NCBI RefSeq assembly: GCF_001436255.1
Contig: NZ_AZEI01000049.1
Location: 9,529 to 73,528, forward strand
DNA: 64,000 nucleotides
From: Lentilactobacillus rapi DSM 19907 = JCM 15042
GTDB lineage: Bacteria; Bacillota; Bacilli; Lactobacillales; Lactobacillaceae
Reading direction: 5' to 3'
Every line of letters begins with the position of its first letter. The first letter of the stretch is position 1. The position numbers were made by a program, and so were the translations under genes. Shown here in pieces: positions 1-64,000 of this stretch. The notes beneath the pieces were generated by a model. The model ran no database searches, had not been told where the DNA came from, and saw nothing but the letters and a program-made list of their open reading frames with translations.

Positions 1-416
1 TGGATGCTGGCATCGTGCCAATTTCAGTTGGTGGTGGTGGCATCCCGGTTGTAACTGACGGTAACCAGTTGATCGGAAAAGAAGCAGTAATCGATAAAGA
101 CTTTGCGAGCGAAAAATTGGCTGAGTTGGTGGGCGCTGACGCCTTGATCATTTTGACCGCCGTTAACAATATTTTTGTTAACTTTAACAAGCCAAATCAG
201 AAAAAGCTTGAGGAAGTGACGGTTCCTGAACTTGAAAAGTTTATCGATGAAAAGCAATTTGCCCCAGGTAGCATGCTGCCAAAAGTCCAAGCTGCAATGG
301 ACTTTGTCAACGCAACCGGTAACGAAGCGGTTGTAACGGCGTTAGATAACATTGAGGGCTTCATCGATAATGGCAGTGGCACGATTATTAAGCCGGCAGC
401 TTCAAATGTTCGATGA
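1..416 (+). CDS. arcC: Carbamate kinase, C-terminal part (5' end outside window)
   Basis: The reading frame is open from base 3, so the first visible codons are internal and the gene begins to the left of the window. Carbamate kinase makes ATP from carbamoyl phosphate and ADP, the last step of the cytoplasmic arginine deiminase pathway. The visible ~137 residues contain the glycine-rich SVGGGGIPV segment, the [12 protein letters not shown] stretch and the end with [10 protein letters not shown] and GTIIKP, all typical of the amino-acid kinase fold of ArcC. The next gene in the same direction is an ArcD-type antiporter, which supports the call. No terminator is seen in the 90 bp to that gene, so co-transcription is likely. 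The N-terminal part and true start cannot be judged. Confidence 0.93.
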
Positions 417-506
417 TTTGCAGATGTAAGAAACCAACAAGAATTTCCGACGTACCCTGATTGAAATAACAATTTAATAACAAGTTTATTTGAGAGGTAT
501 ACTATC

Positions 507-1949
507 ATGGAAAAAGATACTAATTTGGCAAAGAATTCCAATGGTATTGGACTATCTGCCCTCACAGCAACCGTTGTTACGTCGTCGATTGGATCCGGAA
601 TTTTTGCTTTAACCTCTGACCTTGCCCACGCTGCTTCTCCCGGACCGGCGCTGATTGCATGGGTAATTGTTGGAATTGGAATCTTGATGTTGTCACTGTC
701 CCTAAATAACCTGGTAATGAAGCGGCCGGATCTTGAAGGGGTTTTTGCTTATGCGGAAGCCGGATTTGGGCGGTACGCTGGTTTTATTAGTGGTTGGGGA
801 TATTGGTTGTCCTCCTGGCTTGGTAACGTGGCGTTTGCAACTGTCATGATGAGCTCGATTGGCTACTTTTTCCCGATATTCAAGTCGGGCCAAAATCTGG
901 CATCCATTCTTGTCGCCAGTATTGTTTCATGGATATTAACGTATATTGTTAACCGTGGAGTGGAAAGTGCTGCGATCTTAAACGCTATCGTTACAATTTG
1001 TAAGTTAATTCCGTTATTTACGTTTATTGTATTTGCCATCATCCTTTTCAAGGGGAACTTATTTACCGCGATGTTCTGGAATAACGTTAGCGGACACTTT
1101 GATGGCGGACAAGGAATTGCGATGCAGATTAAAAATTGTATGATGGTTATGATGTGGGTTTTTGTTGGTATCGAAGGCGCCGCAATGATGTCCTCACGGG
1201 CCAAGAAAAAATCTGATGCTGGCCGGGCAACAATCCTGGGACTATTCTGCTTACTGTTGATTTATATTTTGGCATCTGTTTTGCCTTACGGTTACCTGAC
1301 TCGTGGTCAGTTGGCTAACATTAATCAGCCAGCGATGGTGTACATCTTTAACGATATGGTTGGGAATTGGGGAGGCACTTTTATCAGTATTGGGTTGATT
1401 ATTTCAATCCTGGGCTCTTGGCTGTCATGGACTATGTTACCAGCCGAAACCATGAGATTGATGACCAATCGAAAATTATTGCCGCCAATTTTTGGCCGGG
1501 AGAACAAGAAGAAAGCGCCGACCTTTTCTCTGGTATTAACAGGATTTCTGATCCAACTATTCCTATTTACCTTGCTATTCACGGAAAAGGCATATAATTT
1601 TGCTTATTCATTATGTACCGCAGCGATTGTGATTTCCTATATATTTGTTGCTGCCTATCAAATCAAGCTTTCTTGGACGCATATCCATGAAGAAGGGAAT
1701 ACAAAGCAGCTCATTATTGGAATTATTGCCATTGCTTTCCAAATTGTTGGAATCACTCTGGCTGGGCTTCAATATGTCCTGCTTTGCTTCATTGCTTATA
1801 TCCCAGGGATATTTTTTTATGCCAAGGCGCGAAAAGATAATGGGGCTGCGCATGCACTCAGCAAATCAGAATGGCTGATTACTGTTATTATCACCGCCGG
1901 GGCTATTGTAGGAATCTTATTATTAGTCTTTGGAATGATCACGGTTTAA
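507..1949 (+). CDS. arcD: Arginine/ornithine antiporter-like APC-family permease (first copy)
   Basis: A 480-residue integral membrane protein with about 12-13 hydrophobic segments and the amino acid-polyamine-organocation (APC) family N-terminus (SSIGSGIFAL near residue 26). Family knowledge and the position directly after arcC suggest arginine/ornithine exchange, which imports arginine and exports ornithine without energy cost. The ATG at 507 has a GAGAGG ribosome site about 8 nt upstream. A related permease of 475 residues lies at 3969-5396 and shares LIMKRPDL-, YAEAGFGKY- and SWTM-type blocks. Alternative substrates such as agmatine/putrescine or citrulline cannot be excluded from sequence alone. 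Confidence 0.85.
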   Translation: MEKDTNLAKNSNGIGLSALTATVVTSSIGSGIFALTSDLAHAASPGPALIAWVIVGIGILMLSLSLNNLVMKRPDLEGVFAYAEAGFGRYAGFISGWGYWLSSWLGNVAFATVMMSSIGYFFPIFKSGQNLASILVASIVSWILTYIVNRGVESAAILNAIVTICKLIPLFTFIVFAIILFKGNLFTAMFWNNVSGHFDGGQGIAMQIKNCMMVMMWVFVGIEGAAMMSSRAKKKSDAGRATILGLFCLLLIYILASVLPYGYLTRGQLANINQPAMVYIFNDMVGNWGGTFISIGLIISILGSWLSWTMLPAETMRLMTNRKLLPPIFGRENKKKAPTFSLVLTGFLIQLFLFTLLFTEKAYNFAYSLCTAAIVISYIFVAAYQIKLSWTHIHEEGNTKQLIIGIIAIAFQIVGITLAGLQYVLLCFIAYIPGIFFYAKARKDNGAAHALSKSEWLITVIITAGAIVGILLLVFGMITV

Positions 1950-1967
1950 TTTAGTGGAGGAAATAAA

Positions 1968-3086
1968 ATGGAGATTGCAGGTTTTGGAGTTGAAGAATGG
2001 CTTAATGTTTGGGAAAAAAAGGCGACTTACGATATTGCCCAGAGTACGATTTCATCAATGACAATGCAGGAGATCTTGGACCTCGATGGCAAGAATGGCC
2101 AGACCTTTTATGAGTTACTAAATAAACAAAAAATGAATTATGGCTGGATTGAAGGGTCCCCAGAGTTTAAGCAGGAAGTAGCTAAGCTGTATGATCATAT
2201 TGACCCGGAGAATGTCTTACAAACTAATGGAGCGACTGGTGCAAATCATTTGGCACTCTATGCTTTGGTTGAACCAGGCGACCATATAATCTCTGAGTAT
2301 CCGTCATATCAGCAACTTTATGACATTCCAAAGTCTTTGGGAGCCGAGGTTGATTATTGGCATATTCATGAGGAAGATGATTGGTATCCAGACATTGCTG
2401 AGTTAAAAAAGTTGGTTCGTCCAGATACTAAATTGATTTGTCTAAATAACGCCAATAACCCAACTGGGACTATCTTAGATCGTAAGTTCTTGGAACAAGT
2501 TGTGGAAATTGCCAAGTCTGTGGATGCCTATGTTCTGGTCGATGAAGTGTATCTACCATTGGATGATCCTTCTAAATTTGTATCAATTGTAGATTTATAT
2601 GATAAAGGCATTGCCACTAATTCCTTATCGAAGACTTACTCGGTTCCAGGAATTCGAGTTGGCTGGACGGCCACCAACAGCAAGCTGGCTGACCTATTCA
2701 GAAAATATCGAGATTATACAATGATTTGTTGCGGCGTCTTTAACGATATGCTCGCAACCTACATTTTACGGAATCGGGACAAGGTTCTTGATAGAAACAG
2801 GAAGTTAGTTCTCAACAATTTGGAAATATATCGAAAATGGATTGATTCTGAGCCACGGGCAAGCGTTGTGATGCCTCAAGCTGTTTCAACCTCGTTTCCA
2901 AAATTAGACGTGCCAGTGGATATTGAAGAATTTTGTATTAAACTGCTAAAGGAGCAGGGGGTCTTACTGGTTCCAGGAAACCGCTTTGATATGCCCGGGC
3001 ATGTCCGCTTGGGCTACTGTGCCTCCGAAGCAACCTTGCGAGAAGGATTGAAACGACTTTCCCTTTTCATGAGACAATATGATTAA
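1968..3086 (+). CDS. arcT: PLP-dependent aminotransferase of the ADI cluster (ArcT-like)
   Basis: A class I/II fold-type I aminotransferase of 372 residues. Visible marks are NNANNPTGT (about 161-169), the PLP-ring aspartate in VDEVY (D192), and the PLP-binding lysine in NSLSKTYSVPG (K222), followed by RVGW. Genes of this type sit in ADI clusters of lactobacilli under the name arcT; the substrate is not proven and the link to arginine is from context. The ATG follows a GGAGG site by 7 nt and starts 18 bp after the antiporter, so the two are in one operon. A strong hairpin terminator follows. Confidence 0.85.
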   Translation: MEIAGFGVEEWLNVWEKKATYDIAQSTISSMTMQEILDLDGKNGQTFYELLNKQKMNYGWIEGSPEFKQEVAKLYDHIDPENVLQTNGATGANHLALYALVEPGDHIISEYPSYQQLYDIPKSLGAEVDYWHIHEEDDWYPDIAELKKLVRPDTKLICLNNANNPTGTILDRKFLEQVVEIAKSVDAYVLVDEVYLPLDDPSKFVSIVDLYDKGIATNSLSKTYSVPGIRVGWTATNSKLADLFRKYRDYTMICCGVFNDMLATYILRNRDKVLDRNRKLVLNNLEIYRKWIDSEPRASVVMPQAVSTSFPKLDVPVDIEEFCIKLLKEQGVLLVPGNRFDMPGHVRLGYCASEATLREGLKRLSLFMRQYD

Positions 3087-3104
3087 TCTGCGATTCTATT
3101 AAAA

Positions 3105-3157
3105 GTAAGAGCCCCAGTATACGCCCAGCCTCATGGCGTTTACTGGGGCTCTTATTT
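3105..3157 (+). terminator. Intrinsic terminator after arcT-like gene
   Basis: Inverted arms AAGAGCCCCAGT and ACTGGGGCTCTT with extra pairing of ACGCC and GGCGT enclose a short loop, and T-rich sequence follows. It separates the arcC-arcD-arcT transcript from the regulator unit. Confidence 0.85.
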
Positions 3158-3210
3158 AATCAGAGATTTATTTAATGTATTCAGCCGCTCGAATGCGTTA
3201 CACTTTTACT

Positions 3211-3228
3211 GAGGAGACAACTATGTAA
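3211..3228 (+). promoter_or_regulatory. Start-stop mini-ORF in the leader of the Crp/Fnr gene
   Basis: A strong GAGGAG ribosome site is followed after 6 nt by ATG and at once by TAA. The true regulator start lies 24 nt further on with its own GAGGAG site. Such start-stop elements can hold an initiating ribosome. Whether it works here is inference. Confidence 0.35.
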
Positions 3229-3251
3229 TCGTTTTAATGAGGAGATTAATC

Positions 3252-3953
3252 ATGATCATGAAAGATAAAAGTGCTTATCAGCGCTATGCGGATAATTTGC
3301 GAACCCATCCCGAGTTTGGCCCGCTGGATGATGCCGATATCCAAAAGGTGATTTCGGCGATGAAAATTAAAACATATCACCGCGGTCAAATCCTGTTTGA
3401 TCAGGGTGATTCACGGGATAATTTCTACTATTTGATTGACGGTGTTGTTAAATCGTTTCACTGGGACGAAGATGGCGAGGAGCAACTGTATTTATACGTT
3501 CGCCAGAACAAAGCATTCCCGTATATCGGCTTATTTGACGATGCTGATTACGCTTACACAGTTGAGAGCATGACAGAAGTGAAATTGGCCGAGATCCCAA
3601 TGAACTTGTACGAGGAAGTTTTACGCAACACGCCTGAGTTAATGGTGAACGCGATTCGCGAAATGAGCCGGATTATCAATATGGCCGAAACCCAGTTGCA
3701 GAAGATGGTCACGACGAGTGCCAAGTGCCGAGTTTGGAACGCAATCTGGTTTTTAGGTCAGCAGATAGGAGATGATCAAGAAGATGGTTCGATCTTGATC
3801 CCTTACCCAATGACATTGGTGGAATTATCCAAGGTGAGCGGAACGACCCGCGAAACCACCAGTGCGATGGTCCAACAGTTGGTTAAGGAAAACAAGGTTC
3901 GATACAATCGAAAATATTTCAAGATTTTAGTTAGAGACGAAACATCTACCTAA
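3252..3953 (+). CDS. arcR: Crp/Fnr-family transcriptional regulator (ArcR-like)
   Basis: A 233-residue regulator with an N-terminal cyclic-nucleotide-binding-like beta barrel (HRGQILFDQGD near residues 45-55) and a C-terminal winged helix (LVELSKVSGTTRETTS). There is no N-terminal cysteine cluster, so it is not an iron-sulphur Fnr. Position between ADI genes matches ArcR-type activators known from lactic acid bacteria, which respond to arginine, energy state or oxygen; the signal is not visible here. An upstream in-frame ATG at 3237 overlaps the ribosome site GAGGAG (3239-3244), so the ATG at 3252 or 3258 is preferred. The next permease gene starts 15 bp after the stop. Confidence 0.85.
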   Translation: MIMKDKSAYQRYADNLRTHPEFGPLDDADIQKVISAMKIKTYHRGQILFDQGDSRDNFYYLIDGVVKSFHWDEDGEEQLYLYVRQNKAFPYIGLFDDADYAYTVESMTEVKLAEIPMNLYEEVLRNTPELMVNAIREMSRIINMAETQLQKMVTTSAKCRVWNAIWFLGQQIGDDQEDGSILIPYPMTLVELSKVSGTTRETTSAMVQQLVKENKVRYNRKYFKILVRDETST

Positions 3954-3968
3954 AAGGAGTGAATCAAT

Positions 3969-5396
3969 ATGAAAGAGAAAGACGGTAAGTTAGGCTTAAT
4001 GGAACTCATTGGCCTCGTTGTCGGATCAATCATCGGTGGTGGTGTATTCAACTTAATGCACGATATGGCCGTCGGTGCTGGTCCTGGTGCGATCATTATC
4101 GGCTGGATCATTACCGCGATTGGAATGGTCATGTTGGCGATGACCTTCCAGAACTTGATCATGAAGCGGCCGGATTTGGATGCCGGGATTTATAGTTACG
4201 CGGAAGCCGGTTTTGGTAAGTACATGGGCTTTAACTCTGCCTGGGGTTATTGGCTGTCCGCATGGCTTGGCAACGTTGGTTACGCGACCCTACTGATGAG
4301 TGCGGTCGCTTACTTCCTACCAGTCTTTGGTGATGGACAAAACATTTGGTCGATCATTGCAGCGTCCTTTATCTTGTGGGCCTGTCACTTTATGATTCTT
4401 CGTGGGGTTGAGTCCGCATCATTTGTCAACGTTGTGATTACTGTTGCTAAATTGATTCCAATTTTCTTATTTATCATTATTGTTTTATTCGCATTCAAGC
4501 TGAACATGTTTACAGGCAATTTCTGGTTCACCCCATCTGGTAAATTCCAGTTTGCGGATGTCATGGCGCAAGCAAAGAGCACCATGCTGGTAACCGTATG
4601 GGTATTTATCGGAATTGAAGGCGCGGTTGTCTTTTCTGGCCGGGCTCGTAAACGTTCAGATGTTGGTAAAGCAACCGTTCTTGGAATTATTACTGTTATT
4701 CTGATTTATATGTTAATTACGTTGCTGTCATTTGGTGTTATGAGCCGAGCAGGCTTGTCACACTTGACTCAACCAGCAATGGCCGACTTGTTGGAAAGCA
4801 TCGTTGGTAAATGGGGCTCAGCAGTTGTTAACCTGGGGTTGATTATCTCAGTTGTCGGTGCTTGGCTCTCATGGACCATGTTCGCTGGTCAATTGCCATA
4901 TGAAGCCGCCAAAGAGGGATCCTTCCCGAAGATGTTCGCCAAGGAAAACAAGAATGGCGCACCAATTACCTCATTGACTGTCACAAATGTGTTGGTTGAA
5001 TTGTTCATGTTTACGTATTTGATTACGGCGCAGGCTTATAACTTCTTCTATTCAATCGCCAGTGCCGCAATTCTGATTCCGTACGCATTCTCAGCATTCT
5101 ATCAACTGAAGTACTCGGTCCAAAGTGATCATGGCAAGGGCCGAACCGGTAACATTATTATTGGAATTATCTCAAGTATTTACGCCTGCTGGTTGCTGTT
5201 CGCTGCAGGAGCCAATTTCTTATTGCTGATGTCATTATTGTTCGCTGCAGGGATTCCAGTATTTTGGATCTTACAGAAACGAGACAATCATGCTAAGAAA
5301 GTATTTGGCCCAATCGAAATGACGCTTGCAATCGTGATTGTGATCGCTGCCATCTATACAATTTATGGTTTGGTAGTGGGAAAGATTACATTTTAA
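3969..5396 (+). CDS. arcD: Arginine/ornithine antiporter-like APC-family permease (second copy)
   Basis: A 475-residue polytopic membrane protein, a paralogue of the permease at 507-1949. The N-terminus carries the APC signature GSIIGGGVFNL near residue 17, and the two proteins share the order of membrane segments and many loop blocks. AAAAGGAG precedes the ATG by 8 nt. It is co-directional with the Crp/Fnr gene (15 bp gap) and probably co-transcribed. Two antiporters may serve different exchanges, for example arginine/ornithine and arginine/citrulline or agmatine-type; this is inference. A long hairpin repeat begins directly at the stop codon. Confidence 0.83.
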   Translation: MKEKDGKLGLMELIGLVVGSIIGGGVFNLMHDMAVGAGPGAIIIGWIITAIGMVMLAMTFQNLIMKRPDLDAGIYSYAEAGFGKYMGFNSAWGYWLSAWLGNVGYATLLMSAVAYFLPVFGDGQNIWSIIAASFILWACHFMILRGVESASFVNVVITVAKLIPIFLFIIIVLFAFKLNMFTGNFWFTPSGKFQFADVMAQAKSTMLVTVWVFIGIEGAVVFSGRARKRSDVGKATVLGIITVILIYMLITLLSFGVMSRAGLSHLTQPAMADLLESIVGKWGSAVVNLGLIISVVGAWLSWTMFAGQLPYEAAKEGSFPKMFAKENKNGAPITSLTVTNVLVELFMFTYLITAQAYNFFYSIASAAILIPYAFSAFYQLKYSVQSDHGKGRTGNIIIGIISSIYACWLLFAAGANFLLLMSLLFAAGIPVFWILQKRDNHAKKVFGPIEMTLAIVIVIAAIYTIYGLVVGKITF

Positions 5397-5515
5397 GTGA
5401 GCGACGAGCAACGGTTTGACGTGGTTATATAAGGGACCTCGGGCTAAAATCCTGGTTTTGGATTTTGGCCCGAGATCCCTTATATATTGAGCGTCAGTTG
5501 CGTCGGAGCGGTCCT
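5397..5515 (+). repeat. Long-hairpin interspersed repeat, type I copy
   Basis: A 119-nt near-perfect palindrome that starts at the base after the ArcD stop. The conserved parts are ATATAAGGG paired with CCCTTATAT and AAAATCC paired with GGATTTT around a TGG loop; the segment CTCGGGC/GCCCGAG and the outer GACG/CGTC pairing are private to this copy. A sister copy is at 57563-57679. It has no U-tract of a usual terminator and no coding potential. Confidence 0.85.
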
Positions 5516-5520
5516 AAAAG

Positions 5521-5638
5521 AGTGAGTGGAGCAAAGCGGTTAATAACCGAAACATAAGTCGCCCTATTCAGAAATCCCGGGGTTTGGATTTTTGAATAGG
5601 GTGCTTATGTGCAGGTTATTGCTTTGCGGAGCGGTCCT
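5521..5638 (+). repeat. Long-hairpin interspersed repeat, type II copy
   Basis: Full type II element: 5' part AGTGAGTGGAGCAAAGCGG, then TAATAACC pairing with GGTTATT, CATAAGT pairing with GCTTATG, private stem CCCTATTCA/TGAATAGGG, and the conserved apex AAATCCC with GGATTT. It ends with GCTTTGCGGAGCGGTCCT. Its arms pair over almost the whole length. Confidence 0.9.
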
Positions 5639-5640
5639 CC

Positions 5641-5755
5641 GCTGAATGTAGAATCGAAGATTCCACAAAAGTAAATTGGAAGTCCTCAATCCAGGGTTTA
5701 GATTTTTGAATAAGGTGCTTATGTGCAGGTTGCGGAGCGGTCCTACTTCTATGTA
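5641..5755 (+). repeat. Degenerate type II hairpin repeat (mainly 3' half)
   Basis: The right half (GATTTTTGAATAAGGTGCTT, then ATGTGCAGGT, GCGGAGCGGTCCTA) matches type II elements. The left half is eroded and only partly complementary. It lies between two complete copies, suggesting repeated insertion or tandem duplication at this place. Confidence 0.65.
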
Positions 5756-5759
5756 GATT

Positions 5760-5879
5760 AGGACAGCTCCGCAAAGCATAAGCTTGCACCTAAGCCTCCA
5801 CCACCAAAAATCCAAACCCAGGATTTCTGGTGGTGGAAACTTAGGCTCCAGCTTATAACCGCTTTGCGTCGCTCACTTG
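5760..5879 (-). repeat. Long-hairpin interspersed repeat, type II copy, inverted
   Basis: On the minus strand it reads AAGTGAGCGACGCAAAGCGG to GCTTTGCGGAGCTGTCCT. Private paired segments are ATAAGCT/AGCTTAT, CCTAAGT/CTTAGG and CCACCACC/GGTGGTGG; the apex keeps AAATCC and GGATTT. It ends 66 bp before the HAD phosphatase start. Confidence 0.88.
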
Positions 5880-5945
5880 ATTTTCTCCCCCAAACCAGTA
5901 ATAATGAACCAATATTAATCATTTGAGAAAGTGGGAATCATATTC

Positions 5946-6602
5946 ATGACAGATCTATTTTTTGATTTCGATGGGACGATTGCGGATTCTGAAATTGGCA
6001 TTGTGAAATCAATCAAGTATTCCGTCAGCAAAATGGGCTTGCCTGAACTTTCAGCTGACCAATACCGCAAGTTCATCGGGCCTGCATTGATCACGAGCAT
6101 CAAAAAATACTATCCACAATTATCAGCTGAGGATGTGACCCGGGCGCTGCAGTATTATCAAGAGTACTATCATAGTGAGGGTATCTTCCAGCTGACAATT
6201 TATCCCGGGATTTTGGCCGAATTGACAGCTCTCAATGATGCGGGCTATACGCTCCACATTGCTTCTGCTAAGCCGGAGCCAATGATCAACGAAATTTCCA
6301 AACATTTTGAGCTTGGCCAATATTTTGCGGGTGAATTCGGGGCTACTTCAGATGAACGCACCCGGGTGACTAAAACAGCTGTCTTAAAATACGCATTAGA
6401 AAAAGCGAACGCCAATCCACAACAAAGTGTCATGATTGGCGATCGCGATACCGATATGCTCGGCGGCTATCATAATCAAGTAAAAACATTAGGGGTAACT
6501 TATGGGTTCGGGGATGTCCCAGAACTCATTGGTGCCCATGCGTCAGAGATTGTGGACAAACCGGAACAAATTCAAGCTGGGGTCAGTCGATTAGTCGGCT
6601 AA
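5946..6602 (+). CDS. HAD-superfamily phosphatase, phosphoglycolate-phosphatase type
   Basis: A 218-residue cytoplasmic HAD hydrolase. Motif I is DFDGT near residues 7-11 with the nucleophile aspartate, motif II is around ASAKPE, and motif IV is MIGDRDTDM near 165. The cap lies between motifs I and II, as in Gph/PpaX-like proteins. Substrate cannot be named. A GTG at 5931 is in frame, but the ATG at 5946 starts the fold at its usual place and is preferred; the ribosome site (AAAGTGGGA) is weak. The stop overlaps the convergent DsrE gene by 4 bp. Confidence 0.82.
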   Translation: MTDLFFDFDGTIADSEIGIVKSIKYSVSKMGLPELSADQYRKFIGPALITSIKKYYPQLSAEDVTRALQYYQEYYHSEGIFQLTIYPGILAELTALNDAGYTLHIASAKPEPMINEISKHFELGQYFAGEFGATSDERTRVTKTAVLKYALEKANANPQQSVMIGDRDTDMLGGYHNQVKTLGVTYGFGDVPELIGAHASEIVDKPEQIQAGVSRLVG

Positions 6603-6940
6603 GGCTTGATATACGAATAACCAGCTTCTTGAAGCTTCACCAGATCAGCGACGCCCGCGGGGACTACTTGAACCCCTGCTGGCAGCTGATCTTTTTTAAT
6701 GGTATGACTATTCATAGCGTTTTGGCAGGCATGAAATTCAACCGATTTAGCGGTTAGCTGCGCAATTGAATCCTGTAAGCTGCCCACTAAGTAACCCAAG
6801 ATGGCATCACCGTTTACTAAGACGACAATCTTGTAGGTTTCGCCCACCTGATCGCCAAACGTCAAGAGATTACGGATATTGCCAAGTGTGTGCTGCCACT
6901 TATCCATTTCGTCAACATGAAAAACAACTTTATGCATCAT
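6599..6940 (-). CDS. DsrE-family protein
   Basis: A 113-residue protein resembling DsrE/DsrF-like domains (FHVDEMDKWQHTLGNIRNLL at the start, IVVLVNGDAILGYL in the middle, PAGVQVVPAGVADLVKLQEA near the end). The single cysteine in EFHACQNAM sits where sulphur carriers of the family keep a reactive cysteine; sulphur transfer is possible but unproven. AAGGAGG precedes the ATG by 6 nt. The start overlaps the end of the upstream DUF2252 gene by 11 bp, so the two are translationally coupled. Confidence 0.7.
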   Translation of the reverse strand: MMHKVVFHVDEMDKWQHTLGNIRNLLTFGDQVGETYKIVVLVNGDAILGYLVGSLQDSIAQLTAKSVEFHACQNAMNSHTIKKDQLPAGVQVVPAGVADLVKLQEAGYSYIKP

Positions 6941-8369
6941 GGTCGGCCTCCTTAGCGAGCTGATGGTTGTCTAAAGCTTTCAAAAATTGGGCATAATCCT
7001 GATGAACCTGTTTGGCGTAGGCCACTGCCCAATCAACGAGGCTGTTGGCCAACTTTTTCTTTTTGCCGACATAGCCTCGAACGATGGCAGCAGTTGGGCT
7101 TTGCGCGTGCCCACGGGCTAACAGGAGCGCACAAATCTTGGTGTAAGTTTCAAAATCATCCTGATCCATTTTATTGAGGTCCATTGATTCCTTCATATCC
7201 CAAAATTGGCGGACGTAGTAGCTGCGGTTGGACGAGTCATTATGGTAGAAGCCCAATAGTGGATCGGATGCCCGTTGGAGAACTTGTTGACAAGTGACGA
7301 TTCGTTCACCGTTATCTGGGCCACTCTGACTGTAAGGGGTCGTGACGTCAAATCCTTGGAACCGCCGAGTCTGCAATGCTTCCTTAATTTGGAGAACCAG
7401 ATGGCTGCCATCGATGGCGGTCAGTAGAACAAGATAACAGCGAGTGCCAAAGCTGCCGACGCCGACACTGTGACGGACGATGTCACTGATATGAAATTGC
7501 GACAGCAATACAGTGACATCCGGGCTGACAGTTTGGTCGTACTTTTGCAGATGATCGCTGATTTCTTTAAACCGTTTATCGGAAACGTGAACGGTTCTGG
7601 GTGCATTCTCCTTAAAGACAAGGTGGCCGCGACTATCAATCGTGGTGAATTTTTTGACCACCCGTTCCGAATCTCTTGATGAGGCACTGGTCAAAATTTT
7701 GCGCCACAGCTTTGGCAATGGTTGATCATCAGCTTCGGACTTCAAGAAGGTTTCCACTTCAGTTGAAAAGTAGTAGCGCTCCATTGCGGAATGGTCGTCA
7801 AAACACTCACAGAGAATTTGTTGGTAAGTGGCCACCGCAGACTTCATAATTTCTTGGTTTTGATCATTGTCTAAGCCCAGCTGTTCGCCAGCGAGAAGAA
7901 TGCTGACAAGCAAACGGCGGACGTCCCAATCCCAAGAGCCAATTGTCGACTCATCGAAGTCATTGAGATCGAATAATAGTTTGCGTTCAGGGGAGGCGTA
8001 GAAGCCAAAATTGCCAATGTGGGCATCTCCGGAAATCACAACCGGAATATTTGTCGAGACTTGTTTTGACAGGTCAAACGCCATTAGCTCGTCGGTGCCG
8101 CGGAAAAATGAAAATGCCGAGGCCGCCAACCGTTTGTGCCGCAAGGGCAACAGTTCCTGAATTAGTTTTCGCTCAACGTGTTGGATTCCTTGGACGATAT
8201 CTCGATCAACGGCTTTGTACTGAGCCAATTTTTCAAAGGGGATCTTATCCCGGTCAGCTTTTCCCATTTGGACCAATTCACTGACAGATTTATTGATTCT
8301 AATTTTGCTTAAATCGTACCGCAAATTATCAGTGGCCTGCTTTAATCCTAGTACTTGCTTGGTTGGCAT
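6930..8369 (-). CDS. DUF2252 family protein
   Basis: A 479-residue protein recognisable as DUF2252 by the block ISGDAHIGNFGFYASPE, followed by LLFDLNDFDES and GSWDWDVRRLL. These resemble the catalytic core of phosphotransferase or protein-kinase-like folds (HGDxxxxN and DFD); the biochemical role is unknown. A longer frame begins at 8426, but AAAGGAG 7 nt before the ATG at 8369 decides the start. It is transcribed with the DsrE gene and lies divergent to ogt. Confidence 0.82.
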   Translation of the reverse strand: MPTKQVLGLKQATDNLRYDLSKIRINKSVSELVQMGKADRDKIPFEKLAQYKAVDRDIVQGIQHVERKLIQELLPLRHKRLAASAFSFFRGTDELMAFDLSKQVSTNIPVVISGDAHIGNFGFYASPERKLLFDLNDFDESTIGSWDWDVRRLLVSILLAGEQLGLDNDQNQEIMKSAVATYQQILCECFDDHSAMERYYFSTEVETFLKSEADDQPLPKLWRKILTSASSRDSERVVKKFTTIDSRGHLVFKENAPRTVHVSDKRFKEISDHLQKYDQTVSPDVTVLLSQFHISDIVRHSVGVGSFGTRCYLVLLTAIDGSHLVLQIKEALQTRRFQGFDVTTPYSQSGPDNGERIVTCQQVLQRASDPLLGFYHNDSSNRSYYVRQFWDMKESMDLNKMDQDDFETYTKICALLLARGHAQSPTAAIVRGYVGKKKKLANSLVDWAVAYAKQVHQDYAQFLKALDNHQLAKEADHDA

Positions 8370-8474
8370 GATAGACGCTCCTTTTAGTTTTAATTCCATT
8401 GTGGTCATGGGTGTGGAGAGAGTCAAGGTAAACGTGCTACAATGAGATTAACGAGTATGATGGAGATTTTATAT

Positions 8475-9053
8475 ATGAAAAAAATTTATTGGGAAAGTAT
8501 CGAAATTGATGACAGCAAGTTTTTCTTCACCGTTACCAATAAGGGCTTGAACTTTGTTTCCAGTCCGGGGCGGTTCTTGTCGGAAATTTTCGATTTCTAT
8601 CCAGAAAACCGTTATCAATATCAATTTATGTATGACGAGTCGGTCACCGGTGTTTATCTTGATGAATTAACGGATTATTTTAATAAAAAACGGACCAGTT
8701 TTGATTTGCCATTGGACTTTGGTAATCTTGGAACGCCATTACAGCGAAAAGTGTGGGCTGAAATTCAGCAGATCCCCTATGGTGAGACGATCACATATAA
8801 GCAGTTAGCTGAGAACGTGGGCAAGCCCAAAGCAATTCGGGCGGTTGCCAGTGCAGTGGCCCAAAATCCACTGCTAATTGTGGTGCCTTGTCATCGGGTC
8901 ATCAAAACCAGTGGTGACATCGGCGAATATCGGGGTGGTAAGGACATCAAAAAATTCCTTCTCCAATTCGAGAAGGAAGCAGCCCCCAAGCGAACGCTCA
9001 TTAAGAAATTACCATTGCCTAAGATCAGTCAATTAGGTAGACCTGGTCTTTAA
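8475..9053 (+). CDS. ogt: Methylated-DNA-[protein]-cysteine S-methyltransferase
   Basis: Direct DNA repair protein that removes O6-methylguanine by moving the methyl group to its own cysteine. The acceptor motif VPCHRVI is present (Cys about residue 139), with PYGETITYKQLA and the helix-turn-helix KAIRAVASAVAQNP before it. Length is 192 residues. The frame extends back to 8442, but a TACAAT -10 box overlaps that region and GGAG lies 9 nt before the ATG at 8475, so the shorter start is chosen. The C-terminus overlaps the convergent methyltransferase-like gene by 29 bp. Confidence 0.92.
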   Translation: MKKIYWESIEIDDSKFFFTVTNKGLNFVSSPGRFLSEIFDFYPENRYQYQFMYDESVTGVYLDELTDYFNKKRTSFDLPLDFGNLGTPLQRKVWAEIQQIPYGETITYKQLAENVGKPKAIRAVASAVAQNPLLIVVPCHRVIKTSGDIGEYRGGKDIKKFLLQFEKEAAPKRTLIKKLPLPKISQLGRPGL

Positions 9054-9879
9054 TCAAATCAAATGATTGGTGGTGCTGATTCAAACGGTGACTGGTTTCT
9101 GGCTTGATGTAATGAGCCTCTGACCAGAACTGTTTTGAATTTGTGGCACCATTTTTTTCGCCGATCACAATTAATTCGAGTTGATCATTTTTTGAATTCC
9201 TGATGGCGTTTAAGACTTCGACGTCAATCGGACTTTTATCTGGGGACCAGCTCATGATGACATATTTAACTCGGTCTTGGTATTGATTAATGGCGGCTAG
9301 TGCATCTAATTTTTCGACCGGAATGACTTGATGCTTGCCGGTCTGGTTTTCATTAACCCACTCGAGGCTATCGGTTGGATAAATATTGACCCCTAAGTCT
9401 TTTAATCCCTTTGAAATGTAGCCATTGCCGGCCATGATTTCTAATGCAGCGTCCTGACCAATATACTCAGCCAGATCTTTGATGAACGGGGCAGAAATAT
9501 ACGCCCACATTCCATATTGTGCTTCCAAGTAATCTCGATAAGAACGCAGCAATTTGTCTAGTTTTGGTAATGCGTCAGTTAGCTGATTCCAGAGGCGGTC
9601 ACCTGCGGGATCATCTTTTGCAAAGGTTTGGTTGATGTGCTGAAAAATTTGGTCCTGACTATCATCTGGGAGTAAGAGCTCTGGTAAGTCTTGGGGCAAT
9701 AGTCCAGACTTAATTAAGTGGTCGCTTTCGATGACGTTATTAATCAGGAATTTGATTTGTGGATAATCTGAAAACATCTCTCGATAGTTCAGCATTTGCG
9801 TGATATAGCTGGTCTCGGGGGATGTCTTATGGCCGGATTTGTGTTTGAGTAGTTTCTTTTTTTGTTTATTGGTTAGCAT
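9025..9879 (-). CDS. Predicted SAM-dependent methyltransferase-like protein
   Basis: A 284-residue protein. The second half has a Rossmann methyltransferase look: ALEIMAGNGYIS (motif I) at about 150-161, an acidic YPTDS after the next strand, and VKYVIMSWSPD in the place of motif IV. The first 130 residues are helical and charged with no recognised domain. AGGAG precedes the ATG by 5 nt. The role and substrate are unknown. It overlaps ogt at the 3' ends. Confidence 0.6.
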   Translation of the reverse strand: MLTNKQKKKLLKHKSGHKTSPETSYITQMLNYREMFSDYPQIKFLINNVIESDHLIKSGLLPQDLPELLLPDDSQDQIFQHINQTFAKDDPAGDRLWNQLTDALPKLDKLLRSYRDYLEAQYGMWAYISAPFIKDLAEYIGQDAALEIMAGNGYISKGLKDLGVNIYPTDSLEWVNENQTGKHQVIPVEKLDALAAINQYQDRVKYVIMSWSPDKSPIDVEVLNAIRNSKNDQLELIVIGEKNGATNSKQFWSEAHYIKPETSHRLNQHHQSFDLIKDQVYLID

Positions 9880-9917
9880 GTGAACTCCTAAATGACGATT
9901 TGTTGGAAAGCGTGGTT

Positions 9918-10091
9918 ATGATGGTTACCGGAATATTGCTGTTGATCTTGTTGGGGCTAATTGCCTGGTTAACCAGGGCGATTGTTCAGAAAAATAAAGT
10001 ACAAATTATTTGGAGCAGCGTCGCGATTGTAAGCTTTGTGCTAGTGAGCTGCTGGGGATTATTGGTGATGCTTGGAGAAATAAGTGAGTGA
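9918..10091 (+). CDS. Small two-helix membrane protein
   Basis: A 57-residue protein with two hydrophobic helices (VTGILLLILLGLIAWL and IVSFVLVSCWGLLVML) joined by a short basic loop. The frame also allows TTG starts at 9900 and 9903; GGAAAG 7 nt before the ATG at 9918 favours that start. No family is recognised. It is divergent from the preceding gene with only 38 bp between starts. Confidence 0.5.
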   Translation: MMVTGILLLILLGLIAWLTRAIVQKNKVQIIWSSVAIVSFVLVSCWGLLVMLGEISE

Positions 10092-10158
10092 TGCTGGCTA
10101 AGGACATAGCTTTCACCGGATCTCCAGTTGATCACTTCACCAAACCGACGTCAACCCG

Positions 10159-10578
10159 TTATTGCCCCAGATCCAGCTCCTCTTGGTGTAATTGTGTGCC
10201 AGGCTTTTCCGGTCGGCTGTTCATTCCGTGGACATAGCCGGAAATCAGTTGGTAGATTTCATAGCGGTCTTTTGAATTGAGCTGTTCGCCATTAAATAAC
10301 AAACTTTTGTCTGATATAAATAATTTTGCCAGATCATACGTATTGTTTTCAGCCAAACCGGTCAGATAATCCATCGTGACGTCGAAAAACTTGGCTAATT
10401 TTTGAACTTCTACATAAGAAGGCGTTCTGACCCCTCGTTCCCAGTTACCAATCTGGGATGGGGTGTTCATGTCGTGGGTTTCTTTGGTTTGATGGAACTC
10501 CTCATTTAAATCCTCTGCCAAATCTGACAAAGTAAGGTGTTGACCCTTCCTTAATGCGCGTAATCGTTCTGGAAACAT
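10159..10578 (-). CDS. XRE-family helix-turn-helix regulator
   Basis: A 139-residue protein. The first 70 residues form a lambda-repressor-type HTH (FPERLRALRKGQHLTLSDLA, then PSQIGNWERGVRTPSYVEV and KLAKFFDVTMDYL). The remainder is a short helical tail without a known ligand domain. The frame is open to 10632, but an HTH starting at MFPERL is normal for the family and a weak AGGACGG site precedes the ATG at 10578. The gene is divergent to a secreted-type hydrolase and may control it. Confidence 0.82.
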   Translation of the reverse strand: MFPERLRALRKGQHLTLSDLAEDLNEEFHQTKETHDMNTPSQIGNWERGVRTPSYVEVQKLAKFFDVTMDYLTGLAENNTYDLAKLFISDKSLLFNGEQLNSKDRYEIYQLISGYVHGMNSRPEKPGTQLHQEELDLGQ

Positions 10579-10701
10579 GTAATCACCGTCCTGTTCGTTA
10601 ATTTCATTATACTTCATTTTAGTGGTTGACAAAATGCACGGGCTTCATTTGTTAAATATGTTAATATGGTGGACAGTGAACTTAGACAGGTGGGTGAATT
10701 C

Positions 10702-11646
10702 ATGAAAAAACGAACGAAAATCATTATTGCTTGTACCTCTGTTGTGGCGCTGGTGACGCTTGGCTTATTTGGCGCCGGTCTCTATTTCTATCAAGTAGCC
10801 GTTGTGCCGGCTCCCAAGTCGTTTTTAAGCAAGTCGCATCGAATTAGTCGCAACAATCCCCAATACTCAGCCCACCAGTGGTACCAGCATGTCACTAAAA
10901 AGCGCTGGTACGAGGTGTCGGCTACGCGTCATTTGATTTTGGATGCCAATTATATTTCCGCTGCCAAGCCAACCCAGAAGACTGTATTGATTGCGCATGG
11001 GTTCATGGGGAATAAGGACAAGATGTTTGCTTATGCCTACATGTTCCATCGGCTTGGGTATAATGTCCTGTTACCAGATGCCCGGGGTCACGGCGATAGC
11101 CAAGGAAATTACATCGGTTACGGTTGGCCGGATCGTTTGGACTATGTTAAATGGATCAAGAAGGTCATTGCCACAAATGGGTCGAATTCGCAAATTGTCA
11201 TGTTCGGCACCAGTATGGGTGGAGCCGCAACTATGATGGTGAGTGGGGTTAGTGACCTTCCCAAACAGGTAAAAGCCTTTGTAGAAGACTGCGGCTATAC
11301 CGATGTTTATGATGAGGTTGCTTATCAAGCCAAGGAATTGTATCACCTGCCAAAATTTCCGCTGGTCGGGATCGTCAGCTTGATTAACCACGCGAAGAAC
11401 GGGTATTCCTTTAAACAGGCCAGTGCATTGAATCAGGTCAAGAAAAATCAGCGGCCAATGCTATTTATTCATGGCGCCAAGGATCACTTTGTCCCCACTA
11501 AGATGGTGTATCCACTGTATCGGGCTGATAAAGGTCCAAAGCAACTGCTGATTGTGCCTGGGGCCAGCCATGCTGATTCTTACCAGAAGCATCCGACATT
11601 GTATCGGGACACGGTGAAACAGTTTTTGGCAAAATATGTCAAGTAG
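10702..11646 (+). CDS. Alpha/beta hydrolase with N-terminal membrane anchor
   Basis: A 314-residue protein starting with basic residues and a hydrophobic helix (IIIACTSVVALVTLGLFGAG), hence exported and probably anchored with the catalytic domain outside. The fold shows VLIAHGFMGNKD (oxyanion region), DARGHGDSQG, the nucleophile elbow FGTSMGGAA, the acid in HGAKDHFVP and the histidine in ASHAD. Similar lactobacillus proteins are called cell-surface or X-Pro-peptidase-like hydrolases; the substrate is unknown. The ATG at 10702 has AGGTGGG upstream; earlier in-frame codons lie in the promoter region. Confidence 0.82.
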   Translation: MKKRTKIIIACTSVVALVTLGLFGAGLYFYQVAVVPAPKSFLSKSHRISRNNPQYSAHQWYQHVTKKRWYEVSATRHLILDANYISAAKPTQKTVLIAHGFMGNKDKMFAYAYMFHRLGYNVLLPDARGHGDSQGNYIGYGWPDRLDYVKWIKKVIATNGSNSQIVMFGTSMGGAATMMVSGVSDLPKQVKAFVEDCGYTDVYDEVAYQAKELYHLPKFPLVGIVSLINHAKNGYSFKQASALNQVKKNQRPMLFIHGAKDHFVPTKMVYPLYRADKGPKQLLIVPGASHADSYQKHPTLYRDTVKQFLAKYVK

Positions 11647-11742
11647 CTGAGGTAGGCTAAAACTGTCGCTGTTTTTTGCCGCGTCAACGGTTTGAATATG
11701 TTAAAATAATTTTAGGACTGTTTTTCGAAAGGAGGTCTGCAC

Positions 11743-13341
11743 TTGATTTACGTCATACTTGGGGTGATTGCCTGCATTGCTGGGGCCATCGTCGGAGTTC
11801 AGGCACAGAAACGCCGACATCAAACAGAAATTAATAATGCCAAGGCAACTGCTGAACAATTAATTAAAAAAGCAAATTTAGAAGCAAAAGAAAAATCCGA
11901 AAAAATCATTGCTGATGGTGAAAAACAAACGCAAGAATACAAGGATTCTATTGAAGAAGAACTTGATAGCTATCAAACGGACAATGTAACCCGTCAAAGT
12001 CGGATTGATCAACGCCAAAACGGGTTAACTCAGACCTCGGAGCGCTTGGATGAGCTCCACAAAAAGTTGGCTGAGCGCCAAACTGATTTAAATGATCTAA
12101 AAACCGCCATTGAGAAGTTGGATCAACAAGCGGCTGGCCTAGCTAAGCAACGGATTGCTACCTTGCAAGAACGGGGCAATCTTTCAATTGACCAAGCTAA
12201 ACAACAAGTTTTGGACCAACTTAAAATTGCGTTGGATCGCGAAAAAGACGTCGAACTAAAATATCAAGACGATGAAGCTCAAGTGAATGCCCCGAAGATG
12301 GCCAAAATCATGGCCGTTGACGCCATTCAACGGGCACCATTGGATATTCCCCGGGAACATATTGAACATTCAATCCAAATTTCTGATGTGAATACGAAGC
12401 AAAAATTGGTTGGCCGGGAGTCTCAGAACATTCGTTATATTGAGACCCTGACTGGGGTAGATTTGGTGTTTGATCCAGATGATCCATGCCTATTGCACGT
12501 CGTCACGCAAGATCCATTGCGGCGAGAAGTTGCGAAGACGACCATTTCAAATCTGCTGGTGACCAAGCAAATTAATACGCAATCGATTGAACATCAAGTT
12601 GACATTGCCCAGCAGGATTTGGGTAATGAATTGCGGCGAACCGGTGAAAAGGTCGTTGGTTCGCTTCATATTGGCTGGATGCATCCAGACTTGCTCAAGA
12701 TTGTTGGTCGCTTGAAATATCGAACCAGTTATGGTCAAAACGTCCTGAATCATTCCGTGGAAGTTGCCGATATTTCTGGTTTGCTGGCTGCCGAGCTTGG
12801 CCTTGACGTGAAAATCGCCAAGCGCGCCGGCTTACTCCATGATATTGGGAAGGCCATTGATCGTGAAGTTGATGGTACCCACGTTGAACTTGGGGTTAAG
12901 ATTGCCGAAGCTTACAACGAGGATCCACAAGTTGTTAACTCCATTGCTTCTCACCATGGGGATGTCGATGTGACAACGCCAATCGCCCATCTGGTTGCTG
13001 CCGGGGACTCAATTTCTGGTGGTCGTCCGGGGGCTCGTAGTGAATCTGTTGAAGAGTATGTGAACCGCCTGAAGAACTTGGAACGCATTGCCAGCGAAAA
13101 GAAGGGCGTTAAGGAAAGTTATGCCATTCAGGCTGGCCGGGAAATTCGGATTGTGGTTGATCCAAAGCAGTTGGATGATCAGCAAAATCAGAAGCTGGCT
13201 GAACAAGTCAAAGATCAGATTGAGGATGAATTAACTTATCCAGGTAAAATTAAAGTCACCTCTATTCGTGATTTTAAAGCAATTGCGTATGTCGGAGCTG
13301 AAAAAAAGAAGAAATTAAAAAAAGCAGGTCGGGGCGCCTAA
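11743..13341 (+). CDS. rny: Ribonuclease Y
   Basis: Membrane-anchored endoribonuclease that starts bulk mRNA decay. The 532 residues show the full order: N-terminal membrane helix (VILGVIACIAGAIVG), a long charged coiled coil (about 25-200), a KH domain (GRESQNIRYIETLTGVDLV) and an HD domain with the metal-binding pair in GLLHDIGKAID and the later SHHGDVD. The start is TTG at 11743, fixed by a perfect AAAGGAGG 7 nt upstream. It is monocistronic, with a terminator after it. Confidence 0.96.
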   Translation: MIYVILGVIACIAGAIVGVQAQKRRHQTEINNAKATAEQLIKKANLEAKEKSEKIIADGEKQTQEYKDSIEEELDSYQTDNVTRQSRIDQRQNGLTQTSERLDELHKKLAERQTDLNDLKTAIEKLDQQAAGLAKQRIATLQERGNLSIDQAKQQVLDQLKIALDREKDVELKYQDDEAQVNAPKMAKIMAVDAIQRAPLDIPREHIEHSIQISDVNTKQKLVGRESQNIRYIETLTGVDLVFDPDDPCLLHVVTQDPLRREVAKTTISNLLVTKQINTQSIEHQVDIAQQDLGNELRRTGEKVVGSLHIGWMHPDLLKIVGRLKYRTSYGQNVLNHSVEVADISGLLAAELGLDVKIAKRAGLLHDIGKAIDREVDGTHVELGVKIAEAYNEDPQVVNSIASHHGDVDVTTPIAHLVAAGDSISGGRPGARSESVEEYVNRLKNLERIASEKKGVKESYAIQAGREIRIVVDPKQLDDQQNQKLAEQVKDQIEDELTYPGKIKVTSIRDFKAIAYVGAEKKKKLKKAGRGA

Positions 13342-13361
13342 TCACTGGCCTAATCCAAAAA

Positions 13362-13407
13362 CTGAGGTTGTATTTCCAAATGATGGAAATAGTAACCTCA
13401 TTTTTTT
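13362..13407 (+). terminator. Intrinsic terminator after rny
   Basis: Arms TGAGGTTGTATTTCCA and TGGAAATAGTAACCTCA around AATGA, followed by seven T. Confidence 0.9.
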
Positions 13408-13428
13408 GGCTATTTTTTTAAACTTGAG

Positions 13429-13483
13429 TTGACAAGTGTAACTTTCAAGAATATGATAGACACAATCAAAGTTTACACATGTA
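13429..13483 (+). promoter_or_regulatory. Copper-responsive promoter with two cop boxes
   Basis: A consensus promoter TTGACA (13429-13434), 17 bp, TATGAT (13452-13457). Two sites fit the CopY operator KACANNTGTA: GACAAGTGTA at 13431-13440, overlapping the -35, and TACACATGTA at 13474-13483, downstream of the -10. CopY-type repressors bind such pairs and leave when Cu+ is present. No copY gene lies in the window. Confidence 0.85.
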
Positions 13484-13511
13484 AATTTAAAAGGGAAACG
13501 GAGATGGGAAC

Positions 13512-13880
13512 TTGAAGATAATTGTATTAGTGCTTGGACTTATGGTGATTGCGTTTATTGGTTGGTGGTTCTTTGGGAAGCATGATGTTGCCAAAGTAGA
13601 TGCGAAAGTGAACGATGACCGCCAGATTGTTGATGTTGAAGTGAAGGGTGGCTATTCACCGGAAGTTGTGGTTTTAAAAAAGGGCATTCCCGCAACATTG
13701 AACTTTACCCGGAAAGATTCGTCGTCCTGTTTGGATCGGGTTGTTTTTTCGGACTTTGGAATTAACCAAGCCCTGCCGCAAAATCAGAAGCAGGCAATTA
13801 ACGTTGATACGAGTAACGCTGGCGAATTTCAGTGGGCGTGTGGGATGGATATGTTCCACGGTAAATTAGTTATTAAATAA
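13512..13880 (+). CDS. Membrane-anchored cupredoxin-domain protein
   Basis: A 122-residue protein with a single N-terminal helix (IIVLVLGLMVIAFIGWWFFG) and one extracellular-type cupredoxin domain. The pattern GGYSPEVVVLKKGIPATLNF, then SSCLDRVVF, then WACGMDMFHGK gives cysteines, methionines and a histidine suited to copper binding. It is the first gene behind the cop-box promoter and lies 12 bp before a soluble version of the same domain. The TTG at 13512 follows GGAGATGGG. A role in copper capture at the membrane is inference. Confidence 0.8.
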   Translation: MKIIVLVLGLMVIAFIGWWFFGKHDVAKVDAKVNDDRQIVDVEVKGGYSPEVVVLKKGIPATLNFTRKDSSSCLDRVVFSDFGINQALPQNQKQAINVDTSNAGEFQWACGMDMFHGKLVIK

Positions 13881-13892
13881 ATGGAGGAATCA

Positions 13893-14168
13893 ATGATGAA
13901 TGAGAATAAACAGACAATGAACGTGACAGTTGCCGGTGGCTACGAGCCTTCAGTGATCAAATTTAAACAGGGGGTGCCGGCAGAGATCAACTTTACCCGA
14001 ACAAATGACCAAGGCTGTTTGGATGTGGTTCATTCCAAGGCACTTAACTTTTCAGAAGAGCTGCCAATTAATGTGACCAAAACCGTTCAAGTGCCAACCG
14101 ATAAGGCTGGTGAATTCAGCTTCAGTTGTGGAATGGATATGTTCAGTGGGAAAGTTGAGGTGGGTTAA
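13893..14168 (+). CDS. Small cytoplasmic cupredoxin-domain protein
   Basis: A 91-residue protein without signal or membrane helix, closely related to the domain of the preceding gene ([41 protein letters not shown]). It may take the place of the missing CopZ chaperone or of the metal-binding domain absent from the ATPase; this is inference. ATGGAGGA lies 5-8 nt before tandem ATG codons (13893, 13896). Its TAA overlaps the ATG of the ATPase gene by one base, so translation is coupled. Confidence 0.8.
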
Positions 14169-16093
14169 TGACCATTACGAAACGTTTTTGGATTTCACTC
14201 GTATTTTCGTTGCCAATGCTGGTGGAAATGATCCTCAAACCGTTTGGATGGATGATGCCAGGCGGCGAATGGACGATGCTGGCATTGACAACGGTTGTCA
14301 TGATGGTTGCTGCCGGACCGTTTCTCCAAAGTGCTTGGGCATCGTTTAAAAAGCATCATTCGAACATGGATACCTTGGTTGCCGTTGGTACAACAACCGC
14401 TTACGTATACAGTATTTACGCAATGGCGACCAACCAGCCGGTTTTCTTTGAGAGTGCGGCCTTTGTGACGACCTTTGTGTTACTTGGGCAAGTTTTCGAA
14501 GAACGAATGCGTAACAATGCCTCAAATGCCGTTGAAAAGTTAGTCAACCTTCAGGCTAAGGATGCCGAGGTTGTACGTGACGGTAAGGTGATCAAGTTGC
14601 CATTATCCGAAATTGTGGTCGGTGACATCATCAAAGTCCGTCCCGGCGAAAAGATCGCTGTTGATGGTCAAATTGTGAGCGGCTCGTCAACAATTGATGA
14701 ATCGATGATTACCGGTGAAAGTATGCCGGTTGAGAAAAAAGTTGGTGACTCAGTTGTTGGGGCAACTGTTAATGGAACGGGGACCTTTACTTTTAGAGCT
14801 GGCAAAGTCGGTCAAAATACCATGTTGGCTCAGATTGTTGAGTTAGTTAAAAAAGCCCAAAATAGTCACGCACCCATTCAAGGGTTAACCGATAAAGTGT
14901 CGGGAATCTTTGTCCCGCTTGTGCTGATGATTGCGATTCTCACCTTTTTGGTATGGTACGTCCTCATCGGTGCCAGTGTTGCCAGTTCATTGATCTTTGC
15001 CGTATCAGTCGTTGTGATTGCCTGCCCATGTGCGCTTGGACTTGCAACGCCAACGGCACTGATGGTTGGAACCGGCCGCAGTGCTCGAATGGGAATCCTC
15101 ATTAAAAATGGTGAGGTGCTCGAAGCCGTCAACGATGTCAAAACGGTTGTCTTCGATAAAACCGGAACGATTACGGTTGGCAAGCCGCAAGTCACGGATG
15201 TGATTGGGGATGCGGATAAAGTGTTGCAGCTCGCGGCCAGCTTAGAGCAATCCTCAGAGCATCCCCTGGCAACAGCAATTATCAAGAAAGCCAAGCAGTC
15301 AGGCGTTCCGATGAGTCCTGCCCAGCATTTTCAAGCAATTGAGGGTAAGGGCGTGCGAGCCAATATTGATGGTGAAAGCGCGTTTGTTGGCAACGATAAA
15401 TTACTGGCTGATGTGACGGTTAGTGATGCCCTTAAATCAAAAATGATCGCATTGCAGCAACAAGCTAAAACGGTCGTCTTTGTTGGTCAAGGCACTCAAA
15501 TTGTTGGGTTGATTGCGATTCAAGATGCTCCCAAGTCAACTTCTAAGGAAGCCATTTCCGCTCTTAAGTCTCAAGGACTCAAAACAGTGATGTTAACTGG
15601 GGATAACTCGGCGGTTTCCAAAGCCATTGCGGATCAAGTTGGCATTGATGAAGTGGTTGCCAACGTGTTACCTGCAGACAAAGCCAACCAAGTTAAGAAT
15701 TTCCAACAGTCCGGCAAAGTGGCCTTCGTTGGTGATGGCATTAACGATGCGCCTGCCTTAAGTACTGCCGATGTTGGGATTGCCATGGGATCCGGAACTG
15801 ACATTGCGATTGAATCCGGTGGGATTGTCCTCGTTAAGAATGATCTGCGAGACGTATACAAAGCCCTGGAGCTGAGTAAGAAGACATTTAATCGGATTAA
15901 ACTCAATCTGTTTTGGGCGTTCGTCTACAATGTTTTGGGCATTCCAGTTGCCGCTGGGGTGTTCTACTTCATTGGGATGACGCTGAGCCCTGAATTAGCA
16001 GGGCTGGCAATGGCACTTAGCTCGTTGTCAGTGGTCACCAGTTCAGTCCTGTTAAATCGAACAAAGATTGCCGAGGTTCCAGTGCCTTCTTAG
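14168..16093 (+). CDS. copA: Copper-translocating P-type ATPase
   Basis: A P1B-type ATPase of 641 residues. Motifs in order are MITGESMPV (about 179), the transmembrane metal site [10 protein letters not shown] (about 285), the phosphorylated DKTGT (about 330), SEHPLA (about 364) and [10 protein letters not shown] (about 522). CPC marks the Cu+/Ag+ exporter group. No N-terminal CxxC heavy-metal domain or His-rich stretch is present; the protein begins directly with the first helices. The two cupredoxins encoded just upstream probably hand over copper. Expression is expected from the cop-box promoter at 13429. Confidence 0.92.
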
Positions 16094-16143
16094 TATGGCG
16101 CAAGATTAAGCCGAACAGCAATTTGATCTCAAAAATTAAATGA

Positions 16144-16184
16144 AAAAAGCCGTGCATTCAGATTGTTTGGAATGCGCGGCTTTG
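16144..16184. terminator. Bidirectional terminator between copA and nucleotidase gene
   Basis: Arms AAAGCCGTGCATTC and GGAATGCGCGGCTTT with A-rich sequence on the left and T-rich on the right. It lies between convergent genes. Confidence 0.8.
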
Positions 16185-16264
16185 AATTTCGGGATCAAGA
16201 CATCGTCTGGCTCAATTGCCCTAAATTCATGTCTATTCTTGTTTTTTAAAAATAAATGCTCGAA

Positions 16265-17818
16265 TTACTTGGGAATAATTTTAAAATTATGATTATTGGT
16301 TGCTTCAACCACCGGATGCTTTTGGAGGTATTCCAGAATCACTTGACTAATTGTTGTATCGCTGCCAGCGACAATTTTGTCTCGGGTAAACATCGGATAG
16401 TGGCCACCACCACTTGCCCGATAACGGTTTAAGGCAATATAGAATATTTGATCATCACTGACATCTTCGCCATGATATTTTAATTCCGTCACGCGATTGC
16501 CGACTGGTCTAGAAATATTTAAGGTGTAATCGATGCCTTCGTACATGTCGTAGTTATAGAAACGTTCCTTTGGAAACATGAACTGCTCATTGACTACCAC
16601 TTGGCCGTGTTTGACATCAAAGTACTTTGCACTGACTTCCAGAGCAGCCCGTAAATCAGCACCGGTGATCCGTGATTTGACGAGGGTGTTCGGATAGACG
16701 TAGTTGGTGATGATATTGCGCATTGTGATTGGATCTTCAAAGCCGTGTGCTTCGTTATTATAAAGAGCGGTTGCGGAGATGTCGGTCCCCATTTTATCCA
16801 TTTGGATTTTTTGAATAAATTCAATAAATGCTGTTTCGTTGATGCGGGCTTTGAATGGGTCGTCGAATGTGAGGCTCCCCTTGATCTTAGATAATGGTTC
16901 ATCAAGCCAGTGCTGCAGGTGTTCGGATAACGCAGAAATGGTTTCACCGATTTTTTCGTCAGGATCGCTGTCACTGACACTAATCAGTTCGGAGTTGGTT
17001 CGGTTGATTTGATGATCCTTATTGGAGACATTGAAGGAGATTTTGCCAACAAATTCACCGCGGGATCCTGGCTGGATAATTGGCACGTTAAATAACCGGC
17101 TGGCTATTTTCCGGTGTTGATGGCCGGAAATGAAGGCGTCAATGCCGTCAATATGTTGGAGAATATCATAGCCGCGGTTTTCGCCTGGGTTAATATCGTT
17201 CCAGTTGCCGGTATGATCACGTTCAAAACCACCGTGATAAACGACAACCACGATATCTGCTTTTTTTCTGAGTTCTGGCACGTATCGTTTGCACGCGTCA
17301 AGCTCTGAAATTAAGTTGAAGTCGTTGAGGTCGTTCACGTTTTTCCATTTTTTCGTACTGGTGGTCGTTAATCCCAAAAAGCCGACCTTCACATTGGCGA
17401 CGTCGATAATTGTATACGGATCTGCCAATAATGGTTCATTATGATTATCCACAATGTTGGCACACACGAAATGCCGATTTGAGTGCTGCATCATGAAGTT
17501 CAGATAATTTAGCCCGTAATCGAATTCGTGATTGCCGATCGTGCCAATTTGATAACCGACTTGGTTGTATGCCGAAATGAAAGATTCTTGATCCTGTTGG
17601 TCAGCCTTCTTGGCGACATAATATGCCATAGGCGACCCCTCAAGGAAGTCGCCATTGTCGATTAAGATGATTTTTTCATCGGGATGTTTTTGAATATATG
17701 TGTTGATGGCCGTGCAATCTCGTTGTAATCCAAATGGCTTATCCGAGCCGGAATCCACGTAATTGGTTGGCTCGATAAACCCATGGGTATCACTGGTCGC
17801 AAGTAGTGTTATTTTCAT
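16265..17818 (-). CDS. Metallophosphatase/5'-nucleotidase family protein
   Basis: A 517-residue two-domain protein. The N-terminal calcineurin-like domain has TSDTHGF, the metal ligands in IDNGDFLEGSP, TIGNHEFDYG, VVVYHGG and SGHQHRK; the C-terminal domain has the substrate region ATALYNNEAHGF and YALNRYRASGGGHYPMF-like blocks of the UshA/YfkN class. There is no signal peptide, so it is probably cytoplasmic, as for YunD-like enzymes. It likely hydrolyses nucleotides or cyclic phosphodiesters. The in-frame start at 17860 is dismissed because the fold begins at MKITLLATSDTH, with AGGTG upstream of 17818. Confidence 0.85.
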   Translation of the reverse strand: MKITLLATSDTHGFIEPTNYVDSGSDKPFGLQRDCTAINTYIQKHPDEKIILIDNGDFLEGSPMAYYVAKKADQQDQESFISAYNQVGYQIGTIGNHEFDYGLNYLNFMMQHSNRHFVCANIVDNHNEPLLADPYTIIDVANVKVGFLGLTTTSTKKWKNVNDLNDFNLISELDACKRYVPELRKKADIVVVVYHGGFERDHTGNWNDINPGENRGYDILQHIDGIDAFISGHQHRKIASRLFNVPIIQPGSRGEFVGKISFNVSNKDHQINRTNSELISVSDSDPDEKIGETISALSEHLQHWLDEPLSKIKGSLTFDDPFKARINETAFIEFIQKIQMDKMGTDISATALYNNEAHGFEDPITMRNIITNYVYPNTLVKSRITGADLRAALEVSAKYFDVKHGQVVVNEQFMFPKERFYNYDMYEGIDYTLNISRPVGNRVTELKYHGEDVSDDQIFYIALNRYRASGGGHYPMFTRDKIVAGSDTTISQVILEYLQKHPVVEATNNHNFKIIPK

Positions 17819-17884
17819 TTTTTCACCTACAAAAACAATTATAGTGTCAAGTATAGTCAATTGGGGTGGGGATGTAAACGTCAG

Positions 17885-17957
17885 AGTGTGAAGCTAAGCG
17901 GTTAATAATCGGAGTGTCAGCATGTTTTTTGGTTACAGAGACTTATATGTCGGTTTC
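17885..17957. repeat. Degenerate remnant of the long-hairpin repeat
   Basis: AGCTAAGCGGTTAATAATCGG on the left faces CGGTTTCTAATTACTTAGCT on the right, an imperfect inverted repeat whose arms resemble the outer part of type II elements. The apex is lost. Confidence 0.45.
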
Positions 17958-17964
17958 TAATTAC

Positions 17965-19977
17965 TTAGCTCTGCCCATTATCCTGCATAAAGACCATCTG
18001 ATCCGTCGAAATACTTTGATTCAACTGGTCTGAAATATTTCGCGAAATTTTCTCCGTTCTGAAGGCATCTGCCACATACGTGTACTCATATTGGAAAGCT
18101 TGAATTAGCAGGCTTTCTCGCCGGCCATTGGCTTCATCTGAGTTGTCGAAGCGCAGGTGGCGGAAATTATACCCGTTCCTGACAAAATTGACTGAAGCCG
18201 TGTTATGAGCCGTTTCAATGCTATCCAGATAATCATTCACCTTTTCGAACGCCATTTCTTCGATCAGCAAGCTCATCTGACGGATTTGTTTCCCCTTTTC
18301 GACCAGCTGGTTAAACTTTTCGGATCCGCGGCCTTCCTGACTTTGGGCGTTAGATTGTCGGCCTCGACGTTTGACTTCTTTTTTGGTAACTTTTCGCTTC
18401 TTGAACCGGTGGGTTTGTAAGCGGATCAGATATTTGATCCTTGTCCAAAAGCCGGAACCCCGGCTGGACGCAGAAACCATTCTTCTCGAAAAAATATTTG
18501 CAAACTGTTGGGAGATCTTGCCTTCATTCAATGCATCGACAACGACTTGGGCTTCAATTTCTCTGGCATGGGTCATGATATCCCGAATTTCGGTCCGATT
18601 GGTTGCCCGGTTGTTCTTTTGACTGTTGAGCATATCGATGATGTAATTGCGGTCAACCAGTGAGATAGTGCCATCTGATTTAACTTTGGAGATCGCATAA
18701 GCCACCATTTCACCTTGATATTTTTTGAAGGTTCCCTGATCTTGATCTTTCTTTTGAGGCAGCAAAGCCGGCAAGATAATTGTTGGAACCAGCAGGCTGA
18801 GTAAAATCACAATCGTGGCCACAAAGATCAACTGACTTCGATAAGGAAAGGACTTACCAAACGCCGTAAATGGCAGGGATAACGCCATTGACAAGGTTAT
18901 CGTGCCATGGACGCCACCGATTGCTGTCAATAAGGCCTCTTTTAAAGTGGCGTCTTGGTGATGGTGGGTTTGAACCAGATTGAATTTGACCCATAGAAAC
19001 CGAATGATGACCATTAACAGATAAATCCCAGCACCAAATAAGCCAAGTTCTAAGATGAGGATGTCAGAATAGGGCATGATTTGGGCAATAACTGTTGGTA
19101 AGGTAACGCCCAGCAAAACGAAGACGATGCCGTTTAATAGGTTAGCAGCAATTTGCCAGGTGGCATTGGTGACTAGCCGAACATTGGTGGAAGTCAGTTT
19201 TAACTGGCTCTGGTTGATACCATGCATGATGCCGGCGGAAACCACCGCTAAAATACCCGAACAGCCGAGAATTTCAGAGATCAAATAAATGGCAAATGGC
19301 GTCATTAAGCTGAAAGGCACAATTACACTGGTGGTGTCCATGGATTGATTCACCAGAAACGTCCGTAATTTGACGAAAAGTAGGCCAGCAAATAGCCCGA
19401 CTAGGATGCCGCCAAAAAAGCTGATCACAAATTTCGTGAGGCCCTCAGTGAATGAAAAATCACCGGTTAGAAAAGCTGCGACGGCCAAATTGAAAATCAC
19501 GATTCCAGACGCATCGTTAAATAGGGATTCGCTTTCCAGAATACCGTGGACGTTACTTGGAACCTCAACGTTTTGGGTAATGGACTTAAGGGCAACAGAA
19601 TCAGTTGGGGTGACAATCGCCGCCAGTGCAAAACACAACGCCAATGGAATCGTTGGCATCAAGAAATGGGCGGCCCCTCCGATGACAACCGCGGTGATCA
19701 CTGCTAAATACACGGCCATTGAAAAAATATGACCAATGGACTGCCGAAACTGATTGGAATCGGTATTTTGCCCATCATTAAACATCAGTGGCGCAATGAT
19801 ACCCAGCATGAAGATCTCTGGAAAAAGGGAGAAATCGTGAAAGATCGGAAGTAACGACAGAATTAACCCACAGCCAATTTGATAAAAAGTGAGTGGGATT
19901 TTTGGAAAAATCGGGTAAATCATATTTGAGATAATGGCGGATACAATTAGCAGTGCAACCGAGTAGAAGGCTTCCAA
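17965..19977 (-). CDS. CPA1-family Na+/H+ antiporter
   Basis: A 670-residue cation-proton antiporter. The first ~410 residues hold about 12 membrane helices with the family pattern IVTPTDSVAL and ESLFNDASGIVIF, where the aspartates belong to the ion site. The last ~260 residues form a charged cytoplasmic tail with helices, longer than the core requires and typical of NhaP/YjcE-like members. The start is TTG at 19977, fixed by GAGGTG 5 nt upstream. It would export Na+ in exchange for protons. It is divergent to the spx-like gene. Confidence 0.9.
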   Translation of the reverse strand: MEAFYSVALLIVSAIISNMIYPIFPKIPLTFYQIGCGLILSLLPIFHDFSLFPEIFMLGIIAPLMFNDGQNTDSNQFRQSIGHIFSMAVYLAVITAVVIGGAAHFLMPTIPLALCFALAAIVTPTDSVALKSITQNVEVPSNVHGILESESLFNDASGIVIFNLAVAAFLTGDFSFTEGLTKFVISFFGGILVGLFAGLLFVKLRTFLVNQSMDTTSVIVPFSLMTPFAIYLISEILGCSGILAVVSAGIMHGINQSQLKLTSTNVRLVTNATWQIAANLLNGIVFVLLGVTLPTVIAQIMPYSDILILELGLFGAGIYLLMVIIRFLWVKFNLVQTHHHQDATLKEALLTAIGGVHGTITLSMALSLPFTAFGKSFPYRSQLIFVATIVILLSLLVPTIILPALLPQKKDQDQGTFKKYQGEMVAYAISKVKSDGTISLVDRNYIIDMLNSQKNNRATNRTEIRDIMTHAREIEAQVVVDALNEGKISQQFANIFSRRMVSASSRGSGFWTRIKYLIRLQTHRFKKRKVTKKEVKRRGRQSNAQSQEGRGSEKFNQLVEKGKQIRQMSLLIEEMAFEKVNDYLDSIETAHNTASVNFVRNGYNFRHLRFDNSDEANGRRESLLIQAFQYEYTYVADAFRTEKISRNISDQLNQSISTDQMVFMQDNGQS

Positions 19978-20087
19978 ATTAACACCTCAATATAGAAATT
20001 TATGATGATAAACATATTATAATGTAATGGGGATAAAAAAGGGGCAAAAAAATTTCACAAAATACTAACGAAAAGTAAGTAACGGTG

Positions 20088-20115
20088 TTGACAAAAGGTG
20101 TCGATATGTTAATAT
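20088..20115 (+). promoter_or_regulatory. Promoter of the spx-like gene
   Basis: TTGACA (20088-20093), 16 bp, TAATAT (20110-20115). The 5' leader to the ATG is about 55 nt. Confidence 0.7.
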
Positions 20116-20174
20116 AGTCATTGAAGGATGTTGTTTCAGTTTCAAGGTTTCTGTATAGAACGGGGGGATTTGTA

Positions 20175-20570
20175 ATGCTCAATTTATATGTTGCACAAAG
20201 TAGCGCTTCAAGTCGGAAGGCTCGGGCATGGTTGAAGAGCCATAACATCGACTTTAAGGAAAGAAATATCAATTCTAACCCTCTGAATGCCGATGAGGTC
20301 AAGCAAATCTTGCGTTTAACCGAGAATGGCAGCGAAGACATTATCTCTACTAGATCTAACATTTACAAGAAGTTGAACCTGGATATCGATAATTTAACCG
20401 TTTCTCAATTGGTTGATTTAGTTGTTAAGTATCCAGACCTCATTAAGCGACCAATTATTTTTGATGATCATCGTCTTGAAGTTGGTTTTAATGAAGAAGA
20501 AATCAGACGATTCTTGCCACGAAGTGTTCGAGAAGCAGAACTTCGTAAGTTGGAATCACAAATCAGTTAG
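20175..20570 (+). CDS. Spx/ArsC-family regulator lacking all cysteines
   Basis: A 131-residue Spx-like protein. Spx proteins bind the RNA polymerase alpha C-terminal domain and redirect transcription during thiol stress. The hallmark regions are present: thioredoxin-like start, GSEDIISTRSNIYKKL, and KRPIIFDDHRLEVGFNEEEI followed by RRFLPRSVR. The N-terminal CxxC redox switch is replaced by Ser-Ala-Ser-Ser, and no cysteine exists anywhere, so disulphide sensing is impossible. It may be a constitutive or protein-level-controlled paralogue. GGGGGG precedes the ATG at 20175; the earlier in-frame ATG at 20121 lies in the leader. Confidence 0.88.
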   Translation: MLNLYVAQSSASSRKARAWLKSHNIDFKERNINSNPLNADEVKQILRLTENGSEDIISTRSNIYKKLNLDIDNLTVSQLVDLVVKYPDLIKRPIIFDDHRLEVGFNEEEIRRFLPRSVREAELRKLESQIS

Positions 20571-20607
20571 TTAATTTAATTACTAAACAGTTATACGTAT
20601 AAATAAT

Positions 20608-20645
20608 CTGGTTCGAGCAAAAAGTTGCTCGAACCTCTTTTTTTG
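20608..20645 (+). terminator. Intrinsic terminator after spx-like gene
   Basis: Arms GGTTCGAGCAA and TTGCTCGAACC with an AAAAG loop and a run of T. Confidence 0.92.
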
Positions 20646-20846
20646 CTTGTGAAAATGGCCGGACCCGTTCAGATGGTTGAGTGGATGCCCTTACGGATAA
20701 TTTTAGCGATAATAACATTTATCCGTAACAATTTCAAAGGAAAACCAATCAATATTCAATCCTTTTAAAGTGCCGACTAATAGCGGTTGTATTCTATCAA
20801 TAACTTGCGTAAAATTAATTTCGTTAATGAAAGGGAGAGAATTCAA

Positions 20847-21665
20847 TTGATTAAAATGGTAGCGCTCGATCTGGACGGCACGTTGCTGACCAGTGATAAA
20901 ACAATTTCTAAAACGAATGAACTGGCTTTAAAGAAGATTCATGATGCGGGCATCAAAGTGGTTCTTTGTACCGGCCGGCCAATTAACGCAATCTGGCGAT
21001 TTATTGAACAACTTGGCTTAACCGAGGCTGGGGACTACACGATCACCTTTAATGGGGCGTTAGTTGTTCACAATAACGACAAAGCGGAATTAGCAAAAAG
21101 TGGGATGCAAAAGCAATCTTTGCAGCCACTTCACGATTTTGTGCAAGCTCAGCATGCGCCACTCGATATTTTGGACTTCGAGCAGGTTTATCAGTTAACC
21201 GATTTGAAGCCTTCTATGTACAAACAGCAATTTAAGGGCGGCATTGATTTTGTTCCTAGCTCCTTTGATAAGTTATCGACGGCTGACTTGTATTCTAAGG
21301 CAATCGTCTGTGATGAGCCGGAATGGTTGGATCATTATCAGGCAAACATCGACGATCAATTGCGCAGCCAGTATCACATTGTCCGCTCGCAACCCCAAAT
21401 TATGGAGTTCCTGGCACCAGAGATGGATAAAGTTGTTGGCTTAAAGGCATTGTTGGATCATTTTGACATGGACTTTACGAATTTGATGGCCTTTGGGGAT
21501 GCCGAAAATGACCTGGGGATGATTTCTCACGCCAACATTGGTGTCGTGATGCAGAATGGTCAAGATAAGGTTAAGCAAGCCGGTGACGTTGTGACGGGCG
21601 ATAATGATGATGACGGGGTTGCCCAATACGTTGAACAATACTTCGGTAAAAATGCCAAAGCTTAA
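20847..21665 (+). CDS. Cof-type HAD-IIB phosphatase
   Basis: A 272-residue cytoplasmic phosphatase of the Cof family. Motif I is ALDLDGTLL, motif II lies in VVLCTGRP, motif III is the lysine in DKVVGLKAL, and motif IV is AFGDAENDLGM; the long cap between II and III is of the C2 type. Such enzymes act on sugar phosphates, nucleotides or flavin precursors; the exact substrate is not predictable. The TTG at 20847 is chosen because GGGAGAG lies 8-9 nt upstream, while the frame before it has no ribosome site. Confidence 0.88.
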   Translation: MIKMVALDLDGTLLTSDKTISKTNELALKKIHDAGIKVVLCTGRPINAIWRFIEQLGLTEAGDYTITFNGALVVHNNDKAELAKSGMQKQSLQPLHDFVQAQHAPLDILDFEQVYQLTDLKPSMYKQQFKGGIDFVPSSFDKLSTADLYSKAIVCDEPEWLDHYQANIDDQLRSQYHIVRSQPQIMEFLAPEMDKVVGLKALLDHFDMDFTNLMAFGDAENDLGMISHANIGVVMQNGQDKVKQAGDVVTGDNDDDGVAQYVEQYFGKNAKA

Positions 21666-21714
21666 ACTAGTTGTTTCTGGCTTCATTAAGTACAATTGGG
21701 TTAGAACAACTTTT

Positions 21715-21807
21715 CCAAGTAGAAGTCTCAATGTATGCATCTCTGAGAGAAATCCCAAGCCCAGGAATTTTTTTGAGGTGTTTACACGTTGACTTCTAAC
21801 CACTTGG
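21715..21807. repeat. Diverged long-hairpin repeat in the leader of the secreted-protein trio
   Basis: Outer arms CCAAGTAGAAGTC (with a small offset) and GACTTCTAACCACTTGG face each other, and the apex AAATCC with GGAATTT is retained, as in type II elements. The middle stem is imperfect. It lies 28 bp before the first start of the trio and may affect its expression. Confidence 0.55.
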
Positions 21808-21834
21808 ATCCATTCATTAGGGGGGAATTAATCA

Positions 21835-22674
21835 ATGAAAAAATTAATTGCAATTTTAACGGCGACTGCAGCCGCCAGTATCTTAGCATTTGCAGGACAA
21901 AGTACCACGGCTCAAGCTTCATGGTCGACTGGAACTAAAACATTGTGGACCTTATTTGAGCCAAATGGTGATCCAGATTGGGCCCGGCTATTTTCGACCG
22001 CAGATAGTGTGAAGGCGGGTAAAAATGGTTATGTCTGGAACTATAGTCACACCAAGCGGATTCACAACTTAAAGAACTATCCGAATACAACTTGGTATGC
22101 AGTTCGGGGGATTGCTAAGAATAAGCACGTCTATTATCGAATTTCTAATCCTAATTCAACTGTTAAGGGATTGGTTTGGAGTGGCTATGTCAAGCCGTAT
22201 GCAACTAAGACAGCCAAGGACTTTAAGACGGCTGACCAGTTTAATAATTATCTTCAAACTGAACCATCTCAAAAGCTCACTCGGGCAGTGTTACGACAGT
22301 TACCGAACATTCCGGTTAGTTTTGAATTATCGAAGTATGCGGCCTATCGATTTGCCCAATTTCCAAAGCAAATTACTAATTTCACTGACATTACGCCAAT
22401 TAGTACGTTGACGCTGCCAAAAACAGACTTTGCTTCAATCAAAAACTTTCAAACGGATTTAAATTCTCCCGGGGATGCTCAATTGGGAACCTACTGGGCA
22501 TTAACGTACGGGCAACCCGTTAATTCACGGGCTGAGAAAATCATTGAAGCCCTTAATGATCACCAGATTGATTTATCACAATTTGATACCACTAATGGTA
22601 ACTGGCGAATTGGCGTTAATATGAATGATGGTCAGTGGCCAATGACGTTGATTATTGCTAAAGAAACGGATTAA
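21835..22674 (+). CDS. Secreted protein of unknown function, first of three tandem paralogues
   Basis: A 279-residue exported protein: basic start, hydrophobic core and cleavage site AQA before SW (about residue 29). After about 40 residues comes a block shared by all three neighbours: NYSHTKRIHNLKNYPNTTWY, then HVYYRISN and KGLVWSGYVK, with the look of a small SH3-like cell-wall or surface module. The C-terminal ~150 residues contain SKYAAYRF, LTYGQPV and NWRIGVNM and match no family I recognise. No LPxTG anchor is seen. GGGGGG precedes the ATG. Confidence 0.75.
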   Translation: MKKLIAILTATAAASILAFAGQSTTAQASWSTGTKTLWTLFEPNGDPDWARLFSTADSVKAGKNGYVWNYSHTKRIHNLKNYPNTTWYAVRGIAKNKHVYYRISNPNSTVKGLVWSGYVKPYATKTAKDFKTADQFNNYLQTEPSQKLTRAVLRQLPNIPVSFELSKYAAYRFAQFPKQITNFTDITPISTLTLPKTDFASIKNFQTDLNSPGDAQLGTYWALTYGQPVNSRAEKIIEALNDHQIDLSQFDTTNGNWRIGVNMNDGQWPMTLIIAKETD

Positions 22675-22747
22675 TTTTGGCTTCAAGTAAAGCATTACTA
22701 AAGCTGATTCAATACTTGGAAATGAATTCATAATACGAGGAGTTTTG

Positions 22748-23584
22748 ATGATGAAAAAATTAATTGGTATTCTAATCACCACAGTTGGCCTAGGTCTGCT
22801 TGGCCTTTCGGGAGCTGGCACGACTGCTCACGCATCTTGGCTTACTGGAACAAAAACGCTGTGGACAATGACGGCAGCCGATGGCGAGACCAATTTGGCA
22901 CAGGTTTATTCAACCAACGCGCCGTCTTCTAAGAAGGCCTACATGTGGAACTATAGCCATACGAAGCGAATTCATAATTTGAAAAATTATCCCAACACCA
23001 CATGGTATGCGATTCGGGGGATTTCTAAGAATAAACACGTTTATTATCGGATTTCCAATTACAACCAAACCATTAAGGGGCTTGTTTGGAGTGGTTATGT
23101 CAAGAAGTTCGCAAACAAGACGGCTGAGGATTTTAAAACAACTGATCAATTCCTAAACTACATCAAAACTGAACCTTCTCAGAAATTGGCCCGGGCCGTT
23201 TTGAAACGATTGCCTAATCTACCTGTGAACCTGCAGTTATCGAAATATGCGGCTGGCAGATTTGATTTATTCCCTCAAACAATTTCAGGCTTTACTGACT
23301 TAACACCGCTTACGACCCTGACCTTACCTAAATCAGATTTCAGTACGATCAAGGGCTTTGATAGTGGCATGACCCCAACCGCTAGTCAGCAATTAGGCTG
23401 GTATTGGGGCTTAACATATGGCCAACCGGTTGCCCCGCGGGCCGATAAGCTGACTGAAGCGATTAAGGCGCATAATTTAGATATGTCTCAGTTTGATTCC
23501 ACCAAGGGCAATTGGCAGATCGGGATTAATTTGAATGATAATCCGTCGATGGGAACTGTGATTATTGCTAAGGAAACGGATTAA
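22748..23584 (+). CDS. Secreted protein of unknown function, second of three tandem paralogues
   Basis: A 278-residue homologue of the preceding product, collinear over the full length, including signal peptide (AHA before SW), the NYSHTKRIHNLKNYPNTTWY block and the C-terminal LTYGQPVAPRA region. GAGGAG stands 5-8 nt before tandem ATGs at 22748 and 22751; a TTG at 22745 is less likely. The gap to the first gene is 73 bp without a terminator. Both proteins end in IIAKETD, and the copies therefore arose by recent duplication. Confidence 0.75.
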   Translation: MMKKLIGILITTVGLGLLGLSGAGTTAHASWLTGTKTLWTMTAADGETNLAQVYSTNAPSSKKAYMWNYSHTKRIHNLKNYPNTTWYAIRGISKNKHVYYRISNYNQTIKGLVWSGYVKKFANKTAEDFKTTDQFLNYIKTEPSQKLARAVLKRLPNLPVNLQLSKYAAGRFDLFPQTISGFTDLTPLTTLTLPKSDFSTIKGFDSGMTPTASQQLGWYWGLTYGQPVAPRADKLTEAIKAHNLDMSQFDSTKGNWQIGINLNDNPSMGTVIIAKETD

Positions 23585-23626
23585 TTTTGGCTACAAATTA
23601 AATTATTGATAAAAAAGGGTGGTTAT

Positions 23627-24451
23627 ATGAAAAAGTTTTGGGGAATGGTAATGATTGCGGTCACAGCTGGATTTTTATATTCAGCGGCAAATTCACCTGC
23701 CCAGGCGTCATGGATTAGTGGCACCCAAAAGTGGTTTACGACGATTGGAAAGTATCCGGATGCCAATGAGTTTTTATATGCGGTGAAGAATCCCAACAAG
23801 AATGCTTACATGTGGAACTATAACCATACGAAGCGCGTTCATAATCTAAAGAATTACAAAAATACCACTTGGTACGTTACCCACGGTATTAAAAAGGGTA
23901 AATCGGTGTATTATCGCATCACTAATTACAATTCCACGGTTAAAGGATTAGTTTGGAGTGGCTATCTCCAACACTTGAAAACATGGGGCGCGAGTGCTTT
24001 TAAAACGTCGGCTGAATTCAAGCAGTATGTCAAAACGTCTCCTTCAGCAAAATTGACTCGGGCAATTATGAAACAATTACCGAATATACCATTGGATTAT
24101 CAACTTTCACGGTACGCTGATGGCCGATACGGGGATTTTCCGAAGACTATTCCGGGCTATTCTGATATCACATCTTTGGGAACGCTCAATTTACCGAAGA
24201 AGGATTTTGCAACAATCAAGAACTTTCCAAATAACTACGATCCGGATCAAGCCAACTATGAACAGCAGTTGAATTGGTACTGGGCATTGACATTTGGCCA
24301 ACCGGTAGCGCCAAGAGCTGCTAAGTTAAAAGAAGCCCTCAAAGTTAACAATATCAATTTGAACGATTATAAATCCGGTGACTGGGTCGTTGGTATTAGT
24401 GTATTTGAAGGTATTGCAAATGGAACGGTGATTATTGCAAGGAAGAGTTAG
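23627..24451 (+). CDS. Secreted protein of unknown function, third of three tandem paralogues
   Basis: A 274-residue homologue, more diverged than the first two: signal peptide with AQA before SW, NYNHTKRVHNLKNYKNTTWY block, KGLVWSGYLQ, and LTFGQPVAPRAAKL near the end. The final part is rebuilt (VVGISVFEGIANGTVIIARK). The frame opens at 23606, but AAGGGTGG just before the ATG at 23627 and the signal peptide favour the later start. A long-hairpin repeat begins directly after the TAG. Confidence 0.75.
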   Translation: MKKFWGMVMIAVTAGFLYSAANSPAQASWISGTQKWFTTIGKYPDANEFLYAVKNPNKNAYMWNYNHTKRVHNLKNYKNTTWYVTHGIKKGKSVYYRITNYNSTVKGLVWSGYLQHLKTWGASAFKTSAEFKQYVKTSPSAKLTRAIMKQLPNIPLDYQLSRYADGRYGDFPKTIPGYSDITSLGTLNLPKKDFATIKNFPNNYDPDQANYEQQLNWYWALTFGQPVAPRAAKLKEALKVNNINLNDYKSGDWVVGISVFEGIANGTVIIARKS

Positions 24452-24587
24452 AGTGCGGAGTAAAGCAGAGCGTGGAACAAAGCGATTAGAAATCGGAGCG
24501 TAAGTCGCCGTAACAGTAAATTCCTGGGCTTGGAATTTGCTGTTACGGTGCTTACGTGCAGATTTCTGCTTTGTGGAGCGCATTTTT
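24452..24587 (+). repeat. Long-hairpin interspersed repeat, type II copy
   Basis: Begins at the base after the trio's last stop. Paired private segments are AGAAATC/GATTTCT, GCGTAAGT/GCTTACGT and GTAACAG/CTGTTAC; the apex is AAATTCC with GGAATTT. The 5' end contains a short duplication (GCGGAGTAAAGC then GTGGAACAAAGC). Confidence 0.88.
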
Positions 24588-24682
24588 TCCGGGTAATGGT
24601 AAACCAAAATTTCGTAGGTCTGGGAATTCCTGATAAAGGTGCTTACATGCAGGTTGCTGCCTGATGTAGCACATTTTCTCCA
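24588..24682 (+). repeat. Partial long-hairpin repeat (3' half)
   Basis: GGGAATTCCTGATAAAGGTG, CTTACATGCAGGTTGCTGC and GTAGCACATT correspond to the right half of a type II element. The left arm is not preserved. Confidence 0.55.
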
Positions 24683-24694
24683 AGTAATGATAAA

Positions 24695-24746
24695 AAAATA
24701 TCCGACGACACTCAGAATACTCTGATTATCGTCGGATATTTTTTAT
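24695..24746. terminator. Bidirectional terminator between the trio and the nucleoside hydrolase gene
   Basis: Arms ATATCCGACGA and TCGTCGGATAT with A-run on the left and T-run on the right, loop about 20 nt. Confidence 0.85.
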
Positions 24747-24762
24747 CCCTTTATTGAATGCT

Positions 24763-25719
24763 TCAGTTCTTCTTAAATAAGTTAGTCAAATGATCCATAA
24801 ATGCCTTCAAATAAGCATCCACATCCGCATTCACAGCGACTTTAACATTTGTATTTGGATCATCCAAACGAGCAGGGTCACCTGTTGTCCGGCCATAATA
24901 CTTTTCGTCAGTCGTGACATACATGTTCAATCCGATTGTTTGAACAAAGTTTGGGTTGATCGCAACTCCGACCGCAAATGGATCATGCAGGGCACAACCA
25001 TGGAGGTCTGGGCTGGTTACTTCATAAGCCTTGATATAGTAATCAACAATGTCGGCAAATGCTTCACCTGATTTGGTATGCAAGTCACGCCATTGTTGCG
25101 TTTCTTTTTTAGTCAACAAAGTTCTCAAGGTGACATCCAAGCCAACCTGGGTGAGGGGAACCTTGCGGAAAACATTGTTAGCGGCTGAAGCATCTTGTTG
25201 GATATTAGCTTCAGCGACGTTGGTCACATTTCCCGGAACGGTCACAGCGCCGCCCATGATGGTGACGTTACCGATTTGGGTTGCAATTTCTGGGGCCTTC
25301 TTAATAGCAGCGTCCAAGTTTGTTAATGGACCAGTTGGAACTAAGATGAGGTCTTTACCATATTGCTTAACGGCATTGATGAAGAAATCAATTGCGTCGC
25401 CCTTTTCTGGTTTACGGGTTGGGTCTGGCAGCTGAACTTCACCGATTCCATTTTCACCATGAATTTGAGCACTGACGGGCATTCTGTCGAAGTGATCAGA
25501 TTCTGATGAGTGTGACAAGCCTTGGTAAACCGGGACGTCGGTGACACCGAGCAGTTCCAAAATCTTAAGTGAATTTTGAACACCGTCTTCAACGTAAACA
25601 TTCCCATAAGAACCAATAATACCAATCAAGTCAACGTCTGGATCAGCGACTGCGTAGGCAATTGCCATTGCGTCATCGATACCAGTATCAAGGTCAAGAA
25701 TCATTTTTTTCTGGGCCAT
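24763..25719 (-). CDS. Nucleoside hydrolase (inosine-uridine or ribosylpyrimidine type)
   Basis: A 318-residue enzyme of the inosine-uridine nucleoside hydrolase family, which cleaves the N-glycosidic bond of nucleosides for base and ribose salvage. The Ca2+-binding start ILDLDTGIDDAMAI is canonical, with LVPTGPLTNL and TIMGGAV in the middle and LHDPFAV near the end (Asp ligand). GGAGGT precedes the ATG. Specificity between purine and pyrimidine nucleosides cannot be fixed. It is monocistronic with its own terminator and divergent to the PrsW gene. Confidence 0.92.
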   Translation of the reverse strand: MAQKKMILDLDTGIDDAMAIAYAVADPDVDLIGIIGSYGNVYVEDGVQNSLKILELLGVTDVPVYQGLSHSSESDHFDRMPVSAQIHGENGIGEVQLPDPTRKPEKGDAIDFFINAVKQYGKDLILVPTGPLTNLDAAIKKAPEIATQIGNVTIMGGAVTVPGNVTNVAEANIQQDASAANNVFRKVPLTQVGLDVTLRTLLTKKETQQWRDLHTKSGEAFADIVDYYIKAYEVTSPDLHGCALHDPFAVGVAINPNFVQTIGLNMYVTTDEKYYGRTTGDPARLDDPNTNVKVAVNADVDAYLKAFMDHLTNLFKKN

Positions 25720-25869
25720 TAATTAACTACCTCCGTTCGTGTATTAGCAAGGATGAAAACCCTTTACCTAATCATACTCGAAATTGAATCAGAACTCAAT
25801 TGCTGAACAAATCTTGAAACCATTTTATTTGTAAGTTACGCTAGATGGTATCAACCATAGGAGTGAATT

Positions 25870-26940
25870 ATGAAAAAAATTGGGAATAACTTTTTTTCGC
25901 TGGTTTGGACAGGTGTCCGGCGGAATTACGACAATTTGGATGATAATATTGCCAAACATTTGGGCGAGACTGACGCGAACAGTCCGGTTGAAATTCATTT
26001 ATCACGGATGTTTTCTGATGTCTTTAAGCGCCATTCAAAGGATGAAGCCGACCGGCTGTTTATTGTGGGGACCCGTACCACAACGCCAAGTCTTCGAAAA
26101 GTTTCCAGTCGGCCAGTGAAACCGTGGTTTTTTTCACGGGTATTCGCGGTTTTGGCAGCGAGCTTTGTCATGCTGATTCTGCTATTATTTTTATTTAAGA
26201 GTAACAAGGCAATCCCCGGACTCATTTTTATTGGGTCGTTAGCCGTCCCGTTTTCGTTGATGATGATGTTTTTTGAAATTAATGTCTACCAAAATATTTC
26301 GGTATTGGAGCTGCTCACGACTTTTTTGGTGGGGGGCATCCTATCATTACTGGTAACGATGACCTTCTATATGCTATTGCCGATTCGAACTGAAGTCAGC
26401 ATCGAATCTGCGTTAATTGTGGGAATTACCGAAGAACTGGCCAAATGTATCGTGATCATTATTTTTATCAATATGTACAAATTGAACTATATTTTTAACG
26501 GTGTCTTGATTGGGGCGGCAATCGGTGCTGGTTTCTCAGTATTTGAAAGTTCCGGTTACGTCAGTGAATATGGCCTAGCAACGATTTTCACCCGCAGTTT
26601 TCAGGCAATTGGGACGCACACAATTTGGGCAGCGATCATTGGCGGCGCAATTATTCTGGGAAAACAACGAAAGCATCAATTTACGATGAAGGATTTTTTC
26701 ACCAAACCCAGATTTCTTATCTTCTTCATAATCGCGATTTGTCTTCATACATTCTGGGATTGGGATATTCCTAACACCGGAATTGATATTTCATTGTTGC
26801 AGGAATTGATTGATGTTATTATTGGTTGGTTTTTAATTTTTGTGATGATCGATGCTGGCCTGCGAGAGGTCAAAACTCTGCAAGGCCAACAAATCGTGAT
26901 TCATCGGACAAAGAAGAAACAGCTTGTAAAAAAGCGCTAG
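25870..26940 (+). CDS. PrsW-family membrane metalloprotease
   Basis: A 356-residue protein with a soluble ~90-residue N-terminal region and eight or so membrane helices. The catalytic pattern of the PrsW/CPBP class is visible: ITEELAKCIVI, then GFSVFES, then the histidines in GTHTIWAA and CLHTFWDW. Family members cleave membrane proteins or act in prenyl-protein-like processing; the target is unknown. AGGAG precedes the ATG by 7 nt. The gene stops 10 bp before the ferredoxin-NADP reductase gene, with the latter's ribosome site in the gap. Confidence 0.85.
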   Translation: MKKIGNNFFSLVWTGVRRNYDNLDDNIAKHLGETDANSPVEIHLSRMFSDVFKRHSKDEADRLFIVGTRTTTPSLRKVSSRPVKPWFFSRVFAVLAASFVMLILLLFLFKSNKAIPGLIFIGSLAVPFSLMMMFFEINVYQNISVLELLTTFLVGGILSLLVTMTFYMLLPIRTEVSIESALIVGITEELAKCIVIIIFINMYKLNYIFNGVLIGAAIGAGFSVFESSGYVSEYGLATIFTRSFQAIGTHTIWAAIIGGAIILGKQRKHQFTMKDFFTKPRFLIFFIIAICLHTFWDWDIPNTGIDISLLQELIDVIIGWFLIFVMIDAGLREVKTLQGQQIVIHRTKKKQLVKKR

Positions 26941-26950
26941 GAGGATTCTC

Positions 26951-27961
26951 ATGGCAACGGAAGATTCAATTTATGATATTACAATAATTGGCGGTGGACC
27001 CGCTGGAATGTTTGCCGGATTTTATGCCGGGTTAAGGGACGCAAAGACCCAAATTATTGAAAGCTTGTCCGAATTGGGTGGTCAGGTGAGTGCATTGTAC
27101 CCGGAAAAGACAATTTTGGACGTCGGCGGCTATCCAAACATCAAAGCCAGGAATTTGGTCGAGGAATTGGAAAAGCAGCTTAAACAGGCTGATACAGACG
27201 TTAAGCTGAATCAAACGGTGACGGATGTCGATAAAATCGATGAAGGGTACCAGATCACCACTAATAGAGGAACGAGTAAAACTAAAGCGATTATCATTGC
27301 GACCGGAGTGGGCGCCTTTAATCCGCGTAAATTAGCAGTGGATAACGGTGAACAGTTCGAAGGCAAGAGCTTGTTTTATAGTGTGAAAAACTTGGCGCAT
27401 TTCCGTGATCACGAAGTCTTGGTTGCCGGAGGCGGGGATGCGGCGATTGATGAAGCTTTGCTGCTGAATTCAGTTGCCAAGAAGGTTTATTTATTGCATC
27501 GTCGCGACAAGTTCAGGGCAATGGAACACAGTGTAACTCAACTGGTGCAGTCGTCAATTGAACTGGTAACCCCTTATTTGATTCAAAAGCTCACTCAGCA
27601 AGATGATGGCCGGGTGAAAGTTTCTGCTAAGAAGATGAAAACTGAAGAAATGAAAGATCTCGTGGTGGATGACTTGGTTGTCAACTATGGCTTCATCGCT
27701 CAAGACGATGCGCTAAATGGTTGGACAGTTCACCCAGAAACGGATCATGGAACCGTTAAAGTGGCAACCAATACGCTGACGGATCAGGATAACATTTATG
27801 CGATCGGGGATGTTTCAAAGTATGACGGCAAGCAACCATTGATCGCCACCGCCCTAGGAGAAGCGCCCATTGCAGTCAATGCCGCAATGAAGCACATTTA
27901 TCCGGACAGACGGGGACCAGTTCACAGTACCTCAATCAGTGAGCACGCCAAGCGGCATTAA
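26951..27961 (+). CDS. Ferredoxin-NADP reductase, thioredoxin-reductase-like type
   Basis: A 336-residue flavoprotein. The FAD-binding GGGPAGMFAGFYAG and the NAD(P)-binding VAGGGDAAIDEALLL are clear, and the C-terminal YAIGDVSKYDG ends the second FAD element. The CxxC of thioredoxin reductases is absent, which places it in the YumC-type ferredoxin/flavodoxin-NADP reductase group. GGAGG lies 7 nt before the ATG and the gene forms a pair with prsW. Confidence 0.92.
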   Translation: MATEDSIYDITIIGGGPAGMFAGFYAGLRDAKTQIIESLSELGGQVSALYPEKTILDVGGYPNIKARNLVEELEKQLKQADTDVKLNQTVTDVDKIDEGYQITTNRGTSKTKAIIIATGVGAFNPRKLAVDNGEQFEGKSLFYSVKNLAHFRDHEVLVAGGGDAAIDEALLLNSVAKKVYLLHRRDKFRAMEHSVTQLVQSSIELVTPYLIQKLTQQDDGRVKVSAKKMKTEEMKDLVVDDLVVNYGFIAQDDALNGWTVHPETDHGTVKVATNTLTDQDNIYAIGDVSKYDGKQPLIATALGEAPIAVNAAMKHIYPDRRGPVHSTSISEHAKRH

Positions 27962-28078
27962 GCTAGGTAACCATAGAACGGGGCCAAAGAGAATTGAGAG
28001 TTCTCATTCTCGGATGAAAAAGCGTACCCAATATGCTCAAAATCACATTAACCAAAATAGTCAAAAGGAGGACCCCAC

Positions 28079-30337
28079 ATGTTTGAACGCGGCGCCATCG
28101 AAGTTCATGATGCCTATCAGAATAATTTAAAACACGTTAATTTAAAAATTCCAAAGTATAAAATTACCGTTTTCGCCGGCCTGTCTGGATCTGGGAAGTC
28201 CTCACTCGTTTTTGACACGATTGCGGCCGCGTCTCGGCGAGAATTGAATGAAACTTTTCCCAGTTTTACCCAACAGTATCTACCTAAATATGGTCAGCCT
28301 CACGTTAAGCGGATCGACCACCTGCCCGTGGCAATTGTGATTGAACAAAAGCGAATTGGGAAGAATGCCCGGTCGACGCTCTCAACCTACACCGGGATTT
28401 ATTCGCTGCTGCGGTTGCTATTTTCTCGGGCAGGACAACCATTTGTGGGATACTCTGATACATTTTCATTCAATTTACCCCAAGGGATGTGCCAAACTTG
28501 TCAGGGGTTGGGCTACGTCGACGATATCGATTCCAAGGCACTCATTGACCCCAACAAATCCTTGAATCAAGGCGCGATCACCTTCGTCAGCTTTGGGCCG
28601 AACACCTGGCGTTGGCGCCGGTACGTGAATAGCGGCCTGTTTGATAATGATAAGCCAATCAAAGACTATACCGATCACGAAATGGACATGCTGATGAATG
28701 CCCCCCAGCAGCAATTAAAGGGGGCTCCTGCCAAATGGCCGCGGACAGCCTTGTATGAAGGGGTGATCCCCAGAATTCGGCGGTCAATTATTGGCAAAAA
28801 AGAAGCGCAGCATCATAAGGAGGCATTGGCCAAGATTGTGACCCGGCGGCCTTGTCCTGATTGTCATGGGACCAGATTGCGGCCGGAAGTGTTGACATGT
28901 AAGATTAATGGCCTCAATATTGCCGACGTCTTATCGATGGATCTTGTTCATGCACTGAAATTTCTGCATGACATTGATGTGCCGTTAGTAACTGACGTGA
29001 TCCGTGAAGTCGGCACGAAAATCCAATCGCTAATCGATATTGGCTTGGGTTACCTGACACTGGATCGAAGTACCGAAACGCTGTCAGGTGGAGAAACGCA
29101 ACGGATCAAAATCGCCAAATTCCTGACCAGTGACTTGGTTGACATGGCTTATATTCTTGATGAACCCAGTGTTGGCCTGCATCCCCATGATATTCAACTC
29201 ATTAAAAATGCCTTGATTAATTTAAAGAACAAAGGCAACACCATTCTAGTTGTCGAGCATAATCCCGAACTGATTCCGATCGCCGATTACGTGGTTGAAA
29301 TTGGTCCCAAAGCCGGTAAGGGTGGCGGCCAAGTCACCTTCACGGGAACTTACGAGGAATTACTTAATTCAAATACGATGACGGGCGATTACCTCAAACG
29401 ACCCCTCACTTATCGAACACCGCGCCAATTTGACGAAAAGATTTCATTACAGCACGTCCAGACGCATAATTTAAAAGATGTCAGCGTGGCGATTCCACTT
29501 GGCGTTGAAACAGTTATTTCCGGCGTTGCTGGTTCAGGTAAGAGTTCGTTAGTTGACGCGTTAAGACCAAAGTTAAAGGAACCCTTTATTGATTTGGCTC
29601 AAGGGGCGATTGGCACCAACATACGCTCAACACCAGTGACTTATTTGGATATTTTGGACGATATCCGCAAAGAATTTGCCAAGGCAAGTGGCGCGTCGAC
29701 CAGTTTATTTAGTTACAATGGCAAAGGTGCCTGTCCGCGCTGTAAGGGCAAAGGAGTGACAATTACCAACATGGCGTTCATGGATCCAGTGGTTCAGGAA
29801 TGTGAAATGTGTCATGGAAAACGTTACAATGACGAAGCCTTAAGCCATCTGTATCACGGTAAAAATATCAGCGAAGTCCTCAACCTGCCGATTACAACGG
29901 CAATTGATTTCTTTAAGGATACTGAAGAAATCGATCATAAGTTAGTGAATATGCAAAAAGTTGGTTTGGACTATCTGACGTTGGGCCAGCCACTGACGAC
30001 ACTGTCTGGTGGTGAACTGCAACGACTTAAGTTAGCGGTTCAACTGAACAAAACCGGCACGATTTATTTGTTGGATGAGCCAACTGCCGGCCTGCATATG
30101 AAAGATGTTGCCAAGTTGATCAAACTGTTTGACGAACTGGTGGCGGCCGGAAATACGCTCATTATTGTTGAACACAACTTGGAGGTTATCAGCAAAGCAG
30201 ACTGGTTGATTGACGTCGGCCCAGATGCCGGAATTTATGGTGGGGAGATTTTATATGCCGGAATTCCTGAGAAAGCCCAGACTGAAGCAACATCACGAAC
30301 TGGTCAAGCATTGAAGGCCTACAATCAGCAGCGTTAG
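28079..30337 (+). CDS. UvrA paralogue (UvrA2-like ABC ATPase)
   Basis: A 752-residue duplicated ABC ATPase. Both halves have Walker A (GLSGSGKSS and GVAGSGKSS), signatures (LSGGETQRIKIA and LSGGELQRLKLA) and Walker B (ILDEPSVGLHP and LLDEPTAGLH). Zinc-finger cysteines occur in CQTCQGLGY, CPDCHG and CPRCKGKG...CEMCHGK. It is about 190 residues shorter than normal UvrA, as in UvrA paralogues that lack part of the UvrB-interacting and insertion regions; these are tied to DNA damage tolerance or drug resistance rather than classic excision repair. AAGGAGG fixes the ATG. Confidence 0.88.
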   Translation: MFERGAIEVHDAYQNNLKHVNLKIPKYKITVFAGLSGSGKSSLVFDTIAAASRRELNETFPSFTQQYLPKYGQPHVKRIDHLPVAIVIEQKRIGKNARSTLSTYTGIYSLLRLLFSRAGQPFVGYSDTFSFNLPQGMCQTCQGLGYVDDIDSKALIDPNKSLNQGAITFVSFGPNTWRWRRYVNSGLFDNDKPIKDYTDHEMDMLMNAPQQQLKGAPAKWPRTALYEGVIPRIRRSIIGKKEAQHHKEALAKIVTRRPCPDCHGTRLRPEVLTCKINGLNIADVLSMDLVHALKFLHDIDVPLVTDVIREVGTKIQSLIDIGLGYLTLDRSTETLSGGETQRIKIAKFLTSDLVDMAYILDEPSVGLHPHDIQLIKNALINLKNKGNTILVVEHNPELIPIADYVVEIGPKAGKGGGQVTFTGTYEELLNSNTMTGDYLKRPLTYRTPRQFDEKISLQHVQTHNLKDVSVAIPLGVETVISGVAGSGKSSLVDALRPKLKEPFIDLAQGAIGTNIRSTPVTYLDILDDIRKEFAKASGASTSLFSYNGKGACPRCKGKGVTITNMAFMDPVVQECEMCHGKRYNDEALSHLYHGKNISEVLNLPITTAIDFFKDTEEIDHKLVNMQKVGLDYLTLGQPLTTLSGGELQRLKLAVQLNKTGTIYLLDEPTAGLHMKDVAKLIKLFDELVAAGNTLIIVEHNLEVISKADWLIDVGPDAGIYGGEILYAGIPEKAQTEATSRTGQALKAYNQQR

Positions 30338-30443
30338 TTAAATTAAGATAAATCAATCAGATGTTGAGACATTAGTGCGACTTGGCTTAACTACTGTATA
30401 TTGATAAAACTCGCACAAACGGCTGATTCTGGCCATTTAAGCG

Positions 30444-30488
30444 AAAAGCGGCAATGCATTCCCAGAAACAGAATGTATTGCCGTTTTT
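30444..30488. terminator. Terminator after the UvrA paralogue
   Basis: Arms GCGGCAATGCATTC and GAATGTATTGCCG around CCAGAAACA, followed by TTTTT; A-rich on the other flank, so it may also serve the convergent channel gene. Confidence 0.8.
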
Positions 30489-30529
30489 ACGTAGATTTTG
30501 GAATCGAATTGGTTTTCATCCCAATCCAA

Positions 30530-31312
30530 CTATTTTTGCTTATGCTTTTTAGTGGCGTGGTGTTCCGGTTGCCCCGCTTTCTCAGCCTTTAAGTGTTTCT
30601 CCAGCTGATCCACTTGCTTGGAAAGCCGGGCAACTTGCCGGGAGAGTTGCTTTAGAGTCTGCGTCTGTTCATCTTGTTTGTCCTCGTTCGTGAAGAAATC
30701 AGTAATCGTTGAGGTTAATAAACCAAGAAAGCCAATCCCACCAAGCATGAGGACAGCAGCGACAATTTTGCCACCGTCGGTCTTGGGGGTTACGTCACCG
30801 TAACCGACGGTCGTCGCTGTGGTAATTGCCCACCAAAGCGAATTTTGGAGCGAATCGTGCTCAAATGACGCGAAAATCAGTGAGCTAAAGATGAGAATAA
30901 CCAAACTGATTGACAATAGGTAGATAAAGCCGGTGTCGTACAAAAAGCGGTGCAGGGCCCGGGTAAACTTTCCAGACAGGCCAAATTTCCAAAGCAGGTT
31001 GTAATACCTCACGATTGAATAGAGGCGCGCAATCCGGAAAAATACGAAGATCGGATGTGATGGGATTAACGCAATCAAGTCGAACAAATTTGAAATCAAA
31101 AAGTCCTTTTTGGATTTGGCTCGGAAAAAGCGGATAACATAATCCATTAGAAAGAACAGCCAAATCAGCATGAAGGTGATGCGATATGGCCCGTTATGCA
31201 GCGTAATCGTGCCGTTAAGAGCGAAGATGGCCATCGCAAAGGATACCAATGCCAAGGCTGCAACCAGCACATTATAGAGCAGAATATCCAGTTTTTGAAT
31301 GCCGCGTTTCAT
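30530..31312 (-). CDS. Six-helix voltage-gated-type potassium channel
   Basis: A 260-residue ion channel with about six membrane helices. The pore helix and filter are TTATTVGYGDVTP, the K+ signature. An arginine-containing S4-like segment (FRIARLYSIVRYY) precedes the pore. The cytoplasmic tail (QLSRQVARLSKQVDQLEKHL) is a coiled coil suited to tetramer assembly. The frame is open from 31345, but GGGGGAG 8 nt before the ATG at 31312 decides the start. Confidence 0.88.
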   Translation of the reverse strand: MKRGIQKLDILLYNVLVAALALVSFAMAIFALNGTITLHNGPYRITFMLIWLFFLMDYVIRFFRAKSKKDFLISNLFDLIALIPSHPIFVFFRIARLYSIVRYYNLLWKFGLSGKFTRALHRFLYDTGFIYLLSISLVILIFSSLIFASFEHDSLQNSLWWAITTATTVGYGDVTPKTDGGKIVAAVLMLGGIGFLGLLTSTITDFFTNEDKQDEQTQTLKQLSRQVARLSKQVDQLEKHLKAEKAGQPEHHATKKHKQK

Positions 31313-31405
31313 ATTGCCAACTCCCCCTAAAAGTGAACAATTCACCGCACTTAATCCTCGATAAGCCAGCTAGATGCATTTTATCCCCAGACTTCAGCCG
31401 ACTTA

Positions 31406-33550
31406 CTAACGGCTGCTGTCGTTGTTGGTTGCATCCGGATTGGTAATCTTAATCCGGTTGGTATCGCTTGATTTATGATGAATCTCAGGCGCATCGGTAA
31501 AGTATTCATGGATCGTTGACTTATTACCGTTTTCAGAATACAAGCTCGTTGATTTCTTGCCACGTTTCTCTTCAATCTTCTTCTCTTTTTGATAGCCATC
31601 AGCGTAATTATATTTCCGGGGGTCGATACTTTCGAAGCCCTTTGGATGGTAGAAGCGCAGCAGGTTCTTTTCGTTGAGCGAATCGGAAAGGGACAATTCG
31701 GTTTGGACCCGCTTCTTGTTTTTCTTCACTTGTGCTGCCTGTTGCTTGGTCAGTTTCAGCAATTGGCCAGTCTTGTTTGAGTAAACGTCGCCGCCAATTG
31801 AAGTGAAGGTTGGGCTGACCCAGTCCTGATTTCTGAATGCTACGACTTGATCATGCTGCTTTGAGAAAATGTCGGTGCCAAATTGAACGTACCGCTTGGT
31901 ACTGACCCCGAGTAAATGCATCAATGTTGGCAGAACGTCAATTTCCCCGGCATACTTATTAGAAACGTACCCGTCTTTTCGGCCAGGGATGTTGATGATG
32001 AGTGGAACCCGCTGAAGTTGAGCGTTGTCAAAGTCGTCCCAATCGTCAGCGTTCCGGTGGATTGCCTTGGCGAGGTTCTGGTTCTCAGAATCGGAAATTC
32101 CGTAGTGGTCCCCGTAAAGCACAATGACGGAATGTTTCAGTAAGCCACTCTTACGCAGGTAATTATAAAATTCATGGACGGCTTGATCCAGATAGTGGGC
32201 GGTTAGGAAGTAGTTATCGACCACGTCATCGCCAGTGTTGGTGGTCTTGAAGTTAGTATCTTCCTTATCAAGGTCGAATGGGAAGTGATTGGTAACCGTG
32301 AGGTATTTGACATAGAAGGGCTGTTGGAGATTTTGCAAGTATTGCACGGAATCCCTGAATAACAGCTTATCTTTCAAGCCATATCCCAACGAGCGGTCGC
32401 CAGACGTATCATAGTAACTGGCATCAAAGAAGTATTGGTAACCCATGTTCTTATAAACATTGTTTCGATTCCAAAAACTGGCAATGTTCCCGTGGAAAAC
32501 AGCACTCGTGTAACCCCGACGCTGCTTCAGAATTGCCGGAGCGGCTTGGAAGGTGTTGTCACTACCCAGTTGGGCAAAGAGAGACCCCTGGGGCAGGCCA
32601 TAAGTGCTGGTTTCCAGCATATTTTCAGCATCGGACGTTTTTCCTTGACCAACTTGATGGAAAAAGTTCTTGAACGCATATGAAGAGTGACTCCGATATA
32701 ATTTATTTAAAAATGGCGTGACTTCCTTGCCATTGATCTTTTGGCCAATTAAGAATTGCTGGAAACTTTCCAAATGAATGTAAATGACGTTCTTTCCCTT
32801 GGCAATCCCATAATATTTTTTGTTCGGCTTTGCATAGTGAGCGCGGGTAAATTTGAGGACGTCGTCTAGTTCGGACTTGGTGGCGGTAGCCCGCAGATCG
32901 TTATTGTGCTGTGACTTCATGCCATCATAAACCGTGAACGCATCTAACCCCAGGTATTTGACGATGTAGGTCCGGTCAAATGTCCGAGTGAGCAACTGCG
33001 GTCGATCCATTTCTGCCAGTGAAAGGTTAATCGTAAAAAAGAGCATGCAAAAAGACGTCACTGCCAATCCGATTCGGCGGTTAAGTGGCCGTTGGTCGAT
33101 CTTGATTTTTTTGAAGACCAGCAGTAAGACGATAACGACAATATCAATCCAGTAGAAAATATCGTGAATGTTAGTGAGCGCCCATGAACTGCCGCTGAGT
33201 CCTTGATTGACTTTGGAGTAGCCGGTCATGGTGCTGACGGTCATGAAATCGGTAAATTCTCGGAAATAAATGACGTTTAAGTAGAGTAAAACTGTGTCGA
33301 GAATTGAAATTAATAGGGCAATCGGATAAAAGAACCGAGCCCGTTTGAAGTAAAGGGCAATGCCAATCAGTAAACCAGTCGTGGCTAAGGGGTTAATCAA
33401 GACGATCAAGAATTGAAAGGGATTACCGATCCCCAATTTAAAGTCAGCGAAATAAGCCAACATTGTCTTGAGCCAGAAACAAACGACTAGTAGAATGAGG
33501 AATCCTTTACGGGTGCTACTTTTCTCAAGAATCTTATTAACGAATTTCAA
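31406..33550 (-). CDS. LTA synthase-like membrane sulfatase/phosphoglycerol transferase
   Basis: A 714-residue protein with five N-terminal membrane helices and an extracellular sulfatase-fold domain. The domain shows IYIHLESFQQF (metal-binding Glu), the nucleophile region MLETSTYGLPQGS (Thr), and VLYGDHYGIS (metal Asp/His). LtaS-type enzymes polymerise glycerol phosphate from phosphatidylglycerol into lipoteichoic acid; the family also includes primases and teichoic acid modifiers. The C-terminal ~80 residues are charged and low in complexity. The start is TTG at 33550, with AAGGAG 8 nt upstream. Confidence 0.9.
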   Translation of the reverse strand: MKFVNKILEKSSTRKGFLILLVVCFWLKTMLAYFADFKLGIGNPFQFLIVLINPLATTGLLIGIALYFKRARFFYPIALLISILDTVLLYLNVIYFREFTDFMTVSTMTGYSKVNQGLSGSSWALTNIHDIFYWIDIVVIVLLLVFKKIKIDQRPLNRRIGLAVTSFCMLFFTINLSLAEMDRPQLLTRTFDRTYIVKYLGLDAFTVYDGMKSQHNNDLRATATKSELDDVLKFTRAHYAKPNKKYYGIAKGKNVIYIHLESFQQFLIGQKINGKEVTPFLNKLYRSHSSYAFKNFFHQVGQGKTSDAENMLETSTYGLPQGSLFAQLGSDNTFQAAPAILKQRRGYTSAVFHGNIASFWNRNNVYKNMGYQYFFDASYYDTSGDRSLGYGLKDKLLFRDSVQYLQNLQQPFYVKYLTVTNHFPFDLDKEDTNFKTTNTGDDVVDNYFLTAHYLDQAVHEFYNYLRKSGLLKHSVIVLYGDHYGISDSENQNLAKAIHRNADDWDDFDNAQLQRVPLIINIPGRKDGYVSNKYAGEIDVLPTLMHLLGVSTKRYVQFGTDIFSKQHDQVVAFRNQDWVSPTFTSIGGDVYSNKTGQLLKLTKQQAAQVKKNKKRVQTELSLSDSLNEKNLLRFYHPKGFESIDPRKYNYADGYQKEKKIEEKRGKKSTSLYSENGNKSTIHEYFTDAPEIHHKSSDTNRIKITNPDATNNDSSR

Positions 33551-33650
33551 ACCTTCTGCTCCTTAATATTATTGCTTGTTTTATCTTATCAAATATTTTT
33601 CCAAAATTAAGGAAATAATCGGGATTTTGCCTAAATCTTAAAATGATTTG

Positions 33651-33679
33651 TTGTAACTGTATGAAAAAATTCTTATACT
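33651..33679 (+). promoter_or_regulatory. Promoter of the histidine phosphatase gene
   Basis: TTGTAA (33651-33656), 17 bp, TATACT (33674-33679), 30 nt before the start codon. Confidence 0.6.
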
Positions 33680-33709
33680 TGAGGCATCAAGCGTAAAGGA
33701 AGTGTCAGG

Positions 33710-34366
33710 ATGAGTAAGTTTACGTTGTATATGGTTCGTCATGGGCAAACCTATTTCAATATTTATAATAAGTTACAGGGGTGGAGTAATTCGCCACTGA
33801 CCGATAAAGGGATGCAAAATGCGGTTGATACCGGTGAGAAGCTTAAAAATACAAAATTTGCGGCGGCATACTGCAGTGATACCACTCGAGCCGAGGAGAC
33901 TGCAAGGGTCATTTTGGAAAAAAATCAGGTTTCCGATGTCAAGCAACCAACGACGTCGATGTTTTTCCGGGAGGAGTTTTACGGTTATTTTGAAGGAAAT
34001 GACATGGATCAATCTTGGTATCTGGCAGGAGCGCCTCATGGCCTGCCCACGTTTAAAGATATCGTGGAGAAATATTCGATCGGCCAAGCTAAAGATTATT
34101 TGAAGGCGGCAGACCCCTTCCATCAAGCTGAAAATAACGATGAATACTGGCAACGGTTGAATCAGGGATTTGATCTCATTAAGAATAATCCAACGATCAA
34201 AGATGGCGATAATATCTTGTTGATCAGCCACGGCAATACCTTATTGAGTGTCGTCGAGCGTTATGGTGAAGGCAAATATGACATTACCAAGCGGCCAGCT
34301 AATGGAAGTTTAACGAAGTTGGCATTTGATGGTGATAACGTGAAGGTTACGGCGTATAATGAATAG
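33710..34366 (+). CDS. Histidine phosphatase family protein (phosphoglycerate mutase-like)
   Basis: A 218-residue enzyme with the catalytic start MVRHGQTYFN (phospho-histidine), SPLTDKGMQNA, CSDTTRAEETA and the second histidine in LLISHGNTLL. It belongs to the broad phosphatase branch rather than the glycolytic mutases, which are longer in the middle. The substrate is unknown. AAGGAAGTGTCAGG precedes the ATG. Confidence 0.88.
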   Translation: MSKFTLYMVRHGQTYFNIYNKLQGWSNSPLTDKGMQNAVDTGEKLKNTKFAAAYCSDTTRAEETARVILEKNQVSDVKQPTTSMFFREEFYGYFEGNDMDQSWYLAGAPHGLPTFKDIVEKYSIGQAKDYLKAADPFHQAENNDEYWQRLNQGFDLIKNNPTIKDGDNILLISHGNTLLSVVERYGEGKYDITKRPANGSLTKLAFDGDNVKVTAYNE

Positions 34367-34539
34367 TGTACGAGAAAGCAGGCTGTAATTTGTGTCATTA
34401 ATGCATTCGTTTTTCTCGTGGCAGTTTTACGATGTGAGTTTAACATCCAGAATCACCCTTGATTTTGATTGCCGCCCAGCCCGTTCACCACACATATTTT
34501 ATAAGTATTTGCAAAACTAATTCACTAGGTAGGTACATT

Positions 34540-34992
34540 TTGAAATTTAAAGAAACAGATCAACTTGATGACATATATCACGATGCCCGAACCATTCGCC
34601 ACCATGTATTTGTAGGTGAGCAGGGCATCGATGAACATGATGAATTCGATGGTACCGATTCGCAGGCGGTGCACTTTGTTGCTTATGTAGATGGTCAACC
34701 GGTGGCAACCGCACGAACGACGGTAACTGATGAGGGTGTCCATATCCAACGGGTGGCAACCGAAAAAGAGTTCCGGCATAAGGGTTATGCCAAACAATTA
34801 TTACAGTACATCTTGAATGATAAGCGATTCGCGCAAGTCTCCCGTTTCTATCTTGGAGCCCAGGAAACTGCAGTTGGTTTCTATCAGACGTTGGGCTTTC
34901 ACACATACGGCGAGCCATTTGTGGAAGTCGGCATTAAGCATCGACAAATGGAAAAGCTTGACCGCCATCATTCAAATCTTCATATCAGTTGA
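34540..34992 (+). CDS. GNAT-family N-acetyltransferase (ElaA/YjcF-like)
   Basis: A 150-residue acetyltransferase. VRHHVFVGEQ-type start (IRHHVFVGEQGIDEHDEFD), then AYVDGQPVATARTT, the acetyl-CoA motif VATEKEFRHKGYAKQLL and LGAQETAVGFYQTLGF. The acceptor is unknown. The TTG at 34540 is preferred over the ORF opening at 34459 since TAGGTAGG lies 8 nt upstream and the fold starts here. Confidence 0.85.
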   Translation: MKFKETDQLDDIYHDARTIRHHVFVGEQGIDEHDEFDGTDSQAVHFVAYVDGQPVATARTTVTDEGVHIQRVATEKEFRHKGYAKQLLQYILNDKRFAQVSRFYLGAQETAVGFYQTLGFHTYGEPFVEVGIKHRQMEKLDRHHSNLHIS

Positions 34993-35024
34993 CACACTTG
35001 AGAAATCGAGTGTGTTTTTTTGTT
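34991..35024 (+). terminator. Intrinsic terminator after the GNAT gene
   Basis: Arms ACACACTT and AGTGTGT with GAGAAATCG between, then seven T. It ends against the stop of the convergent acyltransferase gene. Confidence 0.8.
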
Positions 35025-35025
35025 T

Positions 35026-36135
35026 TTAGCGTGGAATACCAATCTTTTTAATCCAAGTGAGGAGTCGCTGCCATCCAAAATGAATGCCAATCGCCGAAGC
35101 AAATGACAGTATCCAAGTGCCGATGTAAATCACAATTATTCCCAAAATTGGATTTCTAGTGACCAACGCTTTGCCAAAACTGAGCCAAAGAATTTGCTGC
35201 CAAAAAACATTGGAGAGAAATGCCTTATAGGCAAAGCCTGCCAGATAGTGAACGATCCGAGTGATTGCCATGTGTTGCCTAATTTGATAAAGGGCAATTG
35301 CCGAGATTAGCAAAATAATCGCCAAGTCATAGATGGCCATTGAAGGCTTGTAATAAATGGCGTTGGTTAATTTTACGGGCAGACCAAACTGAAGCAGTTC
35401 GATGTTGATCCAGTAGAAGCTGCCACAAGCCAACACTACTAACAGGAACCAGTAACGCTGTAAAAATTTGGCAACGATAGGGTGATAGTGCCATGCCAGG
35501 GCGCCACCGACCCCATAAATGATAAAGCTCGGAAAGAAGCGATCCAGCAAGTACCAGCGAGTCATGTAGGGGCCATGAAAGACCAGTTGATCGTACAGCC
35601 ATAACCAACCAAAATAAACGAAGGTGGTCACTGACAGGGCAATGAGGCCCCGATATGGATTTGTTTGACACCACTTCACCAGTTGCCAAAATAATGGCAT
35701 CAGCACAATGAACTGTAACATCATCGTATTGTACCAGAGGTGGGGAGCTGCATTACCATTAATGAACTGCCAGATAAATTGATCGAGGGTTTGATAATGG
35801 TTGACCTGCTGTACCCAAGGCATTATCAGCAGATAGATGTTTGTCCACCAAATGGTCGGGATCAATAACGCGTGCCACTGGGTATTTAGGTAGGCACGAT
35901 AGTTAGGGCTGGCTGAACTTGTCCGAATGGTGGTGTACAAAATTCCAAAGATAAATGCTGGGGCAGTGAATTTAACCAGATTGTACGCGACCCCAATGCC
36001 GACCTGGACTTGGTGACTTGGATGGGTGGTCAAGGCAAATGCAAGAATAGTTTGCAGCATGACAGCCGTGCAGGCGAAGAGCTTGAGGTAATCACCAACG
36101 TCTGTCATATTTGAATTGGATTGTGACTCTGGCAT
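35026..36135 (-). CDS. Acyltransferase 3 family membrane protein
   Basis: A 369-residue protein with about ten membrane helices. DYLKLFACTAVMLQTIL resembles the first helix of the acyltransferase-3 family and the layout fits; the usual early histidine is not obvious, so activity is uncertain. Such proteins O-acetylate polysaccharides, peptidoglycan or teichoic acids. The frame opens at 36174; AAGGA 9 nt before the ATG at 36135 supports the shorter start. Confidence 0.7.
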   Translation of the reverse strand: MPESQSNSNMTDVGDYLKLFACTAVMLQTILAFALTTHPSHQVQVGIGVAYNLVKFTAPAFIFGILYTTIRTSSASPNYRAYLNTQWHALLIPTIWWTNIYLLIMPWVQQVNHYQTLDQFIWQFINGNAAPHLWYNTMMLQFIVLMPLFWQLVKWCQTNPYRGLIALSVTTFVYFGWLWLYDQLVFHGPYMTRWYLLDRFFPSFIIYGVGGALAWHYHPIVAKFLQRYWFLLVVLACGSFYWINIELLQFGLPVKLTNAIYYKPSMAIYDLAIILLISAIALYQIRQHMAITRIVHYLAGFAYKAFLSNVFWQQILWLSFGKALVTRNPILGIIVIYIGTWILSFASAIGIHFGWQRLLTWIKKIGIPR

Positions 36136-36260
36136 AGGACCAGTCCTTACTGTAATGATTATGATTTTGGTCAAAGAAAAAAGAACTGGAAGTTATTCCC
36201 AGTCCCTTGAAATTTTATGTGGTTGATAGTTATTGAATTGTTGGATGTAACAAATGAAGA

Positions 36261-36728
36261 TTAATCGAAATCAGTTACGTGAGCTGATCCAACGTAGTTC
36301 CACCATGGTGCCTTAACCGCTTCAGTAATCACACCGCGGTTTTGAGCATCGATCATTTTACCATTACCGACATACAAACCAACGTGAGAAATTGCTGATG
36401 CGTTCCAGCCGAAGAATACCAAATCACCTTTTTGAAGGTTCTTGTATGAAACTTTCTGACCGGCATTGTATTGTGCTTGGGCGGTACGAGGAAGGGTAAC
36501 ATTAGCGCCCTTCTTGTAAACATAGCTGGTGAATCCTGAGCAATCAAATGATGAAGGACCAGTAGCACCGTATGAATATGGTTTACCAAGGTTTTGCTTT
36601 GCAACTTGGTAAAGTTGTGAGTAAGAAGCATCTGTATCAGCCTTTGATGCTGATGCAGTGCCAAAACCTGCTGTTAATAGTGCAAAGAATGCAACTAAAC
36701 TTAAAATAATTTGTTTATGTAATTTCAT
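36261..36728 (-). CDS. Secreted NlpC/P60 endopeptidase
   Basis: A 155-residue exported protein: signal peptide (SLVAFFALLTAGFGTASA) and one NlpC/P60 domain with the catalytic cysteine in SSFDCSGFTSYVYKK, the histidine in ISHVGLYVG and the third polar residue in MIDAQNRG. It cleaves peptide stems of peptidoglycan. No LysM or SH3 targeting domain is present. The ribosome site (AGGAG) is unusually far from the ATG (13 nt). Confidence 0.92.
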   Translation of the reverse strand: MKLHKQIILSLVAFFALLTAGFGTASASKADTDASYSQLYQVAKQNLGKPYSYGATGPSSFDCSGFTSYVYKKGANVTLPRTAQAQYNAGQKVSYKNLQKGDLVFFGWNASAISHVGLYVGNGKMIDAQNRGVITEAVKAPWWNYVGSAHVTDFD

Positions 36729-37128
36729 TTTTCTTCAACAACTCCTATCAATGTACAGTGAATACTTTAACAAGAGATTGTTGCAATCGTGTAACAAACA
36801 ATTTGCAATGCAGTTAAAAGAAACTTAAGGAATGAAACATTCATTGTGATATTGCGGATTGAACGCTCTCAAACGTTACTGTGACGGCAATAATCAGTTT
36901 CAATTAATATGACAAACTAGCCGACTGGTCGCCACAATCTTAACTGGATTTCGGGTGGATTAATGTAAAATAACCCATTTTGCGCTGGAATGAGCAAATA
37001 AATAACAGACGCTTGGACCAATCAAGCTAAATTTTCAACGGGTTGGAAACGATGGCCAGCGTTAATATGAACGATGTTGAGGATCCGATTGGTTCAGATT
37101 TAAGTAATTCTGTAATTTAAAAACAATA
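36729..37128. other. Intergenic region with nlpC leader, otherwise no feature
   Basis: The right-to-left promoter region of the NlpC/P60 gene lies at the left (possible TTGCAA and TATTCA boxes around 36760-36790). In the rest I see no gene, repeat or RNA; a 22-codon frame at about 37052-37120 has no ribosome site and no recognisable product. Confidence 0.5.
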
Positions 37129-37172
37129 AAAAAGAAGCCGATGCAAACGGTGAATTTGCTTTTGGCTTCCTT
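37129..37172 (-). terminator. Intrinsic terminator after the MMPL gene
   Basis: On the minus strand, GAAGCCAAAAGCAAA and GTTTGCATCGGCTTC enclose TTCACC and TTTTTT follows. Confidence 0.85.
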
Positions 37173-37189
37173 GGGAAGGGCAACATTGA

Positions 37190-39901
37190 TTATTTATTTT
37201 TCAACATATTCTTCTTACTTGGTAGGGTGACCGATAATTTACCAAGGGATGAAACGATCAACGGTAAGACGAGGTAATAAACACAGACCGTGTAAATCAC
37301 AATCAAGGCAATTTCGATCAGGGCAAACGAGGCACCAAAGGTCAAGGCAATTGCCAAACCAACGGCGACTAAGATGATGTATCTGACAATTTTGCCATAA
37401 CTGGCCATGGTTGGCCGAATCCAGTCGAGCATTGATAACTCTGTATATCTAAACGACAATCCCAAAGCAATGATCTGCCAGGCTGCGATCGCCGTTAGAA
37501 TTGAAACGGAAATTAATGGCACTTGCCAATCGAATTGATCGACGTTGGCAACGAAGCGCATCGTGATGTAGGCCAGCTGGAAGCCAGTGACGGCCGACAT
37601 CAGGAAAGCAATGATCCAGTAGAACGGTTGAAGAATGGCGCGGCTAACGATAAAGACCGCCGCCATCACCCCAATGATGACAATTGCCAACAATGACATG
37701 AAGTGATGACTCAATTTAGATTGATTGATTGCTTGAGAGACGGGTTCACCAGTCATGGCAACTTGGTCATGTGCGAGTGGGGTTCCTCGAAGCTGCAAGT
37801 TGACCTGGTTCTGTAATCGCTGTACTTGCTTAATGTTGGACTCACTCGATGGCGCATTCTTCATGACCACTTGGAGTGTGGTAATCTTTTTGTTTTCACT
37901 GGTGTAATTCAACATGGTTTGTAAGAAATCGGTATCCGTTAATTGTGCTTTGGTAATGTAGTAAACGTTAGCGGCACCAGATTGTTGCAGGCCATTCAAG
38001 TAATCGTAAATATCATTTAGTTGAGAAGTGGACGAATGAACTTGCCCACTGACCTTCTTTAACTGCTTTTGGACTTGATCGATCTGTTGACTGTAATTCT
38101 GTAGATTGTTGTAACTATTTTGACCATAGTTTTGAATCACTTGACCTTCAGCACTTAATTGACTAAGTCCTGATGAAACGGCTTGCAGTGATTGATTTAA
38201 CTCATTAATTTTTGCCTGGTAGGCCCGAACTCGCCGAGACGCACTTTGGCGGCCGGCAACTCCGGAATTAGCAGCCGCTTGGCTTACTTGGGAGGCAAGG
38301 TTACTGCTATCGCTGATGATTTGATTACTCTTCTTCACCAGCTTGGACATGTCTTTGACTTGTTGCTTCAAGGCTGACAGGTTGAGGTTGCTGTCACTGT
38401 TTTGAATCCCGCTGGAAGCTTGGGATAATTGCCCGGTAGCCTGTTTGGCATTGAGGCCAATTGACTGGAGCTGACTTGAAACGTAGTACTTTTCAATTGG
38501 CATGCCACCTGGTTGGGTCAATGAATAGACAGCACTGACGCCTTGCGTGTGTTGTAATTTACTGGTTAAAGCATCAATATGCTGGAGATATTTTTCGTTG
38601 TCCAATGGCTTATCGTTCTTCAAATAAATCGTGATCGGGGTTGCTTTACCTGCCGAGAAATGAGCTTGGAGAAGTTGAGCTCCTTTGACGGCTTGGTTTG
38701 TTTGGGTCAGGTTGGTCATTGGGGAGAAGTTTAAACTATTATGATAGAAATAAATAAATGGCAGGGTAATGTAGAGAACTACCAGAAAACTGGCCAACGG
38801 CTGCCAGAGCGAAAATTCGGTTGCGCGGGACCAGAAATGAGATTTCATCGCCGTGAGTGGCGCGTTTGATGGCCAGAAGAGACTTTCACCCAGTGCAGCG
38901 GTGAAAACGGCGTTTAAAGTAATGGTTGCCAGAATTAGAACTAAGTAAGTGATTCCAAGGGTCCACAGCGATTGGATTTGGTCGTAGTTCACGAAGCCAC
39001 AGGCGAAGAAAATAATGGCGAGGGCCCCACCGACCACCGTAATTGGAAATCTGAGCGCAGCAATTGTCTGGGTAGTGGCATAACCACCTTCCCGCTGGAG
39101 CGCTAAGACACTGCGGAATTTACGATAAATGTAAATATTCCAAATCGTGCCGATTGTTAAAGTTGCGATGCCAATTTCCAGTGGCACATATTGTGAATAT
39201 GGCAAATTAAATAGCCTCGACAGGTGCAGTGACACACTATATGAGGTCACAAACGCCGAGAACAGAGTGATAAATGAAATCAGTGGTGCAAAAACCGACC
39301 TGAAATAGATGCCAACGATCAGCATTGACACGATGAATAGCGCGATCAAAACTAATTGAGTGACTTGCGAGTTCTTTTGGTTGTTAACATCACGGATGAT
39401 TTCAGGGCTGGTAACGTAAGACTTTAGCCCGTGAACTTTGACTTGGCTGATAAGTTCGTTCGTCAAAACGCGGAGGGTATTGCCCTTGGCGTTGAGGTCC
39501 AAACTAACCATTTGAGTGGAGCCGTCCTTTGAGAGCATTTGGTTTTTGCCGGCAACGTTTGTGCTTGGCGTGACAATCTTCTTAATGCTGTAATAGGATT
39601 TGTGCTGTTTGAGCTGATTAATTGTCTTGTCGATTTTGGCTTGTTGCGAATTGGTAATCTTGCCCGTTGAATTCTGATAGACAATATTAACCGAGGTGGT
39701 TCCCCCAAGTTGATAACCCCATTGTTGGCGAAGCTGGTTGGCTTTTGCCGGCTGAGAGTTGGCACCATAGCTCGGCTGACTGTATGATTGCAAGGCATCT
39801 GTTATGTTTGGTGCGGAAATAATTGCAATAAAAACAATAATCAGCCATACTAACAGCGTGAATAACCGATTTCTGTGTAATTTAATCATTGTGTCTTTCA
39901 T
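37190..39901 (-). CDS. MMPL/RND-family membrane transporter
   Basis: A 903-residue protein with the two-fold RND layout: helix 1, a large extracytoplasmic domain, five helices, a second large domain with long coiled-coil stretches (about 480-640, rich in SQ and NQ), and five more helices. MMPL proteins of Gram-positives export lipids or peptides or resist membrane stress; the cargo is unknown. The ATG at 39901 has GGGGACG upstream; an ATG four codons further on is also possible. Confidence 0.85.
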   Translation of the reverse strand: MKDTMIKLHRNRLFTLLVWLIIVFIAIISAPNITDALQSYSQPSYGANSQPAKANQLRQQWGYQLGGTTSVNIVYQNSTGKITNSQQAKIDKTINQLKQHKSYYSIKKIVTPSTNVAGKNQMLSKDGSTQMVSLDLNAKGNTLRVLTNELISQVKVHGLKSYVTSPEIIRDVNNQKNSQVTQLVLIALFIVSMLIVGIYFRSVFAPLISFITLFSAFVTSYSVSLHLSRLFNLPYSQYVPLEIGIATLTIGTIWNIYIYRKFRSVLALQREGGYATTQTIAALRFPITVVGGALAIIFFACGFVNYDQIQSLWTLGITYLVLILATITLNAVFTAALGESLFWPSNAPLTAMKSHFWSRATEFSLWQPLASFLVVLYITLPFIYFYHNSLNFSPMTNLTQTNQAVKGAQLLQAHFSAGKATPITIYLKNDKPLDNEKYLQHIDALTSKLQHTQGVSAVYSLTQPGGMPIEKYYVSSQLQSIGLNAKQATGQLSQASSGIQNSDSNLNLSALKQQVKDMSKLVKKSNQIISDSSNLASQVSQAAANSGVAGRQSASRRVRAYQAKINELNQSLQAVSSGLSQLSAEGQVIQNYGQNSYNNLQNYSQQIDQVQKQLKKVSGQVHSSTSQLNDIYDYLNGLQQSGAANVYYITKAQLTDTDFLQTMLNYTSENKKITTLQVVMKNAPSSESNIKQVQRLQNQVNLQLRGTPLAHDQVAMTGEPVSQAINQSKLSHHFMSLLAIVIIGVMAAVFIVSRAILQPFYWIIAFLMSAVTGFQLAYITMRFVANVDQFDWQVPLISVSILTAIAAWQIIALGLSFRYTELSMLDWIRPTMASYGKIVRYIILVAVGLAIALTFGASFALIEIALIVIYTVCVYYLVLPLIVSSLGKLSVTLPSKKNMLKNK

Positions 39902-40059
39902 TAAGTCGTCCCCTAATATGTATGTATGAAAAGGCTCATATACTAAGAGTTTACCATTTTATAACGGGTAACGCGACAGGTTTCCGGTAGATTTGGGCCG
40001 GAAAATGGCAATAATCGCAAAGAATTTTGGTTCAAATGAAGTTGAGAGGGGTGAAGCGA

Positions 40060-41037
40060 TTGTGTACGAGTGTTTTTCAAATTGGGCAAACTGACGGTAC
40101 TCACGTTTTGGCACGGACGATGGATTGGCCACGATTAGGTGCCCGACCACTGTTTTGCCCCAGAAATTTTGTCTGGAATTCGATTTATGATGACCAGCAG
40201 TATACGACCAAGTACGCGTTGATCGGGTCCGGTGGTGCTCATGATCGGGAAATTGACGTCTCAGATGGCGTTAATGAATGTGGGTTGGCGGTTCAAAAGC
40301 TGACTTTTACTAATGGAAGTGAATTAGTCACAGAACCTGGAGCAGGTAAAGTTCATTTGGCGCCATTTGAACTATCTTTTTATTTACTGGCCAATTACCG
40401 CTCCGTCCAAGACATCGTTGATCACATCGAAGAAATTGAATTGATGGCCGATAAACACAGTTTGAAAAAATATGGCCATTCTGAATTGCATTTTGCAGCC
40501 TGTGATTCCACAGGCAGAAATATTGTGATTGAACCGGTGACTTCACCGATTGAAATCATTGAGAATCCGCTGGGAATTTTGACAAACAGTAATCATTTTG
40601 ATCGACAAATTGAGCGGTTGGGAAAATATCTGGATTTTACGCCGGCATTTTTGAATCACGCCGTGCCGTTGAATGCGCCAAGAGTAACCACTGGCAATGT
40701 TTCTGGGAAGTCGATTCCCCCTGGATCGTATTCACCCGGATCACGGTTCATTCGGGCAGCCTATCTCAAAGAAAGAATTGATTTGCCGCAAACTGAAAAC
40801 GAGGCGGTTGATAATTGTTGGCATATTTTGGATTCAGTTAACGTTCCCAAAAGCCAAGAACACCAGCCGACATATTCGGTGTACCGGGCAGCGGTGTGTT
40901 GTGAGAGCTTGAATTATTACTATCAGCCTTACCATGCCAAATCAGTGGTCAGAATCCAGTTGACCCCAGAATTAATGGCAAGCAATCAGCTCAAGTTTTT
41001 TGACGTTAAAGATAGGATTCAATTTGTCGACATTTAA
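40060..41037 (+). CDS. Choloylglycine hydrolase / penicillin-acylase family Ntn hydrolase
   Basis: A 325-residue N-terminal nucleophile hydrolase. Translation starts at TTG 40060, so that Cys2 (CTSVF) becomes the nucleophile after removal of the initiator; GAGAGGGG lies upstream. The ORF opening at 40027 would hide this cysteine and is rejected. Other family residues are Arg19 and Asp22 in LARTMDW, the Asn in LTNSNHF and the Arg in SRFIRAAYLKE. The family covers bile salt hydrolases, penicillin V acylases and N-acyl homoserine lactone acylases; which amide is cut cannot be said. Confidence 0.87.
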   Translation: MCTSVFQIGQTDGTHVLARTMDWPRLGARPLFCPRNFVWNSIYDDQQYTTKYALIGSGGAHDREIDVSDGVNECGLAVQKLTFTNGSELVTEPGAGKVHLAPFELSFYLLANYRSVQDIVDHIEEIELMADKHSLKKYGHSELHFAACDSTGRNIVIEPVTSPIEIIENPLGILTNSNHFDRQIERLGKYLDFTPAFLNHAVPLNAPRVTTGNVSGKSIPPGSYSPGSRFIRAAYLKERIDLPQTENEAVDNCWHILDSVNVPKSQEHQPTYSVYRAAVCCESLNYYYQPYHAKSVVRIQLTPELMASNQLKFFDVKDRIQFVDI

Positions 41038-41077
41038 TGTATAATTGGAAAAGATGATTTGAACAGGGGAAATTGAG

Positions 41078-41695
41078 TTGCAGAAAAAGAGCTGGCACGT
41101 TATTTTAATAATACTCGCTACGGTCTTAGTCATCGTGGGCGGATTGGTGGTTAGAAACAACTTGTCTCAGCAAAGCCAGCCAACCCGGAATATTCCAACT
41201 TTGACAAAAAAGCCGACTCAACATTTCTCCAAGCAGCAAAAGGAAAGCTTCATTGACCAGATCGGCACACCAGCGATGGCATTGTATAGAAGAAACCGGC
41301 AAATTTTACCCAGCGTGGTGATCTCGCAGGCAATTCTGGAATCGCAGTTTGGCACGTCGCTGTTGTATAAGACGGCCAACAACCCATTTGGGGTGAAAGG
41401 CACTTACAATGGCCGATCGGTGACGTTCTATACGAGAGAAGTTGAACATGGTAAGTCGATCAAAGTGTTGGCTCAATTCAGAAAATATCCGACTTTAAGC
41501 GCAGCGTTGATGGACCACAATCGTTTGGTTGCTAAAAAGTTCATTAAGCATAAAAATATCATGAGCTATCGCACGTCAACGAATTTGTTACAACAAAATG
41601 GTTATGCAACCGATCCACATTACGCTAACAAATTGAATCATATTATTGTAAAATATCAGCTGTACAAATATGATCTGAAAGCGATAAATGAGTGA
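41078..41695 (+). CDS. Membrane-anchored or secreted glucosaminidase (GH73-like)
   Basis: A 205-residue protein: N-terminal helix (VILIILATVLVIVGGLVV), then a glucosaminidase domain with ILPSVVISQAILESQFGTS (catalytic Glu), NNPFGVKGTYNG and the YATDPHYANKL end. It hydrolyses glycan strands of peptidoglycan. The start is TTG at 41078 with AGGGG upstream. No cell-wall binding domain is present. It follows the Ntn hydrolase by 40 bp. Confidence 0.9.
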   Translation: MQKKSWHVILIILATVLVIVGGLVVRNNLSQQSQPTRNIPTLTKKPTQHFSKQQKESFIDQIGTPAMALYRRNRQILPSVVISQAILESQFGTSLLYKTANNPFGVKGTYNGRSVTFYTREVEHGKSIKVLAQFRKYPTLSAALMDHNRLVAKKFIKHKNIMSYRTSTNLLQQNGYATDPHYANKLNHIIVKYQLYKYDLKAINE

Positions 41696-41773
41696 GGTTA
41701 AGCGAAAACAATCGATAAATTCACTGCAAGGAACCAGTAACCACACAGACACATACTTCGGAGGGATGCTAAA

Positions 41774-42535
41774 TTGTTGGATTGGGTTTCGAATCTGTAC
41801 GGCCCGTTTTTTGATACACATAATTGGTCGACCGTGATCACAAGCGGCGACGATTGGTTAATTATTTTGTCACTGGTCACAATCGAATGTTTGCTATCAG
41901 TCGATAATGCCGTCGTCCTTGCTGCGCAGACGCAAGCGCTTCCAACGAAAGTTCAACGAGAAAAGTCATTGTTTTACGGGTTATGGGGGGCTTACCTCTT
42001 TCGTTTCCTAATCATCGGGGTCGGAACGTATATGATCCATTTTTGGGAAATCAAAGTCATTGGCTCCCTGTACCTTTTTTATCTTGTCTACACTTTCTTC
42101 CGAAAGACGCGAGTTGTCAGGACCCACAAGCTGGCCGGCAAATCTAAATCCGGCTTGTCATTATTCTGGTCAGTTGTTCTCCAGATTGAATTCATGGACG
42201 TGGTGTTCTCCATCGATTCAGTGCTGGCATCATTGGCCATTTCGCCTAACCCGGTTATTGTGTTGATTGGTGGGATGATTGGTATTTTGGCAATGCGGGG
42301 AGTTGCGGAGGTCATCATGAAACTCATGGTAATTATTCCGGAATTACAGCCAATGGCCTATATTTTGATTGGCATTATTGCCTTGAAATTGTTTCTCTCA
42401 ATTCCATTAATTGATATCGAAATTCCAGCATCTGTATTTGGCCTGATCGTCATTGGGGCGGTCATCATTACCCTTATTATTCACTATGTACGGAAAGGAC
42501 GGCAAAACCAACATGAGCGTTCAGATAACTCCTGA
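41774..42535 (+). CDS. TerC-family integral membrane protein
   Basis: A 253-residue protein with about seven helices and the TerC acidic motifs SVDNAVVLA (helix 2) and FMDVVFSIDSVLA (helix 4-5). TerC/YkoY-type proteins are linked to metal homeostasis, notably manganese export for exoenzyme loading, and to tellurite resistance. Tandem TTG codons at 41774 and 41777 follow GGAGGG. I see no yybP-ykoY riboswitch in the 78-bp leader. The 3' end overlaps the thioredoxin gene by 23 bp. Confidence 0.88.
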   Translation: MLDWVSNLYGPFFDTHNWSTVITSGDDWLIILSLVTIECLLSVDNAVVLAAQTQALPTKVQREKSLFYGLWGAYLFRFLIIGVGTYMIHFWEIKVIGSLYLFYLVYTFFRKTRVVRTHKLAGKSKSGLSLFWSVVLQIEFMDVVFSIDSVLASLAISPNPVIVLIGGMIGILAMRGVAEVIMKLMVIIPELQPMAYILIGIIALKLFLSIPLIDIEIPASVFGLIVIGAVIITLIIHYVRKGRQNQHERSDNS

Positions 42536-42842
42536 AAATTTAGAAACCCAAGTTGCCAATAAGCTCACCGTCATCGATTTTTGGGCACCCTGGTGCGGTC
42601 CATGTAAAATTCTGGATCCAATCCTGGCTGACCTTGAAAAGACGTATGGCGACAGAATTAAGTTTGCAAAAATGAACGTGGACGGCAATCAAGCCATCGC
42701 CGAAAAATATCACGTGATGAGTGTTCCCAGCTTGGTCATCTTTAAAAATGGCAAGGCTGCTGAAAAAGTCACGGGGGTTTACCCTAAAGAGAAGCTTGCC
42801 AAATATTTTGACAAGAAGCTCCAAGAAGTTGACGTTATTTAA
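42513..42842 (+). CDS. trxA: Thioredoxin
   Basis: A 109-residue cytoplasmic thioredoxin with the active site WAPWCGPCKILDP and the cis-proline in SVPSLVIF. It reduces protein disulphides and is itself reduced by thioredoxin reductase. The ATG at 42513 lies inside the end of the TerC gene; the frame extends upstream to 42453, but that part has no thioredoxin character. The purine-rich GGAAAGGACGG is somewhat far (about 10-15 nt), so translational coupling to terC is likely. Confidence 0.93.
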   Translation: MSVQITPENLETQVANKLTVIDFWAPWCGPCKILDPILADLEKTYGDRIKFAKMNVDGNQAIAEKYHVMSVPSLVIFKNGKAAEKVTGVYPKEKLAKYFDKKLQEVDVI

Positions 42843-43224
42843 AGGGCTTGATGCCTTGTTCTGTGGCCTGTTTGGATAATTTGGTATTCAAAATATCGAG
42901 ACCCTGCAGCGGGAAGTTGAACAATGGGGCAATGAGGTTGGTTTTATTGGGATCCGGAACGACTTGGCTCTCCTTTAAGTTCGGCAGCATTTTTGCCAAA
43001 TCGGTTTGGGTTAACTTTAACTGGCGGGCATAATAGATCACTTTTTGGAACACCAAATTTTTGAACCAGAGATAGTATACGATGCCAGCTGCTGCGATAT
43101 ACCAAAAGACGGTCCACGTGATGCCAATTTTGGCTGGCGATAAGAAGCCGAGAAAAATTGCCAAGAATACAAAGATACAATATGTTAGAATGCTAATAAG
43201 CGTTAATTTGAATTTAGTGGACAT
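42835..43224 (-). CDS. Hypothetical protein with two membrane helices
   Basis: A 129-residue protein: two helices (LISILTYCIFVFLAIFLGFL and ITWTVFWYIAAAGIVYYLWF), then a polar region YYARQLKLTQTDLAKMLPN resembling a helix-turn-helix but not convincing, and LIAPLFNFPLQGLDIL. No family is recognised. The start at 43224 is chosen because the frame before it is a hydrophobic shadow of the divergent GNAT promoter; the ribosome site is weak. The 3' end overlaps trxA by 8 bp. Confidence 0.6.
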   Translation of the reverse strand: MSTKFKLTLISILTYCIFVFLAIFLGFLSPAKIGITWTVFWYIAAAGIVYYLWFKNLVFQKVIYYARQLKLTQTDLAKMLPNLKESQVVPDPNKTNLIAPLFNFPLQGLDILNTKLSKQATEQGIKPFK

Positions 43225-43313
43225 GATTTGCCAACTTTCTAATTGGAATTTGGAACATCGTTCAGCTACAATTATAACAATAACCATAAAAAGATAGATA
43301 GTGAGATGAAATT

Positions 43314-43868
43314 TTGAAATTTTCAGTAGAAACAATTAGGCCAGATGATTATGTGGCTGTTCGTGGGATTATTGCGGATAGTTACAAGAATGACATGCCG
43401 AACACTGATGGTGACGAGGTGGACATGGTTGACCGTTTGCGATCATACTCTGAGTATCGGGATAACTTCGAAGTCGTTGCCAAGGATCAAGATCATCAGG
43501 TGATTGGTCACGCATTGATGATTCCAATTCAGGTGAGCTCACCATGGCATTCATTTGATATCGTTTCGATCGTTGAAATCAGCGTTGGCAGCGATTATCA
43601 AGATCAAGGAATTGGCCAAGCAATGGTGACTGAGCTTGAAACCAGAGCACAGTTAGCGGGCTATCCTGCTGTGAGTGCAATTGATAATTCTGACTTTTTC
43701 TTCAAGAATAATTATGTGCCAGCTGATAATTTTGACATCTATTCATCATTATCAGTTGACCTCAACGCCAATATGATCAAACCATTATTTGACGGGAGCC
43801 TCTTTAACAAGGGTGGCAAGGTTTATTACCCTGAAGAGTTCTTTGGCGTTCGTAATACTGAAGCTTAA
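43314..43868 (+). CDS. GNAT-family N-acetyltransferase
   Basis: A 184-residue acetyltransferase. The acetyl-CoA pyrophosphate loop is EISVGSDYQDQGIGQAMV, followed by ARAQLAGYPAVSAIDNSDFF and the NNYVPADNF strand; the first 60 residues resemble predicted YhbS-like N-acetyltransferases. The acceptor is unknown. TTG at 43314 is used, with a weak GTGAGATG site. Confidence 0.8.
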   Translation: MKFSVETIRPDDYVAVRGIIADSYKNDMPNTDGDEVDMVDRLRSYSEYRDNFEVVAKDQDHQVIGHALMIPIQVSSPWHSFDIVSIVEISVGSDYQDQGIGQAMVTELETRAQLAGYPAVSAIDNSDFFFKNNYVPADNFDIYSSLSVDLNANMIKPLFDGSLFNKGGKVYYPEEFFGVRNTEA

Positions 43869-43892
43869 TTTTGAATCATGATTTCATATTAA

Positions 43893-44094
43893 TTAGTAGT
43901 AAGGATATCTGGGTGTCAGGAAGTCGGTGGGTGCTGCGAATCGATCAGGGTATCATTATGAACTACGTGAAGTTGAATTCCGGATAATAACTAGAACCGA
44001 TATCATCTAGTGAGGAGCCTTTTTGGGCTTGAATTTGGGTGGTACAACGGTCGCGCGTCCCTGTCACATGTTATGTGTGATGGGGATTTTTTTG
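43893..44094 (+). promoter_or_regulatory. T-box riboswitch leader, probably tyrosine-specific
   Basis: The antiterminator core GGGTGGTAC (44037-44045) with CGCGCGTCCCTG after it is the conserved T-box sequence that pairs with the CCA end of uncharged tRNA. A terminator follows (CCCTGTCACA against TGTGTGATGGGG, then seven T, 44056-44094). In the Stem I region, GAACTACGTGA (43960-43970) fits a specifier loop with the codon TAC at 43964-43966, which is tyrosine. Uncharged tRNA-Tyr would then switch on the NhaC-type transporter gene. Confidence 0.85.
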
Positions 44095-44125
44095 TGCTTA
44101 AAAAATGAATTGAGGAGAACTAAAA

Positions 44126-45526
44126 ATGCAGACAAAACACCAAACCAACAGAATTGGATTGATTGAAGGCATTATCGTCCTGTTGGTCATGCTCATTATC
44201 ATGGGAATTAGTGTGATTAAGTTTCAAATTTCACCAGAAATCCCCATTTTATTTGTGATCTTATTACTCATTGTTTGGGCAAAAGCCCGGGGATTTTCGT
44301 GGGATTCTGTCAATCAAGGGATTATCAATGGGATTACAACCGGAATTATTCCGATGTTTATTTTTATTTTAATCGGCGCCTTAATCAGTTCGTGGATCGC
44401 TGCGGGGGTGATCCCGTCACTGATGGTGTTTGGCTTCCATATGATTAGTGCCGAATGGTTTTTACCCTCGGTATTCCTAGTCTGTACAATTGTGGGAACG
44501 GCGATTGGAAGTGCGTTTACCGTTGTATCGACGATTGGGATTGCCTTTCTTGGAATGGGGCTGACGCTCGGCATCAATCCGGCGATGATCGCTGGGGCAG
44601 TTATTTCTGGGGCAATCTTTGGCGATAAGACCTCACCATTGTCTGATTCAACCAATTTGGCATCGGCAGTTGTTGGGGCTGATCTTTTTAGCCATATTCG
44701 TAATTTGATGTGGTCAACAATCCCCGCACTTCTGACCTCGCTAATTGTTTTCTTCATTATTGGGCGTTCAAATGCGCAATTGGACGAACGCGTGATTAAT
44801 CACACCGTTAATGTCTTAAGCACCAATTTTAATATCACGGCTTGGGCGTTTCTTCCTATACTATTGATGTTTTTATGTGCCTGGGGAAAAATTCCGGCAA
44901 TCCCGACACTGTTTATGAACATTGTCGTGGCGGTTGGGATGATTTACGTGGATAAGCCCGGTACTAAGATCCAATCGATCGTTGATATTTTAACCAATGG
45001 GTTTGTTTCCCATACCGGTAACAAAAGCGTGGACAGCTTACTGACACGGGGCGGCATCATGAGCATGATGGCGACAATTGCCTTGATTATTTCGGCGTTG
45101 GCCTTGGGTGGTCTGTTGATGCAGTTTGGCGTCATTGATGCAGTGATGCAGCCATTATCAAAGCGATTGAGTTCAAATGGCTCACTCATTTTAGCGGTTA
45201 TTTTAAGCGGAATTGGGGTTAATTTGTTTGTCGGCGAGCAGTACTTGTCAGTAATTTTGCCCGGAAATGCGTTTAAATCAACCTTCACCAAAGCTGGCCT
45301 TGCTCCCGTTGCGCTGAGTCGGGCGCTTGAAGATGGCGGAACGGTAATTAATTATCTGGTGCCATGGGGAGTTGCGGCCGTTTTTGCAGCCAATACTTTG
45401 GGCGTTTCAACGATTCATTACCTGCCATTTGCGATTTTTAGCCTTGCGTCGCCAGTATTTTCGATTCTGAGTGGCTTCACAGGTATTGGTTTGAAACATT
45501 TGAATAAAACCGAAAAAGCTGCATAA
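44126..45526 (+). CDS. NhaC-family transporter under T-box control
   Basis: A 466-residue membrane protein of the NhaC Na+/H+ antiporter superfamily, with about eleven helices, GAIFGDKTSPLSDSTNLAS (ion-site region) and ALEDGGTVINYLVPWG near the end. Control by a tyrosine-type T-box suggests that the real cargo is tyrosine or a tyrosine-related solute rather than only sodium; comparative work on T-boxes has predicted such NhaC-type tyrosine transporters. GAGGAG precedes the ATG. Confidence 0.88.
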   Translation: MQTKHQTNRIGLIEGIIVLLVMLIIMGISVIKFQISPEIPILFVILLLIVWAKARGFSWDSVNQGIINGITTGIIPMFIFILIGALISSWIAAGVIPSLMVFGFHMISAEWFLPSVFLVCTIVGTAIGSAFTVVSTIGIAFLGMGLTLGINPAMIAGAVISGAIFGDKTSPLSDSTNLASAVVGADLFSHIRNLMWSTIPALLTSLIVFFIIGRSNAQLDERVINHTVNVLSTNFNITAWAFLPILLMFLCAWGKIPAIPTLFMNIVVAVGMIYVDKPGTKIQSIVDILTNGFVSHTGNKSVDSLLTRGGIMSMMATIALIISALALGGLLMQFGVIDAVMQPLSKRLSSNGSLILAVILSGIGVNLFVGEQYLSVILPGNAFKSTFTKAGLAPVALSRALEDGGTVINYLVPWGVAAVFAANTLGVSTIHYLPFAIFSLASPVFSILSGFTGIGLKHLNKTEKAA

Positions 45527-45741
45527 AGTTGACCCAATCGCATTGAAAACGCTTTGGAAAAGCCCGCTATATTGGGTTCTTTGACAAACGTTACCTAACC
45601 ATTACATTAATTACACACGGGCCTTTTTTCTTAACACTGTCGATATTGCATAGTAACACCGTAACTATACACTATGTATTGTTGATCGATGAGGTCGACA
45701 AAAAATCTAGACACAGAACACAGATATAGGAGTGTGTAATT

Positions 45742-46353
45742 TTGAAAAAAGTACTATCTATGATTCTCGCAACTTCAGCCGCAGCTATTGGTTTATTCTT
45801 CGCAGGTTCCGCTTATGCTTCAGCATCCACAATAGTTACAGTTAAGTCCGGCGATACAGTTTGGGGTATTTCACAACAATACAATACCTCCGTCGATGCA
45901 ATCGAAAACGCCAACAGCCTTTCGGATGCAAATGTTATTACAGTTGGTCAACAGTTGACTATTCCAGGTGCAAATGATTCAGCAGCCGCAACAACATCCA
46001 CTACGAACCAAGCTGCTTCAACCACTCAGGCACAAACTTCATACAGCCAACCACAAACATCAACAACTACTCAAGCATCAAGTAATTATGCAAGTAACAA
46101 CAATACTTCAAATTACTCATCAGCTGCTTCAACAGGCGGCAGTGCTAAAGCTTGGATTGCCAACAAAGAATCAGGCGGTTCATATTCAGCACGTAACGGT
46201 CAATATGTAGGTAAGTACCAATTATCAGCTTCATACCTTCATGGTGACTATTCAGCAGCAAACCAGGAAAAGGTCGCTAACCAATACGTAGCAAGTCGTT
46301 ACGGTTCATGGTCAGCAGCTCAATCATTCTGGCAAGCAAATGGCTGGTACTAA
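45742..46353 (+). CDS. LysM-containing aggregation-promoting-factor-like secreted protein
   Basis: A 203-residue exported protein. Signal peptide (SMILATSAAAIGLFFAGSAYA), one LysM domain (VKSGDTVWGISQQYNTSVDA) that binds peptidoglycan, a Ser/Thr/Gln-rich linker (about 80-135), and the C-terminal Apf-type region WIANKESGGSYSARNGQYVG ... YGSWSAAQSFWQANGWY, a lysozyme-like fold remnant. Apf proteins are abundant on lactobacillus cells and affect shape and aggregation. TTG start with AGGAGTG. The 215-bp leader contains an AAAAGCCCG/CGGGCCTTTT pair around 45558-45627. Confidence 0.88.
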   Translation: MKKVLSMILATSAAAIGLFFAGSAYASASTIVTVKSGDTVWGISQQYNTSVDAIENANSLSDANVITVGQQLTIPGANDSAAATTSTTNQAASTTQAQTSYSQPQTSTTTQASSNYASNNNTSNYSSAASTGGSAKAWIANKESGGSYSARNGQYVGKYQLSASYLHGDYSAANQEKVANQYVASRYGSWSAAQSFWQANGWY

Positions 46354-46398
46354 AAAATAGAGTGCTCTTCAAGCCGGTTAGCTTTTGAGCATTAATGG

Positions 46399-46446
46399 AA
46401 TAACGGTTGACAACGCGTTTCTTGCGTTGTTAACCGTTATTTTATT
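46399..46446 (+). terminator. Intrinsic terminator after the LysM/Apf gene
   Basis: Arms TAACGGTTGACAACGC and GCGTTGTTAACCGTTA, loop GTTTCTT, followed by a T-rich run. Confidence 0.93.
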
Positions 46447-46701
46447 AAGCGGAGAAAGTTGGCTTGAATAGTACGTTTTTGCTAGGTAGTGGAGAAAGGG
46501 CTAGATCACTGTTCGGTTATACAAGGGATAAGGGGAAAACGTTATTTTGTTAAATGAAGAAAGCGGGTCAACAGTGTGAAGCAATCCATAAATGGTTCTT
46601 ACAGAGTAGATGAATATCGGCAGTTTGTTATTAAATGGATAATAAATAACATGGAAAATAGCTATTGGGAATGCTAATATAAGTGAGTACATATTTTATG
46701 T

Positions 46702-46743
46702 GGGGGGATTTCAACAATGTTGCGGTTCCTTTTTGCATTATGA
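46702..46743 (+). CDS. Leader mini-ORF before the BspA-like gene
   Basis: GGGGGGA (46702-46708) is followed by ATG at 46717 and eight codons (MLRFLFAL) ending in TGA 46741-46743. The TGA overlaps the GAGGGGAG ribosome site of the next gene. A role in coupling or attenuation is inference. Confidence 0.35.
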   Translation, partial: GGISTMLRFLFAL

Positions 46744-46760
46744 GGGGAGTTTTAGATTTA

Positions 46761-49205
46761 ATGTTTTTGAAAAATAGAAAGGTTGTTCTGGCTTGTTCAG
46801 TTGCACTAACTGGTATTTTTATTAGTACGTCGGTTAGATCGTCTGCGAATACAAACAACATTCAGGTTCCAAATAACTTAAGTTCACTGAAGAGCTTGTC
46901 TTCAACAGACTTATCTGGTGATACTGAGCCGAATTCTGGTGAATATATCGATTCAGAAGTACCAACTTACCACTTCAAATGGAGTATCAATGATGGCGTC
47001 TTAACAATTTTGAGCGGTCATCTTGGGATACCCGCTGGCGGTGAGGATAGTCAGTTTGACAAGCATTCAATTTCTCAAATCAATAATAATGAGTTTAGCC
47101 AGGCAGGGAATGATTCTTTAAAAGAAGTGGTGTTTGGTAAGGGGGTCACTCTTGATCAATCGCTTGATGGACTTTTTGCTAACTTAAATGTAGACACCAT
47201 TGACCTGTCAAACTTGGATACAAGTAATGTCACAGACATGGCCTGGATGTTTTATCAAACCCATGCAACTGTTGTTGGCTTAGATAAATTAGACTATAGC
47301 CATGTAACAAGTATGGAGGGAATGTTTTCAAATTGGGAGCCTAATACTAACTATATAGCATCGGACGCCAATTTGCTTAAAATGGCGAAAACGTTGAATG
47401 ATATGCTTGCTCAAATTGACGTTTCACATGTTAAAAACTTTTCCGATATGTTAGCAACGGATCAATATTATATTGATATTTCTAACTGGAATATGGCAGG
47501 TGTCACAGATCCCGCGGATTCTACTACAAAAGATTTGTTTGGCCATACTTTATGGGACAATGCCAACAATTATCCCGATGTTGTTAAACTTGGCCCGAAT
47601 AATCGATTTAATTCTTCCGAAACATTTATTCATGTGAATGCTGGATCGGGAGGTGATATTCAGTTGGCAGATGATCATGGTTATCGTGTTGACGGACTTG
47701 AGCAACCTCAATTAAAGACTACTACCCCAGATGATGGCGTTACGCCGCTTCAATATGAGCGAGTCGGGAATGGGAACGTATTTAATCCAGAAGACAGACA
47801 ATCTTTAGATTTGGCAACGTTATACGGAGTGTCATCTTCATCGATTCCAAGCCAATCGGAAACTTATGTAATTGCACACAAACCATTCAAAGGCATTTTA
47901 ATTGTAACCCCAACTGAAGTGACGCTGAACTATGGTGAAAGATTTGATCCGGAAAAGTATTTGTATGGAGACTATACACTTTACCATTCCATTGATGATA
48001 ATGGCCATTGGCTAACTGGTAAAGACGTAAAAGTAACGCCAACAGTTGATACATCAAAACCAGGAACTTATAATGTCACTTACTCATTTGAAGGTCAGGA
48101 CGCTAAGCAAACTGTAATTGTTAAGCCTAATCCATATACATGGCAGTTAAAAGATCTGACCTTGAAGGTGGGGGACAAGTATACGCCCGAAGATTCATTT
48201 ACTTCATTCACAATGACCGGGACAGATGTTAGCGGAAATCCAACGACTGATGTTTTCGATAAAACGAAGTTTGATGAATTAATTAAAGAAGGTGGGTTGA
48301 CTGTTACAGAAATACCAAAGATTGATACCTCTAAACCCGGTGTGTATGAAGTGACGTATGCAATCCCCTCACTAAATACCAGTCAGACTGCTAAGGTAAC
48401 AGTTCTTGCTAAGAACAATCCGACGCCAAATAATAGCGGTGGAACGGATACGCAGCCTGTATCCTCAGAAAACACTCCCAAATCAGATTCGAGTTCGCAA
48501 CCGGCAGCAACTCCCACAACTCCAGCTGAGAATTCCGAGTCTGGAGCAGCAGTCGTAAGTTCAAATAATCATTTTGATGTGTATGGGAAGAAAACACTGT
48601 ATAGATACCGAACTGCCAATTTTACAAAGAGCCAAAGAATTAAGAGATATCGACAACGAGTAAGAATCTATGCACCAATTTTCCATGTCGTAAATACTCA
48701 AAAATCCGCTAACGGAAAACTCAGGTATGTTTTGAAGGATGGTAGTTTTATTACAGCTAAGGATTCTTATGCTGCTCCACTATATTGGCAAAGTCGGCAT
48801 GTCAATCTTTACGTTATTAATCCAAAAGGGACGTATGAGTATAAGACTGCTAAATTTTATCGAAAGAATCGGGTTGTCCACGTTAAACAGGGGACCGTAT
48901 TAAAAGTAAAGAAGATCGTTCATTCTGGATTAACGACGCGGTTTGAGTTGACAAATGGTCATTATGTTTCCGGTAACAAGCAGTGGACGTCAATTAATGA
49001 TCCAAAAATGCCAAAGAAAATTATGACGAAACGACAAATTCATGTATATAAAGATATCAACTTTCAACATAAAAATTCTTGGGTGAAGAGAAACCACATG
49101 TTTGCGATTCAAAAATGGGATTATTCGACGAACAACGTATTGAGATATAAAATAGCCAGTGGTTACATTACCGCCAATGCCAAATATGTAAAACCAGTTA
49201 AATAA
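46761..49205 (+). CDS. Large secreted BspA-like surface protein with DUF5776-like modules
   Basis: An 814-residue exported protein. Signal peptide (KVVLACSVALTGIFISTSV), then a BspA/DUF285-type leucine-rich segment (LSNLDTSNVTDMAWMF, SHVTSMEGMF), two Ig-like repeats with VDTSKPGTYNVTYSF and IDTSKPGVYEVTYAI, a Ser/Pro/Thr-rich linker (about 575-615), and a basic C-terminal part of two or three ~65-residue modules (LYRYRTANFTKSQRIKRY, YEYKTAKFYRKNRVVHV, IHVYKDINFQHKNSWVKR) of DUF5776 type, likely wall-binding. No LPxTG is present. The ORF opens at 46683, but GAGGGGAG and the signal peptide favour ATG 46761 (TTG 46767 also possible). Confidence 0.85.
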   Translation: MFLKNRKVVLACSVALTGIFISTSVRSSANTNNIQVPNNLSSLKSLSSTDLSGDTEPNSGEYIDSEVPTYHFKWSINDGVLTILSGHLGIPAGGEDSQFDKHSISQINNNEFSQAGNDSLKEVVFGKGVTLDQSLDGLFANLNVDTIDLSNLDTSNVTDMAWMFYQTHATVVGLDKLDYSHVTSMEGMFSNWEPNTNYIASDANLLKMAKTLNDMLAQIDVSHVKNFSDMLATDQYYIDISNWNMAGVTDPADSTTKDLFGHTLWDNANNYPDVVKLGPNNRFNSSETFIHVNAGSGGDIQLADDHGYRVDGLEQPQLKTTTPDDGVTPLQYERVGNGNVFNPEDRQSLDLATLYGVSSSSIPSQSETYVIAHKPFKGILIVTPTEVTLNYGERFDPEKYLYGDYTLYHSIDDNGHWLTGKDVKVTPTVDTSKPGTYNVTYSFEGQDAKQTVIVKPNPYTWQLKDLTLKVGDKYTPEDSFTSFTMTGTDVSGNPTTDVFDKTKFDELIKEGGLTVTEIPKIDTSKPGVYEVTYAIPSLNTSQTAKVTVLAKNNPTPNNSGGTDTQPVSSENTPKSDSSSQPAATPTTPAENSESGAAVVSSNNHFDVYGKKTLYRYRTANFTKSQRIKRYRQRVRIYAPIFHVVNTQKSANGKLRYVLKDGSFITAKDSYAAPLYWQSRHVNLYVINPKGTYEYKTAKFYRKNRVVHVKQGTVLKVKKIVHSGLTTRFELTNGHYVSGNKQWTSINDPKMPKKIMTKRQIHVYKDINFQHKNSWVKRNHMFAIQKWDYSTNNVLRYKIASGYITANAKYVKPVK

Positions 49206-49212
49206 TTATTCA

Positions 49213-49255
49213 TCAAAAAAGTCTCGACAACCATACGGTCACCGAGACTTTTTTA
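49213..49255. terminator. Bidirectional terminator between the BspA-like gene and guaC
   Basis: Arms AAAAAAGTCTCG and CGAGACTTTTTT around a 16-nt loop, between convergent genes. Confidence 0.92.
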
Positions 49256-49267
49256 ATACATATTGAG

Positions 49268-50239
49268 TTAATCACCATTAAAAATTGAATTCTTGAGAAT
49301 AACATAATCAACCTTGGTAATGTCATTCAACTTGCGGCCACCAGCGTATGAAATGGATGACTGCAAATCTTGTTGCATTTCGTTCAAGGTGTCGGCAATG
49401 TGTCCACGGTATGGGACCAGCATTTGCCGGCCTTCAACGTTACGATAAGCACCTTTTTGGCGTTCAGAAGCTGAACCCCAGTATTGCTTGTACTTCTTGC
49501 CATCAATACTGATGAGGTTACCTGGTGTTTCTTCGTGACCAGCCAAAAGTGAGCCGATCATTACCATTGAAGCCCCGAAACGGATTGATTTGGCGATATC
49601 GCCATTGTAACGAATACCACCATCAGCGATCATTGGCTTTCGTGCGGCCTTTGAGCACAAACGCAGGGCGGCTAATTGCCAGCCGCCAGTACCGAAACCG
49701 GTCTTAAGCTTAGTGATACATGCTTTACCAGGGCCGATACCAATCTTGGTGGCGTCAGCTCCCGCGTTTTCAATTTCCCGAACAGCTTCTGGTGTGCCAA
49801 GATTTCCGGCAATCAAGAAACTATCTGGAAGTTGTTCCTTAATATAATGAATCATCTGAATGACGTAATCAGAGTGGCCGTGGGCAACATCAATCGTGAT
49901 GTACTCAGGCTTTTGGTTGTCAGCAACCAGCTGATCGATAAATTCATATTCCGCAGGCTTAATACCAACGCTAATTGAGGCGTAAAGTTTCAGTGAATGC
50001 ATTTTCTTAATAAATGGTTCACGTTTTTCAGGTTGGAAACGATGCATCACGTAGAAGTAGTCGTTTTGAGCCAACCAGATTGCAAGGTCGTCATTAATAA
50101 CGGTCTCCATATTTGCAGGAACAACGGGGATCTTGAATGTCTTAGGGCCAAACTTAACTGATGTGTCAGCCTCACTTCTGCTCTTAATGATATTCTTGTT
50201 AGGGATAAGTTGAATGTCTTCGTAATCAAATACTTCCAT
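49268..50239 (-). CDS. guaC: GMP reductase
   Basis: Converts GMP to IMP with NADPH and release of ammonia, allowing adenine nucleotides to be made from guanine. The 323 residues show [10 protein letters not shown], the catalytic cysteine in [19 protein letters not shown] and the Gly-rich [20 protein letters not shown] of the IMPDH/GMPR family; no CBS domains are present, and the length is that of GuaC. GGAGGT fixes the ATG. It lies 190 bp downstream of purA on the same strand, with a hairpin repeat between. Confidence 0.95.
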
Positions 50240-50255
50240 GATTTACCTCCGAGGT

Positions 50256-50310
50256 TTTAGGACAGCTCTACAAAGCAGGGGTCTGCGTATAAGCACTGAG
50301 TTACATAGAT
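50256..50310 (-). repeat. Partial long-hairpin repeat (3' half)
   Basis: On the minus strand, CAGTGCTTATACGCAGACC then CCTGCTTTGTAGAGCTGTCCTA matches the right end of type II elements. The left half is missing. Confidence 0.6.
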
Positions 50311-50312
50311 TA

Positions 50313-50430
50313 ATGGGGCTCCGCAAAGCAGTAATCTGCGCGTAAGCACCTTCTCCAAAAATCCCAGAACCGGGGATTTCCGGAGAAGGAGACTTACACT
50401 CCGATTACTAACCGCTTTGCTACGCACACT
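50313..50430 (-). repeat. Long-hairpin interspersed repeat, type II copy
   Basis: Minus-strand element starting inside or directly at the purA stop codon. Paired private segments are AGTAATC/GATTACT, GTGTAAGT/GCTTACGC and CCTTCTCC/GGAGAAGG; the apex is AAATCCC with GGGATTT. Confidence 0.9.
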
Positions 50431-51709
50431 ACCACACTTTTTCCACAACATTCGTCTGCTCTCTGTCAGGGCCGACCGAGAAAGTTGCGTAAGGAACACC
50501 GACTGCTTTTTGGACATGGTTCAAATAATTCTGAGCATTGGCTGGTAATTCATCAAATATGTGACACTTGGTGATGTCTTCGTCCCAGCCAGGGAGTTCT
50601 TCATAAACGGGTTTGCAATTGTCGAGTTCCCGTAAAGTAGCGGGATAATGATCAATCTTTTGACCGTTTAATTCATAAGCAACACAGATTTTTAAAGTTT
50701 TAATGCCAGTCAAAATATCTAAACAGTTCAGAGCTAAATGGGTATAACCACTGACTCTGGCAGAATGTCTGAGAACCACACTGTCAAACCAGCCGATTCG
50801 ACGTGGCCGTTTCGTCACAACGCCGTATTCGTGGCCGACTTCTCGGATGTGGTCGCCAGTTGCGTCCTTTAGTTCAGTTGGGAAGGGACCTTCGCCAACT
50901 CGGGAGGTGTAAGCTTTGCAGACGCCGATGACATTTTTGATCCGGTTAGGACCAATGCCAGTTCCGACAGCTGCGCCACCTGCACTTGGGTTCGAAGAAG
51001 TGACAAATGGATAAGTGCCGTGGTCGACATCTAACATGACACCCTGAGCACCTTCAAACAGCACGTTTTTATCATCATCTAATGCGTTGTTAATTACATA
51101 GGAAGCATCAATGACGTATGGGCGAATCCGATCGGCGTATTCATTGTATTCATTAAAGATCGTATCGAAGTCCAACGGCTTAGTATCATAGATTTTTTCT
51201 AGCAATTCATTTTTGATCTTGAGATTGCTGCGAAGTTTTTCTTCAAATGATTTTTTGTCAATTAAATCAGCAATTCGAATTCCGATTCGTTCGTATTTAT
51301 CCATGTAGGCTGGGCCGATTCCCTTATTGGTTGTTCCAATCTTGGAATCTTTCTTTTGTTCCTGCAGGCCGTCGAATAGAATATGGTAGGGCATGATCAC
51401 CTGTGCCCGGTTGGAAATCCGGAGGTTCTCAGTACTGATACCATCTTTCTTCAAATTGTCCATTTCGTTGATCAAAGATTTGGGATTAACCACCACGCCG
51501 TTACCAATGACGCTGTACTTTTCCTGGTCAAAAATGCCTGACGGGATCAGTTGCAAGTGGTAACTATGGCCGTTAAATACAATGGTGTGGCCGGCATTAT
51601 CGCCGCCTTGATAGCGAGCGATAATATCTGCACTTTGGCCGAAGAAATCGGTGATTTTACCCTTTCCTTCGTCGCCCCATTGACTTCCAACAATCACAAT
51701 AGATGACAT
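50429..51709 (-). CDS. purA: Adenylosuccinate synthetase
   Basis: Joins IMP and aspartate with GTP hydrolysis, first step from IMP to AMP. The 426-residue protein starts with [15 protein letters not shown] (P-loop and catalytic Asp), has the IMP loop [24 protein letters not shown] and the C-terminal SVGPDREQT. The frame opens at 51778, but AGAGGTG before the ATG at 51709 and the family start [12 protein letters not shown] decide. It is divergent to purB and shares its operator. Confidence 0.96.
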
Positions 51710-51822
51710 ATGAACACCTCTATATTTTATTGCCAGGTCTGTACCCAGCATTTTTAATTCTACCAACATGACAGTCATTAATCAACAAAAACGTTAATAA
51801 TTTTAGGAGTTAAAACGGTTAA

Positions 51823-51874
51823 AGTTCGACTTTAAATCCGGATACGAACATAATGTGAAGATTCCTTCTATAAT
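51823..51874. promoter_or_regulatory. PurR-type operator and purB promoter
   Basis: Inverted half-sites AAAGTTCGAC (GTTCG 51824-51828) and TACGAACATA (CGAAC 51845-51849) separated by 16 nt match the paired PurBoxes bound by PurR of Firmicutes (CCGAACWW core). TATAAT at 51869-51874 is a -10 for purB whose -35 region overlaps the right box. PRPP would release or alter PurR binding; the regulator gene is not in the window. Confidence 0.75.
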
Positions 51875-51937
51875 ATGGTCAAAACATGAACTATATGCTA
51901 TCATTATGATGTTAATATTTAGTGGAAAGGAAACGAC

Positions 51938-53233
51938 ATGATAGATAGATATTCTTTACCAGAAATGAGCAAAATTTGGTCCCTGCATAATCAATATGAC
52001 TCATGGCTTAAAGTAGAAATTGCGATTGATGAGGCTTGGGCTAAGCTAGGTAAGATCCCCGCTGAAGACGTTGAAAAGATTAAAAAGAATGCGAAGTTTG
52101 ATGTCGATGGCATCGCTGAAATTGAGGCGGTCACCCATCACGATATTGTTGCCTTTACTCGGGATGTTTCAAAGTCACTTGGTCCGGAAAAGAAATGGGT
52201 CCATTATGGTGTCACCAGCACAGATGTTGTGGACACAGCTTATGGCGTTCGGATTAAGCAAGCCAACAAGATTATTAAGGAAGATATTGATCATTTTATC
52301 GATGTAATCGCTAAGCAAGCGAAGAAGTATAAGGATACGGTTATGATTGGCCGGACCCATGGTGTTCAAGCTGAGCCAACAACTTTTGGACTGAAATTAG
52401 CCCGTTGGTATTCAGAAATGAATCGGAATAAGCGCCGATTTGCGATTGCATCAAAAGAATTGGAAGCTGGCCAAATTTCTGGGGCCGTTGGAACTTTTGC
52501 CAACGTGCCACCGTTTGTTGAACAGTATGTATGTGATTCGCTCGGATTGCATGCCCAAGAAATTACCAGCCAGATCCTGCCACGGGATTTGCATGCCGAT
52601 TACATTTCAACCCTGGCATTAATTGCCACCAGCTTGGAAGAGTTTGCGACTGAAATCCGTGGTCTACAACGTTCTGAAATTCATGAAGTTGAAGAGCATT
52701 TTGATGCTGGTCAAAAGGGCTCTTCCGCAATGCCTCATAAGAAGAACCCAATTGGCTCAGAGAATATCTGCGGGTTGGCAAGGGTGGTTCGTGGTCATAT
52801 GATTACCGCCTATGAAGATGTCCCATTGTGGCATGAGCGGGATATTTCGCATTCTTCCGCAGAACGAATCATCATTCCAGATACATTGATCTTATTAGAC
52901 TACATGCTCCATCGCTTCTCCCGAATTTTGGAACGATTGACCGTCTTCCCAGAACGAATGAAGAAAAACATGGGCTTAACGTATGGCTTGATCTATAGCC
53001 AACGCGTCATGTTAAAATTGATTGATTCAGGCATGACCCGAGAACAGGCATATGATTTAGTTCAACCACTGACCAAAAAATCATGGGATGAAGGTGTTCA
53101 ATTCCGTGACTTGGTCGAAGCCGATAAAAAAATTACTGACGCCTTGAGCGAAGACCAAATTGCTGACGCCTTTGATTATCATTATCACATTCGTCATGTG
53201 GATGAGATATTTGCCCGAGTGGGATTGGAATAG
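51938..53233 (+). CDS. purB: Adenylosuccinate lyase
   Basis: Cleaves fumarate from SAICAR and from adenylosuccinate. The 431 residues contain the fumarase/aspartase signature [14 protein letters not shown] (about 262), the N-terminal [11 protein letters not shown] and the catalytic His region [22 protein letters not shown] precedes the ATG by 7 nt. With divergent purA it forms the AMP branch. Two hairpin repeats follow; the intrinsic terminator lies only at about 53560. Confidence 0.96.
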
Positions 53234-53356
53234 TCAAGTGAGCGGATCCAGGCGGTTAGAAGTCGGAGTGTAAGTCTCCTTTGAGAGAAATTCCGGGTTT
53301 GGGAATTTTTCTCAAAGGTGCTTACATGTAGACTTCTGCTTGGAGGAGCTGTCCTA
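53234..53356 (+). repeat. Long-hairpin interspersed repeat, type II copy
   Basis: Begins directly after the purB stop. Paired private segments are AGAAGTC/GACTTCT, GTGTAAGT/GCTTACAT and CCTTTGAG/CTCAAAGG; the apex is AAATTCC with GGAATTT. Confidence 0.9.
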
Positions 53357-53480
53357 CTAAGTGACCGGAGTAAAGCGGTTTAGAAACTGGAGCCTAAGTC
53401 GCCTTTTGTGGAAATCCCCGGTTTTGGGATTTTTGCAGAAGGTGCTTAGGTGGAAGTTTCTGCTTTACGCAGCTGTCCTA
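53357..53480 (+). repeat. Long-hairpin interspersed repeat, type II copy (second in tandem)
   Basis: Direct tandem neighbour of the previous copy but with its own stem sequences: AGAAACT/AGTTTCT, CCTAAGT/CTTAGG and CCTTTTGTGG against GCAGAAGG. The end is GCTTTACGCAGCTGTCCTA. A third fragment (right end only) follows at 53484-53519. Confidence 0.9.
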
Positions 53481-53557
53481 AAACAAGTGAGTAGAGCCCT
53501 GCTTGGAGGAGCTGTCCTCAGACCCAGTCCAGTTTCTTCCCAATCAAAATAAAAAAT

Positions 53558-53611
53558 ATAAGTTCCACAAGCCATACTTTAAGCAATTGTTGGCTTGTGG
53601 AACTTTTTTTA
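53558..53611 (+). terminator. Intrinsic terminator downstream of purB and its repeats
   Basis: Arms AAGTTCCACAAGCC and GGCTTGTGGAACTT, followed by TTTTTT; loop of 18 nt. Flanking A-run makes it usable from both sides. Confidence 0.88.
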
Positions 53612-53642
53612 AATGTTTGTGTGGTTGTTTATTAATGTCTAT

Positions 53643-53909
53643 CTAAATTTCGCCATGTCTTCCAGTATCCAAAAAGCGAACCGTATCGCCAGTAATTTCA
53701 TAGATAAGCAGCCAGCTTCCTTTAATGAAGAGGGCCCGCTGAGGCTTGCGGCTTTTGATGACGTGGTCGTCATATTTTTCGTCGACCGGCTGACCGTTGA
53801 GGAGCTGTTGCTCGATTTTACTAAAATCAGCCTTTGAATAGCGATTCGCACGGATCATATTCTGGTAATGTTTTTTGAAACGTGACTGATATTTGGGCTT
53901 GTATTTCAT
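53643..53909 (-). CDS. YafQ-like RelE-superfamily toxin, no antitoxin gene seen
   Basis: An 88-residue protein with the YafQ layout: KYQSRFKKHYQNM, IEQQLLNGQPVDEKYDDHVI and SWLLIYEITGDTVRFLDTGRHGEI. YafQ-family proteins are ribosome-dependent mRNA endonucleases paired with DinJ-type antitoxins. The first conserved histidine (DDH) and the late one (GRHGEI) remain, but the usual CHIEPDW segment reads LFIKGSW, losing the middle His and Asp. No DinJ/RelB-like gene stands next to it. The ATG overlaps the stop of a 39-codon ORF (ATGA). GAAGGAAAAGC gives the ribosome site. Confidence 0.8.
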   Translation of the reverse strand: MKYKPKYQSRFKKHYQNMIRANRYSKADFSKIEQQLLNGQPVDEKYDDHVIKSRKPQRALFIKGSWLLIYEITGDTVRFLDTGRHGEI

Positions 53910-54025
53910 TGCTTTTCCTTCTCAAAAATGATTTGATGATGGTGAAATTGAACCTTATTTTGCGATGGCCAACCCTTCGAGATAGGTGAGTCATTGACTG
54001 GTTGACTATTACGGAAGTCCCTCAT
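53906..54025 (-). CDS. Short ORF coupled to the YafQ-like toxin (possible antitoxin remnant)
   Basis: A 39-codon frame starting at ATG 54025 on the minus strand and ending in a TGA that overlaps the toxin ATG by two bases, the typical spacing of antitoxin-toxin pairs. The product (MRDFRNSQPVNDSPISKGWP...EKEKQ) does not resemble RelB/DinJ and has no DNA-binding part. It may be the rearranged tail of a lost antitoxin or only a translational lead-in. Confidence 0.35.
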   Translation of the reverse strand: MRDFRNSQPVNDSPISKGWPSQNKVQFHHHQIIFEKEKQ

Positions 54026-54112
54026 GTTATTTTATCCCTTATGATTATGGATTGGCAATCAATTTTGGCAGTGGGGAGACGTGATTGGGGCTGGACGGTT
54101 TCAAAATTCCTG

Positions 54113-54290
54113 TTGATATATAGATTAGGACTGTTCCGCAAAGCAGAAAGCTACACATAAGCACTCTAAGCGGAATGGTGTTCATGAAGCCAAAAGATAG
54201 ACTTCGTGTTCTACATAGCAAAATAGTGCTTCGCAAAACAGGAACTTGCGCATAAGCACCTTCCTTATAAACCCTCAAACCCGGGATTGG
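54113..54290 (-). repeat. Two degenerate long-hairpin repeat fragments
   Basis: On the minus strand, GTGCTTATGTGTAGC then GCTTTGCGGAACAGTCCTAA (54118-54166) and GGTGCTTATGCGCAAGTTCC then TGTTTTGCGAAGCAC (54212-54260) correspond to right halves of type II elements; the left arms are eroded. Confidence 0.6.
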
Positions 54291-54303
54291 AGTTTTTAGG
54301 CGG

Positions 54304-54438
54304 ATATACAGATTATAGGACTGCCTCGCCAAGCAATAACCTGCGCATAAGCACTCCAAGCAAAAATCCCCAAGACCAGGATTTCTACTTGGAGCAACTT
54401 ATGCTCCGGTTACTCCCGCTTGGCTCCGCACACTTACT
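54304..54438 (-). repeat. Long-hairpin interspersed repeat, type II copy
   Basis: Minus-strand element reading GTAAGTGTGCGGAGCCAAGC to GCTTGGCGAGGCAGTCCTA. Paired segments AGTAACC/GGTTATT, GCATAAGT/GCTTATGC and GCTCCAAG/CTTGGAGTGC; apex AAATCC with GGGATTT. It is not next to a stop codon. Confidence 0.82.
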
Positions 54439-54450
54439 TTTGCACACAAC

Positions 54451-54568
54451 AAAAAAGATAAGGCGGGGGAGGCCTTATCTTTAGTATCAATATTCTGAGG
54501 GGAATATGAATATGAAAAGCAACAAATTAATGGGGTGATTAATTTATCACTCATTATTGGGGGGTGAG
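54451..54568 (+). repeat. G-loop hairpin unit A (possible structured RNA)
   Basis: Three hairpins in a row: arms GATAAGGC and GCCTTATC around GGGGGAG; ATATTC and GAATAT around TGAGGG; ATTAAT and ATTAAT around GGGGTG. A fourth weak one (CTCA/TGAG) shows GGGGGG. A 10-codon ORF (ATG 54506 to TGA 54538, MNMKSNKLMG) uses GAGGGGA in the second loop as ribosome site. Related units B and C follow. Confidence 0.6.
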
Positions 54569-54650
54569 AAGAAATAAACATTGTTTATCTCTTTCCATAC
54601 TTTTAATATACAGGACAAATATTACTAAAAAATGGAGAAAATATGATTTT

Positions 54651-54666
54651 TTTGTGAACTCACAAA
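54651..54666. promoter_or_regulatory. Palindrome in the G-loop hairpin region
   Basis: TTTGTGA-AC-TCACAAA is a perfect inverted repeat, extended by T/A on both sides, and may bind a dimeric regulator. A similar GTGAGTT/AACTCAC pair, seven bases apart, lies after unit C at 55139-55159. Confidence 0.35.
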
Positions 54667-54776
54667 AAGGAAGTGGAAAAACTTGCTGTGTCACGATATG
54701 TATTTTAGAAGAAAAAAGAACTGTGGCAAATAAAAGTCATTTTGTCGCAGTTCGCTGAATATGTTGTTCTTTTTAC

Positions 54777-54802
54777 TTTTGTCTATTGGGGGAGAGACAA
54801 AA
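54777..54802 (+). repeat. Single hairpin with G5 loop before unit B
   Basis: Arms TTTTGTCT and AGACAAAA enclose ATTGGGGGAG. It follows another imperfect hairpin (GAACTG and CAGTTC, 54718-54753). It repeats the theme of an exposed GGGGGA in a loop. Confidence 0.5.
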
Positions 54803-54816
54803 TCAGTTCTTGAAGA

Positions 54817-54917
54817 AAAAAGGATAAGACACGGGGATGCCTTATCTCAAAATACCTATATTCTAGGGGAAGAATATGAATACTACAGTAACAAACTAAA
54901 GGGGGATTCAATTTGCT
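54817..54917 (+). repeat. G-loop hairpin unit B (possible structured RNA)
   Basis: Arms GATAAGACA and TGCCTTATC around CGGGGA; ATATTCT and AGAATAT around AGGGGA; a weak ACTAAA and TTCAAT around GGGGGA. The 7-codon ORF MNTTVTN runs from ATG 54876 to TAA 54899. Strongly similar to unit C. Confidence 0.65.
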
Positions 54918-54985
54918 ACCGATATGAAGCAATTTGCTCGCTTCATAATTTGTACTTTCAGTATATCTGGAGATTGTTGCTAAAG

Positions 54986-55013
54986 ATTGAATAAATTGTG
55001 AAGAAAGTGTGAA
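54986..55013 (+). promoter_or_regulatory. Triple direct repeat with 11-bp period before unit C
   Basis: ATTGAA-N5-TGTGAA-N5-TGTGAA, i.e. three 6-bp half-sites each separated by 5 bp. This spacing is that of OmpR-family response regulators; read on the other strand it is TTCACA repeated, close to PhoP boxes, while the forward form is near WalR-type TGTWAH repeats. The binder is inference. Confidence 0.5.
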
Positions 55014-55027
55014 CTTTTGAATTTAAG

Positions 55028-55130
55028 GAAGAAAAAAGATAAGGCACGGGGATGCCTTATCTCAAGATACCTATATTCTAGGGGAAGAATATGAATACAA
55101 AAGTAATAAATTAAAGGGGGATTTAATCTA
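55028..55130 (+). repeat. G-loop hairpin unit C (possible structured RNA)
   Basis: The best-preserved unit: GATAAGGCA (55038-55046) and TGCCTTATC (55053-55061) around CGGGGA; ATATTCT and AGAATAT (55073-55092) around AGGGGA; ATTAAA and TTTAAT (55110-55127) around GGGGGA. The 7-codon ORF MNTKVIN is at 55091-55114. A further AAAGGGGGA and TTG with three codons follow. Confidence 0.65.
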
Positions 55131-55197
55131 TTGCTAACGTGAGTTATTAGTAAACTCACATTTCAAATATAACTATAATCGAAGAATATGGTCAAAG

Positions 55198-55233
55198 ATT
55201 GAACAAATTGTGAAGAAAGTGTGAACTTTGACA
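55198..55233 (+). promoter_or_regulatory. Second triple direct repeat, followed by TTGACA
   Basis: ATTGAA-N5-TGTGAA-N5-TGTGAA again (55198-55225), almost identical to the copy at 54986, and TTGACA at 55228-55233 directly after it. A good -10 at the right distance is not visible. It lies about 80 bp before the hydrolase start. Confidence 0.5.
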
Positions 55234-55312
55234 AAAAACGCAAAAAATAGCCATCTTTTTGTCGGTTGTAGTACAGTGAGGGGTAAAAGAACGAAAGGAG
55301 GGAGGGGATTCC

Positions 55313-56167
55313 ATGAGTTTTGCGGCAAGACGGTTAATGAAACAATTTCGAGTGCAAAATTATAAAAAGAATATTGCCCACAGTTTCTTACATCCAAATC
55401 AGAAGTATAATTTGTTTAACAAACCGCCAGCTGGAGCCATCATTGATCAATTTGCCCACGGTCAGTTGGTGACTCTTGATGTAGTCCCAGATTTGGCTAG
55501 TCAACTTTTATATTTCCATGGCGGCGCATTTCGAGTGCCAATGAATGAAGACCAGTTGACAATGATTCGCTCGATTGCAGAATTGTCGGGTAGTCGACTG
55601 CAGATTGCGGATTTTCCTTTATTGCCAACGCATTCTGCGGCAGATATTTTGAAATTTGCAGCCACAGCTTTGCAGAAGGTGGCTGCCAACGGGGTGCCCG
55701 TATTTTTGATTGCTGATTCGGCCGGCGCTGCAATCGCCGTTCAACTGCTGTTTCAACACGCCGATCAGATTGCTGGGACCGTCCTGATCTCCCCATGGCT
55801 GGATTTGGATTTGAATGATTCGGAATTTGCTGACAGGGCAACTGAAGATGTCATGCTGGATTTCGACGTCCTCAAACAAATTGCGACAGAGTTCAAATCA
55901 GGCATCGGGGATCTGCATTGGGCTGACCCTTATTTACCGAGTGAGTCATTGACTGGTTCCCTGCAAATCTTTTACGGCGACAATGAATTGTTGGTTCCGA
56001 GCGATAAAAAATTTGCCGCTGCTTTAGGAGCAACGACAAATATAAAAGTCACTGTGATGAACTTTCGGGACGGCTTTCACGACTATGTACTATGGGAGAA
56101 CCTTCCTGAAACGAAGAAAACGAAAAAACAAATTAGTTCCTTCATTAGAGATCAACGTGATGCTTGA
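55313..56167 (+). CDS. Alpha/beta hydrolase of the HSL-like esterase group
   Basis: A 284-residue cytoplasmic esterase-like protein. The oxyanion motif is LLYFHGGAFRVP, the nucleophile elbow IADSAGAAIAV (family GDSAG with Gly changed to Ala), the acid lies in YGDNELLVPSD and the base in RDGFHDYVLW. AAGGAGGGAGGGG gives a very strong ribosome site 6 nt before the ATG. It is downstream of the G-loop hairpin region, which could form its leader. The C-terminal codons overlap the convergent YitT/YczE-like gene by 23 bp. Confidence 0.82.
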   Translation: MSFAARRLMKQFRVQNYKKNIAHSFLHPNQKYNLFNKPPAGAIIDQFAHGQLVTLDVVPDLASQLLYFHGGAFRVPMNEDQLTMIRSIAELSGSRLQIADFPLLPTHSAADILKFAATALQKVAANGVPVFLIADSAGAAIAVQLLFQHADQIAGTVLISPWLDLDLNDSEFADRATEDVMLDFDVLKQIATEFKSGIGDLHWADPYLPSESLTGSLQIFYGDNELLVPSDKKFAAALGATTNIKVTVMNFRDGFHDYVLWENLPETKKTKKQISSFIRDQRDA

Positions 56168-56801
56168 GCTTTGGAAAGGCGTGGGTATCCGACCACTTCA
56201 TCATTGCCCCTTGAAAAATCAAGGCAAACGCGGTTCCAAAGCCGATGGCGTAAATTTTGCCAGTTGAGAAATAGGAAATTGTGATGATAATGACTGGTGG
56301 AATATAGCTGAGCCATTGTGACAAAATGGCGCTGCCGTGGATAAACTTGAAGCGGATGATGTACGCCAAGTCGTCGTTTGGATGCATGATGAGGTTCGCT
56401 CGCGAATACATTGAAACGGCCACGGCGACCCCAAATAAGCCAATGATGTCTAGAATGATTCGGGCCCAGAAGTCCAAGCTGGGAACGCCGATTGAATCAA
56501 AAATAAATTGGGCGAACTGGACTAAATAACTGAACGGTAATGTAAATAGCAGGTTTGAAACGAACCGTCGACGGTCAAATGAGCCAATGAGCAATTGATT
56601 GGCAAGGGTTACAATGATTCCGTAGATGAATAAAGTATTACCAAGTGGGATGTTAACCCATTTGGATAAATTCACTGCAGATCCGGTCCAGACTGCACTC
56701 CCGAGGTTACTCGAGATGGCTAGGGCGTTGCCGGCGGCGTTTATAATTATTGATAGGCAGAGATAATAGAAGCGTTGGTGGAAGTCCTGTAATTTAGCCA
56801 T
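56145..56801 (-). CDS. YczE/YitT-like membrane protein
   Basis: A 218-residue protein with about five membrane helices, including IIINAAGNALAISSNLGSAV and ANLIMHPNDDLAYIIRFKF, which resemble YczE/YyaS/YitT-type uncharacterised proteins. The function is unknown. The ORF opens at 56885; the ATG at 56801 is preceded by AAGGAG, 12 nt away, and gives the normal family start. Confidence 0.7.
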   Translation of the reverse strand: MAKLQDFHQRFYYLCLSIIINAAGNALAISSNLGSAVWTGSAVNLSKWVNIPLGNTLFIYGIIVTLANQLLIGSFDRRRFVSNLLFTLPFSYLVQFAQFIFDSIGVPSLDFWARIILDIIGLFGVAVAVSMYSRANLIMHPNDDLAYIIRFKFIHGSAILSQWLSYIPPVIIITISYFSTGKIYAIGFGTAFALIFQGAMMKWSDTHAFPKLKHHVDL

Positions 56802-56935
56802 TATGTATCTGTTCTCCTTAAATGAACAATGAACTTTATTGTATAATATTTCATTGACTTTGAAAATGCTCAAGGTCAAATTCATTCTTAAAAATCGTCA
56901 AGCGTGTTAATATCTTAGTTAGAGGGGGCGGTCTT

Positions 56936-57562
56936 GTGCAACAACGAACAGCTTATTCGGAAGTCGAATTTGAGAAACACGTTGAAAATAATCGTCTATG
57001 GTTTAATCGCTTTCGGACGACCCGCTCATTTCAAAAATTAAATAAGCCAGAAAAAGCAGCTGCCTTTTATATTACTCAGGCATTCGTCGGTTTGGCTTAT
57101 AAATATCAACTACGGAGTCCGAGGCGGTATACTGCAAAGTCTGTTACAGAAGTAGTCTCAGAATTATTTCCCCAAAAAATTGCGGCAACCAATGTTTTCT
57201 TCACGTCGGTCATCCCGGTGCTGAAGCGCTACATTGTCTTCTTAGGTGCCCAGCATAAAATCAGTAATACGAGTACCTTAGTGAGAGCTCTGGAGGCAAT
57301 TGACGTCGGTGATCTGCTGGATGGTCATAAGAATGTATCAAAGTGGGATCCCCACAAGCGAGTGGGGATGAAATACTTGATGGGTTACACGAGAGAAATC
57401 GACCCAAAGCGAGTGAAAGCCTACGAAGAAGATTATAACATGGGAGTCCCGTTGAGGTTCTGCTTTGATTTAAGTGTCAACAGAGTCCCAAAGAATATTA
57501 TTATGCTAACTGAGAGTTTGAGGGAGAAGTTTGAACAGATATTGTATGAGAAAAACAAGTAA
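56936..57562 (+). CDS. Hypothetical cytoplasmic protein
   Basis: A 208-residue, basic, mostly helical protein (RLWFNRFRTTRSFQKLNKPE, VSELFPQKIAATNVFFTSV, DLLDGHKNVSKWDPHKRVG). No membrane helix, signal or known motif is visible. GTG start at 56936 with GAGGGGGCGG upstream, so it appears genuinely expressed. A type I hairpin repeat begins directly at the stop. Confidence 0.65.
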   Translation: MQQRTAYSEVEFEKHVENNRLWFNRFRTTRSFQKLNKPEKAAAFYITQAFVGLAYKYQLRSPRRYTAKSVTEVVSELFPQKIAATNVFFTSVIPVLKRYIVFLGAQHKISNTSTLVRALEAIDVGDLLDGHKNVSKWDPHKRVGMKYLMGYTREIDPKRVKAYEEDYNMGVPLRFCFDLSVNRVPKNIIMLTESLREKFEQILYEKNK

Positions 57563-57679
57563 GCGTGCGGAGAAAAACGCTTTGGTGCGGTCATATAAGG
57601 GCTCCTGAATTAAAATCCTGGTTTTGGATTTTGATTCAGGAGCCCTTATATGTTTAGCACCAGTTTTTCGGAGCACTAC
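57563..57679 (+). repeat. Long-hairpin interspersed repeat, type I copy
   Basis: Starts at the base after the TAA. ATATAAGGG/CCCTTATAT and AAAATCC/GGATTTT are shared with the copy at 5397, while CTCCTGAAT/ATTCAGGAG and GGTGC/GCACC are private. Outer ends GCGGAGAAAAAC and GTTTTTCGGAGC resemble type II ends. Confidence 0.88.
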
Positions 57680-57778
57680 TAATCCATGTAATGGCGGACC
57701 AAAAATCCTGGTTTTGGGATTTAAATCAGGAACCTTTTGGAAATTAGTGTCAATTGCGTCCGAGCACGTTATCTGATA
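57680..57778 (+). repeat. Degenerate type I hairpin repeat
   Basis: AAAAATCCTGGTTTTGGGAT apex followed by AAATCAGGAACC and TTGCGTCCGAGCA, matching type I elements; the left arm is reduced. Confidence 0.55.
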
Positions 57779-57785
57779 GATATCC

Positions 57786-57828
57786 CGCAAAACAAAAACC
57801 AGCCAAAGAAATTCTCCAGCTGGTTCCA
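57786..57828 (-). terminator. Probable terminator of the small 68-residue protein gene
   Basis: On the minus strand AACCAGC and GCTGGTT enclose about 15 nt and TTTGTTTTGC follows. Confidence 0.6.
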
Positions 57829-57854
57829 AATAATAATGGCTCATCCAATCGAAT

Positions 57855-58061
57855 CTAGTTCAACACCGTCACTTTTCGAATATCATCGAGTTTGATGACC
57901 ATGACGCCCTTGGCTGGACGCTTTATGAATGCTTGGTCATCATTTACGGCGGCAACTCCGCCGGTAATGGTTTCATCGGGAATTTGAATTGATACAAGCT
58001 TGCCATCTTTGTAGGCACTCATCAATTCATTTGAAATTTCTTTGGCTGCAATAGTCATCAT
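57855..58061 (-). CDS. Small hypothetical protein, beta-rich
   Basis: A 68-residue protein (start MMTIAAKEI), with alternating hydrophobic residues in VSIQIPDETITGGVAAV and AKGVMVIKLDDIRKVTVL that suggest a small beta barrel of Sm- or SH3-like type. No family is recognised. A GTG at 58067 is in frame but forms part of the AGAGGTG ribosome site, so the ATG at 58061 (or 58058) is used. Confidence 0.65.
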   Translation of the reverse strand: MMTIAAKEISNELMSAYKDGKLVSIQIPDETITGGVAAVNDDQAFIKRPAKGVMVIKLDDIRKVTVLN

Positions 58062-58196
58062 GATCACCTCTTATGATAAACTTAAGTATAGTGCATTAAA
58101 GCGCGAAATGTAAACATTTTTTAAGGTTTCTCCAAGATATGAAAATATTTTGGTAACACTTTTTGCAAATTAGCGCTAAAGTATATGTATAAGGTA

Positions 58197-58318
58197 AAGT
58201 GTGCGGAGCAAAACGGTTAGAAACTGGATCATAAGTCTCCTTATTCAGAAATCCCGGTTTTGGGGATTTTTGAATAAGGTGCTTATGTGCAAGTTCCTGC
58301 TTTACGGAGCAGTCCTAC
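58197..58318 (+). repeat. Long-hairpin interspersed repeat, type II copy
   Basis: AAGTGTGCGGAGCAAAACGG to GCTTTACGGAGCAGTCCTA. Paired segments AGAAACT/AGTTCCT, CATAAGT/GCTTATG and CCTTATTCA/TGAATAAGG; apex AAATCCC with GGGGATTT. It lies in a divergent intergenic region, 87 bp before a small gene. Confidence 0.9.
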
Positions 58319-58404
58319 TCAATTTAGCCAAGAAGTCCACCAAGAAACACCTCAAAGCCAAAAAGATCGGGCACACCGCACACAACATTGAAAGGGGTAT
58401 TGAA

Positions 58405-58644
58405 ATGACTGAACGCCAATTGATTCAAGAAATTTTAAATACCGTTGATGTTATTTACAATTTTGTAAACACCGACGACGATAAAAAGGAATACGAGATC
58501 GTGATTAACCGCCAAGACGGCGATCACCGACCACTTGAAAATGTTAACAAAGAGATCAAGCATTACTTTACAGACGCTGATTTTAGCTATGATGAAGAAT
58601 TGAATGATAACGGCGACGACATTCACGTTCAAGTCAAACGATAA
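58405..58644 (+). CDS. Small acidic hypothetical protein
   Basis: A 79-residue acidic protein (TERQLIQEILNTVDVIYNFV ... DGDDIHVQVKR) without known motif. A longer frame reaches back to 58201 through the hairpin repeat, but its translation there is repeat shadow; AAAGGGG upstream of the ATG at 58405 decides. It ends 58 bp before a strong terminator. Confidence 0.65.
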   Translation: MTERQLIQEILNTVDVIYNFVNTDDDKKEYEIVINRQDGDHRPLENVNKEIKHYFTDADFSYDEELNDNGDDIHVQVKR

Positions 58645-58700
58645 TTGGTCTAGTTGAAATAACCTTCACAATCATTGCTTGAACAGCAAATTGAATTAAG

Positions 58701-58737
58701 CGGCACATTATGGTATAGTTCATAATGTGCTTTTTTG
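58701..58737 (+). terminator. Intrinsic terminator before glpK
   Basis: Arms GCACATTATG and CATAATGTGC around GTATAGTT, then six T. Confidence 0.93.
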
Positions 58738-58768
58738 TTATGAAAATGAATTACTGAAGTTATAATAA

Positions 58769-58798
58769 TTGCAATAAATGAAAATAGTTTTGTATAAT
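58769..58798 (+). promoter_or_regulatory. Promoter of glpK
   Basis: TTGCAA (58769-58774), 18 bp, TATAAT (58793-58798), 35 nt before the start. No clear cre site is seen. Confidence 0.65.
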
Positions 58799-58832
58799 TG
58801 AATAAGGATTTTCATCGATTGGAGTGAATTTA

Positions 58833-60359
58833 ATGTTAACAGATCGTCCAAAATATATATTATCCATTGATCAAGGAACCACGAGCACTCGAGCAATGAT
58901 TTTTGACCATAATGGTAGAAAAGTAATTGAGGCTTTTAAGCCAGTCAAACAATTGATTCCCCATCCAGGTTGGATTGAGACCGATCCAAATGAAATTTGG
59001 ACCTCAGTTTTGAGCACCATTTCTTCTGCGTTTATCGACGCCGGGATTCATCCTGAAGATATCTCAGGAATTGGGATCGTTAATCAGCGTGAATCAACCA
59101 TTATTTGGGATAAAGAAACTGGCGAGCCAATTTATAACGCCATTGGCTGGCAGTCTAAGCAGACCGCCCCTTTAGCCCGCAAATTAAAGGATGAGGGCTA
59201 TTCAAACCTAATCCATAAGAAGACTGGCCTGATCATCGATTCTTATTTCTCAGCTACCAAAGTTCGCTGGATCCTCGATCACGTTGAGGGTGCCCAAGAG
59301 CGGGCCGAGAAGGGTGAATTGTTATTTGGAACGGTCGATAGCTGGCTTGTCTGGAAGCTATCCGGCGGTGAATATCACGTGACGGACTTTTCCAATGCCA
59401 GCCGAACCATGCTGTTTAATATCCATGCCCTCAGGTGGGATGACGATATTCTCAAATTGCTCAATATTCCCCGTAAGATATTGCCGATCGTTAAAACGTC
59501 GAGTGAGCTGTATGGCACGACTAAGAACTATCAATTTTACGGAATTGAAGTTCCGATTGCCGGGATTGCCGGAGACCAGTCGGCTGCGTTGATTGGCCAG
59601 CTCGCATTTGAGCCGGGGATGATTAAAAATACGTATGGTGATGGTGCCTTTATCATGATGAACACGGGTTCCAAACCGGAATTGTCTGATGATAACCTGC
59701 TAACGACGATTGCCTATAATATTGGCGGTCAAGTTACCTATGCGCTTGAAGGATCCATCTTTTCCGCCGGGACTGCGCTGACTTGGTTAAGTGATCAGAT
59801 GCACTTGATTGATAACGTTGCTGAAACGCGGGATGCTGCGATGCGGTCAACTGATGACGACGAAATCTATGTCGTGCCTGCCTTCAACGGATTAGGGGCG
59901 CCATACTGGGAACAAGAAGTTCGTGGTGCCGTGTTTGGTCTCACCCGTGGCACGACAAAGGATGATTTTGTCAAAGCTACTCTGCAGTCCATCGCCTATG
60001 GAACTAAAGACATCATTCGAACAATGGAGCGGGATACCGACATGTATATCCCAGCGCTGCGAGCAGATGGTGGGGCGTCACGGAATCGCTACTTGATGCA
60101 GTTCCAGGCAGATATGCTGGACATTCCAATTGAACGGGCAGCTGACGAAAACACGACGGCATTTGGGGCCGCCATTCTTGCTGGGCTTGCTGTTGGTTAT
60201 TGGAAAGATATCGATGAAGTAAAAGGCCTTGCAGTTGAAGGCCGGACCTTTAAGCCCGAAATGGACAAAGCTAAACGTAAGCGATTGTATCGTGGCTGGA
60301 AAGCAGCGGTCAATGCAGCTAGAGCGTTTAAGCCTTCCGATGATGAGGACGACGAATAA
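58833..60359 (+). CDS. glpK: Glycerol kinase
   Basis: Phosphorylates glycerol to glycerol 3-phosphate. The 508 residues contain [15 protein letters not shown] (phosphate loop), [21 protein letters not shown] and the C-terminal [20 protein letters not shown]. In Firmicutes whose GlpK is activated by HPr, the phosphorylated histidine lies in a YHFYG/YHFFG motif; here the place reads NYQFYG with Gln at about 234, so this control should be absent. The frame opens at GTG 58824, but GGAGTGA favours ATG 58833. No glpD or glpF is next to it. Confidence 0.95.
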
Positions 60360-60395
60360 AGTGAACAATGAGTGTCAGCTTGATGACAGCTGGCA

Positions 60396-60443
60396 TACAA
60401 AAGAGGATGAGCAAAAGTTGATTTTGCTTCATCCTCTTTATTT
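60396..60443 (+). terminator. Intrinsic terminator after glpK
   Basis: Arms AAGAGGATGAGCAAAA and TTTTGCTTCATCCTCTT around GTTGA; T-rich end, A-rich start, so it can act in both directions. Confidence 0.92.
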
Positions 60444-60493
60444 TGGGTCAATTTTGAGCTTCTCAGCCATCAAAGCTGAGGCCACTCTGTCCG

Positions 60494-60922
60494 CTATTCT
60501 TTCGGCTCTTTCCAATAGTTGTAATTACTCAGCAGCTCCTTGGATCGCTGATCTGCTGGGACAAAGCCAATATTGAACAGGTGTTTAAAATACATCATGT
60601 TGTAGATGAATAACCAGACGATTCCGAGCCCATACGATCCGAGCGTCCAAGCAACCTGCAACGTTTCGCCCATTCCCATTGATAAGCCCATGGCAACGAT
60701 CAATTGAATGGCCGTCATACATAAGAAATTGTACCAATCAGATCGAAATACCGGCACCATGATGCTGAACCAAAGTGCCGTCCATGAGAGGCCAACCTTG
60801 GCAATTCGGATTTGACCGTTTTTTTTGTTGACGACCGTTGCAAAATTCGGCGGAATCGGTAACAAGTTTTGATTTTGATCATCATTGTTGTCATTATTTC
60901 CATTACCAAATGGATTTTGCAT
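60494..60922 (-). CDS. Hypothetical protein with three to four membrane helices
   Basis: A 142-residue protein: Asn/Asp/Gln-rich N-terminus (about 1-22), then helices ALWFSIMVPVFRS, FLCMTAIQLIVAMGLSMGMG and YGLGIVWLFIYNMMYF, and the tail LFNIGFVPADQRSKELLSNY. The tail resembles DUF2628-type small membrane proteins, but the match is not certain. GGGAGGA precedes the ATG by 6 nt. Confidence 0.6.
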   Translation of the reverse strand: MQNPFGNGNNDNNDDQNQNLLPIPPNFATVVNKKNGQIRIAKVGLSWTALWFSIMVPVFRSDWYNFLCMTAIQLIVAMGLSMGMGETLQVAWTLGSYGLGIVWLFIYNMMYFKHLFNIGFVPADQRSKELLSNYNYWKEPKE

Positions 60923-60943
60923 GGTATTCCTCCCTTGCTTAAT

Positions 60944-62329
60944 CTATTTTTTCTTGAATTTAACCACACATTCACATCTGGCAGTTTGTGGAATCAAATC
61001 AACCGACTGAATGTATTCAACGTTATACTTTTGGGTTAATTTTACTAGATCTCTTGCTAATGTCGACGGGTTACATGAAATATACACGAATTTTTTAGGA
61101 ACGATGTCTAAAATTGTATCAATCAAAGTGTCTGCCAGGCCGGTACGCGGTGGATCCACAATGAGGGCTGTTGGTTTCCAGCCATCTTCAATCCACAGTG
61201 GCAGCAGTTTTTCAGCCTCGCCGACTTCGTAGAGGGTATTCATGATCCCATTTCGAATTGAGTTGGTGTTGGCATCATCCACGGCGTCTTTGATCGTGTC
61301 CATTCCGCGAACTTCGCGAACCTGGTTGGCCACTGATAAGCCAATTGTCCCAACACCTGAATAAGCGTCGACTAATTTTTCTTTCCCAGTCAGTTCCAGG
61401 GCTTTGAAGGCTTCCTTGTAGAGAACTGAAGTCATTGTTGGGTTGACCTGCAAGAATGCACGCGCAGACAGCTCAAACTTAAGGTCGTTCAAAACCTCCG
61501 TGATGGTTTCCTTGCCGTCAACGTGAATGGTTTCATCACCCCAGACCATCGACGTTTTACCAGGATTAACGTTTTGCATGATTGAAACAACCTCTGGCAA
61601 TTCCGCGTGGATTCGTTCAACCAACTGATGCTTTTTGAGGAGTTTCTTACTTTGGGTGATGAAGGTGACTTGCACTTCATTGGTGGCAACGGCCGCTCTA
61701 ACAACCACGGTTTTGATGATGCCGGCGTTCTTTTCTTCATTATAAACCGGAATTTTCAAGTCTTGGATCATCGTCACGATTGCCCGCATGACTTTCATGG
61801 TCAACGGGTATTGCAATGCGGATGTTTTTAAATCAACAACTTCATGGCTCCGGGTCTTGTACAGGCCCGCAATCACGTTGCCGTGACGGTCTTCGCGAAT
61901 TTGGAAGGTCGCTTTATTTCGGTAGCCGGTGGGGTCGTCCATTCCAATCGTCGGTAATAATTTAAACTTACGATAACCGGTTGGTTGATACTTTTCAAGA
62001 GAGTCGCGAATAATATCGCGTTTAAAGGCCAATTGAGCCGGGTAAGCAAGATTTTCAAGCTCAAAACCGCCGACTTTATTGGCGTAATCATCTACCGGAG
62101 CCACCCGATCCTTGCTTTTTACCGAAACATGGACTAAAGCTCCTCGAATAAAATTCTTCAGGTCTTCGACGACTTCGACAAGTACGGTTTCGGTTGGCAG
62201 CGCGCCGGGTACGAAAACCAACTTGCGTTCGTAGTAACCGATCCCTTCGCCATTGATGCCGAGTCGTTTAATTTGAATTGTAAATTGTTCACCAGCAGTA
62301 ACGTGAACCTCAGATTTATTGTTATACAT
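60944..62329 (-). CDS. rlmD: 23S rRNA (uracil-C5)-methyltransferase, RlmD/RlmCD type
   Basis: A 461-residue RNA methyltransferase. An N-terminal TRAM domain (EQFTIQIKRLGINGEGIGYY), central RNA-binding part, the SAM motif VDAYSGVGTIGLSVA, DPPRTGL and the catalytic cysteine in KFVYISCNPSTLARDL. No iron-sulphur CxxxxxC cluster is obvious, as in the Gram-positive RlmCD branch that can modify both U747 and U1939. AAGGA lies 7 nt before the ATG. It follows the hypothetical membrane gene on the same strand (upstream of it). Confidence 0.92.
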   Translation of the reverse strand: MYNNKSEVHVTAGEQFTIQIKRLGINGEGIGYYERKLVFVPGALPTETVLVEVVEDLKNFIRGALVHVSVKSKDRVAPVDDYANKVGGFELENLAYPAQLAFKRDIIRDSLEKYQPTGYRKFKLLPTIGMDDPTGYRNKATFQIREDRHGNVIAGLYKTRSHEVVDLKTSALQYPLTMKVMRAIVTMIQDLKIPVYNEEKNAGIIKTVVVRAAVATNEVQVTFITQSKKLLKKHQLVERIHAELPEVVSIMQNVNPGKTSMVWGDETIHVDGKETITEVLNDLKFELSARAFLQVNPTMTSVLYKEAFKALELTGKEKLVDAYSGVGTIGLSVANQVREVRGMDTIKDAVDDANTNSIRNGIMNTLYEVGEAEKLLPLWIEDGWKPTALIVDPPRTGLADTLIDTILDIVPKKFVYISCNPSTLARDLVKLTQKYNVEYIQSVDLIPQTARCECVVKFKKK

Positions 62330-62558
62330 TGAACCGTCCTTATATTTGTAGTTACTAAGTATGATAGCACATCGGGGTGAGAATTCGGAGAGGGATGTAT
62401 TGAGTAGATCATTTGTTATGAAAAAGTAAAGATATTATTAAATTACCTATGTTAACTAAATGCTTTAATTCAATTATCATTTTAGAGCAATACTATGATC
62501 GCGTTATCATTAATTTATTACAAACAGATAATACAGAAAAATGTTTATTGAGGGGAGC

Positions 62559-64000
62559 ATGTTGCAATTGAGTAGTCGGATTGTAAGGTCAATAGTATTA
62601 GGGGCCATTGTGATTGGTGGAATTTCTCAAAGCCCATTGTTTAATTCCGATGTCAAGGCTCAGGGACTACAAGTATCTGATGAGAATACAGCTGATAACG
62701 ATTTTCCTGGTTTTCCTACCAGCGGTGTTTTCGAAAATAACGTTAAATGGAATTTAAATACGTCAACGGGGCTTCTCACTATTGGTGGAGGGACATTAAC
62801 AAAGTTCTATGATTCCGAGGCAAAGTACGATGGTGGCCGGTTGCCCAATTGGCCATGGTCGGAATTTGATGGTCCTGGCAACTATGGGGAACTTGTTAAA
62901 CAAGTAGTTATTACTGGCCCATTAAATTTGGAAGGCAGTGCTCCAGATACATTTTTAGGAAACATGCCTAATCTTACCCAAATAGTTGGAATGTCAAATT
63001 TGGAAACATCTAAAGGGACAAACTTCAATTATATGTTTCATGGAGACAGTTCCTTGAAAGTGTTGGATCTTTCGAACATAGATATGTCAGCTGAAACGGA
63101 AGAGGCAAATATGCTTACTCTTAACTACGGTGGGAGTGATATCAAGAACAACAAAATAAGTAAACTTATTTTAGGGCCAGCAATTATGCTTGGTGTAAAA
63201 AAATATTATGATGCTGATTTGGCTTCCCCAGATGGTTCCGACAAATGGCAATCTGCATCAGATAGTACGCAGGTTTATACACCACAACAATTAATGGCTC
63301 TTTATAGTAAAGACAATCCCAATCATCCGACGAAAGTGGAAACATGGATTCCGTATACTAAAGCAAGCTTAAATCTGCAAAAGACTGTGGAGATTCATAC
63401 AGGTGAAAAATTTGATCCTAGTATGGCTTTTATTTCGGCTACCGATGCAAGCGGCAATAAACAGAGTTACCAACAGGTACTGGCAAATGGTTTAACCGTT
63501 AATTTGAATCGGCTAGATACCACGAAAGCTGGACAGTATGTGGTTGAATATAGTTATCTGGGGAGAATTGGTACTGTCAATGTCATTGTGACAAACAAGC
63601 CAACTCCGGCTCCAACACCAGTTAACAATGGCGGTGAGGCGAATAATGCAAGCACTAACACCAATTCAAATAACAGTGCGTGGAATTCAACTAGCTCAAT
63701 CACAACAAACCAACCAGCCGTACCAAACTATGCCGCTGTTCAGGGTTCTGCCGTATATGCCACCAAAGGCATTTACATGTACAAGAATGCCAACTTCAAG
63801 AAGAATCAGCGAATTGCTAAATATCCAAAGGCAAAGCGAGTTAACCGCCCAATGTTTGTGGTAACCGGTTATGCCCGTTCAGCCAGTGGCACTTTGAGAT
63901 ATAAAGTTCGTGATGTTAACCACGGCAAGAAGTCCGCAAACAAAGTTGGTTACATTACTGCGAGTCGCAAGTACGTAGTCAACGTTTACTACAAGACGAT
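62559..64000 (+). CDS. BspA-like secreted protein with DUF5776-like module, 3' end outside window
   Basis: An open frame from ATG 62559 (GAGGGGAG directly upstream) to the window edge, 480 codons. Signal peptide (SIVLGAIVIGGISQSPLF), then a segment like the BspA domain of the protein at 46761 (VKWNLNTSTGLLTIGGGTL, NYMFHGDSSLKVLDLSNIDM), an Ig-like repeat (LDTTKAGQYVVEYSY), an Asn/Ser/Pro-rich linker and the start of a DUF5776-type module (IYMYKNANFKKNQRIAKYPK). The pair is paralogous with different repeats. No anchor is visible within the window. Confidence 0.85.
   Translation, partial: MLQLSSRIVRSIVLGAIVIGGISQSPLFNSDVKAQGLQVSDENTADNDFPGFPTSGVFENNVKWNLNTSTGLLTIGGGTLTKFYDSEAKYDGGRLPNWPWSEFDGPGNYGELVKQVVITGPLNLEGSAPDTFLGNMPNLTQIVGMSNLETSKGTNFNYMFHGDSSLKVLDLSNIDMSAETEEANMLTLNYGGSDIKNNKISKLILGPAIMLGVKKYYDADLASPDGSDKWQSASDSTQVYTPQQLMALYSKDNPNHPTKVETWIPYTKASLNLQKTVEIHTGEKFDPSMAFISATDASGNKQSYQQVLANGLTVNLNRLDTTKAGQYVVEYSYLGRIGTVNVIVTNKPTPAPTPVNNGGEANNASTNTNSNNSAWNSTSSITTNQPAVPNYAAVQGSAVYATKGIYMYKNANFKKNQRIAKYPKAKRVNRPMFVVTGYARSASGTLRYKVRDVNHGKKSANKVGYITASRKYVVNVYYKT

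Follow-up and report, generated by a model that had tools for sequence, protein, structure and literature searches.

A dispersed non-coding hairpin element at gene edges in Lentilactobacillus rapi, probably mobile and recognised by its structure

A non-coding element of about 122 to 125 nt, which folds on its sense strand into one long hairpin, was dispersed over the genome of Lentilactobacillus rapi (G000; 2.85 Mb in 87 contigs), and is best explained as a mobile element recognised by its structure (probability about 0.65). Eleven clear copies of the sense-strand hairpin and one weak remnant were present in the window, the stretch of 64,000 nt that was analysed, as located by a search with covariance model R1. 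The earlier note on this DNA had described about a dozen copies with conserved steps and copy-specific pairing blocks, which agrees with the 11 clear copies plus fragments. Model R1 was built from eight copies of the window (starting at 53236, 50310, 58197, 24466, 5520, 53359, 54315 and 5758), so that the independent finds were those at 57561, 5395, 21701 and, weakly, 17882. The arrays found genome-wide, their placement at gene edges and the bias to the sense strand go beyond what had been noted before. If the explanation is correct, food lactic acid bacteria harbour a mobile hairpin in large numbers, often a few bases from a stop codon or about 20 bases from a start codon, which would shape mRNA ends and perhaps expression.

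Region 5397-5879 contained three full hairpin copies and one 3' half copy. A copy of a variant subtype (5395-5517, +; E 2.1e-18) started at the TAA stop of ORF 3969-5396, and was followed by the second unit of the same array (5520-5640, +; E 1.6e-35), by the 3' half copy (5691-5745, +; direct repeats D1 and D3, and sequence) and by a copy in the opposite orientation (5758-5878, -; E 9.5e-34). The weak remnant was located at 17882-17982 (+; E 3.2e-4), and a divergent copy at 21701-21819 (-; E 2.1e-17). The neighbouring ORFs 21835, 22745 and 23606 (about 280 aa each; 21835-24451) had a 171-nt repeat in common (D2; 73-77% identity), and therefore look like tandem paralogues. After the TAG of ORF 23606-24451, a 5' stub (24452-24465, +) was read, from its sequence and from comparison with locus L164 of the sister species G003, as part of an older copy. 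A full copy (24466-24587, +; E 1.1e-35) appears to be nested in that older copy, with a 3' half copy (24617-24670, +; repeat D3) as its remainder, so that both halves would remain at 24452-24670; nesting would explain the 3' half fragment at this place, and perhaps other half fragments.

The end of ORF 26951-27961 (27934-27961) looked as though a decayed copy of the element (AGTGAGC...GCCAAGCGG) had become part of the reading frame; a two-copy array was present at the matching place in L. kisonensis (G009). On the minus strand, a 3' half copy (50249-50296; repeat D4) lay next to a full copy (50310-50431; R1) that started at the TAG stop of ORF 50429-51778(-). Shortly after the TAG of ORF 51938-53233, an array consisted of a first unit (53236-53357, +; E 2.2e-38), a second unit (53359-53481, +; E 3.7e-35) and a truncated third unit (53486-53518, +; repeat D11 and sequence). 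Two 3' half copies (54117-54164 and 54212-54259, both -; repeat D4) and a full copy (54315-54435, -; E 1.4e-34) followed. Three similar units, each made up of an inverted repeat of small size (AAGATAAGGC...GCCTTATCTT, or a near variant) and then a very short ORF-like stretch, were observed at 54440-55250; two of these inverted-repeat units (54817-54912 and 55032-55127) were direct repeats with 92% identity. Another copy of the variant subtype (57561-57682, +; E 1.6e-24) started at the TAA of ORF 56936-57562, and was followed by a partial copy (57702-57765, +; repeat D7) and by a full copy at 58197-58318 (+; E 4.3e-36).

At its base the hairpin had a short clamp, followed by a stem of 7 bp, a GGTT bulge that was conserved and lay on one side only, and a second 7-bp stem. 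Beyond the second stem there were a conserved GGA/GCA internal loop, three variable pairs and a TAAG/CTTA step, and the tip consisted of a variable 8-bp stem and an AAAT...ATTT apex. The foot read AAGTGAGC...GTCCTAA in the consensus of 150 G000 copies. The apex had been given in the earlier note as AAATCC/GGATTT; its conservation was confirmed, but some copies had AAATTCC/GGAATTT.

In the 150 aligned G000 copies, 96.6% of cells paired (vs. 81.6% in shuffles), and double-sided changes were counted in 1044 cells (vs. 315 in shuffles), with 34 of the 43 pairs showing double changes. Covariation was 0.472 (vs. 0.180 in shuffles, and at most 0.107 with the partner slid by 1 to 3 columns), in an alignment that leans towards the structure because it was fitted to the model and holds the eight training copies, and whose covariation scores are also inflated by kinship among copies. 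The proposal of a kept fold was supported. In 41 copies of several genera aligned with MAFFT, with the structure mapped from one member, 96.2% of the 24 outer pairs were paired and covariation was 0.630 (vs. 0.190 in shuffles); of the five measures used, that of further pair types was matched by 28 of 500 shuffles. This comparison did not extend to the distal stem, on account of its variable register (with the full structure, 19 of the 41 rows paired at only 70-81%). The 68 copies of G071, a genome of another genus, were 95.8% paired with a covariation of 0.311 (vs. 0.150).

The GGTT bulge, the GGA/GCA loop, the TAAG/CTTA step and the pairs flanking the bulge were conserved in the 41 cross-genus copies, and the other stem blocks varied. 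The second G of the bulge was present in 34 of the 41. The bulge also occurred as GTTT in more distant relatives, and the TAAG step was sometimes replaced there, with TTAA seen. The 8-bp block (columns 46-53) had 95 distinct sequences in the 150 G000 copies, with 0.01 to 1.23 bits per column.

At least 150 R1 matches were obtained in the whole of G000 (150 scored of 737 candidates). In the window plus 62 loci around matches, a set outside which some of the whole-genome matches fall, 183 copies were counted at E 1e-16. These 183 copies formed 91 arrays, of which 38 had one unit, 32 two, 9 three, 7 four, 4 five and 1 six. Units followed one another head to tail in the same orientation, repeating about every 125 nt, and were mostly 3 nt apart (28 of 50 such gaps in the set of 150 matches). 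Tandem neighbours (65 pairs; mean identity 0.78) were barely closer to each other than pairs taken at random (0.76), and had an identical 8-bp block in 3 of the 65 pairs (vs. 1.4% of random pairs). A partner at least 95% alike outside the own array was found for 64 of the 150 G000 copies, and 4 of 106 within-array pairs were at least 95% alike. A seven-unit array of G009 (L173:8516-9391) contained a repeated two-unit block: unit 2 was identical to unit 4, units 1, 3 and 5 agreed at 118-120/122, and the last two units differed. Near-identical within-array pairs and the repeated block in G009 indicate that part of array growth is tandem duplication. Array polarity was not significant (first unit scoring above the last in 32 of 53; p = 0.17).

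Presence and absence of the element at orthologous sites was observed between relatives. The site at 51918-51925, just upstream of the Shine-Dalgarno sequence of ORF 51938-53233, was empty in G000 and in G003, and was filled with a two-copy array in G009, with junctions reading CTAA on both sides, and with three different copies in L. fungorum (G006). The site of the copy at 58197 was filled in G000 and empty in G009. Judged from these sequences, filled and empty orthologous sites point to mobility; precise loss could be an alternative source of an empty site, and the differences between relatives would stem not from loss alone but from movement.

Five orthologous copies were compared between G000 and G003. 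The copy at 50310 was nearly unchanged (119/122 identical), and the other four were 83/123, 86/123, 91/123 and 103/122 identical (67-84%) with different stem blocks; flank identity was 95-97% at three places, and at a fourth it was 91% over 92 nt. With whole stem blocks changed in four of the five, copies must often be replaced, exchanged or newly inserted. The four differing copies may have arisen by independent insertion into the same site or by exchange. The earlier view that the fold is kept while the sequence drifts is therefore doubtful as a whole account, with compensated drift being possible over longer times. In the more distant G009, the copy at 50310 was 103/122 identical (vs. 88% in its surroundings), with changes clustered in pairing blocks of both arms, a pattern that compensated drift would give, as would inner exchange.

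The 5' ends of most G000 arrays were located at gene edges. The 5' end (AGTGAGCG) was within -5 to +15 nt of a same-strand stop codon in 28 of the 91 arrays, and 15-27 nt from an opposite-strand start codon, just outside the Shine-Dalgarno sequence, in 42 of the 91 (19-22 nt in 32 of these 42). The remaining 21 of the 91 arrays were unassigned by the ORF rule, a few of them showing the Shine-Dalgarno complement by eye, and array L081, which was assigned to stop codons through a 79-aa ORF, resembles the start-codon class. With tightened distance windows, which were chosen after the G000 distances had been seen, 68 of the 91 5' ends were in the stop or Shine-Dalgarno class (vs. 3.8 expected from 27,300 random non-coding positions), and 23 of the 91 arrays were outside both classes. 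The 3' ends scored likewise gave 6 of 91. In five G000 arrays (L123, L127, L086, L096 and L139), the in-frame stop was the TGA inside the AGTGAG of the element (distance -5); the stop of the upstream gene is thus supplied by the element, and insertion probably rewrote the C-terminus.

G071 was examined after the windows had been chosen. The start-codon distance was 19-23 nt in 8 of its 46 arrays, 2 of the 46 belonged to the stop-codon class (distances of -9 and 19 nt), and the ORF rules placed 36 at no gene. Thirteen of 45 G071 arrays started right after a terminator-like T-run (vs. 0.9% of random positions, coding positions included), with the 13 cases counted over all G071 arrays. A terminator T-run preceded the array in 2 of the 91 G000 arrays. 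A replication-strand rule for orientation was not apparent in G071, a single contig, where both orientations were seen by eye in both halves among the matches listed.

On the sense strand, G.T pairs outnumbered A.C pairs (435 vs. 28), and still did so without three often-G.T positions and one mostly unpaired position (126 vs. 28). Arrays pointing away from a start codon, and so antisense to the gene, were 98.8% paired with 225 G.T and 16 A.C pairs (77 copies), and arrays after stop codons were 98.0% paired with 94 G.T and 5 A.C pairs (36 copies). The fold and its G.T pairs were thus kept on the sense strand whatever the direction of the copy relative to the gene. Because antisense-lying copies keep the sense fold equally well, the fold would be selected at a step common to all copies, which we infer to be most simply their own propagation, with the reservation that the copies are possibly young and undecayed. 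This bears on the explanation of the family as a functional structured RNA of mRNA ends, which would protect or regulate mRNA and whose placement would be selected and not targeted. The narrow range of positions, directly behind stop codons or some 20 nt ahead of start codons, is in agreement with such a role, as are the strong covariation, the conserved loops and one usually-G.U position, which are usual in RNA. However, copies before start codons lie antisense, so that A.C mismatches would replace the G.T pairs of the sense strand in a leader RNA; these copies nonetheless keep the sense fold as well as the others do, which argues against a role in mRNA, although youth could partly explain it. 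An essential role is disfavoured by the range of copy number in the genus (at least 149 down to 0) and by the empty orthologous sites. A structured RNA was considered an unlikely explanation, even if an RNA role may have been selected at some sites, which counts against the mobile interpretation.

A neutral repeat kept palindromic by template switching and ectopic gene conversion, with no specific enzyme and no selection on structure, would account for the G009/G000 changes at 50310 in matching blocks of both arms and for the weak linkage of the hairpin modules to each other in G000 copies. It does not predict conserved unpaired bases beside variable stems across genera, the predominance of G.T over A.C pairs on a single strand or the precise placement of 5' ends. 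The TAAG/CTTA step and the bulge should also change at the rate of the 8-bp block, and did not do so in the 150 G000 copies. Template-switch correction, named earlier as a rival, thus fails when taken alone to explain near-invariant steps and unpaired bases next to variable blocks, and was regarded as improbable. Even less probable was a route resembling that of retro-elements, in which element RNA is copied by a reverse transcriptase and joined to the ends of other transcripts. The position of 5' ends at possible RNA ends (after T-runs in G071, and about 20 nt before start codons) is consistent with this route, and an RNA stage would be in keeping with the frequent G.U pair. On the other hand, two of the genomes richest in copies, G006 and G009, lacked the reverse transcriptase domain RVT_1, there is no simple explanation for the antisense orientation at 5' ends of genes, and no promoters were demonstrated beyond the arrays: in a scan beyond arrays facing start codons, 16.7% of 42 flanks exceeded the 95% level of shuffles (mean 7.86 vs. 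7.61).

For the preferred explanation, a mobile hairpin recognised by its structure, the following steps are proposed. A host or trans-acting enzyme would recognise the single strand in its folded form, either ssDNA or an RNA subsequently copied back, and would do so by the bulge, the internal loop and the fixed steps more than by the stem letters. Insertion would take place next to short A/T-rich sequence at gene edges, namely stop codons, the 5' side of Shine-Dalgarno sequences and terminator T-runs, and also next to existing copies. Stem diversity might be produced by compensated changes together with exchange of the inner hairpin between copies. That the family represents a new mobile class, order-wide, read by the shape of its single strand, mobilised by an enzyme family without a known link to such hairpins, aimed at the edges of transcription and translation units, and rewiring UTRs and sometimes stop codons, is a tentative extension that we hold to be rather doubtful. 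The stems would then offer a natural library of covarying hairpins for testing directly which features of a folded strand are read by a recombinase or transposase, and the mobiliser, still missing, gives discovery work a concrete aim.

Searches for Y1_Tnp, integron integrase and RVT_1 in the 24 genomes of the genus yielded no positive candidate for the mobilising enzyme. Y1_Tnp (PF01797) was present in 7 of the 24, including G000. The two relatives with the highest numbers of candidates, G006 and G009 (at least 149 matches each), lacked it; a Y1 HUH transposase or RAYT was therefore rejected as mobiliser. The integron integrase (TIGR02249) was above the cut-off in none of the 24 genomes and was rejected likewise. 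Weaker TIGR02249 matches occurred in 23 of the 24 and also in all 14 control genomes, which indicates that other tyrosine recombinases are present and might still act as mobiliser. RVT_1 was found in 8 of the 24 genomes, and its absence from G006 and G009 led to rejection of a reverse transcriptase.

The family was also compared with known systems. REP, BIME and REPIN sequences are short dispersed non-coding palindromes, often clustered, outside genes, and the hairpin element resembled them as a dispersed and clustered short non-coding palindrome. It differed in length, at about 122 nt compared with the 20-40 nt stated for REPs in the abstract of PMC3733652, whose searched passages do not mention Lactobacillus. 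It also lacked the GTAG (or CGTC) tag at the foot, and had variable stem letters and array copies placed head to tail. Integron attC sites are strand-specific hairpins with unpaired bulges and free stem letters, located after stop codons and bounded by RYYYAAC and GTTRRRY boxes. The element was similar in outline, being strand-specific, bulged, free in its stem letters and found after stop codons, but its consensus ends were by eye without these boxes, no gene cassettes were noticed, and it also occurred before start codons and after terminators.

Bacterial MITEs are small non-autonomous mobile DNAs with hairpin potential. The suggestion of a MITE-like DNA hairpin was upheld in part: the element was small with hairpin potential, and copies look mobile from the filled and empty sites and from the distant near-identical partners, but no clear terminal inverted repeats were seen, the ends pairing only as a basal AGC/GCT clamp with the outer bases unpaired in the consensus. 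A target duplication was suggested by CTAA on either side of a single clean empty site, with the other sites ambiguous, and no parent transposon was found. Group IIC introns insert just after intrinsic terminators, a position taken by 13 of 45 arrays in G071 but by 2 of 91 in G000, and many G071 copies begin with GTGAG. In contrast to these introns, the element was 122 nt long, matched no ribozyme family in Rfam, and occurred in two copy-rich genomes (G006 and G009) without a reverse transcriptase. It differed from an intrinsic terminator in that the hairpin was followed by GTCCTAA and no T-run in the consensus. Since it lacked tested defining features of REP/RAYT, attC, MITE and group IIC intron, the family was filed in none of them.

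The family had not been recognised in the earlier note, and no Rfam match was found over the window; positions 53200-53520 gave only six microRNA families, below threshold. No description of the family was found in the papers searched, which included passages of PMC12306157 and covered few subscription papers. The searched passages of PMC2267715 give three initial stem-loop clusters for L. johnsonii and seven for E. faecalis.

The covariance model search of Lentilactobacillus and other Lactobacillaceae that the earlier note had suggested gave matches in 19 of 24 genomes of the genus, with none in the other 5, and in 97 of 301 genomes and 21 of 40 genera of the family with stricter filters. The cross-genus model R2 matched 50 of 395 genomes, 19 of 80 genera and six families of the order, which from the taxonomy of the named hosts we take to be Lactobacillales. 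Hosts of the exact pattern, among the matches listed, were Lentilactobacillus, Lacticaseibacillus, Secundilactobacillus and one unclassified Lactobacillus assembly. No match was found in viral contigs (one exact pattern) or in phage records (one copy as query), and a phage origin was rejected on these results. In a copper operon resembling copY-copB (L070, L071 and L312; genes named by eye), one hairpin was located just before copB in several genera. This hairpin matched 83 plasmid records, 78 of them with at least 95% identity, including records of Lactiplantibacillus, Listeria and Pediococcus.
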